From Geobacter sp. (lineage in GTDB: Bacteria > Desulfobacterota > Desulfuromonadia > Geobacterales > DSM-12255): 43,657 nucleotides of DNA. The translations under genes were made by a program, and so were the position numbers. The DNA is taken from the NCBI GenBank assembly GCA_009886125.1, contig VFJK01000005.1:1-43657 (forward strand). Reading direction: 5' to 3'. A model generated the notes under the pieces. The model saw nothing but the letters and a program-made list of their open reading frames with translations, did no database searches and was not told the origin of the DNA. The first letter of the stretch is position 1; every line of letters starts with the position of its first letter. Below, piece after piece: positions 1 to 43,657 of this stretch.

Positions 1-972
1 AGGGCATTCTCTCTTCATACATGGGGCGCAGTCAACCTGTTTTCGAACTATGGCAGCCTGCGTTGCAAGCGGGAACGTAGTAGTATGGTCAGTAGGACCG
101 AAGATGGCAACCAGTGGAATCCCAAATGCAGCTGCAATATGCATGGGTCCGGAATCATTGGTCACAAAAAAATTGCACCGTTTGATTACTGCCATCATTT
201 TCCTTACCCCTGTCTTCCCTGCAAGGTTAAGAGATCTCCCTGTCATCTTTCCGGCAATATCATCAGCAATGGTAACTTCATCAGGACCACCGGTAATCAC
301 AACCTTTGCATCCCATCTCTGAGCAAGCTGATCTGCAACCTCTGCGAACCGCTCAGGATACCAGCGCTTGGCAGAACCGTAAGCAGCACCGGGATTTATG
401 CCGATGAGAACAGTATCGGCATAAATCCCCTCTGCTTCGAGAAGTTCGTTTATCATGGCATCCTCGGAATCAGTTGTTGCCAGAACCTGGGATTTTTGCA
501 CTCCTATGATCCCGTAATATCCAAGCATTGCCAAATAATATCCGGATTGATGACCGGAAAGCATCCTGGCCGACAAAGGGACTTTGTCTGTCAATAGAAA
601 ACCGCGGGCATCAGTCGCATACCCGACTCGCCGAGGAATCCGGGCAAGCCACGCAATGAATGCAGAGTCAAGTGAGTTGGGAAGGAGGATCGCAAGATCG
701 AACGAACGGGCTCTGATCACGGCGGCAATTTTAAAACGACCGGATATCCCTTGATGCGCCCCTTTTCGATCATAGATCATCACTTCATCGACCCATGGAT
801 GCGGACTGAAAAGTTCGGCTACGAGTGGATTCACAAGAAGGGTAATCCGGGCATTGGGGAAATACTCCCTTACGACACCCAAAGCCGGGGTAGTCATCAC
901 TGCATCACCCAGCCAGTTCGTCCCTCTGATGAGCACCCTGCTGACTGAAATCTGATCGAGGCCCTTCATCAT
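1..972 (-). CDS. waaF: ADP-heptose:LPS heptosyltransferase II, 3' part missing at window edge
   Basis: This enzyme adds heptose to the growing LPS inner core on the cytoplasmic face of the inner membrane, after Kdo transfer by WaaA. The reverse-strand reading frame is open from 972 to the left edge (about 324 residues), so the C-terminus is cut off. It begins with a short lead followed by RVLIRGTNWLGDAVMTTPAL, the GT9 N-terminal nucleotide-sugar signature. Later it shows TNDSGPMHIAAAFG and AIFGPTD, the donor-binding segment typical of WaaF rather than WaaC. The ATG at 972 overlaps the stop of the upstream zinc-ribbon gene in an ATGA arrangement, which supports this start and translational coupling. 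An alternative ATG lies one codon later. Family assignment is firm. The choice of heptosyltransferase II over I rests on motif wording. Confidence 0.88.
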   Translation of the reverse strand, partial: MMKGLDQISVSRVLIRGTNWLGDAVMTTPALGVVREYFPNARITLLVNPLVAELFSPHPWVDEVMIYDRKGAHQGISGRFKIAAVIRARSFDLAILLPNSLDSAFIAWLARIPRRVGYATDARGFLLTDKVPLSARMLSGHQSGYYLAMLGYYGIIGVQKSQVLATTDSEDAMINELLEAEGIYADTVLIGINPGAAYGSAKRWYPERFAEVADQLAQRWDAKVVITGGPDEVTIADDIAGKMTGRSLNLAGKTGVRKMMAVIKRCNFFVTNDSGPMHIAAAFGIPLVAIFGPTDHTTTFPLATQAAIVRKQVDCAPCMKRECP

Positions 973-1154
973 TTCCCGACGGTCATCTCTTCAGCTTCAT
1001 CTATAAGCATAACCGGTATATCATCACGTATCGGATAGCTGAGAAGACAGCTGTTACACTCAAGCGAGGGTTTGTCCGGCCTATGGACAAGCGCCCCTTT
1101 ACATTTCGGGCATGCAAGGATACTGAGAAGCGATGCAGATATTGGCATGTTCAC
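969..1154 (-). CDS. Trm112/YcaR-like zinc-ribbon protein
   Basis: This is a 61-residue protein of the Trm112/UPF0434 (YcaR) type. It shows CPKCKG near residue 15 and CNSC near residue 33, two CxxC knuckles that would bind one zinc ion, followed by YPIRDDIPVMLIDEA, the conserved C-terminal segment of the family. Eukaryotic and archaeal Trm112 proteins activate methyltransferases, while the role of small bacterial members is poorly defined. It sits 6 nt after lpxK and overlaps waaF by 4 nt. E. coli ycaR is likewise close to lpxK, so the association with lipid A/Kdo genes is an established neighbourhood. The function here is not known. Confidence 0.88.
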   Translation of the reverse strand: MNMPISASLLSILACPKCKGALVHRPDKPSLECNSCLLSYPIRDDIPVMLIDEAEEMTVGK

Positions 1155-1160
1155 TCCTGT

Positions 1161-2231
1161 TTAGAGTAGATTGTCCAGAGCAGTCTTAAGTTTCGAATCA
1201 TCATAAAAGGAAACCTCCAGCACGGCTACAAAGAAAGGGAGATCCTTGACTGAATTTTGAGAGATTTTCACTGCATCCTTCGAAGTCGTGATCAGGAAAT
1301 CAGCAGATGATGACCGTTTGAGCTTTGCCAAAGCAGCAATCTCGTCGTCTCCGTAGTCAGTATGATCCGGGAAAGCAATCGTTGAGACCAGTTGGACACC
1401 AGACTTCTCAAGTGAATCGAAGAATTGATCAGGGTCTGCAATACCGGCAAATGCGAGCCCTTTTAAGCCTTTCAGCTTTTCAAAAGGCATAACAGTACCT
1501 CCAAGGGACCTGTACCCTGAAAGTCTGTGTTCGGAAAAAACAACCGGCTTGGTTCCCGGAAACTGATCAGGTTTCTGGTCTGAAAAATCAGTTCGGGTTG
1601 AAACTATCAGGTCAGCACGGTTGATTGCAGATAAAGGTTCACGAAGAGTGCCTGCCGGAAAGACAAACCCGTTCCCGAAAGGCTTTTTCGAATCCATAAG
1701 AAGGATGTTCAGGTCACGCTTCAGGCTCAGGTGCTGGAATCCGTCATCAAGAATAAATATCTCCGGTTTAAACCGTTCCACAGCCACGCAGCCGGCAGCG
1801 TATCTGCTGCTGCCTATGACAACAATGAGCCCCGGTACGCTGTCTGCGAGCAGACAAGGTTCGTCTCCAGCTTCAAATGGAGAGAGCACTCTTTTCAGAC
1901 CGTCTGACACCACTGCAACGCTGCCTTCAAGTGATCCTCCATATCCTCTTGAAAGCACCGCCACCTTTTTCCCCTTACCCAGCAGATAAGCGGCAATCCA
2001 GGCGGTTACCGGAGTCTTGCCGGTACCTCCGACAGTCAAATTCCCCACTGATATTACCTGTGCATGAAGAGTCTTGACCCGAAATATCGACAAGCTGTAT
2101 GCAGCTGCTCTGATTCTCATGAGAGCAGAGTATCCGAAAGACAGGATCCTAAGCAGATTCAGGATCACCCGGTCTGCAGATGAAAGATCGTCACCGGAGG
2201 TCAACTTTATGAAATACTCCTCTATATTCAA
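1161..2231 (-). CDS. lpxK: Tetraacyldisaccharide 4'-kinase
   Basis: LpxK phosphorylates the 4' position of the lipid A disaccharide to give lipid IVA, at the inner face of the cytoplasmic membrane. The protein has 356 residues, close to the family norm. It shows a P-loop GNLTVGGTGKT at residues 63-73, preceded by a hydrophobic amphipathic N-terminus that would anchor it. ILDDGFQH, the conserved metal/catalytic DDGFQ motif, is also present. The start is a TTG overlapping the waaA stop by 4 nt, with a GGGAG-like ribosome site just upstream. No better ATG exists before the P-loop, so the TTG start is preferred. It follows waaA directly and precedes the Trm112-like gene. Confidence 0.93.
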   Translation of the reverse strand: MNIEEYFIKLTSGDDLSSADRVILNLLRILSFGYSALMRIRAAAYSLSIFRVKTLHAQVISVGNLTVGGTGKTPVTAWIAAYLLGKGKKVAVLSRGYGGSLEGSVAVVSDGLKRVLSPFEAGDEPCLLADSVPGLIVVIGSSRYAAGCVAVERFKPEIFILDDGFQHLSLKRDLNILLMDSKKPFGNGFVFPAGTLREPLSAINRADLIVSTRTDFSDQKPDQFPGTKPVVFSEHRLSGYRSLGGTVMPFEKLKGLKGLAFAGIADPDQFFDSLEKSGVQLVSTIAFPDHTDYGDDEIAALAKLKRSSSADFLITTSKDAVKISQNSVKDLPFFVAVLEVSFYDDSKLKTALDNLL

Positions 2232-3523
2232 AGTTCTCCCTTCAGAAGCCTGCTGATAATCTCCATATTAAGCACTGTAGACCCGGCTTCATCGGAAAGC
2301 AGCTGGGCACCTTTCTCACCCATCCTCAGACACTCGGATTTATTATGATAAAGTTCCGCCATACTCTCTTTAAGTCCTTCAAAGTCCAGGACCTCTCTGG
2401 CAGCACCGTAACGAATCGACATAGCTGCAATCTCACGGAAATTAGACATATGTGGACCGAAAAGCACCGGAACTCCGACCGAGGACGGCTCAAGGGGGTT
2501 ATGACCACCGACGGGCACAAGACTCCCGCCAACAAATACAAGATCGGAAGCAGCATATAGAGAGAGCAGTTCACCGACTGTGTCAACAATAAGGACTTCA
2601 TCCTCCTTGAGTTTTCCGTCGTGACCAGACAATGCTGAACGTAAAACCGGCTTAAACCCGAATCCTTCTGCGATTTTTGCTACCTCTCCAGCACGCTCGG
2701 GATGACGTGGGACAAGAATCATAAGAGCAGATGCACCGCTCTTCCTGAGTGAATCAAATGCAGAGAGCACAAGCTCGTCTTCACCCTTATGAGTACTCCC
2801 GGCAGTGAAAATAAACACCTTTTCAGGAATGCTGAACCTAGCCCTGGTCATTCTCTTCTCTTCAGCATCAGAACCGGTAAATGGAATATCAAATTTAAGA
2901 TTTCTGGTCACTGATACTTTCTCTGAAGCAGCCCCGATTGACCTGATCCTGCTTGCATCGACTTCACTCTGCATGCAGAAGGCATCTACATACTCAAGGA
3001 CCTTTCTGAAAAAGATCCTGAATCTTAAGTAGCTCCTGAACGAGCGGTCAGATATCCTGCCATTTACAACGACAACAGGTATAGCCAGAGAGCGGGCTGA
3101 ACAGAGGAAATTGGGCCAGAGTTCGGTTTCTACAATAATGACAAGTACAGGATTCATCTCTGAAAGCAGATGCTTGACTGCAAACGTGAAATCGAATGGG
3201 AAATAGATACAGACATCAACTTCTTTGATCTTTTGTGCTATAGATCGGCCTGTCTCGGTCATATTTGAAATGACAAGAGGGTGCTGTGGATAGGATTTCT
3301 TCAGTGCCGCAAGAAGGGGCTTTACAGCTGTTGTCTCGCCGACTGAAACGGAATGGACCCAGATGGGGCGCTTCCCTTGAAGTTTTTCTGTGACATCTGT
3401 GCCTATGAAACCAAAACGCTGCGGCAGAGCAGCCGGTCTCTCTCGTGAAATGGAACGGTAGAGGTGATACGCAAGAATGAATGGAAGGGAAACCCAAAGG
3501 ATTATGTCATACAGGATCAGCAT
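2228..3523 (-). CDS. waaA: Kdo transferase (3-deoxy-D-manno-octulosonic acid transferase)
   Basis: WaaA transfers one or more Kdo residues from CMP-Kdo to lipid IVA. The 431-residue protein begins with a hydrophobic anchor (about residues 1-20). It then has VHSVSVGET, with Glu63 matching the known catalytic glutamate of GT30 enzymes. The C-terminal half contains FVGGSLVPVGGHNPLEP, the CMP-binding motif of this family. The number of Kdo residues added cannot be told from sequence. It starts 21 nt after the DUF374 acyltransferase gene and overlaps lpxK by 4 nt. Confidence 0.94.
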   Translation of the reverse strand: MLILYDIILWVSLPFILAYHLYRSISRERPAALPQRFGFIGTDVTEKLQGKRPIWVHSVSVGETTAVKPLLAALKKSYPQHPLVISNMTETGRSIAQKIKEVDVCIYFPFDFTFAVKHLLSEMNPVLVIIVETELWPNFLCSARSLAIPVVVVNGRISDRSFRSYLRFRIFFRKVLEYVDAFCMQSEVDASRIRSIGAASEKVSVTRNLKFDIPFTGSDAEEKRMTRARFSIPEKVFIFTAGSTHKGEDELVLSAFDSLRKSGASALMILVPRHPERAGEVAKIAEGFGFKPVLRSALSGHDGKLKEDEVLIVDTVGELLSLYAASDLVFVGGSLVPVGGHNPLEPSSVGVPVLFGPHMSNFREIAAMSIRYGAAREVLDFEGLKESMAELYHNKSECLRMGEKGAQLLSDEAGSTVLNMEIISRLLKGEL

Positions 3524-3544
3524 AAAATGACTCTCTTCACGATT

Positions 3545-4213
3545 TCAGACTGTTTCTCGAAAAAAAGCATCTGCTCTTGACGTTGCATCGTTCAGCGCGA
3601 TTTCTATACGAATCCTGAAATCCTCAATATCCTCATTTTTTTGATAATAAAGAGGATCGCCAATAACAAAAACCAGCCTTGAAAATGGTAAGGGGAAGAA
3701 GAACCTGTCCCAACTCCTGAATCGCAGTTTCATGGATGATGAGAACGCAAACGGGATGACTGCTTTGCCGCTCAGCCGTGCAATCTGTGCAACTCCGCCT
3801 TTGACTATTTCCGGAGGGCCCTTCGGTCCGTCCGGGGTGATACCTATATCCGAGCCGTGCTTAAGCAGGTTAACCAGCTCTCGCAGAGCTGCAACTCCCC
3901 CTTTTGAAGACGACCCCCTCACGAGTTCATACCCGAACCGTTTCATGACGTTGGCAATGATCTCGCCATCACGATGGGTACTGATTAGAATATGCAGCCT
4001 TTTCCCCGGGTATATAAATGGGAGCATCAGCATTCTAGCGTGCCAACTCATTCCGATATAGACTTCTTCTCTATCAGCATAAGCGTGCAGGGTCGTTTCG
4101 CCAACAGAAGAGACCCTCATAGTATGCCGAAGCACGATTATTATCGAATATAGGAGATACGAAGCCAGAGGACTTCCAAGCAAAGATGCGAATCGTCTTC
4201 TTATTGCTTTCAT
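3545..4213 (-). CDS. DUF374 lysophospholipid acyltransferase-like protein, probable LpxJ-type lipid A acyltransferase
   Basis: This is a 222-residue LPLAT-superfamily protein of the DUF374 group. It has an N-terminal hydrophobic segment (about residues 14-28), STHRDGE with His80 and Asp82 as the likely catalytic pair, and TPDGPKGP at about 127-133, followed by a GGVAQIARLSGKAVIP segment usual for the group. Known DUF374 members in epsilonproteobacteria (LpxJ) add a secondary acyl chain to lipid A and, unlike LpxL/LpxM, need not wait for Kdo addition. Its place between msbA and waaA, in a train that otherwise has no lpxL or lpxM, fits such a role. Substrate and chain position are inferred. A role in phospholipid acylation cannot be excluded. 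Confidence 0.8.
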   Translation of the reverse strand: MKAIRRRFASLLGSPLASYLLYSIIIVLRHTMRVSSVGETTLHAYADREEVYIGMSWHARMLMLPFIYPGKRLHILISTHRDGEIIANVMKRFGYELVRGSSSKGGVAALRELVNLLKHGSDIGITPDGPKGPPEIVKGGVAQIARLSGKAVIPFAFSSSMKLRFRSWDRFFFPLPFSRLVFVIGDPLYYQKNEDIEDFRIRIEIALNDATSRADAFFRETV

Positions 4214-4216
4214 AGT

Positions 4217-5935
4217 CTATTTGAACTGCATTTCATGAAGTTTGGAGTAGAGACCGTCAAGCGCAATCAGCTCGGCATGAGTACCGGATTCGACAACCCT
4301 GCCGGCTTCGATCACTACAATCCTGTCAGCATGAAGTATTGTGGAGAGTCTGTGAGCTATGACGAATGTCGTTCTGTTTACCATCAGGTTGTTAAGCGCC
4401 TCCTGGACCATCTGTTCACTCTCAGTATCAAGAGCACTGGTAGCTTCGTCAAGTATCAGAACCGGAGCATCCTTGAGTATTGCCCTTGCAATGCAGAGTC
4501 TTTGACGCTGCCCCCCTGAGAGCCTGACGCCACGGTCACCAATATTCGTTTCGTATCCTTCCGGCATCTCCAGAATGAAATCATGGGCATACGCTGCACG
4601 TGCGGCAGCCTGTACTTCAGCTGAAGTGGCAGCAGTTTTGCCATAGCGAATATTGTTTGCAATAGTATCGTTGAAAAGTATCGTCTCCTGATCGACAAGA
4701 GCAACATTTGAAAGGAGGTCTGAAAGCCTGAGATCCCTTACATCGATTCCATCGATAAGCACAGCACCTGACTTGGGATCATAGAATCGAGTAATCAGGG
4801 AGACGAGGGTGGTTTTCCCTCCGCCTGATGGACCGACCAACGCGATTATCTCCCCTTTCCGTGCCTCAAGGGAGATATCATTCAGTATCAGATCATCTTC
4901 ATTGAAACTGAATGAGACCCTGTCAAAGCGTACTTCGCCGACCGCTCTTCCGAGTGGTTTCGGATTTTCAGGATCAACGATATCGGGTTTTTCATCAATG
5001 ACTTCAAACACCCTTTCAGCAGAGCCGATAGCCCGTTGGAGAACATTGTATGAGTTTATAAGCTTTTTCACCGGTGCATAAACCAGGGCCATAGCGGTGA
5101 CAAAGGAGAAAAATTCAGCAGTCGTAATTCTTCCTGAAATAACACTGTTGCCACCAATCCAGATCACTGCTGCTACACCGAATGAGGTAATTGTCTCCAT
5201 AATCGGAGCGCTCAGAGAGTCATATTTGATGGATTTACGGACATAGGTATAAAAATCAAGATTCCGACCTCTGAATTTGTCAACCTCCCGACTCTCAAGG
5301 GCGAAGGCTTTTATTACTTTTATCCCGGAAAAAGTCTCCTGAAGTACTGACGTTATATCACCCATCTTCTCCTGACCGATCTTTGCGAGTTTTTTTATCT
5401 TCTTGCCTATCAGCTGAGCAGGATAAACAGTAGCAGGAATGACAAGAAAAGAGATAATAGCCAGCCGCCAGTCCCGGTAAAAAATAACAAAGAGTAATGA
5501 GAGTGCAGAAAACCCGTCTCTGAAAAACCCGGTAATCATACTTGCAACACCATCTTGCATCGTATTTACGTCATTCAGAATCCTGGACATAAGACCGCCG
5601 GTTGACTGTCTGTTAAAAAAACCGAGCGATAGGCCCATGCTCCGCTCATAGACGTCATTCCGGATTTTCTGTATTGCCAGTTGACCGGCAGTCCGGACAA
5701 AATAATCGTTGCAATATCGGCATAACCCTCTGAAAACAAAAAGGAGGATTACGCCAAAGGGAAGAAGCGTGAGAATGTATAACTGTTTTTCAGCAAAGAT
5801 TTTCTTCAGTATTGGTTCAACGAGATAGGCAAATGCTCCATCCATAGACCCGACACCGATCGATGCGACAGCGGCAATCAGGATCCTCCACCAGTGAGGT
5901 TTGCTGTAGGCGATTATCCTTTTGAAAGTATCCAT
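4217..5935 (-). CDS. msbA: Lipid A flippase, ABC transporter MsbA
   Basis: MsbA uses ATP to flip lipid A-core across the inner membrane. The 572-residue half-transporter has an N-terminal six-helix ABC membrane domain (about residues 1-310). The nucleotide-binding domain carries Walker A GPSGGGKT, the ABC signature LSGGQRQR, Walker B VLILDEATSALD and a switch histidine in FVIAHRLST. The length is typical of MsbA (about 580). Its start codon overlaps the lpxB stop by one base (TAATG), and the DUF374 gene follows after 3 nt. The lipid A context makes LPS the likely substrate. Multidrug exporters share the same architecture. Confidence 0.92.
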   Translation of the reverse strand: MDTFKRIIAYSKPHWWRILIAAVASIGVGSMDGAFAYLVEPILKKIFAEKQLYILTLLPFGVILLFVFRGLCRYCNDYFVRTAGQLAIQKIRNDVYERSMGLSLGFFNRQSTGGLMSRILNDVNTMQDGVASMITGFFRDGFSALSLLFVIFYRDWRLAIISFLVIPATVYPAQLIGKKIKKLAKIGQEKMGDITSVLQETFSGIKVIKAFALESREVDKFRGRNLDFYTYVRKSIKYDSLSAPIMETITSFGVAAVIWIGGNSVISGRITTAEFFSFVTAMALVYAPVKKLINSYNVLQRAIGSAERVFEVIDEKPDIVDPENPKPLGRAVGEVRFDRVSFSFNEDDLILNDISLEARKGEIIALVGPSGGGKTTLVSLITRFYDPKSGAVLIDGIDVRDLRLSDLLSNVALVDQETILFNDTIANNIRYGKTAATSAEVQAAARAAYAHDFILEMPEGYETNIGDRGVRLSGGQRQRLCIARAILKDAPVLILDEATSALDTESEQMVQEALNNLMVNRTTFVIAHRLSTILHADRIVVIEAGRVVESGTHAELIALDGLYSKLHEMQFK

Positions 5936-7077
5936 TACGCCGGAAGCTCCATTAACTGCAGTGCCAGTTCAGCAACTCTTACCGTTGCGCCAGGCTCTCC
6001 CAGTTTTTGTTTTACATCTAGAAGTTGCGCTCTCATAGTTGAAGCATAACTTTCATCGCTCAGTATTCTTGATATCTCAGCAGTAATGTTGTCCGTATTG
6101 ACATCGTGCTGTATCAACTCCTGAACTATTTTCCGACCGGCAACAATGTTACAGATCCCGTACATATCCAGGTCAACCAGCAACCGCCCTAACCTGTATG
6201 TCAACTCTGCGACTTTATAAATGATGACCATAGGTATCCCGAAGAGTGCGATCTCCATAGTAACTGTTCCGGAGGCAGCTATGATCGCATCACAAACCTG
6301 CATTACATCATAGTTCCTGCCTTCAACAACAGTTACTTCAATATCCGCATCAATCAGAAAAGAGTCGAGGAGCGTTCGGTCCACAGTTGATGCACGCGGG
6401 AGAATAAACTGCAGATCCGGAAATTTCTTCTTCAATCGAGAAGCCGACTCAAGCATATGAGGTAAAAGAAGGGAGATCTCTTTCTTTCTACTCCCGGGAA
6501 AAAGCCCGACTGTCCGGCAATCAGGGGAGAGCCTGAAATCTGATTGAGCTTGCTCCCTGCTCATAGTAGGGATTGCCATATCGATAAGTGGATGACCTAC
6601 AAAAGAGACTGGAAGACCCTCTTTTTCAAATATGGGCACCTCAAAAGGAAAAATAACTGCTGCGTGATCAACCAGTTGTGCAATTTTTCGTGCTCTGCTG
6701 GCATGCCATGCCCAGACTTGAGGGGTAATGAAATAAAGAATCTTGACCCCGGCTTTTCTGGCTAGCGAGGCTATTCTCAAGTTGAAGCCTGGATAATCGA
6801 TAAGTATCAGCAGGTCAGGTGGATTATCCCTGATTATCTTCTTCAATGTAGTATATGCCTTATAAATCAAACCAAAATGCGAGATGACCTCTACAAGTCC
6901 GACTACTGCCATTCCCTTGGAGTCGATAAGGGTGTCGACACCGGCAGTCCGCATAGCCGGGCCGCCGATACCGAAAAAGCGCACCGACGAGTCAAGCCGG
7001 TGCGCCTCTTCAACCAATCGTGCGCCGTACATGTCACCGGATGCCTCTCCGGCAACTATCATTATATTTTTACTCAT
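5935..7077 (-). CDS. lpxB: Lipid-A-disaccharide synthase
   Basis: LpxB condenses 2,3-diacylglucosamine-1-phosphate (lipid X) with UDP-2,3-diacylglucosamine to form the lipid A disaccharide. The 380-residue protein has the N-terminal signature GEASGDMYGARL. It also has LILIDYPGFNLRIA, QVWAWHASRARKI, VGHPLID and the GLFPGSRKKEI motif, all hallmarks of GT19. Length is normal. It lies 11 nt after the GnnA-like oxidoreductase gene and overlaps msbA by one base. One of its substrates, lipid X, requires an LpxH, LpxI or LpxG pyrophosphatase, and none of these is encoded in this window. Confidence 0.95.
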   Translation of the reverse strand: MSKNIMIVAGEASGDMYGARLVEEAHRLDSSVRFFGIGGPAMRTAGVDTLIDSKGMAVVGLVEVISHFGLIYKAYTTLKKIIRDNPPDLLILIDYPGFNLRIASLARKAGVKILYFITPQVWAWHASRARKIAQLVDHAAVIFPFEVPIFEKEGLPVSFVGHPLIDMAIPTMSREQAQSDFRLSPDCRTVGLFPGSRKKEISLLLPHMLESASRLKKKFPDLQFILPRASTVDRTLLDSFLIDADIEVTVVEGRNYDVMQVCDAIIAASGTVTMEIALFGIPMVIIYKVAELTYRLGRLLVDLDMYGICNIVAGRKIVQELIQHDVNTDNITAEISRILSDESYASTMRAQLLDVKQKLGEPGATVRVAELALQLMELPA

Positions 7078-7088
7078 TCGAGGTTCAC

Positions 7089-8051
7089 TTATATTTTCGG
7101 GCTCAGTAATAATTGATTCTCTTTGATTTTTTCTTCAATAAGAATGGCGATCTCAAGGGCTCTCTTCCCATCCTCACCAGTCACGACTGGAGGGCTTTTT
7201 GTCCGTACTGAATTGATAAAGGCTTGAATTTCTGCAAGGATCTGATCCTTCTGGGGGACATCGACCTCGTTGATACTGACGGCAGGCACACCAGGAGCCG
7301 ACTCACCTTCTCCCTTACGGTAGACTGCGGAAATCCTGTTCTGGAAATCCACTGATATATATGCATCCTTCTGGAATATCTGCATTCTTCTTTCGCTCTT
7401 CAGGCTGATACGGCTTGCCGTAATGTTCGCCGTCGCACCATTTACATACTCGATGCGGGCATTTGCGATATCCGGTTCGCTGCTGTACACAGAAGCACCG
7501 GAAGCAGATATTGATGAGATCTCCGAGTTGATTAAAGTGCTTATGATATCAATATCATGGACCATAAGGTCCAATATGACACTGACATCTGTACCGCGAG
7601 GCTTGTACGGAGCTACTCTGACTGCATCGATGAACCCGGGGCGGATTATTTCACTTCGAACAGCCTCAAGGGCAGGATTGAATCTCTCGAGGTGTCCAGC
7701 CTGAAGGATCAATCCCTTATTTTCAGCAACAGTAATCAGATCAGCAGCTTCTTTTACTGTTGTCGTTACAGGCTTTTCCAGAAGAATGTGTATACCGTTA
7801 TCCAAAAAGAAAGCAGCAGTTTCATAATGCATTCTTGTGGGGACAACTATACTTACCAGATCAACCTTGCCGACAAGTTCCCTGTAGTCCGAAAATGCGT
7901 GAGCTCCGACAGCAGAGGCGACCTCTTCAGCACGAAGAGCATCTGAATCTGCAACCCCGACGAGTTCGACATCAGAAATAGAAGCATATTTTTCAGCATG
8001 GAATTTGCCGAGGTAGCCGACACCGATAACTGCTGCACGTATTCTGTTCAT
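7089..8051 (-). CDS. Gfo/Idh/MocA-family oxidoreductase, possible UDP-GlcNAc 3-dehydrogenase (GnnA-like)
   Basis: This 320-residue NAD(P)-dependent oxidoreductase has an N-terminal Rossmann fold (AVIGVGYLGKFHAEKYA) and LLEKPVTT, the EKP catalytic-lysine motif of the Gfo/Idh/MocA family. A C-terminal substrate domain contains LMVHDIDII. In Acidithiobacillus and Leptospira a member of this family (GnnA) oxidises the 3-hydroxyl of UDP-GlcNAc so that GnnB can aminate it, giving lipid A with amide-linked 3-acyl chains. The 4-nt overlap with lpxA and the position just before lpxB support a role in lipid A precursor modification. No GnnB aminotransferase is present in the window, so the pathway is unproven and other sugar substrates are possible. 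Confidence 0.78.
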   Translation of the reverse strand: MNRIRAAVIGVGYLGKFHAEKYASISDVELVGVADSDALRAEEVASAVGAHAFSDYRELVGKVDLVSIVVPTRMHYETAAFFLDNGIHILLEKPVTTTVKEAADLITVAENKGLILQAGHLERFNPALEAVRSEIIRPGFIDAVRVAPYKPRGTDVSVILDLMVHDIDIISTLINSEISSISASGASVYSSEPDIANARIEYVNGATANITASRISLKSERRMQIFQKDAYISVDFQNRISAVYRKGEGESAPGVPAVSINEVDVPQKDQILAEIQAFINSVRTKSPPVVTGEDGKRALEIAILIEEKIKENQLLLSPKI

Positions 8052-8830
8052 TTCTTGCAGATCCCTCTTTTCGTCCCCTCGATGAACTCAAGGAAATGAT
8101 CGCGTTGTGAAGACTGTTTTACAAGGTTCCTTATCCTTACAACAGCATCTGGTAATTTCAGCCCGGAAAAGACGATGGTCTTGTACATTGTCTTTATATC
8201 CCTGATGATATCTTCACTGAAACCGTTCCTTTTCAAGCCTATAAGGTTGAGACCACGAAGCTTTGCTGCCCGGCGCTCTTCTGAAGTCGCAATAGTATAG
8301 GGAAGAATATCCTGGCCGATCATAGTACCACCGCCGATCATTGCGAACTCACCGATCCTCGTAAACTGGTGCACAGCACAGAGCCCGCCGAAAATCACAT
8401 TGTTTTCAACAGTGACATGACCTGCAAGGGTTGCTGAGTTTGCCATAATCACATTGCTGCCGACTATGCAGTCATGGGCAATATGCGAGTAAGACATGAA
8501 CATGTTGTTATTCCCGACGACAGTCTTTGCTGATCCGGACGGCGAACCGAGATGAATGGTTACAAACTCGCGGATAACATTATTATTGCCGATCTCAAGG
8601 GTTGTCGCTTCTCCCTTGTACTTGATATCCTGTGGCGGAGCACCTACTGAAGCTAGCTGTGAGATCCTGTTGTTTTCTCCAATAGTCGTCCAGCCATCTA
8701 TGACTGCATTAGCCCCGATTACTGTCCCTTTGCCGATCTTCACATTCGCACCGATCACCGCATGAGGGCCAATTTCTACGCCTTCGTCAATCTGGGCACC
8801 GGGATAAATAACTGCAGTAGGATGTATCAT
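8048..8830 (-). CDS. lpxA: UDP-N-acetylglucosamine acyltransferase
   Basis: LpxA transfers a 3-hydroxyacyl chain from ACP to the 3-position of UDP-GlcNAc, the first step of lipid A synthesis. The protein has 260 residues of left-handed beta-helix hexapeptide repeats and a C-terminal helical domain. SHIAHD places His119 at the position of the E. coli catalytic His125. AVHQF (His154) and QDIKYKGE (Gln67) are also conserved. Gly167 aligns with E. coli Gly173, the hydrocarbon-ruler residue, which suggests a long acyl chain near C14. I chose the ATG at 8830 because AAAGGAG lies just upstream. The frame is open to a TTG at 8890, but those 20 residues do not resemble an LpxA N-terminus. Confidence 0.95.
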   Translation of the reverse strand: MIHPTAVIYPGAQIDEGVEIGPHAVIGANVKIGKGTVIGANAVIDGWTTIGENNRISQLASVGAPPQDIKYKGEATTLEIGNNNVIREFVTIHLGSPSGSAKTVVGNNNMFMSYSHIAHDCIVGSNVIMANSATLAGHVTVENNVIFGGLCAVHQFTRIGEFAMIGGGTMIGQDILPYTIATSEERRAAKLRGLNLIGLKRNGFSEDIIRDIKTMYKTIVFSGLKLPDAVVRIRNLVKQSSQRDHFLEFIEGTKRGICKK

Positions 8831-8893
8831 AAAAACTCCTTTGTAGAACCTGTAATAATCTACTCTATTTCTCTGACTTAGCGTAGGCAACGA

Positions 8894-9922
8894 TTATTGA
8901 CTGCTCTTTTCCAGCAGCGCTATGCGAGCCTCGAACTCTTTGATCATTTTACGCATCTCCGGCAGCTTCGAATATACTGCCATAGATTTCAACCAATCCT
9001 TGTGAGGTACTGCAGGGAGACCGCTGAAGACGCCGGGCTGATCCATATTATGCATGACTCCGCTTCTGCCGCCGATCATTATATTGTCGCCAATCCTTAT
9101 ATGCCCGGAAACAGCAGCCTGGCCCCCTACAGTTACGTTATTGCCCAGTGATGAGCTGCCGGCAATACCTGTCTGTGCAGCAATAGCTGTATCCTCACCG
9201 ATGCTGCAGTTATGTGCAATCTGAACAAGATTGTCGAGCTTCACACCTCTGCGAATAAGCGTAACATCGAGTGCGGCTCTATCAATAGTCGTATTAGCAC
9301 CGATTTCAACATCATCTTCGATTACGACTATTCCGATCTGAGGAATTTTGAAATATCTCCTGCCATCAGGAACAAACCCGAATCCGTCACTGCCGATGAC
9401 CGCACCGCTATGAACAATCACCCGGTTTCCCAAGCGGCAGCCCTCTCTTATGCTGACATTCGAGTGAAGGGTTACGTCTTCACCGATTGAGACCTCGTTG
9501 TAGATGACAACATTCGGGTGTATGACTGTACGGTCACCAATCACGACGCCTTCACCGATATAGGCACCGGGATACACAGATACATCAGTTCCCAGACGAG
9601 CATCCTTGCTGACAAAAGCACCTTCCATAACCCCTGTGGAGGGTTTAGGTCGAAGTGTGAAATATGTCAGGATTTTCGCAAAAGCAAGATACGTATTACG
9701 AGTCTCGACAACATTCTTGCCAAACCCATTCGCTCCGGGAGGAAGTATGATTGCTGTGGCTTTTGTAGTAGCAACTTTTTCAGAGTACTTTGGATTTGAG
9801 AGGAATGTAATCTGTCCCGCAACGGCATCATCAAGGGAGCCGATGCCACTCATCAGTAAATCCGGATTTCCGATTACACGCCCGCCAACAAGTTCTGCAA
9901 TCTGTCCAAGAGAAAGCTGCAT
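8894..9922 (-). CDS. lpxD: UDP-3-O-acylglucosamine N-acyltransferase
   Basis: LpxD adds the second 3-hydroxyacyl chain, to the 2-amino group, after LpxC deacetylation. The 342-residue protein has the N-terminal uridine-binding domain ([10 protein letters not shown] and [10 protein letters not shown]). A long hexapeptide beta-helix follows, with [10 protein letters not shown], where His237 matches E. coli catalytic His239. The C-terminal helix ([17 protein letters not shown]) binds ACP in known structures. It lies 14 nt after skp. The stop is followed by a 63-nt gap before lpxA, the largest spacing in the train, where fabZ is found in many genomes. Confidence 0.95.
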
Positions 9923-9936
9923 GAGCTCTGAACTCC

Positions 9937-10464
9937 CTATTTCTTGAAAGTTTTTCTGGAAACATTAAACTGCTTAAGGAGTTCGTCAGTCAGATCTACC
10001 CTGTCATCCATAAAAATCATGCTTTCATTTTTGACGAAGATAAAGGTGTACGCGTTCTTTCTGCCATACTCCTGAACGACCCGGACGATCTCTTCCACTA
10101 TCCGGTTTGTATACTCATCATTTTTGGCCTGTAAATCATCCTGAGCGTCTTTCAGAAAGCGCTGATACTCTTTCAACTTCTGCTGATAATCTTTCTCTTT
10201 TGCACCTCGCGCAACCTCGGAAAGAAGAACGCTCTGTTTCTCAAGTTCACCTTTCAGTTTCTTGAGATCATCTTCCTTGATATTTTTTTCTGCTTCATAT
10301 TTGGCAGCCTTCAAAGCAAGCTGCACTTTTGCATCTTTGCCGGCATCAGACAGAAGCAGTATTTTCTGCATATCAACTGTCCCGAATTTTGATTCAGATG
10401 CGAATGCAGGAAGCGAGAACGTGGTTATCAGAACGATGAGAAGATAGAAAGTTTTCTTATTCAT
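9937..10464 (-). CDS. skp: Skp/OmpH-family periplasmic chaperone
   Basis: Skp carries unfolded outer-membrane proteins across the periplasm to the BAM complex. The 175-residue product has a cleavable signal peptide ([22 protein letters not shown]). A short beta strand ([12 protein letters not shown]) follows, then a long Lys/Glu-rich helical hairpin from about residue 50 to 125 that would form the tentacle, and a C-terminal strand ([16 protein letters not shown]). Length and layout match OmpH/Skp. It sits directly downstream of bamA, as in most proteobacteria. Confidence 0.9.
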
Positions 10465-10485
10465 AGTATTACCTCCGGAGTAGTA

Positions 10486-12822
10486 TTAAAAAAAGTTTCC
10501 GATTGAAAATTCGATCCTTCCGCTTTTATCAATTCCAGGACGAGGATTGAGCGGAATTCCATATTCAAGCCTCAAAGGGCCTATAGGTGAGAACCATCGG
10601 ATGCCAAAACCATAACTGTTCAGAAAACCTGAAAAAACGTTTTCAAACCCGTTCGCAGAGTTACCGCTGTCAAAAAAGACAACCCCTTTAAGCCCGGCAT
10701 CCTTGAGCAACGGGAATGTGTATTCCAGATTGAATATCACTTCACTGTCACCGCCAAAATATGCACGCTGTTCTCCGGTTTTAACTCCGGTAAGCGAATC
10801 ATATTGCGGCATGATTATATAAGGAGATACTGTTCTTCCTGAATAACCCCGTAGAGTTGAAATACCTCCGAGATAAAACTTCTCATCTATCGGAACAGGC
10901 GCTCCCATCGCCATGATCTGCCCGAAAGTCCCGTGAACCATAAAAACCGAACCAAATATCACCGGAAAAAACTGTGATGTCTGACCAATATACCTCAGGA
11001 AACGGTTCGTTCCTCCAAGACCTGCAAATTCGACAGAGAAGCTGTTAGTCATACCGGTAGTAGGGTCCAGTCGATAGTCTGTTGTATTTCTTGATAAAGT
11101 GGCAGTAACAGAGCTTGTTGTCGAGTCACTCGCTGTAACCAGATCCGGATAAAGCCTGCGCGTCTCCTGAAGGGCAAAAGACTCTTTAAGGATGTTTATC
11201 TTTTCAAATCTGTAGAGAAGAAAAGTGCTCAGACTGTCATTGAACTGATAACCGCCTTTAATGTCCGCACCGGTTGATCTCTTTGTGTAATCTACATACT
11301 GACGTTCAGTCCTGAATATATCACCACCCAGCGACCATTTTGTATCAAGAAAATAAGGATCAGTCAGACCGACACTATACGTACTCGACTTGGCGCCGAC
11401 AGAAGCAGAAGCGTTTGCCTTGAGGCCGTAACCGAATAGATTCGCCTGCTGGACCGAACCCTGCCCGACAAAACCGTCAAGAGAACTGTAACCGCCACCT
11501 ATACTGAAAGTGCCGGTAGGCTTCTCCTTCACATTCACATCAAGGTTGAGTTTATTGTCCCCTTTGCCCTTTGAGGTAGCAATTGTTGCCTCTTCAAAGA
11601 AGCCCAGGTTCATGAGGTTTTGCTTGCTTTTCTTCAGACTGGTAGCGCTGTACATCTCCCCTTCGGCTATTCTTATTTCACGCCGTAAAACCTTGTCGCG
11701 GGTTTTAGAGTTACCAGTCACATTTATTCTTTCAATATAAACTTTTTCTCCTTTTTCAAAATTAAACGTTATGTCGATAGACTTTTTTGAGCTGTCAACA
11801 GTCGTTATCGGATTCACATTTGCGAAAGCAAAGCCTTTATCAGCATAAACATCGGTAAGGTCGAAAACTTCCTGGCGTAATGCAGCCCTGCTGAATACAA
11901 CACCGCTAATCATCTTCAAACGTTTGTAAAGATCTTCTTTACTTTCCAGCAAGTCTCCCTTGAAATCGATCTGACCGGTGGTGAACTTGTCACCTTCTGT
12001 CATCGACACCAGAACAAAGAGTGCCTTTTTGTCAGGAGTAATATCGACTTTCGGCTCTGCAATCTTGAAATTGATATAACCGTTATTCATATACAGCTCG
12101 GAAATGAGCAGCATATCGTTTTTGAACATCTCTTCCTTGTATACACCTGCACCGGTAATCCAGGCAAGCCACCAATCGCGCTTTGTCTCGATAGTGCCCC
12201 TCAGCTTGGAATCGTTAAACTCCTTATTCCCTTCGAATTTTATATCCCGGATGAGAACCTTGTTCTCCGCGGTTATTTTAAGAGTGAGTTTAAGCTCTTC
12301 CGCTGATATCTGCTCTTGAAGCGGCTCAATCTCTACAAGTGGATACCCTTCATCGACATACAGTTTTTTGATTTTTTTAATGCTTTTTACTAGCTCTTTT
12401 GCAGAAAAGATGGAATTAGGTTTAATATCCAGGTTTTCCTTGAGTTTGTCAGTAGTCAGAACAGTGTTGCCTTGAAAAATGATCTCACGTACAACCGGCT
12501 TTTCAGTGACTTTGTACGTGATGGAAACACCTTTGTCCGTGATGTTCTTCTCTGCCTTTACATCGGTGAAAAAACCGAGGCTGTAGATTGATTTAATGTC
12601 CTCATCAATCTTCTCCTCAAAATAATTGTCGCCGGCTTTGAGCTTGAAAGCATTGCTTATTGCCGGAGTCTCTATCCGTCTATTCCCGACAACCAAAACA
12701 TCGACAACCTTGATCTGGTCAGCAAATGATTGCGTCGACAGTAGCAAGCTCAGAAGCAAAAAGATAATTATCCTATATGATATGCCCAATTCCACAGGTC
12801 CTTTAGCCAAGTATTTTCCCAT
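10486..12822 (-). CDS. bamA: Outer membrane protein assembly factor BamA
   Basis: BamA is the core insertase for outer-membrane beta-barrel proteins. The product (about 778 residues from the ATG at 12822) has a hydrophobic signal segment ending near QSFA. A series of POTRA domains follows (for example [12 protein letters not shown] and [16 protein letters not shown]), then a 16-strand barrel domain with [11 protein letters not shown] and a final Phe in IEFSIGNFF, the C-terminal beta-signal. The start is uncertain. The ATG at 12822 lies inside lolD (20-nt overlap) and has a weak ribosome site. A TTG at 12789 follows an AAAGGA with 9-nt spacing and would still give a good signal peptide. Skp follows after 21 nt. 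Confidence 0.95.
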
Positions 12823-13480
12823 CGACAAGACGGATTTGACGCATCGTTCTAGCGGCAAGTCTCTCGTTGTGCGTTACGACAAGAATTGACAGCCCTCTTC
12901 GTTCATGCAGGTCTTCAAAAAGCTGATGAATGCTTTCACTGGTTTTCATATCAAGATTCCCGGTCGGTTCATCTGCCAGAAGGAGCTCCGGCTGCATCAC
13001 CAGAGCTCTGGCCACTGCTACACGCTGTTGTTCACCGCCTGAAAGCTCACCCGGCTTATGGGTGACCCTGTGAGCAAGGCCGACCTCATCAAGAATAGAC
13101 AAAGCCGATTCAACAGCACTTTTTCTCGATGCGCCGCTTATCAACATAGGCATCATAACGTTCTCCAAAGCGGTAAACTCCGGCAGAAGATGATGAAACT
13201 GAAATACGAATCCTATGGAGGCATTGCGAAAAGTTGCAAGATCTCTCTCACTTTTCAGGAAAATATCATCTCCGGAATAGCAGACAGATCCGGAAGTAGG
13301 TCTGTCAAGAACACCGATGACATGCATCAGGGTACTCTTCCCTGCTCCTGAAGCACCGAGCAGAGCGATAGTCTCGCCATGGCCGATCGACATGGAGACA
13401 CCCTTCAGAACTTCCACCCGCCGGTCTCCACTGCCATAAGACTTGAAGAGATCAGTAACCTCAAGCAGCTGCTTACTCAT
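12803..13480 (-). CDS. lolD: Lipoprotein-releasing ABC transporter ATP-binding subunit
   Basis: LolD powers release of outer-membrane lipoproteins from the inner membrane to LolA. The 225-residue ATPase contains Walker [10 protein letters not shown], a Q-loop [16 protein letters not shown] with the LLPEF wording typical of LolD, signature LSGGEQQR, Walker [13 protein letters not shown] and H-loop VVTHNE. It overlaps the permease gene by 8 nt, consistent with coupled production of an ABC complex. Confidence 0.95.
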
Positions 13481-14753
13481 ATCTTAAAGCCTCTGAAGGA
13501 AGAAGCCTCGATGCCTGCCATGAGGGGTAGAGTGTAGCTATAAAAGAGATAAACAGGGCGGTAATCGAAATGATCAGGACATCTCCAGTCACCACGTGAG
13601 AAGGAAACCTGTCAAGGTAGTAGACATCTCTGCTGAAAAGCTCGAACCCGGTAAGACGTTGGACAGCCTGGACAATTGACTCAAGATTCTTGGCAATGAG
13701 CAGCCCTGAGAAAACCCCGAAAAAAGTGCCAGTTGTCCCGATTATCAGCCCTTCAAGGATAAACACCTTCATAATGCTCGCGCCGGTCGCTCCCATAGAC
13801 TTGAGAATTGCGATATCTCTCGTCTTTTCCATCACCAGCATAAAAAGGGTAGAAGCAATGCCGAACGCGGCTACCAGGACAATCAGGGTAAGAATGATAA
13901 ACATGACGACTTTTTCGGTCTTGAGAGCAAAGAGAATGTTCTTGTTCATCTGCATCCAGTCACGGGCATGAAAGGAGAGCCCAAGATCACTGTTGATCTG
14001 CCTGGCGAGTTCAGTCGTAGCAAACACATCTGCAACTTTAAGCTGAATGCCGGTAACAGCATCGCCCATACCCAGGAAGCTTTGAGCATCCTTGAGCCAA
14101 ACATAAGCAAGAGTCGAATCATACTCGAACATCCCGGTATTGAATATTCCGACGACACGATACCCTTTCATCTTCGGCACCATCCCCAGTGGAGTAATAT
14201 TACCCATGGGAGATACCACATTGACTTTATCACCGACAAAAAGGTTCAGATTCCGGGCAAGCTCTTTCCCGATAACCAGACCGGGAAGCGTGGGAATGGA
14301 ATCCTTGCTGAGGACAATACTGCCGGATTCAGGGATAAGTGACGAAAGTTTGCCGGAGACCATAGACTTGTGAAGATTCGTCACTTTGGAATCAGAGTCA
14401 GGGTCTATCCCTCTCAGTACAACGCCTGATACATTCTTTCCGGATGCAAGCATCACCTGGTTATAAATAAAGGGAGTGGTAGCGAGGACTCCTTTATACT
14501 TTTCAAGTTTTTCCCTTAAGGAAGTATAATCTTCAATTGGTCCGCCGGTTTTCAGAACGACAATATGGGCATTCGTGCCGAGAATCTTCTCTTTCAGATC
14601 AAGTTCAAACCCGGTCATTACTGCGAGGACGATTATCAGGGCCATTACGCCAAGAGCAACACCGGCAGTCGATATCAAGGTGATTATTGAAATAAAAGCG
14701 GATTTACGCTTTGCCTTCAGGTATCTGAGACTTATAAAAAGTTCGTAAGGCAT
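13473..14753 (-). CDS. lolC: Lipoprotein-releasing system permease LolC/LolE
   Basis: This is the membrane subunit of the LolCDE lipoprotein extractor. The 426-residue protein has an N-terminal transmembrane helix (about residues 20-45), a large periplasmic domain and three C-terminal helices (about 275-300, 320-345 and 375-400). This is the MacB-like permease topology. The opening [17 protein letters not shown] is diagnostic of the LolC/LolE family. Only one permease gene is present, so the complex may be a homodimer (LolF-like) unless a second gene lies elsewhere. The start codon overlaps the lysS stop by one base. Confidence 0.92.
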
Positions 14754-16228
14754 TATTTCTCTTTACGCAGCTGTGGGAAGAGTATCACATCACGTATCGA
14801 CGGTGAATCAGTCAGAAGCATTACCAACCGGTCGATTCCTATCCCTTCACCTGCTGTAGGAGGAAGACCGTACTCAAGAGCCCGGATGTAATCCTCATCC
14901 ATATAGTGTGCTTCTTCGTCTCCACCCTTTTTAGCCTCGACCTGTGAAAGAAACCGCTCTTTCTGGTCCACCGGATCGTTTAATTCGGAAAATGCGTTCG
15001 CCATCTCTCTACCGGCACAGAAAAACTCGAATCGATCAACATAATCAGGATCATTGTCACTCTTACGCGAAAGAGGTGAGACTTCAGTCGGATAATCGGT
15101 GATAAAGGTCGGTTGAATCAGTTTCAACTCGGCCACTTCTTCGAAAATTTCGATAATAAGCTTTCCATAACCGATATTCTCAGGAAGATCGAGCCCGATT
15201 TTTTTTGCGTAAGCATATGCAAGTTCACGGTCATTGACCGTCTTTGAATCTACTCCACCGTACTCGATGATAGCTTCTTTTACCGAGAGCCTTTTCCACG
15301 GCCTCTGGAAACTTATAGCCATGCCCTGATAGGTGAAATCAAGGGTGCCAAGAAGATCCGATGCGACATGACAAAGAAGTTCCTCAGTAAAATCCATCAG
15401 ATCTGAAAAGGTAGCGTAAGCCTGGTAAAACTCCATCATTGTAAATTCAGGATTGTGCCGTATTGAAATTCCTTCATTCCTGAAGTTACGGTTGATCTCG
15501 AACACCCTTTCGAAGCCTCCGACAACAAGCCTCTTCAGATAAAGTTCGGGAGCTATCCTCAGGTAGAGCTCCATATCCAGCGCATTGTGATGAGTTATGA
15601 ACGGTCGGGCAGTCGCCCCTCCCGGAATCTGCTGCATCATCGGTGTCTCTACTTCAAGAAAATCCCTCTTGACCATGAAGTCACGAATGAGGCTTACAAT
15701 CCGGGCCCGTTTGATGAATACCTCGCGAACCTCCGGATGCACAATAAGGTCGACATAGCGCTGACGGTATCTGGTTTCCACGTCGGTAAGACCATGAAAT
15801 TTTTCAGGAAGCGGCAGGAGTGATTTTGTGAGAAGCCGAATTTTAGTGACATGAAGTGAAAGTTCCCCAGTCTTCGTCCTGAAAGGCCAGCCTTCAGCTC
15901 CGGCAATATCCCCGATATCGAAATTCTCAAAGACCTCGAAAGCCTCTTCACCGATCACATCCTTGCGAACGTAGAGCTGAATCCTTCCTTTGCGGTCCTG
16001 CAGCTGGATGAACGCAGCCTTGCCGAATGAGCGACGGGCCAACATCCTCCCGGCAACATGAAAAGTAGCACTGTTCTCGGCTATTTCCTGGATCTCTCCG
16101 TAGCTGTTGATTATGTCGGCAGAGGTGTGCTCCTGCCTGAAATCATTCGGATACGGGTTAATCCCTGCGCCCCATAATGCGTCAACCTTTCGACGCCTTT
16201 GCATAAGCAACTCGCTAAGCTCTTCCAC
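14753..16228 (-). CDS. lysS: Lysyl-tRNA synthetase, class II
   Basis: LysS charges tRNA-Lys. The 491-residue protein has an N-terminal OB-fold anticodon-binding domain (about residues 55-160) and a class II catalytic core. Motif 2 is FRNEGISIRHNPEFTMMEFY and motif 3 is GIGIDRLVMLLTDS near the C-terminus. The length is normal for bacterial class II LysRS. The start is a GTG at 16228 with GGGAG about 6 nt upstream. It leads the lipid A/Lol train. The next upstream gene (RCC1) ends 130 nt away, and a TATAAT lies 23 nt before the start, so transcription of the train may begin here. Confidence 0.96.
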   Translation of the reverse strand: MEELSELLMQRRRKVDALWGAGINPYPNDFRQEHTSADIINSYGEIQEIAENSATFHVAGRMLARRSFGKAAFIQLQDRKGRIQLYVRKDVIGEEAFEVFENFDIGDIAGAEGWPFRTKTGELSLHVTKIRLLTKSLLPLPEKFHGLTDVETRYRQRYVDLIVHPEVREVFIKRARIVSLIRDFMVKRDFLEVETPMMQQIPGGATARPFITHHNALDMELYLRIAPELYLKRLVVGGFERVFEINRNFRNEGISIRHNPEFTMMEFYQAYATFSDLMDFTEELLCHVASDLLGTLDFTYQGMAISFQRPWKRLSVKEAIIEYGGVDSKTVNDRELAYAYAKKIGLDLPENIGYGKLIIEIFEEVAELKLIQPTFITDYPTEVSPLSRKSDNDPDYVDRFEFFCAGREMANAFSELNDPVDQKERFLSQVEAKKGGDEEAHYMDEDYIRALEYGLPPTAGEGIGIDRLVMLLTDSPSIRDVILFPQLRKEK

Positions 16229-16250
16229 TCACTCTCCCGACAAAAAACTG

Positions 16251-16256
16251 ATTATA
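16251..16256 (-). promoter_or_regulatory. Possible -10 box upstream of lysS
   Basis: On the minus strand a perfect TATAAT lies 23 nt before the lysS GTG, within the 130-nt gap after the RCC1 gene. No good -35 element is found 16-18 nt further up (the sequence there reads about TAAGTT), so the promoter is tentative. It would give a leader of roughly 15 nt. Confidence 0.4.
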
Positions 16257-16358
16257 ATGTAATCTGACAAAATAAACTTAAATCGGCATCTTAGTCAAGC
16301 ATTGAAAGGATGGCGTCCCCCCCACAAATAGCTGCTGCAGCAGTTGCCGGAAGCAATT

Positions 16359-17570
16359 TCAATACCCGGACATTTTGACCGGAAGATACGTAATCACTGT
16401 TGTACCGATCCCAAGCTGACCGTAAGAGTTATCACCCCAGACATACCAGGCCCCGCCTTTCATCGCCATCGACGAAGAGCCGAACGCGCGAATATCTGTT
16501 GCACCGGTAAACTGCACCCCGTCTAAAAGCACTGGGACTGCTTTAAGGCTATCGTTCCTCTCATTGTTCCCCAGCTGGCCAAAAAAATTGTAGCCCCAAG
16601 CCCAGACATTGCCGACACTATCCCTTGCCAGGACATGCTGAATTCCAGCAGCAACCTGGACCATACCAGTTAACGGAACCCCGGGAGATTTCATTACCTG
16701 CACCGGAGTAAAACTCGAGGCCGTAGAGATGTTTCCAAGCTGCCCGTTATTATTGTCTCCCCAGGACCAAACGGTTCCATCTTTGCCGACTGCGAGATTA
16801 AATCCTCCGCCTGCGGCAACTGCCTTGACCCCTGAAGATGGAAGGCCTGATACCACATGAGGCTCACCCATTGCTCCTGTAGTAGTGGGATCGATTCCGA
16901 TCTGTCCGCTGCTGTTCAAGCCCCAGGCGTATACTTTACCTTCGGCTCGGGCAAGCGAATGATGACCGTTTGCAGCAATAGAGCTGATATTGGAAAAAGG
17001 CGAACTGGTAGTGCCTGAAAAAACCAGAACCGGATTCATGCTGTAGCCTGATGGAGAGAATTGTGCCCCAACTCCCAGCTGGCCCATATCATTTTTCCCC
17101 CAGGCCCAGAGCTTGTTATCATTTGTAAGTGCAAGCGTATGAAATCCCCCGGCAGCTACAGACTTCACACCGGTAAGGTTGCCGCTTTTAACTGGAGTGC
17201 TGCTGTATATGATCGTGCCATTACCCAACTGGCCGAAACCGTTGTATCCCCATGACCTGACCGTACTGTTGTTAATAAAAGCCACTGAATGAACACCGCC
17301 CTGGGCAATTTCCTTGAAAGAAAACCCTCTGTTCAATATACCGGGAACAGAGCGGTTTCCCAATTCGCCGCTACCAAGCTGACCAAAAGCATTATACCCG
17401 GTAGAGAGAGTAGTACTGTTCCTGAATACGAGGTTATGCGCATAAAAGATCGTTGCCGAGTTCGGGACAGTTGTCGCAGTGGATGAAGAGCTGCTGCCGC
17501 ATGAAGAGATTGTCAATGTAAAGGCAAGTACAGCAGCAGTGTATAATGATAAATTTAAAAAGTTGCGCAT
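16359..17570 (-). CDS. RCC1-repeat beta-propeller lipoprotein
   Basis: This 403-residue protein begins with a lipoprotein signal (MRNFLNLSLY then a hydrophobic core) and an ISSC lipobox with Cys24, followed by a Ser-rich linker. The rest contains seven RCC1 repeats with the recurring WGxNxxGQLG wording, enough for one seven-bladed propeller. RCC1 domains are protein-interaction scaffolds, and bacterial surface members have no general known role. I chose the ATG at 17570 because GGAG lies 6 nt upstream and the lipoprotein signal starts there. The open frame continues to 17612 without a better signal. It follows the MuiA-like gene after 44 nt and may be the last gene of that group. The ligand is unknown. 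Confidence 0.88.
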   Translation of the reverse strand: MRNFLNLSLYTAAVLAFTLTISSCGSSSSSTATTVPNSATIFYAHNLVFRNSTTLSTGYNAFGQLGSGELGNRSVPGILNRGFSFKEIAQGGVHSVAFINNSTVRSWGYNGFGQLGNGTIIYSSTPVKSGNLTGVKSVAAGGFHTLALTNDNKLWAWGKNDMGQLGVGAQFSPSGYSMNPVLVFSGTTSSPFSNISSIAANGHHSLARAEGKVYAWGLNSSGQIGIDPTTTGAMGEPHVVSGLPSSGVKAVAAGGGFNLAVGKDGTVWSWGDNNNGQLGNISTASSFTPVQVMKSPGVPLTGMVQVAAGIQHVLARDSVGNVWAWGYNFFGQLGNNERNDSLKAVPVLLDGVQFTGATDIRAFGSSSMAMKGGAWYVWGDNSYGQLGIGTTVITYLPVKMSGY

Positions 17571-17614
17571 CTGATGCTCCAATATTAGATTAGATAATCG
17601 ATTTGACACCACTG

Positions 17615-18604
17615 TTAACGGTTAAGGCATCTGAACTCCAGACTCTTACCTGCTTCAAGTCCGGGGAACTTTCCTGTTCCCAGATATTCACCATTCCGGT
17701 AACAGGATACATCACCTGCCGGAAAGCTGTTTTTTGATTCAGAGACAATCAGAACTGTCGGGAAAAGTGACGTGTCCCCTGGTAATCTGGATAATTTAAG
17801 CGCTTCGAGCCTTACTGCTCCACTCTCTGCAGCAAACCTGAATCCTGGTGATGAGGGGGGTGTAGCAAGTGAGGCCAGCTCAAGCGAGACCTTCTCCCCT
17901 TTTGATTTTAGAAACTCTCCCGGGATGAGGTTTAATCTGAAGGTATCCGGGGTATCGACTCTCAATTCGTACGATGGCGTCCAGTTGCGATCGGTCTGGT
18001 TCCAGGAAGCAATCACAGTTCCGTTCACTGGAGTTACCCATAGTTTCACATTATTCCCGGCAGAACGGTTATCACGTGCAAGGTTCGATCGTTTTTCTTC
18101 AAGCAGTTTCAGCTCTTTCTCAGCTTTCCTTTTTGCAGTATAGACAGCTTCAAGTTGAGCTATCGCATAATCAGTCCCTTGACGTATCCCTGCTATCGGC
18201 TCAGGGTTACTCTTGGTCTTGCGCGGAGCCTTACCACTCTGTGATTTTGCAGCTGACTTGAAGATCTCCTCCCTTACAGACAGCGCCTTGATCCGGTCAT
18301 GCAAAAGGTCCTGTCGCTCAAGAATCGATGACAACTCCTGATCGCGACTTTTTGAAGGTTGACGCGGTGTTACAACCACACGGTTAATGGTTGTACCCGG
18401 TCTCGGCTTTATCTTGAGTGAATCCGTAAGAGCTGAAGGAGGAAGAATTATTTCAATGAGCCCTTTCCGGGCACTTTCATTATGTTCGACAGCAGCTCCG
18501 TCAAGAAAAAGTGTCACTGTAGGGCCTGCAAGGGAGACAGAAGCGTGGAGAAGCAGTGCGAAAAAAGATGCTGTAATACAGAAAATTGTGAAAAATGGTT
18601 TCAT
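17615..18604 (-). CDS. Exported MuiA-like protein (DUF4140 with coiled coil, short C-terminus)
   Basis: The product has 329 residues. It begins with a signal peptide (MKPFFTIFCITASFFALLLH to about residue 27). A beta-rich domain follows whose wording (TVTLFLDGAAVEHNES, then LPPSALTDSLKIKP) resembles DUF4140 of the mucoidy-inhibitor MuiA family. A Lys/Glu-rich coiled coil spans about residues 90-190. A domain containing SWNQTDRNWTPSYELRVDT resembles the start of DUF4139. MuiA-family proteins are usually longer (about 500 residues or more), so this one looks like a short form. The start at 18604 is 5 nt after the FKBP gene stop with AGG upstream. No function is established, and the family assignment is from motif wording only. 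Confidence 0.7.
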   Translation of the reverse strand: MKPFFTIFCITASFFALLLHASVSLAGPTVTLFLDGAAVEHNESARKGLIEIILPPSALTDSLKIKPRPGTTINRVVVTPRQPSKSRDQELSSILERQDLLHDRIKALSVREEIFKSAAKSQSGKAPRKTKSNPEPIAGIRQGTDYAIAQLEAVYTAKRKAEKELKLLEEKRSNLARDNRSAGNNVKLWVTPVNGTVIASWNQTDRNWTPSYELRVDTPDTFRLNLIPGEFLKSKGEKVSLELASLATPPSSPGFRFAAESGAVRLEALKLSRLPGDTSLFPTVLIVSESKNSFPAGDVSCYRNGEYLGTGKFPGLEAGKSLEFRCLNR

Positions 18605-18608
18605 TCGG

Positions 18609-19073
18609 CTACCTGACATCAAGGAGGATTACTTCAAAAACAAGGGTCGCATTCGGAGGGATGACTCCTCCGGCTCCTGTTGCTCCGTAACCAAGCTCAG
18701 AAGGTATGATAAGCTTGCGTTTTCCACCTATTTTCATAGTCATGACACCTTCGTCCCAGCCCGGGATGACCTGACCTGCTCCTATTTCAAATACAAACGG
18801 CTCATTTTTGTCCAGAGAGCTGTCAAACTTCTTACCGTCAGTCAACCAACCGGTGTAATGAACTGTGACTTTCTTCCCCTTGGAAGGAGAGGCACCACTT
18901 CCAGGGATCAGATCCTCATACTGGAGGCCTGTGCCGGTTTTGATCAATTTGCCCTCACCCGCTTTCACCTCCGGCTTGTCAGCTTTTGGTGAAAAATCAG
19001 TCTGCGTACAGGCAGTTACAGTGAAAAAAGCAACGGCCAGCAAAAAAATAACCGTTCTCTGAAATACTCGCAT
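18609..19073 (-). CDS. FKBP-type peptidyl-prolyl isomerase lipoprotein
   Basis: The protein catalyses cis-trans isomerisation of prolyl bonds during protein folding, here on the periplasmic side of a membrane. It has 154 residues. A lipoprotein signal ends in VTAC (Cys22), and a short linker precedes one FKBP domain with [18 protein letters not shown], the [17 protein letters not shown] pocket and [20 protein letters not shown]. All active-site aromatic positions typical of FKBP (Tyr, Phe, Asp, Trp, Tyr) appear present. I chose the ATG at 19073 because the signal peptide begins there, with GGAG upstream. The frame is open to 19103, which would overlap the DUF1015 gene. Confidence 0.93.
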
Positions 19074-19099
19074 AGGAGATCTCCCTGAAGAAGTGAATT

Positions 19100-20344
19100 T
19101 CAATGCAGCAGATGCAGAAACAGGCCGGATCTCAGTTTAGGCTCAAACCAGGTTGATTTCGGAGGCATGATCTTGTCTGCATCAGCTAATGACATGAGCT
19201 CCTCAATTGTCGTATGGAAAAGTGAAAAAGCGACTTCAAACTCTTCGCTGTCCACAAGCTTTTCCAACTCTGCAACCCCTCGAATCCCGCCGACAAAATG
19301 AATTCTGTGATCAGTCCTCGGATTACGTATTCCAAGAACCGGGCTCAGCAGATTATTCTGGAGGATAGAGACATCCAGGCGGCTTACAGGATCGTCAACA
19401 TCAAATGAATCCTCTTTTGCTGTGAGCTCATACCATAAGCCTGAGAGATACATGCCGAACGTATGACGTTGGAGGTTTTCCTGACGCTCGGTCAGAGGTG
19501 TAATTTCAAAACTGCGGGCAACCTGAGCCATGAACTCGGCAAGAGTATGACCGTTTAGATCCTTTACAGCACGGTTATACGGCATAATATTAAGTTCGCA
19601 GTCAGGGAATATGACTGTAAGAAACGAATTATACTCTTCCGTCCCGTTATGGGCGCTGTTCGAACTTTTGCGAATATCTCTTACACGGCTTGCAGCAGCG
19701 CTTCTGTGATGCCCGTCAGCCACATACAGGCAAGGGATTGAAGCAAACTGCTCCGTCAGCATTCCAATTACATTTTTGTCAGTTACAACCCATAAGGTAT
19801 GTGAGACGCCATCGTCAGTGGTAAAATTGTACTCTGGAGAAGCTGATGTGATCCCTTTGATGAGATCATCTATCTCTTGATTGTGACGGAACGTATAGAA
19901 TACCGGCTCGTCGTTCGCATCCAGATAGTCGATATGCCTGACCCGGTCCTCTTCCTTGTCCGCTCTGGTCAGTTCATGTTTTTTTATCACTCCGCTCTGA
20001 TAGTCATCCACATCCGAGCAGGCAACGAGTCCTGTCTGGGTGACGCCTCCCATGACCTGCCGGTAGACATAATAACACTCTGCCTGATCCTGAAGCAGCA
20101 CCCCATCAGATATAAAGCCGGCAAGATTTTCACGCCCCTTGAGATAGACAGGCTCAGAGTGAACATCGATCTCATCATCCATATCTATCTCAGGCCTTGA
20201 GATCCGGAGAAAGCTGAAAGGGTTGCCTGAAGCCATTAATCGCGCTTCTTCAGTATTCATTACATCATACGGAAGAGCAGCAACTTTGTCTGCCAGGGTA
20301 ACCGGTGGGCGAAGAGCCCTGAAAGGTTTAATTTTTGCCATCAT
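19100..20344 (-). CDS. DUF1015 family protein
   Basis: This is a 414-residue cytoplasmic protein of the DUF1015 family, recognised from IKPFRALRP at the start, [16 protein letters not shown], and [17 protein letters not shown] in the middle. The DGHHR motif resembles the catalytic DGxHR of the ParB/sulfiredoxin-like fold, so a nucleotide-dependent activity is possible. This is an inference and no reaction is assigned. Two adjacent ATG codons (20344 and 20341) follow GAGGTGAG. It is separated from the upstream SPOR-NlpC gene by 95 nt containing an inverted repeat. Confidence 0.85.
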
Positions 20345-20358
20345 CTCACCTCAAAAGT

Positions 20359-20433
20359 GTTGAGTAGTTGTGTCGTTACGCGGATCAGTTCCAATCTCGA
20401 CTGCTGGTCGACTCAACCACTCGACTACTCGAC
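20359..20433. repeat. Inverted repeat built from GTCGAGT-like 8-bp units
   Basis: Between the SPOR-NlpC stop and the DUF1015 start, the minus strand reads GTCGAGTAGTCGAGTGG (20433 to 20417), then GTTGAGTC and, further on, GTCGAGAT. These are near-repeats of an 8-bp unit. On the plus strand 20359-20375 reads GTTGAGTAGTTGTGTCG, which matches the minus-strand arm at about 13 of 17 positions. The result is an imperfect inverted repeat with a loop of about 41 nt. It could be a REP-like element or an RNA stem between two genes. Copy number in the genome is not visible here. Confidence 0.55.
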
Positions 20434-20439
20434 AGTTTT

Positions 20440-21243
20440 TCAAAAATATCTCTTTGCCCCGACAAACCTTCCGGAAAAATAGTTGTCTTCAATAGCAGAA
20501 GCCTTAATTTCATCACCACGCCTTGGCGCATGAACAAACCGGCCATTCCCTACGTAGATTCCGACGTGATTGATCTTGTCTGATGAACTGCCGAAAAAGA
20601 CCAGATCCCCGTCCTTCAGATCTTCCCGGGCAACCATTTCTCCTGTCCTGAACTGTTCAGCCGATGTCCTGGGAATGCTGATACCGCAAAGATTGTATAC
20701 TGCTCTCACGAAACCGCTACAGTCCATCCCTTCCACGACATTATCGCCCCCCCAACGGTACGGGATGCCGATGAAACGCTCGGCAGTCCTGGCAGCGACT
20801 CCACCCATATCACTTGAAGAAGTACTCTTTCTCTGGATTGCAGAAGTGGTAGAGACGACAGGCTTTTGCGACAGGTCAATCTTCTGCGGTTTGCTGAAAA
20901 CAGCGTCAGGTGAAGCAATAAAATAGCTTCCGATCATCTTTTCCGCAATCAGTTTCTCAGCACCTTTTTTTGCTGCGTCACGCCCGCGATAATCACCGAA
21001 ACGGACCACATACACACCGTTGTCCTTACGGAAATAAAACGCTTCGATACCTTTTGACTGAAGCTTTGTGGTTAGTCGTTCCGCGTTCTTCACATCAGAG
21101 AAGGCGCCGACCTGGATTGAATAGCCAAGACGGCTGATGCCGCTCTGTTGCTTAAGATTTGCAGCACATCCCAGACTCGATGAAATAATATTCAGAAGCA
21201 GTAATAGAATCAGATATGCCGGCATCCGAAGTTTCTCACTCAT
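20440..21243 (-). CDS. SPOR-domain NlpC/P60 peptidoglycan hydrolase lipoprotein
   Basis: This 267-residue lipoprotein (lipobox SLGC, Cys26) carries a SPOR domain (about residues 40-112, YSIQVGAFSDVKNAERL). SPOR domains bind denuded glycan strands, often at the septum. A C-terminal NlpC/P60 cysteine peptidase domain (about 150-267) has DCSGF (Cys175), NHVGIY (His226) and His238, the usual catalytic set, and YRWGG typical of DL-endopeptidases that cut the stem peptide. Its ATG overlaps the prfB stop by 8 nt, and AGGAGG lies upstream within prfB. Pairing SPOR and NlpC in one lipoprotein suggests a wall-remodelling enzyme held at division sites, which is an inference. Confidence 0.9.
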   Translation of the reverse strand: MSEKLRMPAYLILLLLLNIISSSLGCAANLKQQSGISRLGYSIQVGAFSDVKNAERLTTKLQSKGIEAFYFRKDNGVYVVRFGDYRGRDAAKKGAEKLIAEKMIGSYFIASPDAVFSKPQKIDLSQKPVVSTTSAIQRKSTSSSDMGGVAARTAERFIGIPYRWGGDNVVEGMDCSGFVRAVYNLCGISIPRTSAEQFRTGEMVAREDLKDGDLVFFGSSSDKINHVGIYVGNGRFVHAPRRGDEIKASAIEDNYFSGRFVGAKRYF

Positions 21244-22349
21244 CTGGGTCAGACCTCCTGGTCCCCATCAAAAATGCGACGATAAACTCCTCCAACTCTC
21301 CGTCAAGCACGGCATCAGGGTTACCGGTCTCAACCCCGGTGCGAAGGTCCTTGACCATTTTGTATGGATGAAGGACATAGGAACGGATCTGACTCCCCCA
21401 CCCGATCTCCTTCTTGTCAGCCGAAAGCTCGGCAGCCTTTGCCTCCCGTTCTTTCAGTTCGCGTTCATATAGCTTCGAGCGGAGCACCTTCATCGCAGAA
21501 GCCTTGTTCATATGCTGACTGCGCTCGCTCTGGCAGGCAACAACGATGCCAGTAGGGATATGGGTGATCCTGACGGCAGAATCGGTCGTATTGACATGCT
21601 GCCCACCTGCCCCGCTGGACCTGAAGGTGTCAACACGAAGATCGGATTCAATGATTTTCACATCGATATCATCGGTAATCTCGGGAAAAGCAAATACTGA
21701 AGCGAATGAAGTGTGACGGCGGGCATTACTGTCAAACGGGGATATTCGTACAAGACGATGGATACCTGCCTCAGCCTTCAAGTAACCATAAGCATATTCG
21801 CCTGTTACAGAAAAGGTACAACTCTTCATGCCCGCCTCATCACCAGGCTGGTACTCGGTAATCTCGGTACGCCACCCTTTCCGTTCGCAGTAGCGCAGAT
21901 ACATCCTCAGGAGCATCTCTGCCCAGTCCTGTGACTCGGTTCCACCGGCACCGGAATTTATGGAAAAATAGCATGAGCTACGGTCATGAGGACCTGAAAG
22001 CATCCTCTGGAACTCTGCAGCAACCAGCCCTTTTTCAAGCCTTTCGTTCAGAGCGTGGACTTCCTGAAGCGTAGCATCATCTTCTACTTCGCCACCCAAC
22101 TCTATCAGAACACGGATATCTTCTGTCTGGCGCTCAAAACTGTCCCAACTCTCCAGAATCTTCTCAATGACAGTCCTTTCGCGAAGGATAATCTGCGCGG
22201 ACTCATTGTCATCCCAGAAGCCGGGTGCAGCAATGCGGGACTCAATCTCCTGGATATCCTCCCGCTTGCGATCTATGTCAAAGAGACCCCCGAAGCTTGG
22301 AAATCCGCTCTGAGAGCTCTTCTACTTTTGCTACCTCTTCCCTGAACAT
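21236..22349 (-). CDS. prfB: Peptide chain release factor 2, with programmed +1 frameshift
   Basis: RF2 ends translation at UGA and UAA. Translation starts at the ATG at 22349 (AAAGGA upstream) and reads 23 codons, MFREEVAKVEELSERISKLR then GSL. It then meets an in-frame TGA at 22280-22278. A +1 shift at CTT (22283-22281), skipping base 22280, continues as DIDRKRED to give about 370 residues. The main frame shows the SPF anticodon tripeptide (RISPFDSNARR) and the GGQ catalytic motif (SSGAGGQHVNTTDSAVR). Apparent long starts near 22099 are internal. A promoter-like element lies upstream at 22389-22417. Confidence 0.96.
22277..22292 (-). promoter_or_regulatory. prfB autoregulatory +1 frameshift site
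   Basis: The minus strand reads CGGGGGT, then CT, then CTT TGA C. The G-rich stretch (22292-22286) acts as an internal Shine-Dalgarno-like signal three nucleotides before the slippery CTT (22283-22281). It is followed by the UGA stop at 22280-22278 with a C in the weak-termination context. Low RF2 lets the ribosome slip +1 and finish RF2. This is the classic arrangement known in many bacteria. Confidence 0.95.
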
Positions 22350-22388
22350 GTAATCCTTTCACTCATCTTTGAATAATTGCCGTTAAAA

Positions 22389-22417
22389 TTAATAACACCT
22401 ATCATCCTTTGCGGCAA
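22389..22417 (-). promoter_or_regulatory. Candidate sigma70-like promoter for prfB
   Basis: On the minus strand TTGCCG (22417-22412) and TATTAA (22394-22389) are separated by 17 nt. Each matches four of six consensus bases. It lies about 40 nt before the prfB start in the 165-nt gap after lnt. The remaining gap sequence shows no clear terminator for lnt, so read-through is also possible. Confidence 0.35.
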
Positions 22418-22436
22418 CAGAAAAACAGGTAAATAC

Positions 22437-22514
22437 TTAAGCGCAACTGCCGGGTTGATTTCTTGAAATGAGCTGATCGAGAAGGTCTGCCAGATATTCT
22501 TCAGAGAGTTGCAC
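22437..22514 (-). CDS. Possible 25-codon peptide gene overlapping the lnt stop
   Basis: A GTG begins on the last base of the lnt TAG stop and opens a 25-codon frame reading VQLSEEYLADLLDQLISRNQ then PGSCA, ending in TAA. The predicted peptide is strongly helical and acidic in its first two thirds, and the one-base overlap would allow translational coupling. An AGGAG lies about 18 nt upstream, which is far for a ribosome site. I do not recognise the peptide. It may be chance. Confidence 0.25.
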   Translation of the reverse strand: MQLSEEYLADLLDQLISRNQPGSCA

Positions 22515-24064
22515 TACAGTGATGACTCCCTTCTCCTTTTGAAGAATATGACACAGATGACCGACAGAGAGGCTAGAGTACACCCGAAAGCAAAAATGTC
22601 CCCGAACTTTGTATAAAAGGTCAGTTCAGAACCCATTCGGACCGACCCGGTAAGAAGTGCTTCACGGAAAAGCCGTGTCATCCCGAATATATGCCCCCTG
22701 CTGTCAATAAAGGCTGTAATCCCGGTATTGGCAGACCGTATAAGCGGGACCCTGTTTTCGACTGCTCGAAAAACAGTCATCGAAAGATGCTGATATGGGG
22801 CGGATGAATCCCCGAACCACGCATCATTGGTGATGTTTACCAGCAGTCCTGCGCCATTGCGCACATACTCTCTGGAAATCTCCGGGAAAATCCCTTCAAA
22901 ACAGATCAGTAGTCCGATCTTTCCAAAAGACGCGGTTAGCGGTGCAACACTCTTTCCCGGAGAAAAGTCGCCGATACCCTCCACCATCTTCTTGACAAAA
23001 GGGAGCAGCTTCCCCAAGGGGACATACTCCCCGAACGGGACAAGATGAATCTTGTCTGATCTGCCAACCGTGGTCCCGTCGGAAGAGATCAAAAAGGCGC
23101 TGTTAAGCAGTCTTTCAGTTCCATCTTCGTAGTCAAGAGCCGGACTGCTTACAATAAGATATGAGTTCAGCTCACGTGCCAACAAGCTTACCCTTTTCGA
23201 GTATTCCTTCTCCTTCTGAAAAAAGAACGGCAGTGAACTCTCCGGCCAGACAACAAGATCCGTCCAGGTTCCGGCAGCCTTACGGGAGAGTCTCTCATAA
23301 ATTGCTACGGTCTTTTCCTGAAAGGATGGATCCCATTTTACATCCTGCGGTATGTTTCCCTGAGCAAGTGCCACCTTGATCTCTTTACCTGAATCTGCAC
23401 TGTTCAGCTTGACGAAACCGTAAGCGAGAGAAAGAGTGAGCAGAGAGGCCGCGACTATAGTTGTCTTGAGAGGATAGTACGCTCGCCCTGAGCCGGTAAC
23501 CCAGCGCCACAACTCATACACAAGAACGTTCAGAAACAGGACCAGAAAACTGATACCAAAAACTCCGGTGATATCGGCAAGCTGGATCAAGGAGAGGGTC
23601 CTGTACTGTGTGTAGCCAAGCAATGCCCAGGGGAATCCTGTCATTAGATAGGATCTTAAGTACTCGAAAGCAACCCAGAATACAGGCAACGAGACCGGCA
23701 TGGAAATCCCGGCATTCAGAGCAAGTGAGGAGAGTGAAAAGCTCAGGGCAAGGAAAAGAGCCAGATATGCTGCCATGAGTAGAGACAGGGAGATGCTTAC
23801 AAGAAGAGGGAGTTTCCCGTATGACGTCATAACTATATTCAGCCAGTAGAAAACAGCTGCATAGGCAATAAACCCGGAAATAAATCCGAGCTTGAAGGTC
23901 TCTCGGGGTGTCTTGCCGTACACTGCGATAAGGAGGGGTACAAAAGCAATCCAGGCAAGGATGGAAAAAGCCGGACTCGGATATGAAAGAGCCAGCATGG
24001 CTCCGGAAATAGCAGCAAGGATGGCAGGTCTTATCCGGCTGAGGAATATGAGGCTTAAATGCAT
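22514..24064 (-). CDS. lnt: Apolipoprotein N-acyltransferase
   Basis: Lnt adds the third acyl chain to the N-terminal cysteine of lipoproteins in the inner membrane, which in many Gram-negatives lets LolCDE pick them up. The 516-residue protein has about seven N-terminal transmembrane helices (to residue 220) and a periplasmic nitrilase domain with the triad Glu275 (VVWPESSLPF), Lys338 (GRSDKIHLVPFGEYVP) and Cys388 (LLICFEGIFPE). One further helix lies at the C-terminus. Its start overlaps the corC stop by one base (TAATG), matching the ybeY-ybeX-lnt order of E. coli. Confidence 0.95.
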   Translation of the reverse strand: MHLSLIFLSRIRPAILAAISGAMLALSYPSPAFSILAWIAFVPLLIAVYGKTPRETFKLGFISGFIAYAAVFYWLNIVMTSYGKLPLLVSISLSLLMAAYLALFLALSFSLSSLALNAGISMPVSLPVFWVAFEYLRSYLMTGFPWALLGYTQYRTLSLIQLADITGVFGISFLVLFLNVLVYELWRWVTGSGRAYYPLKTTIVAASLLTLSLAYGFVKLNSADSGKEIKVALAQGNIPQDVKWDPSFQEKTVAIYERLSRKAAGTWTDLVVWPESSLPFFFQKEKEYSKRVSLLARELNSYLIVSSPALDYEDGTERLLNSAFLISSDGTTVGRSDKIHLVPFGEYVPLGKLLPFVKKMVEGIGDFSPGKSVAPLTASFGKIGLLICFEGIFPEISREYVRNGAGLLVNITNDAWFGDSSAPYQHLSMTVFRAVENRVPLIRSANTGITAFIDSRGHIFGMTRLFREALLTGSVRMGSELTFYTKFGDIFAFGCTLASLSVICVIFFKRRRESSL

Positions 24065-24942
24065 TAATCAATCACCGCTTCCGGAAAATCCTCACCTTTG
24101 CGCTCGGCAGATATCTTTCCAATCCGCCTTTCACCGGCAGAGAGCACCGTGAGAAGTATGCCGTTTACCAGGACCGTATCTCCAATCCTTGGGATATGAC
24201 CGAGTAAATAGAATATGAGCCCGCCGACAGTATCGAATTTCTCGCGTTCAACCACGATATTGAAGAACTCTTCAAACTCCTCAATTGGAAGCATTGCATC
24301 AACGAGAGCACTTCCGCCCGGTTCCGGCTGGAGAAGTTCCGCTTCTACATCATACTCATCCTGAATATCACCAACTATCTGCTCCAGAAGATCCTCAATT
24401 GTAATCAGCCCGGAAGTGCCGCCATATTCATCAATCACGATTGCAATATGCACGCGCCTTTTCTTGAACTCCTCAAGCAGCTCTTCCAGATTCTTTGTCT
24501 CAGGAATATAAAACGGCAACCGGGATATTTTTCGAAGATCCAGTTCAGGAGAATCTTCTCCCCAGAACCTGAGCAGGTCTTTTGCATAAAGGAGACCTGT
24601 TATATTATCAACAGTCCCCTCAAATACCGGTATTCTTGAGTGGCCACAGCTGTTTATGGTCGCGAGAAGATCTTCGACTGACGCATCCGCAGAGACACAG
24701 ACCATATCGGTACGGGGCACCATCACCTCTCTTACAACCGTCTCCCCAAGAGTGAAGATCGCTCGGATCATCCCGCTCTCTTCCTCGTTGATCAGACCTT
24801 CTTCTTCACTGGCCTCGACCAACTCATGAAGTTCCTCCTCGGTAACCCGTTTGCGACCGTTGAAAAGCCTGGATATCTTTGAAAGGATCCCAGGCCTTTT
24901 TAATATTGAGTCGTTATCCACGGAAAACTCTCCCTCATGCAA
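24064..24942 (-). CDS. CorC/HlyC-family CBS-domain protein (YbeX-like)
   Basis: This 292-residue soluble protein has an N-terminal acidic helix region ([18 protein letters not shown]), a signature [12 protein letters not shown] and two CBS domains (about residues 75-195). A C-terminal CorC_HlyC domain contains [14 protein letters not shown] and [18 protein letters not shown]. coli YbeX/CorC has been linked to magnesium/cobalt efflux and, more recently, to ribosome homeostasis. It lies between the DgkA-PAP2 gene (4-nt gap) and lnt. There is no membrane domain, so it is the YbeX-like short form rather than the large CorB-type exporter. Confidence 0.92.
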
Positions 24943-24946
24943 AAAA

Positions 24947-25684
24947 TTAATTGAAATATTTTAAGAACTGCGTAACCAGAAGGGTAAGAGATGTACCGGT
25001 TACTGCTCCGAGTACAATCTCACGCTGTGAATGGATCTTCATAAGCAGACGCGAGTGACTGACCATAACAGCTAAACCGATTGTTAATAATGAAGTAAGA
25101 GGGTCCTGCGTGCTCAGTGTGACAAGCGTTGCGATAGAGAATGCCACGGCTGCATGACCACTGATGAAACCACCGTGAAGGTACGATCCCCTTCCTGAGA
25201 GAGCCTTTAATATTACCGCGACAATTATCACCGCAAGCAGAGAGACAAGCGCGGCCATTTCAGTCGGAGAACCGATCATGGCAAGAAACTCCTTATACTT
25301 TGGGAATAAATAGTGGGAGAGAATGAGATATCCGGTTACCAGAGCACCTGCTACTGAAAGAAGTACACTGCCGGCAGCGACATCCTTTGCAATCCTGGCC
25401 ATTGGATGGAAATCTGTTGTAACCATGTCGACAACAACTTCGATTGCGGTGTTCATAAGCTCAGCAAAAAGAACGAATGAAATCGAGATCGCAAGAAGCA
25501 TGAACTCAACAGGGGTAACTTTCAGGAACAGAGACCCGATCAGCACGGCAAGTGCTGTGAGGAAATGGTTCCTCATATGCTTCTGGGTGCCGGTAGCATA
25601 GAGCACTCCATCTATCGCACAATTCAGAGAGTCTATGAAGCGGGACGGTTTCATCGATTCTTCCGGTCCTTCAAGTTTAGACAT
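24947..25684 (-). CDS. Fusion of DgkA-type lipid kinase and PAP2 phosphatase
   Basis: The N-terminal half (about residues 12-125) is a DgkA-type integral membrane kinase. AELMNTAIEVVVDM includes Glu75 and Glu82 of the active site, and AKDVAAGSVLL is present, with three transmembrane helices. The C-terminal half (about 140-245) is a PAP2-like domain with SGH at 175-177 and SRLLMKIH at 211-218, matching the second and third PAP2 motifs. The first motif (KxxxxxxRP) is not clear. One chain could therefore both phosphorylate and dephosphorylate a lipid such as undecaprenol or diacylglycerol. It overlaps ybeY by 8 nt. An internal ATG at 25654 has a better ribosome site (GGAAG) and may be the true start. 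Confidence 0.9.
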   Translation of the reverse strand: MSKLEGPEESMKPSRFIDSLNCAIDGVLYATGTQKHMRNHFLTALAVLIGSLFLKVTPVEFMLLAISISFVLFAELMNTAIEVVVDMVTTDFHPMARIAKDVAAGSVLLSVAGALVTGYLILSHYLFPKYKEFLAMIGSPTEMAALVSLLAVIIVAVILKALSGRGSYLHGGFISGHAAVAFSIATLVTLSTQDPLTSLLTIGLAVMVSHSRLLMKIHSQREIVLGAVTGTSLTLLVTQFLKYFN

Positions 25685-26129
25685 GGTCTTCAGACTTCAG
25701 GAGCTTCATGAGCTCTGTTTCTCTTGCCTCCATCCGTTGTGCCTCTTTTTCCCCGGAGCGCTCATGATCATAACCAGTCAGATGAAGTATGCCATGAAGC
25801 ATTAAAAAGACGACTCTCTCGTAAAAAGTGATCCCGCCCTCTTCCGCCTCACGAGCTGCGGTATCTGCCGATATCACAACATCTCCGAGCATGTAAGGAT
25901 TCAGATGAGAGAACTCCCCCTCCTGCATTGAGAATGAGATGACATTTGTCGGGCGGTCTTTCTGAAGATACTCACGATTCAGTACCCGGATCGACCGGTC
26001 ACCGACAATCGAAATTGAGAGTTCGCTAGAAGTACATCCCAAGGCGCTTAAGATCCTCGTTGCTGCCCGCCTTAGTCTCTTCACCTCTAAGGTCTGCCGT
26101 CTTTGACGGTTCATTATCGCAATGTTCAA
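25677..26129 (-). CDS. ybeY: Endoribonuclease YbeY (rRNA maturation factor)
   Basis: YbeY is a zinc-dependent RNase needed for 16S rRNA 3' end maturation and ribosome quality control. The 150-residue product starts at a TTG at 26129 with GGAGG 7 nt upstream and gives MNIAIMNRQ, which matches the first strand of the family. The zinc site HGILHLTGYDHE (HxxxHxxxxxH) lies near the C-terminus, and RPTNVISFSM is also conserved. The reading frame is open further upstream to 26231, but that extension lacks family features. The start lies inside the 3' end of the 7TM-HD gene (104-nt overlap). Confidence 0.93.
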   Translation of the reverse strand: MNIAIMNRQRRQTLEVKRLRRAATRILSALGCTSSELSISIVGDRSIRVLNREYLQKDRPTNVISFSMQEGEFSHLNPYMLGDVVISADTAAREAEEGGITFYERVVFLMLHGILHLTGYDHERSGEKEAQRMEARETELMKLLKSEDHV

Positions 26130-28419
26130 CCTCTTTCCTCCCTCCCGATGCTTTCTCCTTGAATGCAGGCTGCGGATAATCGATCCGGTGATGATATATA
26201 CCGGCAAGAATCTGATTGAAACTCCATGCAATCTGATGGAGGTTTTTAAGAGTCAGTTCACACTCGTCCAGCTGACCGTCAATAAATATGTTGTTTATGA
26301 TCTTCTGAACCAGGCCCTGTATCCTGGCAGGAGATGCATCGGCAAGTGTTCTTGAGGCTGCTTCGACATTGTCGGCAAGAAGAACAAGACCAGCCTCTTT
26401 TGTCTGGGGTTTCGGCCCGTGGTAACGAAAATCATGTTCGCTGATTTCCTGACCGGGGAGAGCCTGTTCAAGGGCTTTATGATAAAAGTATTTTATCAGG
26501 CCTGTACCATGCGACTGCCTTATGATCTCGGTGATCGGATGCCCCAGTCTATGCTGCCTGGCAATTTCAGCCCCCTCTTTCACATGTGTGATAAGGATGA
26601 GAGCACTCATGCTGGGAGAGAGTTTGTCGTGGCGGTTTTCGCCTCCGGACTGGTTTTCTATGAAGTACTGCGCTTTGCTTATTTTACCGATATCATGATA
26701 ATACGCTGCCACTCTGGCAAGGAGAGGATTTGCATTTATCGCCTCGGCAGCTGCTTCCACAAGATTCCCGACAACCACGCTATGATGGTAGGTCCCCGGA
26801 GCCTTGATCATAAGTTCACGCAGAATCGGAGAGTTCAGGTTTGTCAGTTCGATAAGTTTTATATCAGTTGTATACTGAAAAAGGTTTTCAAGTAGCGGGA
26901 TAGCGCCGGAAGCAAGAACAGAAGATGCAATCCCGCCTGCAAAAGAGAAAACCAGCACATACACCGTCTGAATGGAAAATAAAGAGTGGCTGTAAAGTTG
27001 AAAGGAGAGCGCTATTGCCATATTTACAACACTGACTTTCAGACCGGCCGTGAAGATCGTACTCCTGCTGTCACAATGCCTTACGCCATGAGCGCCTATG
27101 ATACTCCCGATCATCGAGTAGAAGACGATCGGAAGAGAACCATACAGCAGTCCGGCTAATGGGGCTGTAATAGCTGAATAGACAAGAGCTACTTCCGAAT
27201 TGACAAAAATTCTCACCATTATTGCGGTAGCTGCAAAAGGAAAGATGAATAGATAGTCTGAAGTGTCAATTGAAGGAAATGCTCCTGAAAGTGATGGAGT
27301 AATCGAATATAGTGTCCTCAGGAGAAGAAAATGCCCGACTGTCAGAATTACAAGAAGAAGTATGTCTTTGTTTGAAGGTCTGAATTTTCGTATGTTCTTC
27401 AGTGCAAACCGATACGGGAAATACAGCAGTACCAGCACTATTCCCATCAGGCCTGCAGCGGTAATCAGATGACCAAGCCAGGAAGTTTCCGAGGCAATAG
27501 CGGTAAGCTTCATCTCCTGTTCGGGAGTTATCCGGTCGCCATCCCGTGCGATCATCTCACCACGTTTGATCTGGATAAGAGCAGAGCTTACTCCCTCCCT
27601 GGCCGAAGCCTTCAACTCTTCAGTTTTATCACGGTTAAAGTTCAGACTGGGCATGAGCATTCTTGACAAGACCGCTTTGACGGATGCTGATGCAGCTGCT
27701 GACGCAGAAGAGGAGAATCTCATGCTGAGCAACTGTCTTCTTGAATGATCGAGATCAACCGGATCTGAAGAGAAATTCTCCGAATGATGCGTGCCATCAG
27801 TAGTAAGGATCGAAATCCCGCTTAACTGATCTGAAAGAAAACCCGAGGTATTTGTTACGACCGGCGCCCTGTATAGCCTCTGGAGTGTGTGTTCGATATC
27901 ATGGAGGAACTGGGTATCTGATTTGATCTTTGAAAATGCCAGAAATTCGGATGGAGTGACATCTACACCTAAAAACTCTGAAAACTCTTTGCGGACTGAT
28001 TCTCTATTTGTTTCAAACCGTTTTGTATCAGTGTTTTCGAGTAAGGTGAATCCTTTTCGAAGGCGTGCATTGATATCATCGTGAAGGTTGACATTAAAGT
28101 CGTAGACAAGAGGGATTTTGGCAACTGCTTCAGACTGTTTCTCTCTCGTCAGTTTTTTGTCTTCAATCAGGTAGTCCCTGCTGGCACGTACGTCGGATAC
28201 GGCTACTTCTCCAGTCCGGTAAACTCTGGACGGAGCGTCCTGCTCTGGAGTTATAGATAGAGTAAGGATTACCGTTGTCAGGAAGAGCAGGATAAAGCGG
28301 TCGCGCTTTTCTGTCTTTTGAGAAGTGAACTTCTGGACCAGACCATCCTGCATCTGGCGCCAGAGCAGAGGGAGTGCCCTTATGCCTTGAGTATCATTTT
28401 TACTGCCTGAAGAAGGCAT
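26026..28419 (-). CDS. 7TM-HD membrane phosphohydrolase (PgpH/YqfF-like)
   Basis: The protein has 797 residues. It begins with one transmembrane helix (about 43-57) and an extracytoplasmic 7TMR-HDED domain (about 60-310). A block of seven helices (about 313-510) is followed by a cytoplasmic HD domain with HHS near 545 and YYHDIGK (His575-Asp576), with HKLSPSMSALI-like wording and further His residues. Firmicute PgpH members hydrolyse c-di-AMP. Whether that is the substrate here is inferred. The last 34 or so residues (Lys/Glu-rich tail ending LKRLGMYF) are encoded inside ybeY in another frame. A strong promoter lies upstream, and the start ATG has no obvious ribosome site. PhoH, often found next to this pair, is absent. 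Confidence 0.9.
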   Translation of the reverse strand: MPSSGSKNDTQGIRALPLLWRQMQDGLVQKFTSQKTEKRDRFILLFLTTVILTLSITPEQDAPSRVYRTGEVAVSDVRASRDYLIEDKKLTREKQSEAVAKIPLVYDFNVNLHDDINARLRKGFTLLENTDTKRFETNRESVRKEFSEFLGVDVTPSEFLAFSKIKSDTQFLHDIEHTLQRLYRAPVVTNTSGFLSDQLSGISILTTDGTHHSENFSSDPVDLDHSRRQLLSMRFSSSASAAASASVKAVLSRMLMPSLNFNRDKTEELKASAREGVSSALIQIKRGEMIARDGDRITPEQEMKLTAIASETSWLGHLITAAGLMGIVLVLLYFPYRFALKNIRKFRPSNKDILLLVILTVGHFLLLRTLYSITPSLSGAFPSIDTSDYLFIFPFAATAIMVRIFVNSEVALVYSAITAPLAGLLYGSLPIVFYSMIGSIIGAHGVRHCDSRSTIFTAGLKVSVVNMAIALSFQLYSHSLFSIQTVYVLVFSFAGGIASSVLASGAIPLLENLFQYTTDIKLIELTNLNSPILRELMIKAPGTYHHSVVVGNLVEAAAEAINANPLLARVAAYYHDIGKISKAQYFIENQSGGENRHDKLSPSMSALILITHVKEGAEIARQHRLGHPITEIIRQSHGTGLIKYFYHKALEQALPGQEISEHDFRYHGPKPQTKEAGLVLLADNVEAASRTLADASPARIQGLVQKIINNIFIDGQLDECELTLKNLHQIAWSFNQILAGIYHHRIDYPQPAFKEKASGGRKEVEHCDNEPSKTADLRGEETKAGSNEDLKRLGMYF

Positions 28420-28465
28420 TGATCATTCAACTCTGAACATCAAAATATATTTAAATCAAAGGAGA

Positions 28466-28495
28466 ACTATAGTCTTATAAACGCAAATATGTCAA
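28466..28495 (-). promoter_or_regulatory. Sigma70-type promoter for the 7TM-HD/ybeY/lnt group
   Basis: On the minus strand a perfect TTGACA (28495-28490) is followed after 18 nt by TATAGT (28471-28466), five of six matches to the -10 consensus. It lies 47 nt before the ATG at 28419 in the 217-nt gap to the divergent eno gene. No equally good promoter was seen for eno in the same gap. Confidence 0.7.
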
Positions 28496-28579
28496 CTAAT
28501 CCCTATTCATTTATAACTGCTCAGGAATTGAATCTTCTTCCATTTTTGCCTTTCAGTTGCTATAAAGATTCAATAATAA

Positions 28580-29926
<1,347 letters not shown>

Positions 29927-29946
29927 ATTCTTTCATCATAGAATCT

Positions 29947-29981
29947 AAAAAAGCCCGGCAGGTATCTGCCGGGCTTTTTTT
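29947..29981. terminator. Bidirectional intrinsic terminator between eno and maeB
   Basis: A perfect 9-bp stem GCCCGGCAG / CTGCCGGGC (29953-29961 and 29966-29974) with a GTAT loop is flanked by A6 on the left and T7 on the right. The element therefore ends in a T-run on both strands. It lies 20 nt after the eno stop and 23 nt from the stop of the convergent maeB gene. Confidence 0.95.
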
Positions 29982-30003
29982 ATTCATTGAGGGATACTCA
30001 ACA

Positions 30004-32259
30004 TCAGCAGTTCTGGGCATCCACCACTGCAAGGGCTGCCATATTAACGATATCGTTCACATCATCCCCTCGCTGCAGGACATGGACAGGTTTATTCATC
30101 CCCATAAGGATCGGACCGATAGCTTCAGCCTCCCCAAGGTGATGCAGCAGCTTGTAACAGATATTGCCTGAGTTGAGATCAGGGAATATGAGTATGTTCG
30201 CAGCCTCTTTCAGCGATGCAAACGGAAAGCTTTTCTGCAGGATCTCGGTCACCACTGCGGTATCTGACTGCATCTCACCATCAACGATAAGCTCTGGAGC
30301 CCTTTTCTTGACGATTTCAACGGCTTTCTTGACTTTAGAAGTCAGTGGATGATTTACCGAGCCGAAGTTGGAGAATGAGAGCATCGCCACAGTAGGTTCG
30401 ATATCGAGTATCGTCGCCTTTTCAGCAGCAAGGATCGCTGTCTCGGCAAGCTCTTCCGGAGTCGGATCAATACAGACAGTTGTGTCCGCCAGGAGGACGA
30501 CCTTGTTTTTGAAGACCATCATATAGAGACCGTGAACACTTGAAAGCCCGTCTTTTTTGCCGATAACTTCCAGCGCAGGACGGATTGTCTCCGGATAATG
30601 AGTGTCAATCCCGGCAAGCAGAGTGTCTGCATCACCTTGTCGGACCATCATGCAGCCAAAATGAGTGCGGGACTTCCGGGTAATGACCCTTTTCGCTTCT
30701 GAAAGGGTAAGGCCTTTTCTCTGCCGGAGACGAAACAGCTCCTCAGCATACTCATCTGATTTTTCATAGGTAGCCGGGTCAATAATGGTTACTCCGTTAA
30801 GGTCTAAGCCAAGTTCAGCAATGACAGAACGGATTTTATCCTCATTACCGACAAGAATCGGTATCGCTATACCCTCCTCGATCAGGTTCTGGGCAGCTCG
30901 CAGTATCTTCTCGTTATCCCCTTCGGGAAAAACGATCCGCTTGGGATCCGACTTTGCCTTATTGATGATGTGACGGGTGATCTCCTTCGATTTCCCCTGA
31001 GTAGACTCAAGAAGTTCGATATACTTGGCCATATCTTCGATCGGCTGACGGGCAACACCGCTGTCCATGGCTGCCTGTGCTATTGCCGGGGCTACATGAA
31101 GCAGTACCCGGGAATCGAAAGGCTTTGGAATGATGTAATCACGGCCGAAAGTAAATTTGACATTGCCGTATGCCTTGCAGACGGAGTCGGGCACCTCTTC
31201 ACGGGCAAGCTTTGCCAGAGCATGGACAGCTGCCAGCTTCATCTCTTCATTGATCGAGCTTGCATGGACATCAAGCGCTCCACGGAAGATGAAAGGGAAA
31301 CCGAGGACATTGTTGACCTGATTCGGGTAGTCGGAGCGGCCTGTGGCAATAATCACGTCTTTGCGGACCGAATGAGCCACTTCAGGAGTTATTTCCGGAT
31401 CCGGATTGGCCATGGCGAAGATAATAGGATTGGGGGCCATACTGGCAACCATCTCGGGAGTGAAGGCATCCTTTGCCGAAAGGCCGAACAGGACATCCGC
31501 ACCTGCTGCCGCCTCCTCAAGAGTCCTGAAGTGGGTATCAGCAGCAAAGAGCGCCTTGTAGGGGTTCATCCCTTCAACCCGTCCTTTGTATATGACCCCT
31601 TTCGTGTCACACATGATCATATTGTTCGGTTTGACACCAAGGGATATGGCAAGCTTCGCACATGAATTGGCCGAAGCACCGGCACCGTTGACGACTATCC
31701 GGATGTCCTCCATCTTCTTGTTAACCAGATAAAGTGCATTAATAAGCGCAGCAGAGGAGATGATGGCGGTCCCGTGCTGATCGTCATGAAAGACCGGGAT
31801 ATTCATGGTCCTCTTGAGCTCTTCCTCGATATAGAAACATTCAGGTGCCTTGATATCCTCAAGGTTGATACCACCGAAAGTCGGTTCAAGCAGTTGACAC
31901 GCCCTGATGATCTCATCCGGATTCTCGGTGTCGAGCTCGATGTCAAAGACATCGATGTCTGCGAAGCGCTTGAAGAGAATACCTTTCCCTTCCATGACCG
32001 GTTTGCTGGCCAGTGCACCCAGATTTCCGAGTCCCAGAACTGCCGTGCCGTTGGAGACAACCGCTACCAGGTTCCCCTTGGCAGTGTACTTGTATGCGTC
32101 GGCAGGGTTCTTCTCGATGGCCAGACAAGGTTCTGCAACTCCGGGGGAGTATGCCAGCGAAAGGTCCCGCGCTGTCTGACAGGGCTTTGTTGATATTACT
32201 TCTATCTTCCCTTTTCGTCCCATTGAGTGATATTCAAGTGCATCAAGCTTTTTTGTCAT
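30004..32259 (-). CDS. maeB: NADP-dependent malic enzyme with phosphotransacetylase domain (MaeB type)
   Basis: The N-terminal part (about residues 1-430) is a malic enzyme that decarboxylates malate to pyruvate. It shows [40 protein letters not shown] and the Rossmann segment [17 protein letters not shown]. The C-terminal part (about 430-751) resembles phosphate acetyltransferase ([15 protein letters not shown] and [16 protein letters not shown]). In characterised MaeB enzymes this domain is not known to work as a Pta but binds acetyl-CoA and affects oligomerisation and control. Length (751) fits the family. A ribosome site AAAGGAG lies 12 nt before the ATG. A TTGACT-N17-TAATGT candidate promoter lies at 32388-32360. 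Confidence 0.95.
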
Positions 32260-32573
32260 TGCTAGTAATCTCCTTTCAAGATTTCAGTTTTGATAAAAAC
32301 TCTACAGTATTTATTATGCTGGCGTTAAAACAAGGGGCTCTATCGAAGGGTTTCTAATCACATTAGCCATATAACTGGAGCAAGTCAAGTTTATTGCGAG
32401 TAAAAATATACCTTCATTCTATTTTTCATGATTATTAAAAAAGCGTGCAATTCGTTGAAATAATCTACTGTGTGAATAATAATATACCTGTCCGGAGTCC
32501 TGAAAATTGCCTGTATATTTTTTAATTATTACACTGTTTCCTGACTATTCAACCCCTATTCTGGAGAAATAAT
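32260..32573. promoter_or_regulatory. 314-nt AT-rich divergent regulatory region between maeB and the ROK gene
   Basis: No gene is seen here. On the minus strand TTGACT (32388-32383), 17 nt, then TAATGT (32365-32360) could serve maeB. On the plus strand TTGAAA (32455-32460), 16 nt, then TAATAA (32477-32482) could serve the ROK kinase gene. A GGAG ribosome site precedes the ROK start. The stretch is clearly more AT-rich than its flanks. I see no recognisable riboswitch or clear operator palindrome. Confidence 0.4.
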
Positions 32574-33536
32574 ATGAGACAAGATGCTTGCCTTGCCTTG
32601 GATATCGGTGGCACGAACCTTCGAATGGCACTGATTTCAAAAAAAGGAACCATTCTGAAACGATATCAGAGCGACTGCAGGATACTAGAAGGGCTTGCGG
32701 GGTTTCTGGACGCCATCTCATCAGGTTACGATACTTTGCTTGGAGAGGCTAAAGCGTCTGAAGTCAGGATTGTTGCGGCTGGTGCAGGCATACCCGGCCT
32801 TACGGACAACGCTGGGATGGTCATATCTTCTGTGAACCTGAAACCTCTGAATGGCTTTAATTTACGGAAATGGCTTTCAGAATTGATACAACTTCCGGTC
32901 ACCCTTTTAAACGATGCCAATGCAGCCGGCATTGCCGAACATGCATTCGGAGCTGGTCGCCCATTCGGCTCGCTCCTTCACGTTACTCTCGGCACAGGCG
33001 TAGGGAGCGCTCTTATTCTTGACAACAGGTTATGGACAGGCATTGACGGTGTAGCTTCAGAGCTTGGTCATACGACGGTAGAACCATATGGAGATCAGTG
33101 CAGCTGCGGAAATCATGGCTGCCTTGAGATGTACTCTTCTGCGACGGCAATTTTAGCAAAGGCATTAAAAGGAGTTGAGAATGGCTACGAAAGTTCGCTC
33201 TCTTCTATCCGCCGGGAAACCCTCGTATCCGCTCATATCTACGCTGCCGCTATCAATGGGGACCAACTGTCAATTGAGTGCATGGATTCTGCCGGTCGAT
33301 ACCTAGGGATTGCCAGCGCCTCTATAGTAAATCTGCTGAATCTTGAGGCAATAATCCTGGGGGGGGGTGTTTCAGAAGGCTTTGATCTGCTTGCTCCAAC
33401 CCTCAGAAAAGAGATAGACTTAAGGGCTTTTTCCCTGCCGGCAGCAAGGGTAAAGGTTTTGAAAAGCGAGCTGGGTGACAATGCCGGCATAATCGGTGCA
33501 GCTGTCGCAGCATGGGATCTCGCTGAAAAGAGATGA
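32574..33536 (+). CDS. ROK-family sugar kinase (glucokinase-like)
   Basis: This 320-residue kinase has the N-terminal phosphate-binding motif LALDIGGTNLRMALIS and LLNDANAAGIAEH with the catalytic Asp. The ROK zinc signature CSCGNHGCLE is preceded by SELGHTTVEP, and ATP-binding LGGGVSEG lies near the C-terminus. There is no N-terminal helix-turn-helix, so it is an enzyme and not a ROK repressor. Glucose is the usual substrate of such proteins, but N-acetylglucosamine, mannose or fructose cannot be excluded. GGAGAAATAAT precedes the ATG. It is the only gene on its strand between maeB and cheB, and it converges with cheB at 33534-33556. Confidence 0.92.
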   Translation: MRQDACLALDIGGTNLRMALISKKGTILKRYQSDCRILEGLAGFLDAISSGYDTLLGEAKASEVRIVAAGAGIPGLTDNAGMVISSVNLKPLNGFNLRKWLSELIQLPVTLLNDANAAGIAEHAFGAGRPFGSLLHVTLGTGVGSALILDNRLWTGIDGVASELGHTTVEPYGDQCSCGNHGCLEMYSSATAILAKALKGVENGYESSLSSIRRETLVSAHIYAAAINGDQLSIECMDSAGRYLGIASASIVNLLNLEAIILGGGVSEGFDLLAPTLRKEIDLRAFSLPAARVKVLKSELGDNAGIIGAAVAAWDLAEKR

Positions 33537-33556
33537 TGCGGGCGCTATTCGCATCA
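33534..33556. terminator. Hairpin carrying both stop codons of convergent ROK and cheB genes
   Basis: TGATGCG (33534-33540) and CGCATCA (33550-33556) form a perfect 7-bp inverted repeat around a 9-nt loop. The first three bases are the TGA stop of the ROK gene. The last three, read on the minus strand, are the TGA stop of cheB. There is no T-run, so it is at best a weak or factor-assisted terminator, and its symmetry may be chance. Confidence 0.4.
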
Positions 33557-34615
33557 GACCATCCTCATCATTGTCTCCGCAATACAACTCAGCGGGATCA
33601 CTCCATCCACCGGCACTGAATCCATGACTGCCTTGGGCATCCCGAAAACAACAGATGTCTCTTCGGACTGAACAAGAATCCGTCCTCCTGCCTTACTGAC
33701 CATCAGAGCTCCGGCTGCGCCATCCTTTCCCATACCGGTAAGCACAAAAGCAAGAACACTGCTGCCGCATGCTTCGGCAGCCGATTCAAAAAGAGCATCA
33801 ACAGACGGCGTGTGCAGAGAACCCTCCGGTTTCGCATCGAGCTTAAGCTGCAGATCATTTCCTGCCTTCATGAGTTTCAGATGTAATCCGCCCGGAGCTA
33901 TGTATACCGTCCCCGGCACAGCTAACTCTCCGTTCTGGGCCTCCTTGACTCTGATCTGGCATATGCGGTTCAGCCTGTCCGCCAAAGATGCTGTGAAGCC
34001 GACCGGCATATGCTGCACAATCAGGATCGGTGCCGGAAATGATGCAGGTATGGCACTCAGTATCGCCTGCAATGCCGGCGGACCACCTGTGGAGACACCG
34101 ATCAGCACAACATCTGTGCAGCAGCCCGTAGAAGCAGTCGTCAGTGGTTCAGCTTGAACTCCGGCAGGATTATTACCTGCAAGCTTCTTAATGTCGATGC
34201 GGGAAGCGATAAGGATTTTAGATGTCAGCTCCTTATAAAGATTATTGATCTCCATAGAGCCGCCGACAGAACCTTTATCTATGAAATCCACTGCGCCGAG
34301 ATCCAGCGCCCTCAGAGTCTGATCTCCTCCCTTGCCGGTAAGTGAACTGAGCATGATAACAGGGACCGGGCACTCCTTCATGATTCTCTCAAGCGCAGAA
34401 ATCCCGTCAAGTACCGGCATCTGTACATCAAGCGTTACGACATCGGGACGATGCTTCATAATCAGCTCGATTGCCATCTGACCATCAGAAGCTACATCGA
34501 TGATGGAAATATCATTACTGTTATCAAACATCCTGATGATTGCCCGACGAACAAAAGCCGAGTCGTCAACCACCAGGACCCTCACTTTGCCGGCAGGAGC
34601 GGTCAGAGTCGACAA
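33554..34615 (-). CDS. cheB: Chemotaxis response regulator methylesterase/deamidase CheB
   Basis: CheB removes methyl groups from, and deamidates, chemoreceptors when phosphorylated by CheA. The 353-residue protein has a receiver domain (about residues 10-130) with the DD pair at 17-18, phospho-acceptor Asp63 (TLDVQMP) and Lys114. A C-terminal esterase domain has the triad Ser175 (GVSTGG), His202 (VQHMP) and Asp298 (TGMGKDGA). The start appears to be a TTG 3 nt after the cheR stop with AGGGA upstream. It is the last gene of the chemosensory cluster and opposes CheR1 and CheR2. Confidence 0.95.
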   Translation of the reverse strand: MSTLTAPAGKVRVLVVDDSAFVRRAIIRMFDNSNDISIIDVASDGQMAIELIMKHRPDVVTLDVQMPVLDGISALERIMKECPVPVIMLSSLTGKGGDQTLRALDLGAVDFIDKGSVGGSMEINNLYKELTSKILIASRIDIKKLAGNNPAGVQAEPLTTASTGCCTDVVLIGVSTGGPPALQAILSAIPASFPAPILIVQHMPVGFTASLADRLNRICQIRVKEAQNGELAVPGTVYIAPGGLHLKLMKAGNDLQLKLDAKPEGSLHTPSVDALFESAAEACGSSVLAFVLTGMGKDGAAGALMVSKAGGRILVQSEETSVVFGMPKAVMDSVPVDGVIPLSCIAETMMRMV

Positions 34616-34618
34616 TTA

Positions 34619-35470
34619 TCAATCCCTTTTTCTGTAAATGATTGCTCCAGGATAACGAACCTGAAGGTAGCGTGATGAAGCCCCTGAGATGGACTCGGAG
34701 TGCCCAAGGAAGAGGTGTCCGTCCTTACCCATTACTCTTGCAAAGTTTTCAACTATCTTTTTTGTAGTATCTTCACTGAAATAGATAAAGACATTCCTGC
34801 AGAAGATGATATCTGCCGTATCCTTGCTGTCAAATGACTCTTGCCGCAGCAGATTGCCTACCTTGAAACTGGTCAGGCGCTTCAAAGAACTCTTCACCTG
34901 ATACCCTTCATCACATTTTGAAAAGTAGCGCTCAATAAGATGCGGTGGCGTTGTCTGAAACGCACGACCACTATATATGCCGCTGACTGCTCTTGCAATC
35001 ATCTCAGTATCAATATCAATACCGGTAATGCATACATCCCAATCCCATAGAAAATGCGATGATTCAAGAAGGATCATCGCAAGAGTGTAGACCTCTTCAC
35101 CGCTCGAACATCCTGCTGAGATAATGCGTATTTTTTTATCCTGACTCCTGGATTTTTTCTCCTTCAGCTCAGGAAGGACATGAGCATTCAGGACACTCAG
35201 CTGTGCCTCCTCACGGAAGAAATAAGTTTCATTGTTTGTAATTAAAGAGAGAAGTTTTTTATGCTCTTCACTGAAGTGGGGTGAAAATTTCAGGTGGGCA
35301 TAATAGTCAGAAAAAGTTTCGAGCCTGAGCTCCGTCAATCTTGGAGCAAGCTTGGAAGAGAGAAACCCGGCTCTTGATTCGTCAAGAATAAACCCGAACT
35401 CACCGGATACAAATTCATTTATAAGCCTGAACTCCTCAGGCCGTAATTGCGGCTTATGGAGAGATTCCAT
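34619..35470 (-). CDS. cheR: Chemoreceptor methyltransferase CheR (first copy)
   Basis: CheR methylates glutamates on chemoreceptors using S-adenosylmethionine. The 283-residue protein has the helical N-terminal domain (RLINEFVSGEFGFILDESRA) and TNNETYFFREEAQL. A SAM-binding domain follows with SAGCSSGEEVYTLAMIL and the conserved IIFCRNVFIYFSEDT. No TPR or other extra domain is attached. Its ATG directly follows the stop of the HEAT-repeat gene (TGAATG). A second cheR lies on the far side of that gene. The two copies are clearly different in sequence. Confidence 0.95.
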   Translation of the reverse strand: MESLHKPQLRPEEFRLINEFVSGEFGFILDESRAGFLSSKLAPRLTELRLETFSDYYAHLKFSPHFSEEHKKLLSLITNNETYFFREEAQLSVLNAHVLPELKEKKSRSQDKKIRIISAGCSSGEEVYTLAMILLESSHFLWDWDVCITGIDIDTEMIARAVSGIYSGRAFQTTPPHLIERYFSKCDEGYQVKSSLKRLTSFKVGNLLRQESFDSKDTADIIFCRNVFIYFSEDTTKKIVENFARVMGKDGHLFLGHSESISGASSRYLQVRYPGAIIYRKRD

Positions 35471-37834
35471 TCAGCTGTATCTCTCCATGGTAAATGTCTT
35501 GAGCGCAAGATCTGCACGACCCCTGACCTCTTCATTACTGTCATTCCTCATTACAGAAGAGAGCTTTTTCAATAAAAGTGAGTCAAAACAGTACGCTAGT
35601 GAATCGATTGCCGAAAGTCGGATAGATGGATTATGGTCCTCCAACAGCTCCATAAGCGGCATGACACTTTTTTGATCACCAATTTTTCCGATAATGTCTA
35701 TAACCCGTATCCTTACATCAACAGTATAATTTTTAATCATCTGCCGATGAAGCCAGGGAAGAACTGTCCTTCCGAACTTGAGCAGAGCAGTAAAGGCATA
35801 TTTACTCATCTCGTTGTCAGTCAACTGCTGTACAAGAACCGGGATTGAAGAGATGTTGCGTATCTCTCCAAGAGTAAGAATTGCATGCTTTCTTACCATC
35901 GGATCCGGATCCTTGACTGCATCAACTATAAGAGGAACCTCCTTGATCCCTCCAAGTTTTGCAAGAACCTTGATCGACGCAACACGGACACTCCAGTGAG
36001 GGTCCGCAAGAGCCGCTTCTACTGCCTCAGTAGAGGTCCTGTCTCCAAGATGCCCCAGAGTCTCGACCGCAAGCCTTCTCATATCATGATCGCCGCTGAC
36101 GAGATAACATCTGCAGATCAGCTCCGAGGCCGATTTAGCACCGATTTTTCCGAGAGCTTCAATAGTTGCATATTCCAGACGTTTAGAAAGTGTCCCTTTT
36201 TGAAGATAATCCAGAAGCCTGCTCTCTGCTTCCTTAATCTCCATTATACCGACAGCCCTGACAACAACATAATCAAGTGACTCTTCACTGCTGCCGAGAA
36301 GGCCGAGAATCTCCTCAACAAGCAGAGGAGTCCTGAATTCAGCAATGGCCATCACCGAAGCCTCTCTTACAGAGACATCAGGATCAGTAAAAGCTTCTGA
36401 CAACATCGGGACTGCACGAACTTCTCTCTGCACTCCTATGCTCCTGATGGCAGCCTTACGCACAACAGGATCTGCATCATGTATCAGGAGATCAAGAACT
36501 GAAAAACCGGAATCCTCTTTCACATAACATAGAAGCAGCGCCGCTCGTCTCCTCTCCTCTGCTGACCCTGAACCAGCCAGGTTTTCAAGTTTATCCCGAA
36601 ATGAGTCAAGTGGAAAGGAGCCAAGTATTTCGGCACTCTTGTTTGCCAACTGCTCGCTCCCGATTTTCAGGAGGTAAAACAGATAAGGGATATAAGATTC
36701 AGAAGCAACGATATTTATTGTCTCGAGAAGTTCAAGCTTGAGTTCATCGTTACTGGTAGATTTGATATCAAGCAGATAATCATGATACTCCGTCGATCCT
36801 ATGTATCTTAGCGAACGAAGAGCGACAATTTTTACATTATCTATCTGGCTGGAAAGCGCAGCCATAAGACTTGCTTCAGCCACCTTACCAATTGAGAGGA
36901 TAGCACTCTCCACAGGGGAGATAAATCGTTCATTCTGAAGCAGTGGATAGAATAACTCGATAGCGGCAACGTCTTCCAGCCATCCAAGAAGAACCACCGC
37001 AGCTTCTGAAAAAGAGGGATCGACCTCAGGATCAAGGAGAGTGCGCAATTTCTCGATCCCACGAGTGTCAACAACCTTTCTGATATGCTCGGACTGATGA
37101 AACTCTGACAGCGTATTCTTGAATTTAATCGAGTCATTTACACTGCTGTATGTGAGCAGAATTGTTCGTGCAATCTGTCCGGCAAGTCCTTTGTTAACTG
37201 TCGGGAGTATCTTGCCGAGTGGATACAGGGCCCTTGGGTCGCAAATTTCGCCAAGCGCCTGGACTACGGGCTCGGTAAGAACTTCATTGTCCAAAAGTTC
37301 CAGCAGCTGAGGAACCGCACGATAATCTCGCATTGCTCCTATGGCTCCTATTGCTGAAAACTGCACCCAGAAGTCCCCTTTCAGCAGCTCCATAAGGGGG
37401 AAAAGTGCAGACCTGTCTCCTATTTTGCCAAGTGCTTCTGCTGCGCTATGACAGACATTCAGATCCTGATCACTCAGCGCCTTGATTAATGGCTCAACAG
37501 CCTTTCTGTTCCCGATATCCCCAAGCATGACCGCCGCAAAATTTCGAACTTCTTCATTCGTATCCTGAAGGAGTTTTACAAGATACGGTAACGACTCCTT
37601 GCCGAATGCAACAAGGATATCCATTGCTCCATTACGCAAATCGGCATCAATATCGTCACGCACCCCACGCTCAAGAGCAGGATAGATGCCGGCAATGCCT
37701 GTGGAGAGAAGTCTGGCAGTTGCTTCTGACCTGAACCCGAGATCATCGTCAGCAACATAATGAAGCAGATCTTCAACATTTTTACCAATAAAATTCAAGT
37801 TTTCTAAAGAGTTATCATCTGGAAGTTCTAGCAT
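35471..37834 (-). CDS. HEAT-repeat scaffold protein in a chemosensory operon
   Basis: The 787-residue product is built almost entirely of about two dozen HEAT/PBS-lyase-like repeats of roughly 31 residues, for example AVEPLIKALSDQDLNV then SAAEALGKIGDRSA. Such arrays form curved alpha-solenoids that bind other proteins. There is no signal peptide, enzyme motif or membrane segment. I chose the ATG at 37834 (GGAG about 10 nt upstream, inside the end of cheR2). An upstream extension to 37978 would lie wholly within cheR2. It sits between two cheR genes with a 20-nt overlap on one side and zero spacing on the other, so it is probably made with them. A HEAT protein also occurs in the Myxococcus che7 cluster, but the role is unknown. 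Confidence 0.9.
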   Translation of the reverse strand: MLELPDDNSLENLNFIGKNVEDLLHYVADDDLGFRSEATARLLSTGIAGIYPALERGVRDDIDADLRNGAMDILVAFGKESLPYLVKLLQDTNEEVRNFAAVMLGDIGNRKAVEPLIKALSDQDLNVCHSAAEALGKIGDRSALFPLMELLKGDFWVQFSAIGAIGAMRDYRAVPQLLELLDNEVLTEPVVQALGEICDPRALYPLGKILPTVNKGLAGQIARTILLTYSSVNDSIKFKNTLSEFHQSEHIRKVVDTRGIEKLRTLLDPEVDPSFSEAAVVLLGWLEDVAAIELFYPLLQNERFISPVESAILSIGKVAEASLMAALSSQIDNVKIVALRSLRYIGSTEYHDYLLDIKSTSNDELKLELLETINIVASESYIPYLFYLLKIGSEQLANKSAEILGSFPLDSFRDKLENLAGSGSAEERRRAALLLCYVKEDSGFSVLDLLIHDADPVVRKAAIRSIGVQREVRAVPMLSEAFTDPDVSVREASVMAIAEFRTPLLVEEILGLLGSSEESLDYVVVRAVGIMEIKEAESRLLDYLQKGTLSKRLEYATIEALGKIGAKSASELICRCYLVSGDHDMRRLAVETLGHLGDRTSTEAVEAALADPHWSVRVASIKVLAKLGGIKEVPLIVDAVKDPDPMVRKHAILTLGEIRNISSIPVLVQQLTDNEMSKYAFTALLKFGRTVLPWLHRQMIKNYTVDVRIRVIDIIGKIGDQKSVMPLMELLEDHNPSIRLSAIDSLAYCFDSLLLKKLSSVMRNDSNEEVRGRADLALKTFTMERYS

Positions 37835-38687
37835 TGGCAGACATCTCCGTTTTTTGATAGATAAGACAATCAGCATCTTCAACTGGTATAAATTCGTGCC
37901 TGAACAGATGGAGCGGCTCTGCGTCGCCTGTGAAAAGATACCCGCCTGTAAAAAGCATTTGATGCAGCGTTTCAACAAGCATCTGCTGACATGAAGAGGA
38001 AAAATAAATCATGACGTTCCTGCAAAAGATAATATCAAACCTGCCAAGCTGATCCCTTGAGTCTGTAGAATGAGGGTTCATTAAATCGTTGAGATTCAGA
38101 TGCACAAACCTGACGAGCTCCTTGACTTCTTTCCTGACAAATGCACCATCTCCTGTCTTTTCCAGATATGAATCAATGTAACCCTTGGGCAGGTTCTTTA
38201 GTCTCCCTGTTTCGTAGAAACCCGCCTCAGCTTCCTTGAGACAACCTCGGCTTAGATCACCGGCAACAATTTCAATCTTCATCGAGTCTGGGACACAAAG
38301 TGACTCCAGAATTGTCATTGCGATTGAATACGGTTCTTCACCTGTAGAGCAACCGGCACAGAGTACCCTTATCGTGCCCTTATCTACTGCAGGCATCTGC
38401 ACAAATCGGGGGATAATATGCTCCCCGAAAAAACTGAACTGTGCGCGGTTTCTGAAGAAAGATGTCTCATTGGTTGTCACCAGGTCAAAAAGTCTGGCAG
38501 TTTCGCTATCATGGCTGTTCAGATAGCCCCAGTAATCGGCAAATGTAGAAAATTTGAGCTCCGCGATGCGGGTTTCAAGCCGACTTCTAAGAGTAGTCCT
38601 CTTGTGACCGGTAAAGGAGAGCCTGCTGTTGTCTCTCAGATAAGCTGCAATTTTGTCCAGATAGTACTCACCCATACATCTGCTCAC
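37815..38687 (-). CDS. cheR: Chemoreceptor methyltransferase CheR (second copy)
   Basis: This second SAM-dependent receptor methyltransferase has 290 residues. It shows LSFTGHKRTTLRSRLETR in the helical N-domain, TTNETSFFRNRAQF, the SAM motif CAGCSTGEEPYSIAMTIL and IIFCRNVMIYFSSSC. The start is a GTG at 38687, with an ATG at 38675 as an alternative. Neither has a strong ribosome site. It lies 19 nt after the MCP gene. Duplication of cheR with only one cheB suggests that the two methylate different receptors or sites, or that one acts on another partner such as the HEAT protein. This is inference. Confidence 0.94.
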   Translation of the reverse strand: MSRCMGEYYLDKIAAYLRDNSRLSFTGHKRTTLRSRLETRIAELKFSTFADYWGYLNSHDSETARLFDLVTTNETSFFRNRAQFSFFGEHIIPRFVQMPAVDKGTIRVLCAGCSTGEEPYSIAMTILESLCVPDSMKIEIVAGDLSRGCLKEAEAGFYETGRLKNLPKGYIDSYLEKTGDGAFVRKEVKELVRFVHLNLNDLMNPHSTDSRDQLGRFDIIFCRNVMIYFSSSCQQMLVETLHQMLFTGGYLFTGDAEPLHLFRHEFIPVEDADCLIYQKTEMSANARTSR

Positions 38688-38706
38688 TTATGAAAGAAAT
38701 AAATTA

Positions 38707-41016
38707 TCAGCTCACCTTAAACGTTGCCACCATGGCAGAGAGGTCCTCGGCCTGTACTGACAGGCTCTGGGCTGCTCTGGAGAGCTGCTCAACCGAGGAG
38801 AGATTCTCTCTGGTAAGATCGCTGATGTTCTCCGTCGCACGGACCACCATCTCCCCGCCCTTTTTCTGCTCTGCCGTAGCATTGGCCACCGACTGCGTCA
38901 TGGCTGCCATGCTGTTCACTGCTGTTACTATCTGACGAGCGGACAGTGACTGCTCTCTGGTGGCTATGTTCACCTGACCGGTTACCTGGTTCATATTCTC
39001 TACCGCAACCCTGATCTGCCTGCTCCCGACCGCCTGCTCTTTGGTGGCAACTGTTACTTCCTGGGTAATATGGTTCATCCGCTCTACCGCCAGACGTATC
39101 TGTCGACCGCCCAGAGCCTGCTCGCGGGAGGCATTGGCTACGATGTCGGTCGCCAGGTTCATCTTCTCCACGGACCTGATAACCTGACTGGAGGCGTTGG
39201 CCTGCTCGGCGGTCATCCGCGCTATGTCTGACATGAGATTACTGGTCTGCTCTATGCTGGAAACAATATTTCCGATGGCGTTGCCGGCTAATGTGGTCAG
39301 CTCCATGGAGGCCTTCGCTTCCTGAGAGGCTATCTCGCCGTACTTTACCGATTCACCGGTATCGGCCTGAACCTGACGGATTACCTGGGCGATCTCTTTG
39401 GTTGCTACCATGCTCCGCTCAGCCAGCTTGCGCACCTCTTCGGCAACTACGGCAAAGCCACGACCTGCATCACCGGCACGGGCAGCCTCTATCGCTGCGT
39501 TCAGAGCAAGGAGGTTTGTCTGGTCAGCTATTTCGTTGATGACCTTGACAATGCCGCCGATCTCTTCCGACCTTTTGCCAAGGTTGACGATGGAGGCGGA
39601 GGTTTTGTCGATAACATCCGCTACCCGTGCCATGCCGGCCGCGGCCTGCTGGCCCGCCTGCAGGCCGGCATTGCCCTCTTTGGCTGCGCTCTTGGCTACG
39701 GTATCCGCTTCATTTACATTCTTTGCCACCTGGTTGATGGAGGCGGCCATCTGTTCGATGATTGCGGCCGAATCAACTACAATCTTCTGAAGTTCCTGGG
39801 AGTTACCAGCTACCTGGTCAATAGAAACAGTCATCTGTTCGATGGTGGAGGAGGTCTCGGATACTGAAGAGGCAAGGTCTTCGGTACTTTTGGCTACCTT
39901 TTCGATGGAGACGGTCATCTGCTCGATGGTTGCCGAGGTCTCTGTCACTGAGGAGGCCATCGCTTCGGCGCTCTTGGCAACCTGCTCACTGGAAGCGCCT
40001 AGCTCCTGTATGGAGGAGGAAACCTCATCTGCATTGCTGGCCAATGAGTCGGCATTGTTTGCTACGGTCTGGATGGAGGCCGCCATCTGTACCATGGTGG
40101 CGGAGGTCTCTTCCGAAGCTGATGCCTGACTGTGCGCCGCTTTGGTCATCTGGGCGGAGTTCGCCGATATCTGTCCCGCGGCTGTCGCAACCTGGCCGGA
40201 AGTGTCACGTATCCGGCCGATCATATCCTTAAGCCCAGCTACCATTGTATTCAGGGCGTCAGCCAGATCACCAATCTCGTCCCTGGACTTTACCTCAAGA
40301 CGTCCTGACAGGTCACCTGTAGCAATGGCCTGAGCAAAGGCGACACCTTTTGCCACCGGATTGGTGATTGAACGGGTGATGATGAAGCCGATTATAATAC
40401 CGATAATTATTGCTGCAATACTGAGTATTATGGCTGCAAACCTTGTACGCAGGGCATTTTGCATCATTCCTGTTTCAGACTGCAGGTTTTTTTTGCTTAT
40501 CTCATTCATTTCGGCAAGTTGCGCCTGTACTTTTATAAGGTTAGGCTGAGTATCAGTTGAAAATATCACATCAGCCGCTTTTTTACCCTCAGCCGAATTA
40601 CTCCCCTTGACATATACTTTCTTGATCTGAACAGCCGACTCATGCAGCTTGCGGTGGGGTTCCTCTATCAAGGTAAGCGCCTGCTTCAAAGCCGGCACAA
40701 GTGTCTCTGCCTGTGTGCGGGCCTTATCATAATACCATTTGCCGAAACCGCACTTGGTATGATCAGTCTCCACACCCAATGTCTGCACATGATCGTCAAT
40801 AAGGAAAACACTGACATTTTTTACCCAGTTGAGATGGTCGACCTCACGTTGAAGCAACTCGCTACGAAGGCTGTTGCCGCTGATAACTTCATGCCCCTCC
40901 CTGACTACGCTTGAAAGACCATAAATTGACCAACTGCTTATCAACAGGAGTAAAAAGAGCACCGAACCGATACCAAATGTAATTTTTTTCCATAATCTTA
41001 AACTTGTCCATCCCAT
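38707..41016 (-). CDS. Methyl-accepting chemotaxis protein with periplasmic CZB-like zinc site and long repeat-built signalling hairpin
   Basis: This 769-residue receptor has TM1 (about residues 14-33) and a periplasmic domain (about 34-191). TM2 (about 192-214), HAMP (about 214-268) and a long cytoplasmic hairpin follow. The tip is intact ([20 protein letters not shown] and [10 protein letters not shown]), so it should engage CheA and CheW. In the periplasmic part DHLNWV (His61), [10 protein letters not shown] (Cys89) and PHRKLH (His121, His125) match the His-Cys-His-His pattern of CZB zinc-binding domains. The hairpin arms each contain five 28-residue repeats. There is no C-terminal CheR-docking pentapeptide. 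GGGAGAG precedes the ATG. It is the only receptor in the cluster. Confidence 0.93.
38812..39231 (-). repeat. Five 28-residue (84-nt) repeats, C-terminal arm of MCP hairpin
   Basis: A Glu-Gln pair recurs at residues 604, 632, 660, 688 and 716, exactly 28 residues apart, inside units such as [18 protein letters not shown] and [18 protein letters not shown]. The count and period equal those of the opposite arm, as expected if the antiparallel arms gained matching four-heptad blocks. Confidence 0.8.
39697..40119 (-). repeat. Five 28-residue (84-nt) repeats, N-terminal arm of MCP hairpin
   Basis: Equivalent positions (VQM, QEL, EQM, EQM, EQM) fall at residues 309, 337, 365, 393 and 421, exactly 28 residues (four heptads) apart. 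Adjacent units such as [20 protein letters not shown] and [20 protein letters not shown] are close copies. The DNA of these two units is roughly three quarters identical by eye, pointing to internal duplication. Confidence 0.8.
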
Positions 41017-41051
41017 AGCTATCTCTCCCTTTTCAAAAATATTGTTTGTGT

Positions 41052-41603
41052 TTATGTCAATAAAAGAGACTTGTTCAGATCGAGAATTATTATCAACCTG
41101 TTTTCCAGTTTGCCTACCCCCCTAATAAAGTTTTCATCAACACAGGTCGCCTCTTCCGGCATCTCTTCAACAACGCCTGACGGGACTTTGATAACCTGGG
41201 AAACGCCATCTACAAGCATTCCGATCCGTTTCTCACCTAACTCAACAACAATTATCCGCTGCGTTTCACTGGCTTCGACGACCGCTAGGGCAAACCGTTT
41301 CCGGAGATCAACAACCGGGATAATCTTCCCGCGGAGATTAATAACTCCTTTCACATGAGACGGTGCACCTGGCACAGGAGTAATATCTGTTGCTCTGATA
41401 ATCTCCTGAACACTTGCTATCTCGACGCCATACTCCTCTTTCCCTAGCTGGAAAGTGACTAGATGCAGGAGCGTCTCCATATGATCCTTTTTTTCGGTGA
41501 TATTTACCTGGTTGACTTCGACCTGCGCCTTGTTGATAAACTGGGCCAGGATATCTTCTGCAAGTCCGGAACTGGGCAGTTCTAATTTTTCTCCATTGAT
41601 CAT
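41052..41603 (-). CDS. cheW: Chemotaxis adaptor CheW
   Basis: CheW links receptors to CheA. The 183-residue protein has a single CheW/SH3-like domain (about residues 45-180) with [40 protein letters not shown] and [13 protein letters not shown]. The first 40 or so residues are an extra segment with no family match. AAAGGAG lies 9 nt before the ATG. It sits 35 nt upstream of the MCP gene and 132 nt after cheA, a gap that holds a GC-rich repeat. Confidence 0.95.
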
Positions 41604-41657
41604 GTTGTCAAGCTCCTTTCATCGTATTTGAAAAAATAAGATTCAGAATCCAAAACC

Positions 41658-41731
41658 AACCCCCCTCATTCCCCCCTTGTCAGGGGGGAGGATTTGAAGC
41701 CTCCCTTGATAAGGGGAGGTTTGGAGGGGTT
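41658..41731. repeat. 74-nt GC-rich element with nested inverted repeats between cheA and cheW
   Basis: The outer ends AACCCCCCTC (41658-41667) and GGAGGGGTT (41723-41731) are inverted relative to each other. Inside are two hairpins: CCCCCC-TTGTCA-GGGGGG (41671-41688) and CCTCCCTT-GATA-AGGGGAGG (41700-41719). The look is that of a dispersed, non-coding repeat of a type frequent in proteobacterial genomes, or a remnant of one. It ends 5 nt before the cheA stop, so it lies in the transcript between cheA and cheW and could fold there. No terminal T-run is seen on the transcribed strand. Other copies cannot be checked here. Confidence 0.7.
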
Positions 41732-41735
41732 GCTT

Positions 41736-43421
41736 TTAGACGTTAGTTTCATTGTGATGATGAATATTTCTATTCCCCGACAAAATCGAGCCGATATCAA
41801 CAATCATCGATATATTGCCGTCGCCAAGTACGGTGCCGCCGGATATGCCGGGCAGTTCTCCCAGATAGTCATCAAGCGCCTTGATGACTATCTCCTGCTG
41901 CCCTATCAGCCGGTCAACCACCAGGCCGCCGCGTTTCTCGCCACTTCCGACAACAACGATGTACTCATAATCCCTGGCGTCACTGCTCTTCTGCCAGAAA
42001 AACCGGTCCATACGGTGTACCGGCAGGAGTCGCTCCCTGAGCTTGACAACCTCGCTCCCGCCAACCTCATGAATCTCATCGCCATGTATCCGTATGCTCT
42101 CCAGGACGCCTGAAAGCGGTATGGCGAATGTCTCACCGGAAACCTCCACCATCAGAGCGTTTATAATGGCCAGGGTAAGAGGGAGCTTTATGGTAAATAC
42201 CGAACCCGTCCCCTTGTTGCTGGAAATATCCACAATGCCGTTCAGTGAGGTGACTATCTTTTTCACCACATCAAGACCGATACCGCGACCTGAAGTCTCC
42301 GTAACCTCTTTGCTGGTTGAAAATCCGGGCAGGAATAGTAGATGCAGCGCCTCCTGTTCCGAGAGACCCTGCGATTCTTCGCTACCGATGAGCCCTTTAG
42401 AGACAGCCGAACTTCTGATCTTCTCCGAATCCATTCCCTTGCCATCGTCTGCAACCGAGACAACTATATGGTTGCTTTCGTGGCATGCCTTGAGTGTTAT
42501 AGAGCCTGAAAGGGACTTGCCGGCCCTGCGCCGCTCCTCAGGGTGCTCTATGCCATGGTCTACGGCGTTACGAATAAGGTGCAGCAAGGGCTCGCCAATC
42601 TCATCAATGACTGTCTTGTCAAGCTCGGTCTCTTCGCCTTCAAACCTGAGCAGAATCTCCTTGCCGGACTTGTGGGAATGGTCCCGCACCAGTCTCTGGA
42701 ACCGCTGAAATACGCTCTTGATCGGCAACATCCTTGCCTTCATAATCGCTTCACGCAACTCCGTAGAACTCTTACCGATCAGCAGGCTGGCCTCGTTGAA
42801 TGAGTCAAGGAGTTCCCGGTCTGAAACCTTCTCTTTAAGTCTCTTTTCAAGGGCATTCAATGCCGTCCGGTGAATAACCAGCTCACCCACAAGATTCAGA
42901 AGCTCATCCAGCTTTTCGAAACCAACCTTGATAGTCGAATTCTTTTGAGTCAAATAGCCAAGGTCATCCTTTTTGCTCCTGGATGACTTAGAAGCATCAT
43001 TGTTTGCTGCTGCACTACCCTGCGGGGGTTCACTGAAGAAGATACACTCCATGGCCATGAGTTCATCACTGAAATCAAGTAACGCCTTGTGATCGGAAGA
43101 GAGCAGAGACAGATTGTTGCGCAGTGCGCTTATGGAAGCGTACAGGCTCTCGAAAACCGTCGAAGACAGCGGCACCGTCTCCTCCTGCACCAGCTTGAGA
43201 GCGCTCTCCAGCTTATGAACGTACTGCTGGATGGGAGTAAAGCCCATCATGCCCGAGTTACCTTTAAGGGTATGGAGGCTCCCCAGAAGGAGTGTAAGCA
43301 CCGCTTCGTCATTAAATCCTTCTGACCAGCGTTTCTCAAGTTCCATCAGAGAGAATTCCACTGCCTCGACATGACCGTTCGCATCATCCAGAAACTCTTC
43401 AATCAAAATAGATATATCCAT
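41736..43421 (-). CDS. cheA: Chemotaxis histidine kinase CheA lacking a P2 domain
   Basis: CheA autophosphorylates and passes phosphate to CheY and CheB. The 561-residue protein has a P1/HPt domain (about 1-125) with phospho-acceptor His50 (SLHTLKGNSG). A Ser/Lys-rich linker occupies about 125-160 where P2 would be expected. P3 dimerisation follows (VGFEKLDELLNLVGELVIH), then the P4 ATPase with N box LIRNAVDHGIEHPE, G1 DDGKGMD and G2 GRGIGLDVVK. A P5 CheW-like domain ends the protein. I prefer the ATG at 43421. A TTG at 43433 with AGAGG upstream is possible. The stop of the upstream response regulator lies 63-75 nt away. Confidence 0.95.
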   Translation of the reverse strand: MDISILIEEFLDDANGHVEAVEFSLMELEKRWSEGFNDEAVLTLLLGSLHTLKGNSGMMGFTPIQQYVHKLESALKLVQEETVPLSSTVFESLYASISALRNNLSLLSSDHKALLDFSDELMAMECIFFSEPPQGSAAANNDASKSSRSKKDDLGYLTQKNSTIKVGFEKLDELLNLVGELVIHRTALNALEKRLKEKVSDRELLDSFNEASLLIGKSSTELREAIMKARMLPIKSVFQRFQRLVRDHSHKSGKEILLRFEGEETELDKTVIDEIGEPLLHLIRNAVDHGIEHPEERRRAGKSLSGSITLKACHESNHIVVSVADDGKGMDSEKIRSSAVSKGLIGSEESQGLSEQEALHLLFLPGFSTSKEVTETSGRGIGLDVVKKIVTSLNGIVDISSNKGTGSVFTIKLPLTLAIINALMVEVSGETFAIPLSGVLESIRIHGDEIHEVGGSEVVKLRERLLPVHRMDRFFWQKSSDARDYEYIVVVGSGEKRGGLVVDRLIGQQEIVIKALDDYLGELPGISGGTVLGDGNISMIVDIGSILSGNRNIHHHNETNV

Positions 43422-43496
43422 CACTTCATCCAAAGCAGTAACCTCTCTGTCATAACTACGTAATAGTGAAGACGTGAATTCTGCTGCAACGTGATT

Positions 43497-43657
43497 CTAA
43501 AAGGTTACTGTGGCCTGCATCCTTTGAGGCTGACTGCCGGGCAGTTTGAATATCTTCTCTATCATCTCGTGCAGACAGGCAGGCTGAAACGGTTTCTTGA
43601 GATACCCTCTGGCGCCGAGTTTGAGACCCCTGATCGTATCTTCTTCCTTGCCTTCGG
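43497..43657 (-). CDS. CheY-like response regulator, 5' part outside window
   Basis: Only the last 52 or so residues are present, ending in QATVTF. They read GLKLGARGYLKKPFQPACLH, which is the alpha4-beta5-alpha5 end of a receiver domain with the conserved Lys of the KP(F) motif, followed by an EMIEKIFKL helix. The frame runs off the right edge. No output domain follows, so it is either a stand-alone CheY or the C-terminal receiver of a larger protein. It is in operon order before cheA and may be its phosphate target. Confidence 0.85.
   Translation of the reverse strand, partial: EGKEEDTIRGLKLGARGYLKKPFQPACLHEMIEKIFKLPGSQPQRMQATVTF

Follow-up and report, generated by a model that had tools for sequence, protein, structure and literature searches.

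Gene cluster at the locus

The analysed stretch of DNA (43,657 nucleotides, here called the window) contains a chemotaxis gene cluster, established by computation, with a methyl-accepting chemotaxis protein (MCP) in its middle. All features are on the reverse strand:

33554..34615 (-), cheB (PF01339; NF001965)
34619..35470 (-), cheR, second copy (PF01739)
35471..37858 (-), HEAT-repeat protein (PF13646, 260.5 bits; the open frame extends to 37978)
37815..38687 (-), cheR, first copy (PF01739)
38707..41016 (-), MCP, 769 aa, ATG start, TM1-CZB-TM2-HAMP-MCPsignal
39157..39660 (-), MCPsignal, best stretch residues 453-620 (PF00015, 170.6 bits)
40228..40380 (-), HAMP, residues 213-263 (PF00672, 48.7 bits)
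40378..40434 (-), TM2, residues 195-213 (Kyte-Doolittle 3.15)
40624..40836 (-), CZB domain, residues 61-131 (PF13682)
40915..40971 (-), TM1, residues 16-34 (Kyte-Doolittle 1.95)
41052..41603 (-), cheW (PF01584)
41736..43433 (-), cheA (Pfam domains Hpt, H-kinase_dim, HATPase_c and CheW)
43497..43655 (-), C-terminal end (LKKPF) of a probable CheY-like receiver, truncated at the window edge (from the reading frame; a receiver-like ORF precedes cheA in L033/L069)

The order of the cluster is probable cheY tail, cheA, cheW, MCP, cheR, HEAT-repeat gene, cheR and cheB. The HEAT-repeat gene is thus located between two different cheR genes (window 34619-38687, reverse strand). In the available text of Tran 2008 on che classes (PMC2577667), the alpha and beta groups have no mcp genes and HEAT is unmentioned. 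A plasmid-borne origin of the receptor gene was considered and dropped, as tblastn gave no plasmid match.

Domain order and topology of the receptor

The family assignment and the domain order of the receptor were established computationally. PF13682 matches residues 61-131 with 50 bits (3.8e-13; curated cut-off 29.4), which rules out a chance motif. The excised domain alone reaches 53.4 bits, so that the Pfam check proposed in an earlier, sequence-only reading of this DNA gives a significant match. That reading had derived CZB membership from the order of the motifs; the Pfam score and the alignment of the ligands with those of DgcZ bear this out. The receptor is the only PF13682 match in its genome (3.57 Mb, 192 contigs, 99.74% complete). 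No close copy of its signalling region is found elsewhere in that genome, where the next best match has 32% identity. An 84-base repeat (28 residues, four heptads) is present in the cytoplasmic arm of the MCP (window 39809-39988, reverse strand), and a lag of 28 residues is also prominent in the protein sequence.

The CZB domain is flanked by two hydrophobic helices (residues 16-34 and 195-213, Kyte-Doolittle) and is located upstream of HAMP and MCPsignal (Pfam), i.e. between TM1 and TM2 as had been claimed. Because of this order, with two transmembrane helices around the CZB domain and a signalling domain on the inner side, the domain is predicted to be periplasmic. The count of Lys and Arg near the helix ends (five on the inner side, three on the outer) is only mildly informative. 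Across the 66 periplasmic receptors described below, the charge bias is likewise mild, with 49 proteins for this orientation, 11 equal and six against. PF12729 (4HB_MCP_1) is absent among the Pfam matches to the receptor at E values up to 10, although filters may mask weak ones.

Relatives within the order

Among 141 genomes of the order, a protein search gave matches in 14 at E 1e-4 or better, counting the own genome. Eight of these have an N-terminal CZB as in the window (G000, G005, G074, G075, G096, G004, G018 and G076); the G096 copy ends at a contig end and its second helix lies outside the sequence. The remaining six have C-terminal CZBs or are proteins of ~280 residues. PF13682 itself is matched in 38 of 58 genomes, again including the own one. 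In most of those examined among the 38 the CZB is C-terminal; many of the short loci start inside the protein, with the first helix outside.

Several of the N-terminal copies have neighbours with similar signalling regions. Near the G075 copy are a dCache_1 receptor, 77% identical in the signalling region, and a CZB-only protein; near the G074 copy is a 4HB_MCP_1 receptor with 75% identity in that region. The G005 copy is preceded by the end of an MCP that shares 89% identity with the window receptor at its signalling end. One cluster at L067 (9230-15354, forward strand) combines a periplasmic CZB receptor and cheW with a CZB-only protein of 132 aa and a dCache_1 receptor whose signalling region is similar.

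A putative periplasmic branch of the CZB family

In the phylum, a profile built on the eight sensors has a match in 113 of 395 genomes at E 1e-5, and PF13682 in 124 of 395 at E 0.001. The eight-sensor profile spans the transmembrane helices, hence not every weak match to it is necessarily a CZB. Scoring covered up to seven candidates per genome, and the loci were taken from among the matches listed: 70 loci (L072-L141) were examined, from the upper part of the match list with some matches skipped, and all 70 contain an ORF matching the profile. Together with the earlier loci and the window they yield 66 distinct proteins in which a four-ligand motif is flanked by one helix on each side. Of the 70 loci, seven are without a periplasmic motif of this kind, three duplicate proteins already in the set and L088 is cut by a contig end before the second helix. 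By their TM1-TM2 distance, 41 of these proteins have the length of one tier, 16 of two and nine of three.

The periplasmic modules differ from other CZBs in the spacing between the Cys and the HxxxH motif. This spacing is 32 in 86 of 92 intact periplasmic modules versus 26-28 in 45 of 45 others; as the modules were picked by the four-ligand pattern, ligand counts are uninformative here, while the spacing was free to vary. The value of 32 is found in all 40 modules of one-tier receptors and in 46 of 52 modules of longer ones (the others have 33, 31 or 27). C-terminal CZBs have 27 or 28 (37/37), and CZB-only or short proteins 26-28 (8/8). A cytoplasmic, C-terminal CZB as in most of the relatives examined in the order is therefore ruled out for the window receptor by position and spacing.

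A tree was computed from 138 modules over 84 columns, and a branch with a support of 81/80 sets the 92 periplasmic modules apart from the rest. The branch was recovered in 82% of 200 bootstrap trees, which is moderate support, and the sample was gathered with the periplasmic profile within one phylum. The window MCP is a member of this predicted periplasmic branch of the CZB family.

A link with sulfate reduction was also considered. Of the 56 genomes that match the profile at about E 1e-25 or better, 37 have dsrB, compared to 153 of 339 others (odds ratio 2.4, Fisher p 0.004), in a comparison that does not control for phylogeny and includes uninspected and some ligand-poor genomes among the 56. 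The own genome of the window has no dsrB match. For these reasons the link was set aside as only a hint.

Predicted zinc ligands

The motifs DHLNWV (His61) and PHRKLH (His121 and His125) as well as Cys89 were found in the 769-aa ORF where the sequence-only reading had placed them. The predicted ligands have the following positions:

40834..40836 (-), His61, first predicted zinc ligand, aligned to DgcZ H22, invariant in 8/8 rows
40750..40752 (-), Cys89, second predicted ligand, aligned to DgcZ C52, the only Cys of the protein, invariant in 8/8 rows
40654..40656 (-), His121, third predicted ligand, aligned to DgcZ H79, invariant in 8/8 rows
40642..40644 (-), His125, fourth predicted ligand, aligned to DgcZ H83, invariant in 8/8 rows

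The eight rows are the window protein and seven homologues whose selection relied on similarity, without reference to the four-residue pattern; the conservation is a computed result. Trp64, Gly92 and Trp94 also align with DgcZ and are invariant in all eight rows. The CxxGxW core is present as CGFGKW.

Periplasmic modules were additionally located by profile, without the ligand pattern. Among 112 such modules, 106 have letters at all four positions and six were set aside. All four ligands are kept in 97, three in 3, two in 2, one in 3 and none in 1. Four modules thus keep at most one ligand, compared to a mean of 0.03 under independent loss and a maximum of 2 in 5000 shuffles; the shuffling ignores relatedness (L129 and L130 look alike), and the module-finding profile was built on intact modules and hence disfavours finding broken ones. 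The four ligands tend to be lost together, which fits one shared site. In seven of the 70 loci (L113, L124, L126, L128, L129, L130 and L139) there is no periplasmic module with the full four-ligand pattern, so the domain can persist without a complete site.

Predicted structure and the role of the site

Two AlphaFold models were obtained, both of low confidence (mean pLDDT 61.6 and 60.2). With the first model, Foldseek gave no match at E 0.001 or better; the CZB chain of DgcZ (3t9o_B) was found at rank 36 with E 0.35. In a second structural comparison this chain aligned with Z 10.6 and an rmsd of 2.5 over 116 residues, within the range of unrelated helical bundles. The best rows for this low-confidence model reached a Z of 13.9 and belong to ligand-binding domains from other chemoreceptors. 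The second model, of the sensor alone and equally of low confidence, has three helices; its best rows were mostly BAR-domain proteins and no CZB chain was among the best 50. A sequence search of solved structures with the single domain gave 0 matches. The A1 profile retrieved 21 weak nuclease rows from the solved structures, which were judged spurious.

The resemblance of the first model to ligand-binding domains, as far as such a model can suggest it, would suit a structural zinc, i.e. a site that staples the helical bundle of a receptor for some other ligand, as in sensors of the Tar and Tsr type. The seven loci in which the profile match persists without a full periplasmic site point the same way, and joint loss of the ligands does not separate structural from sensing zinc. 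On the other hand, the motif belongs to a family whose studied members, in the literature available, sense through the site. A purely structural role is unlikely on balance, though it deserves consideration.

Receptors with tandem CZB motifs

Two or three four-ligand motifs are present in 21 of the 25 receptors longer than one tier. Thirteen have two intact motifs at two tiers, six have three at three tiers and two have two at three tiers (L086 and L096). Of the others, three have one motif at two tiers, and L140, of three-tier length, has a single motif along with inserted sequence. The tandem receptors are:

Three-tier length, two or three tandem motifs: L086, L092, L093, L095, L096, L101, L105, L114 (L086 and L096 with two intact of three)
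Two tiers, two motifs: L082, L090, L099, L103, L106, L111, L115, L116, L119, L123, L125, L127, L138

Neighbouring intact motifs are separated by 90 to 92 residues. In L096 the two intact motifs are 182 residues apart and the module between them is without the first His. In L114 three CZB stretches are identified by Pfam. A short return-helix motif recurs as well; wherever adjacent copies are present, their distance is 36 residues, with a single case of 72. The number of these motifs is the same as the number of tiers in 15 of the 25 longer and 29 of the 41 one-tier proteins (chance 0.07 per shuffled segment), for a pattern of our own that was chosen after looking. Stacking of a CZB unit and a return-helix unit is a good reading of the receptor lengths, but not a proof.

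Some long periplasmic sensors (L129, L130 and L140) combine CZB-like parts with inserted sequence. In L130, sCache_2 (Pfam) separates two CZB-like stretches, of which the first keeps a single ligand of the four and the second has the Cys and HxxxH; PF12729 matches residues 5-78 of L130, and matches L139 below the cut-off. L139 (1959-3977, forward strand) combines a periplasmic CZB-like domain, without a ligand at the three aligned positions, with a C-terminal CZB that is intact.

The searches of open-licence literature turned up no published account of periplasmic CZBs in tandem. The available text of Perera 2021 (PMC8262984) gives neither a spacing signature nor tandem CZBs; the word 'tandem' is used there once, of PAS/dCache. 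As a tentative scenario, which we consider possible rather than probable, the periplasmic CZB of the phylum may be a separate lineage that entered the periplasm once and gained five residues between the Cys and the HxxxH helix. Stacking would have followed, each added CZB unit (about 91 residues) being paired with an added return-helix unit of 36 residues, to give two or three zinc sites in a column. Such receptors would read free periplasmic Zn2+, and hence sulfide or metal speciation outside the cell, in a graded or cooperative manner, with the window protein as the one-tier form. The stacked relatives would allow asking whether several zinc sites per receptor widen or sharpen the response.

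Proposed function

As judged from its sequence, the window MCP is probably a sensor of periplasmic Zn2+ occupancy that feeds its own che cluster, with His61, Cys89, His121 and His125 as one site. We infer zinc as the bound metal, as well as the direction and nature of the response. The sensor would be a helical bundle between TM1 and TM2, and the alignment together with the joint ligand loss suggests that the four residues form one Zn2+ site in it. Occupancy of this site would be set by periplasmic Zn2+ and could be altered if the zinc supply changed, if zinc were chelated or precipitated as sulfide, or if the single Cys thiolate were oxidised. A change in occupancy would shift the bundle and, via TM2 and HAMP, the long hairpin controlling the CheA encoded next door; adaptation would be provided by CheR and CheB. 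A site in the periplasm would have direct access to the bioavailable Zn2+ pool. The free zinc of a sulfidic or metal-rich sediment would presumably depend on sulfide and redox state. The metal/redox role given to the CZB in the sequence-only reading is putative.

Oxidation of Cys89 with release of zinc could itself be the signal, a mechanism that has been proposed for DgcZ and TlpD with hypochlorous acid as the oxidant. The conserved Cys of the CZB motif and the HOCl chemistry reported for DgcZ C52 (PMC8262984, available text) are compatible with this. However, strong oxidants including hypochlorous acid are unlikely as a natural cue for relatives of Geobacter, judging by their habitat, and the newer work on McpA, in its available text, favours Zn2+ availability over thiol oxidation (PMC13370339). 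Direct oxidant sensing is thus very improbable. As far as the literature examined goes, periplasmic CZBs have been counted but not studied. As the only CZB receptor found in its genome, with a che cluster around it and a single Cys, the window MCP would offer a clean case for testing whether metal or redox state outside the cell is read by CZBs.

Comparison with known systems

Responses to Zn2+ and to oxidants are reported for CZBs that have been studied elsewhere (PMC8262984 and PMC13370339, available text). In the available part of the 2026 McpA preprint (PMC13370339), CZBs are argued to read bioavailable Zn2+ as a messenger of the outside redox state. For the Adeh periplasmic sensors (PMC3831638), the available text mentions zinc only in crystallisation reagents.

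The CZB of E. coli DgcZ (PDB 3T9O) shares with the window the four ligands, the CxxGxW core and the Trp three residues after the first His. It differs in being cytosolic and controlling a cyclase, and its Cys-to-His spacing is 27 (C52 to H79) instead of 32. In the C-terminal cytoplasmic CZB chemoreceptors of the order, H. pylori TlpD and Salmonella McpA, the CZB is also attached to an MCP, but it follows the signalling domain on the inner side; the sampled C-terminal CZBs of the order, with their shorter spacing, lie outside the periplasmic group in the tree. Tar, Tsr and the PF12729 sensors likewise have a helical sensor between TM1 and TM2, whereas the window MCP has no match to PF12729 listed at E values up to 10.

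The closest counterpart is the group listed by Perera 2021 (PMC8262984). The available text gives 384 putative periplasmic CZBs, about 3.9%, in agreement with the earlier claim that most CZBs are cytoplasmic, and places a periplasmic N-terminal chemoreceptor group with DgcZ in cluster III. Since this group is already listed, the topology of the window receptor is uncommon but not new. As in that group, the CZB is N-terminal in a membrane chemoreceptor and precedes HAMP, and position 2 of the motif is not Arg (Gly in the window); against the available description there is no defining difference. The tandem receptors are the part without a description found, and the window MCP itself adds to an already catalogued kind.
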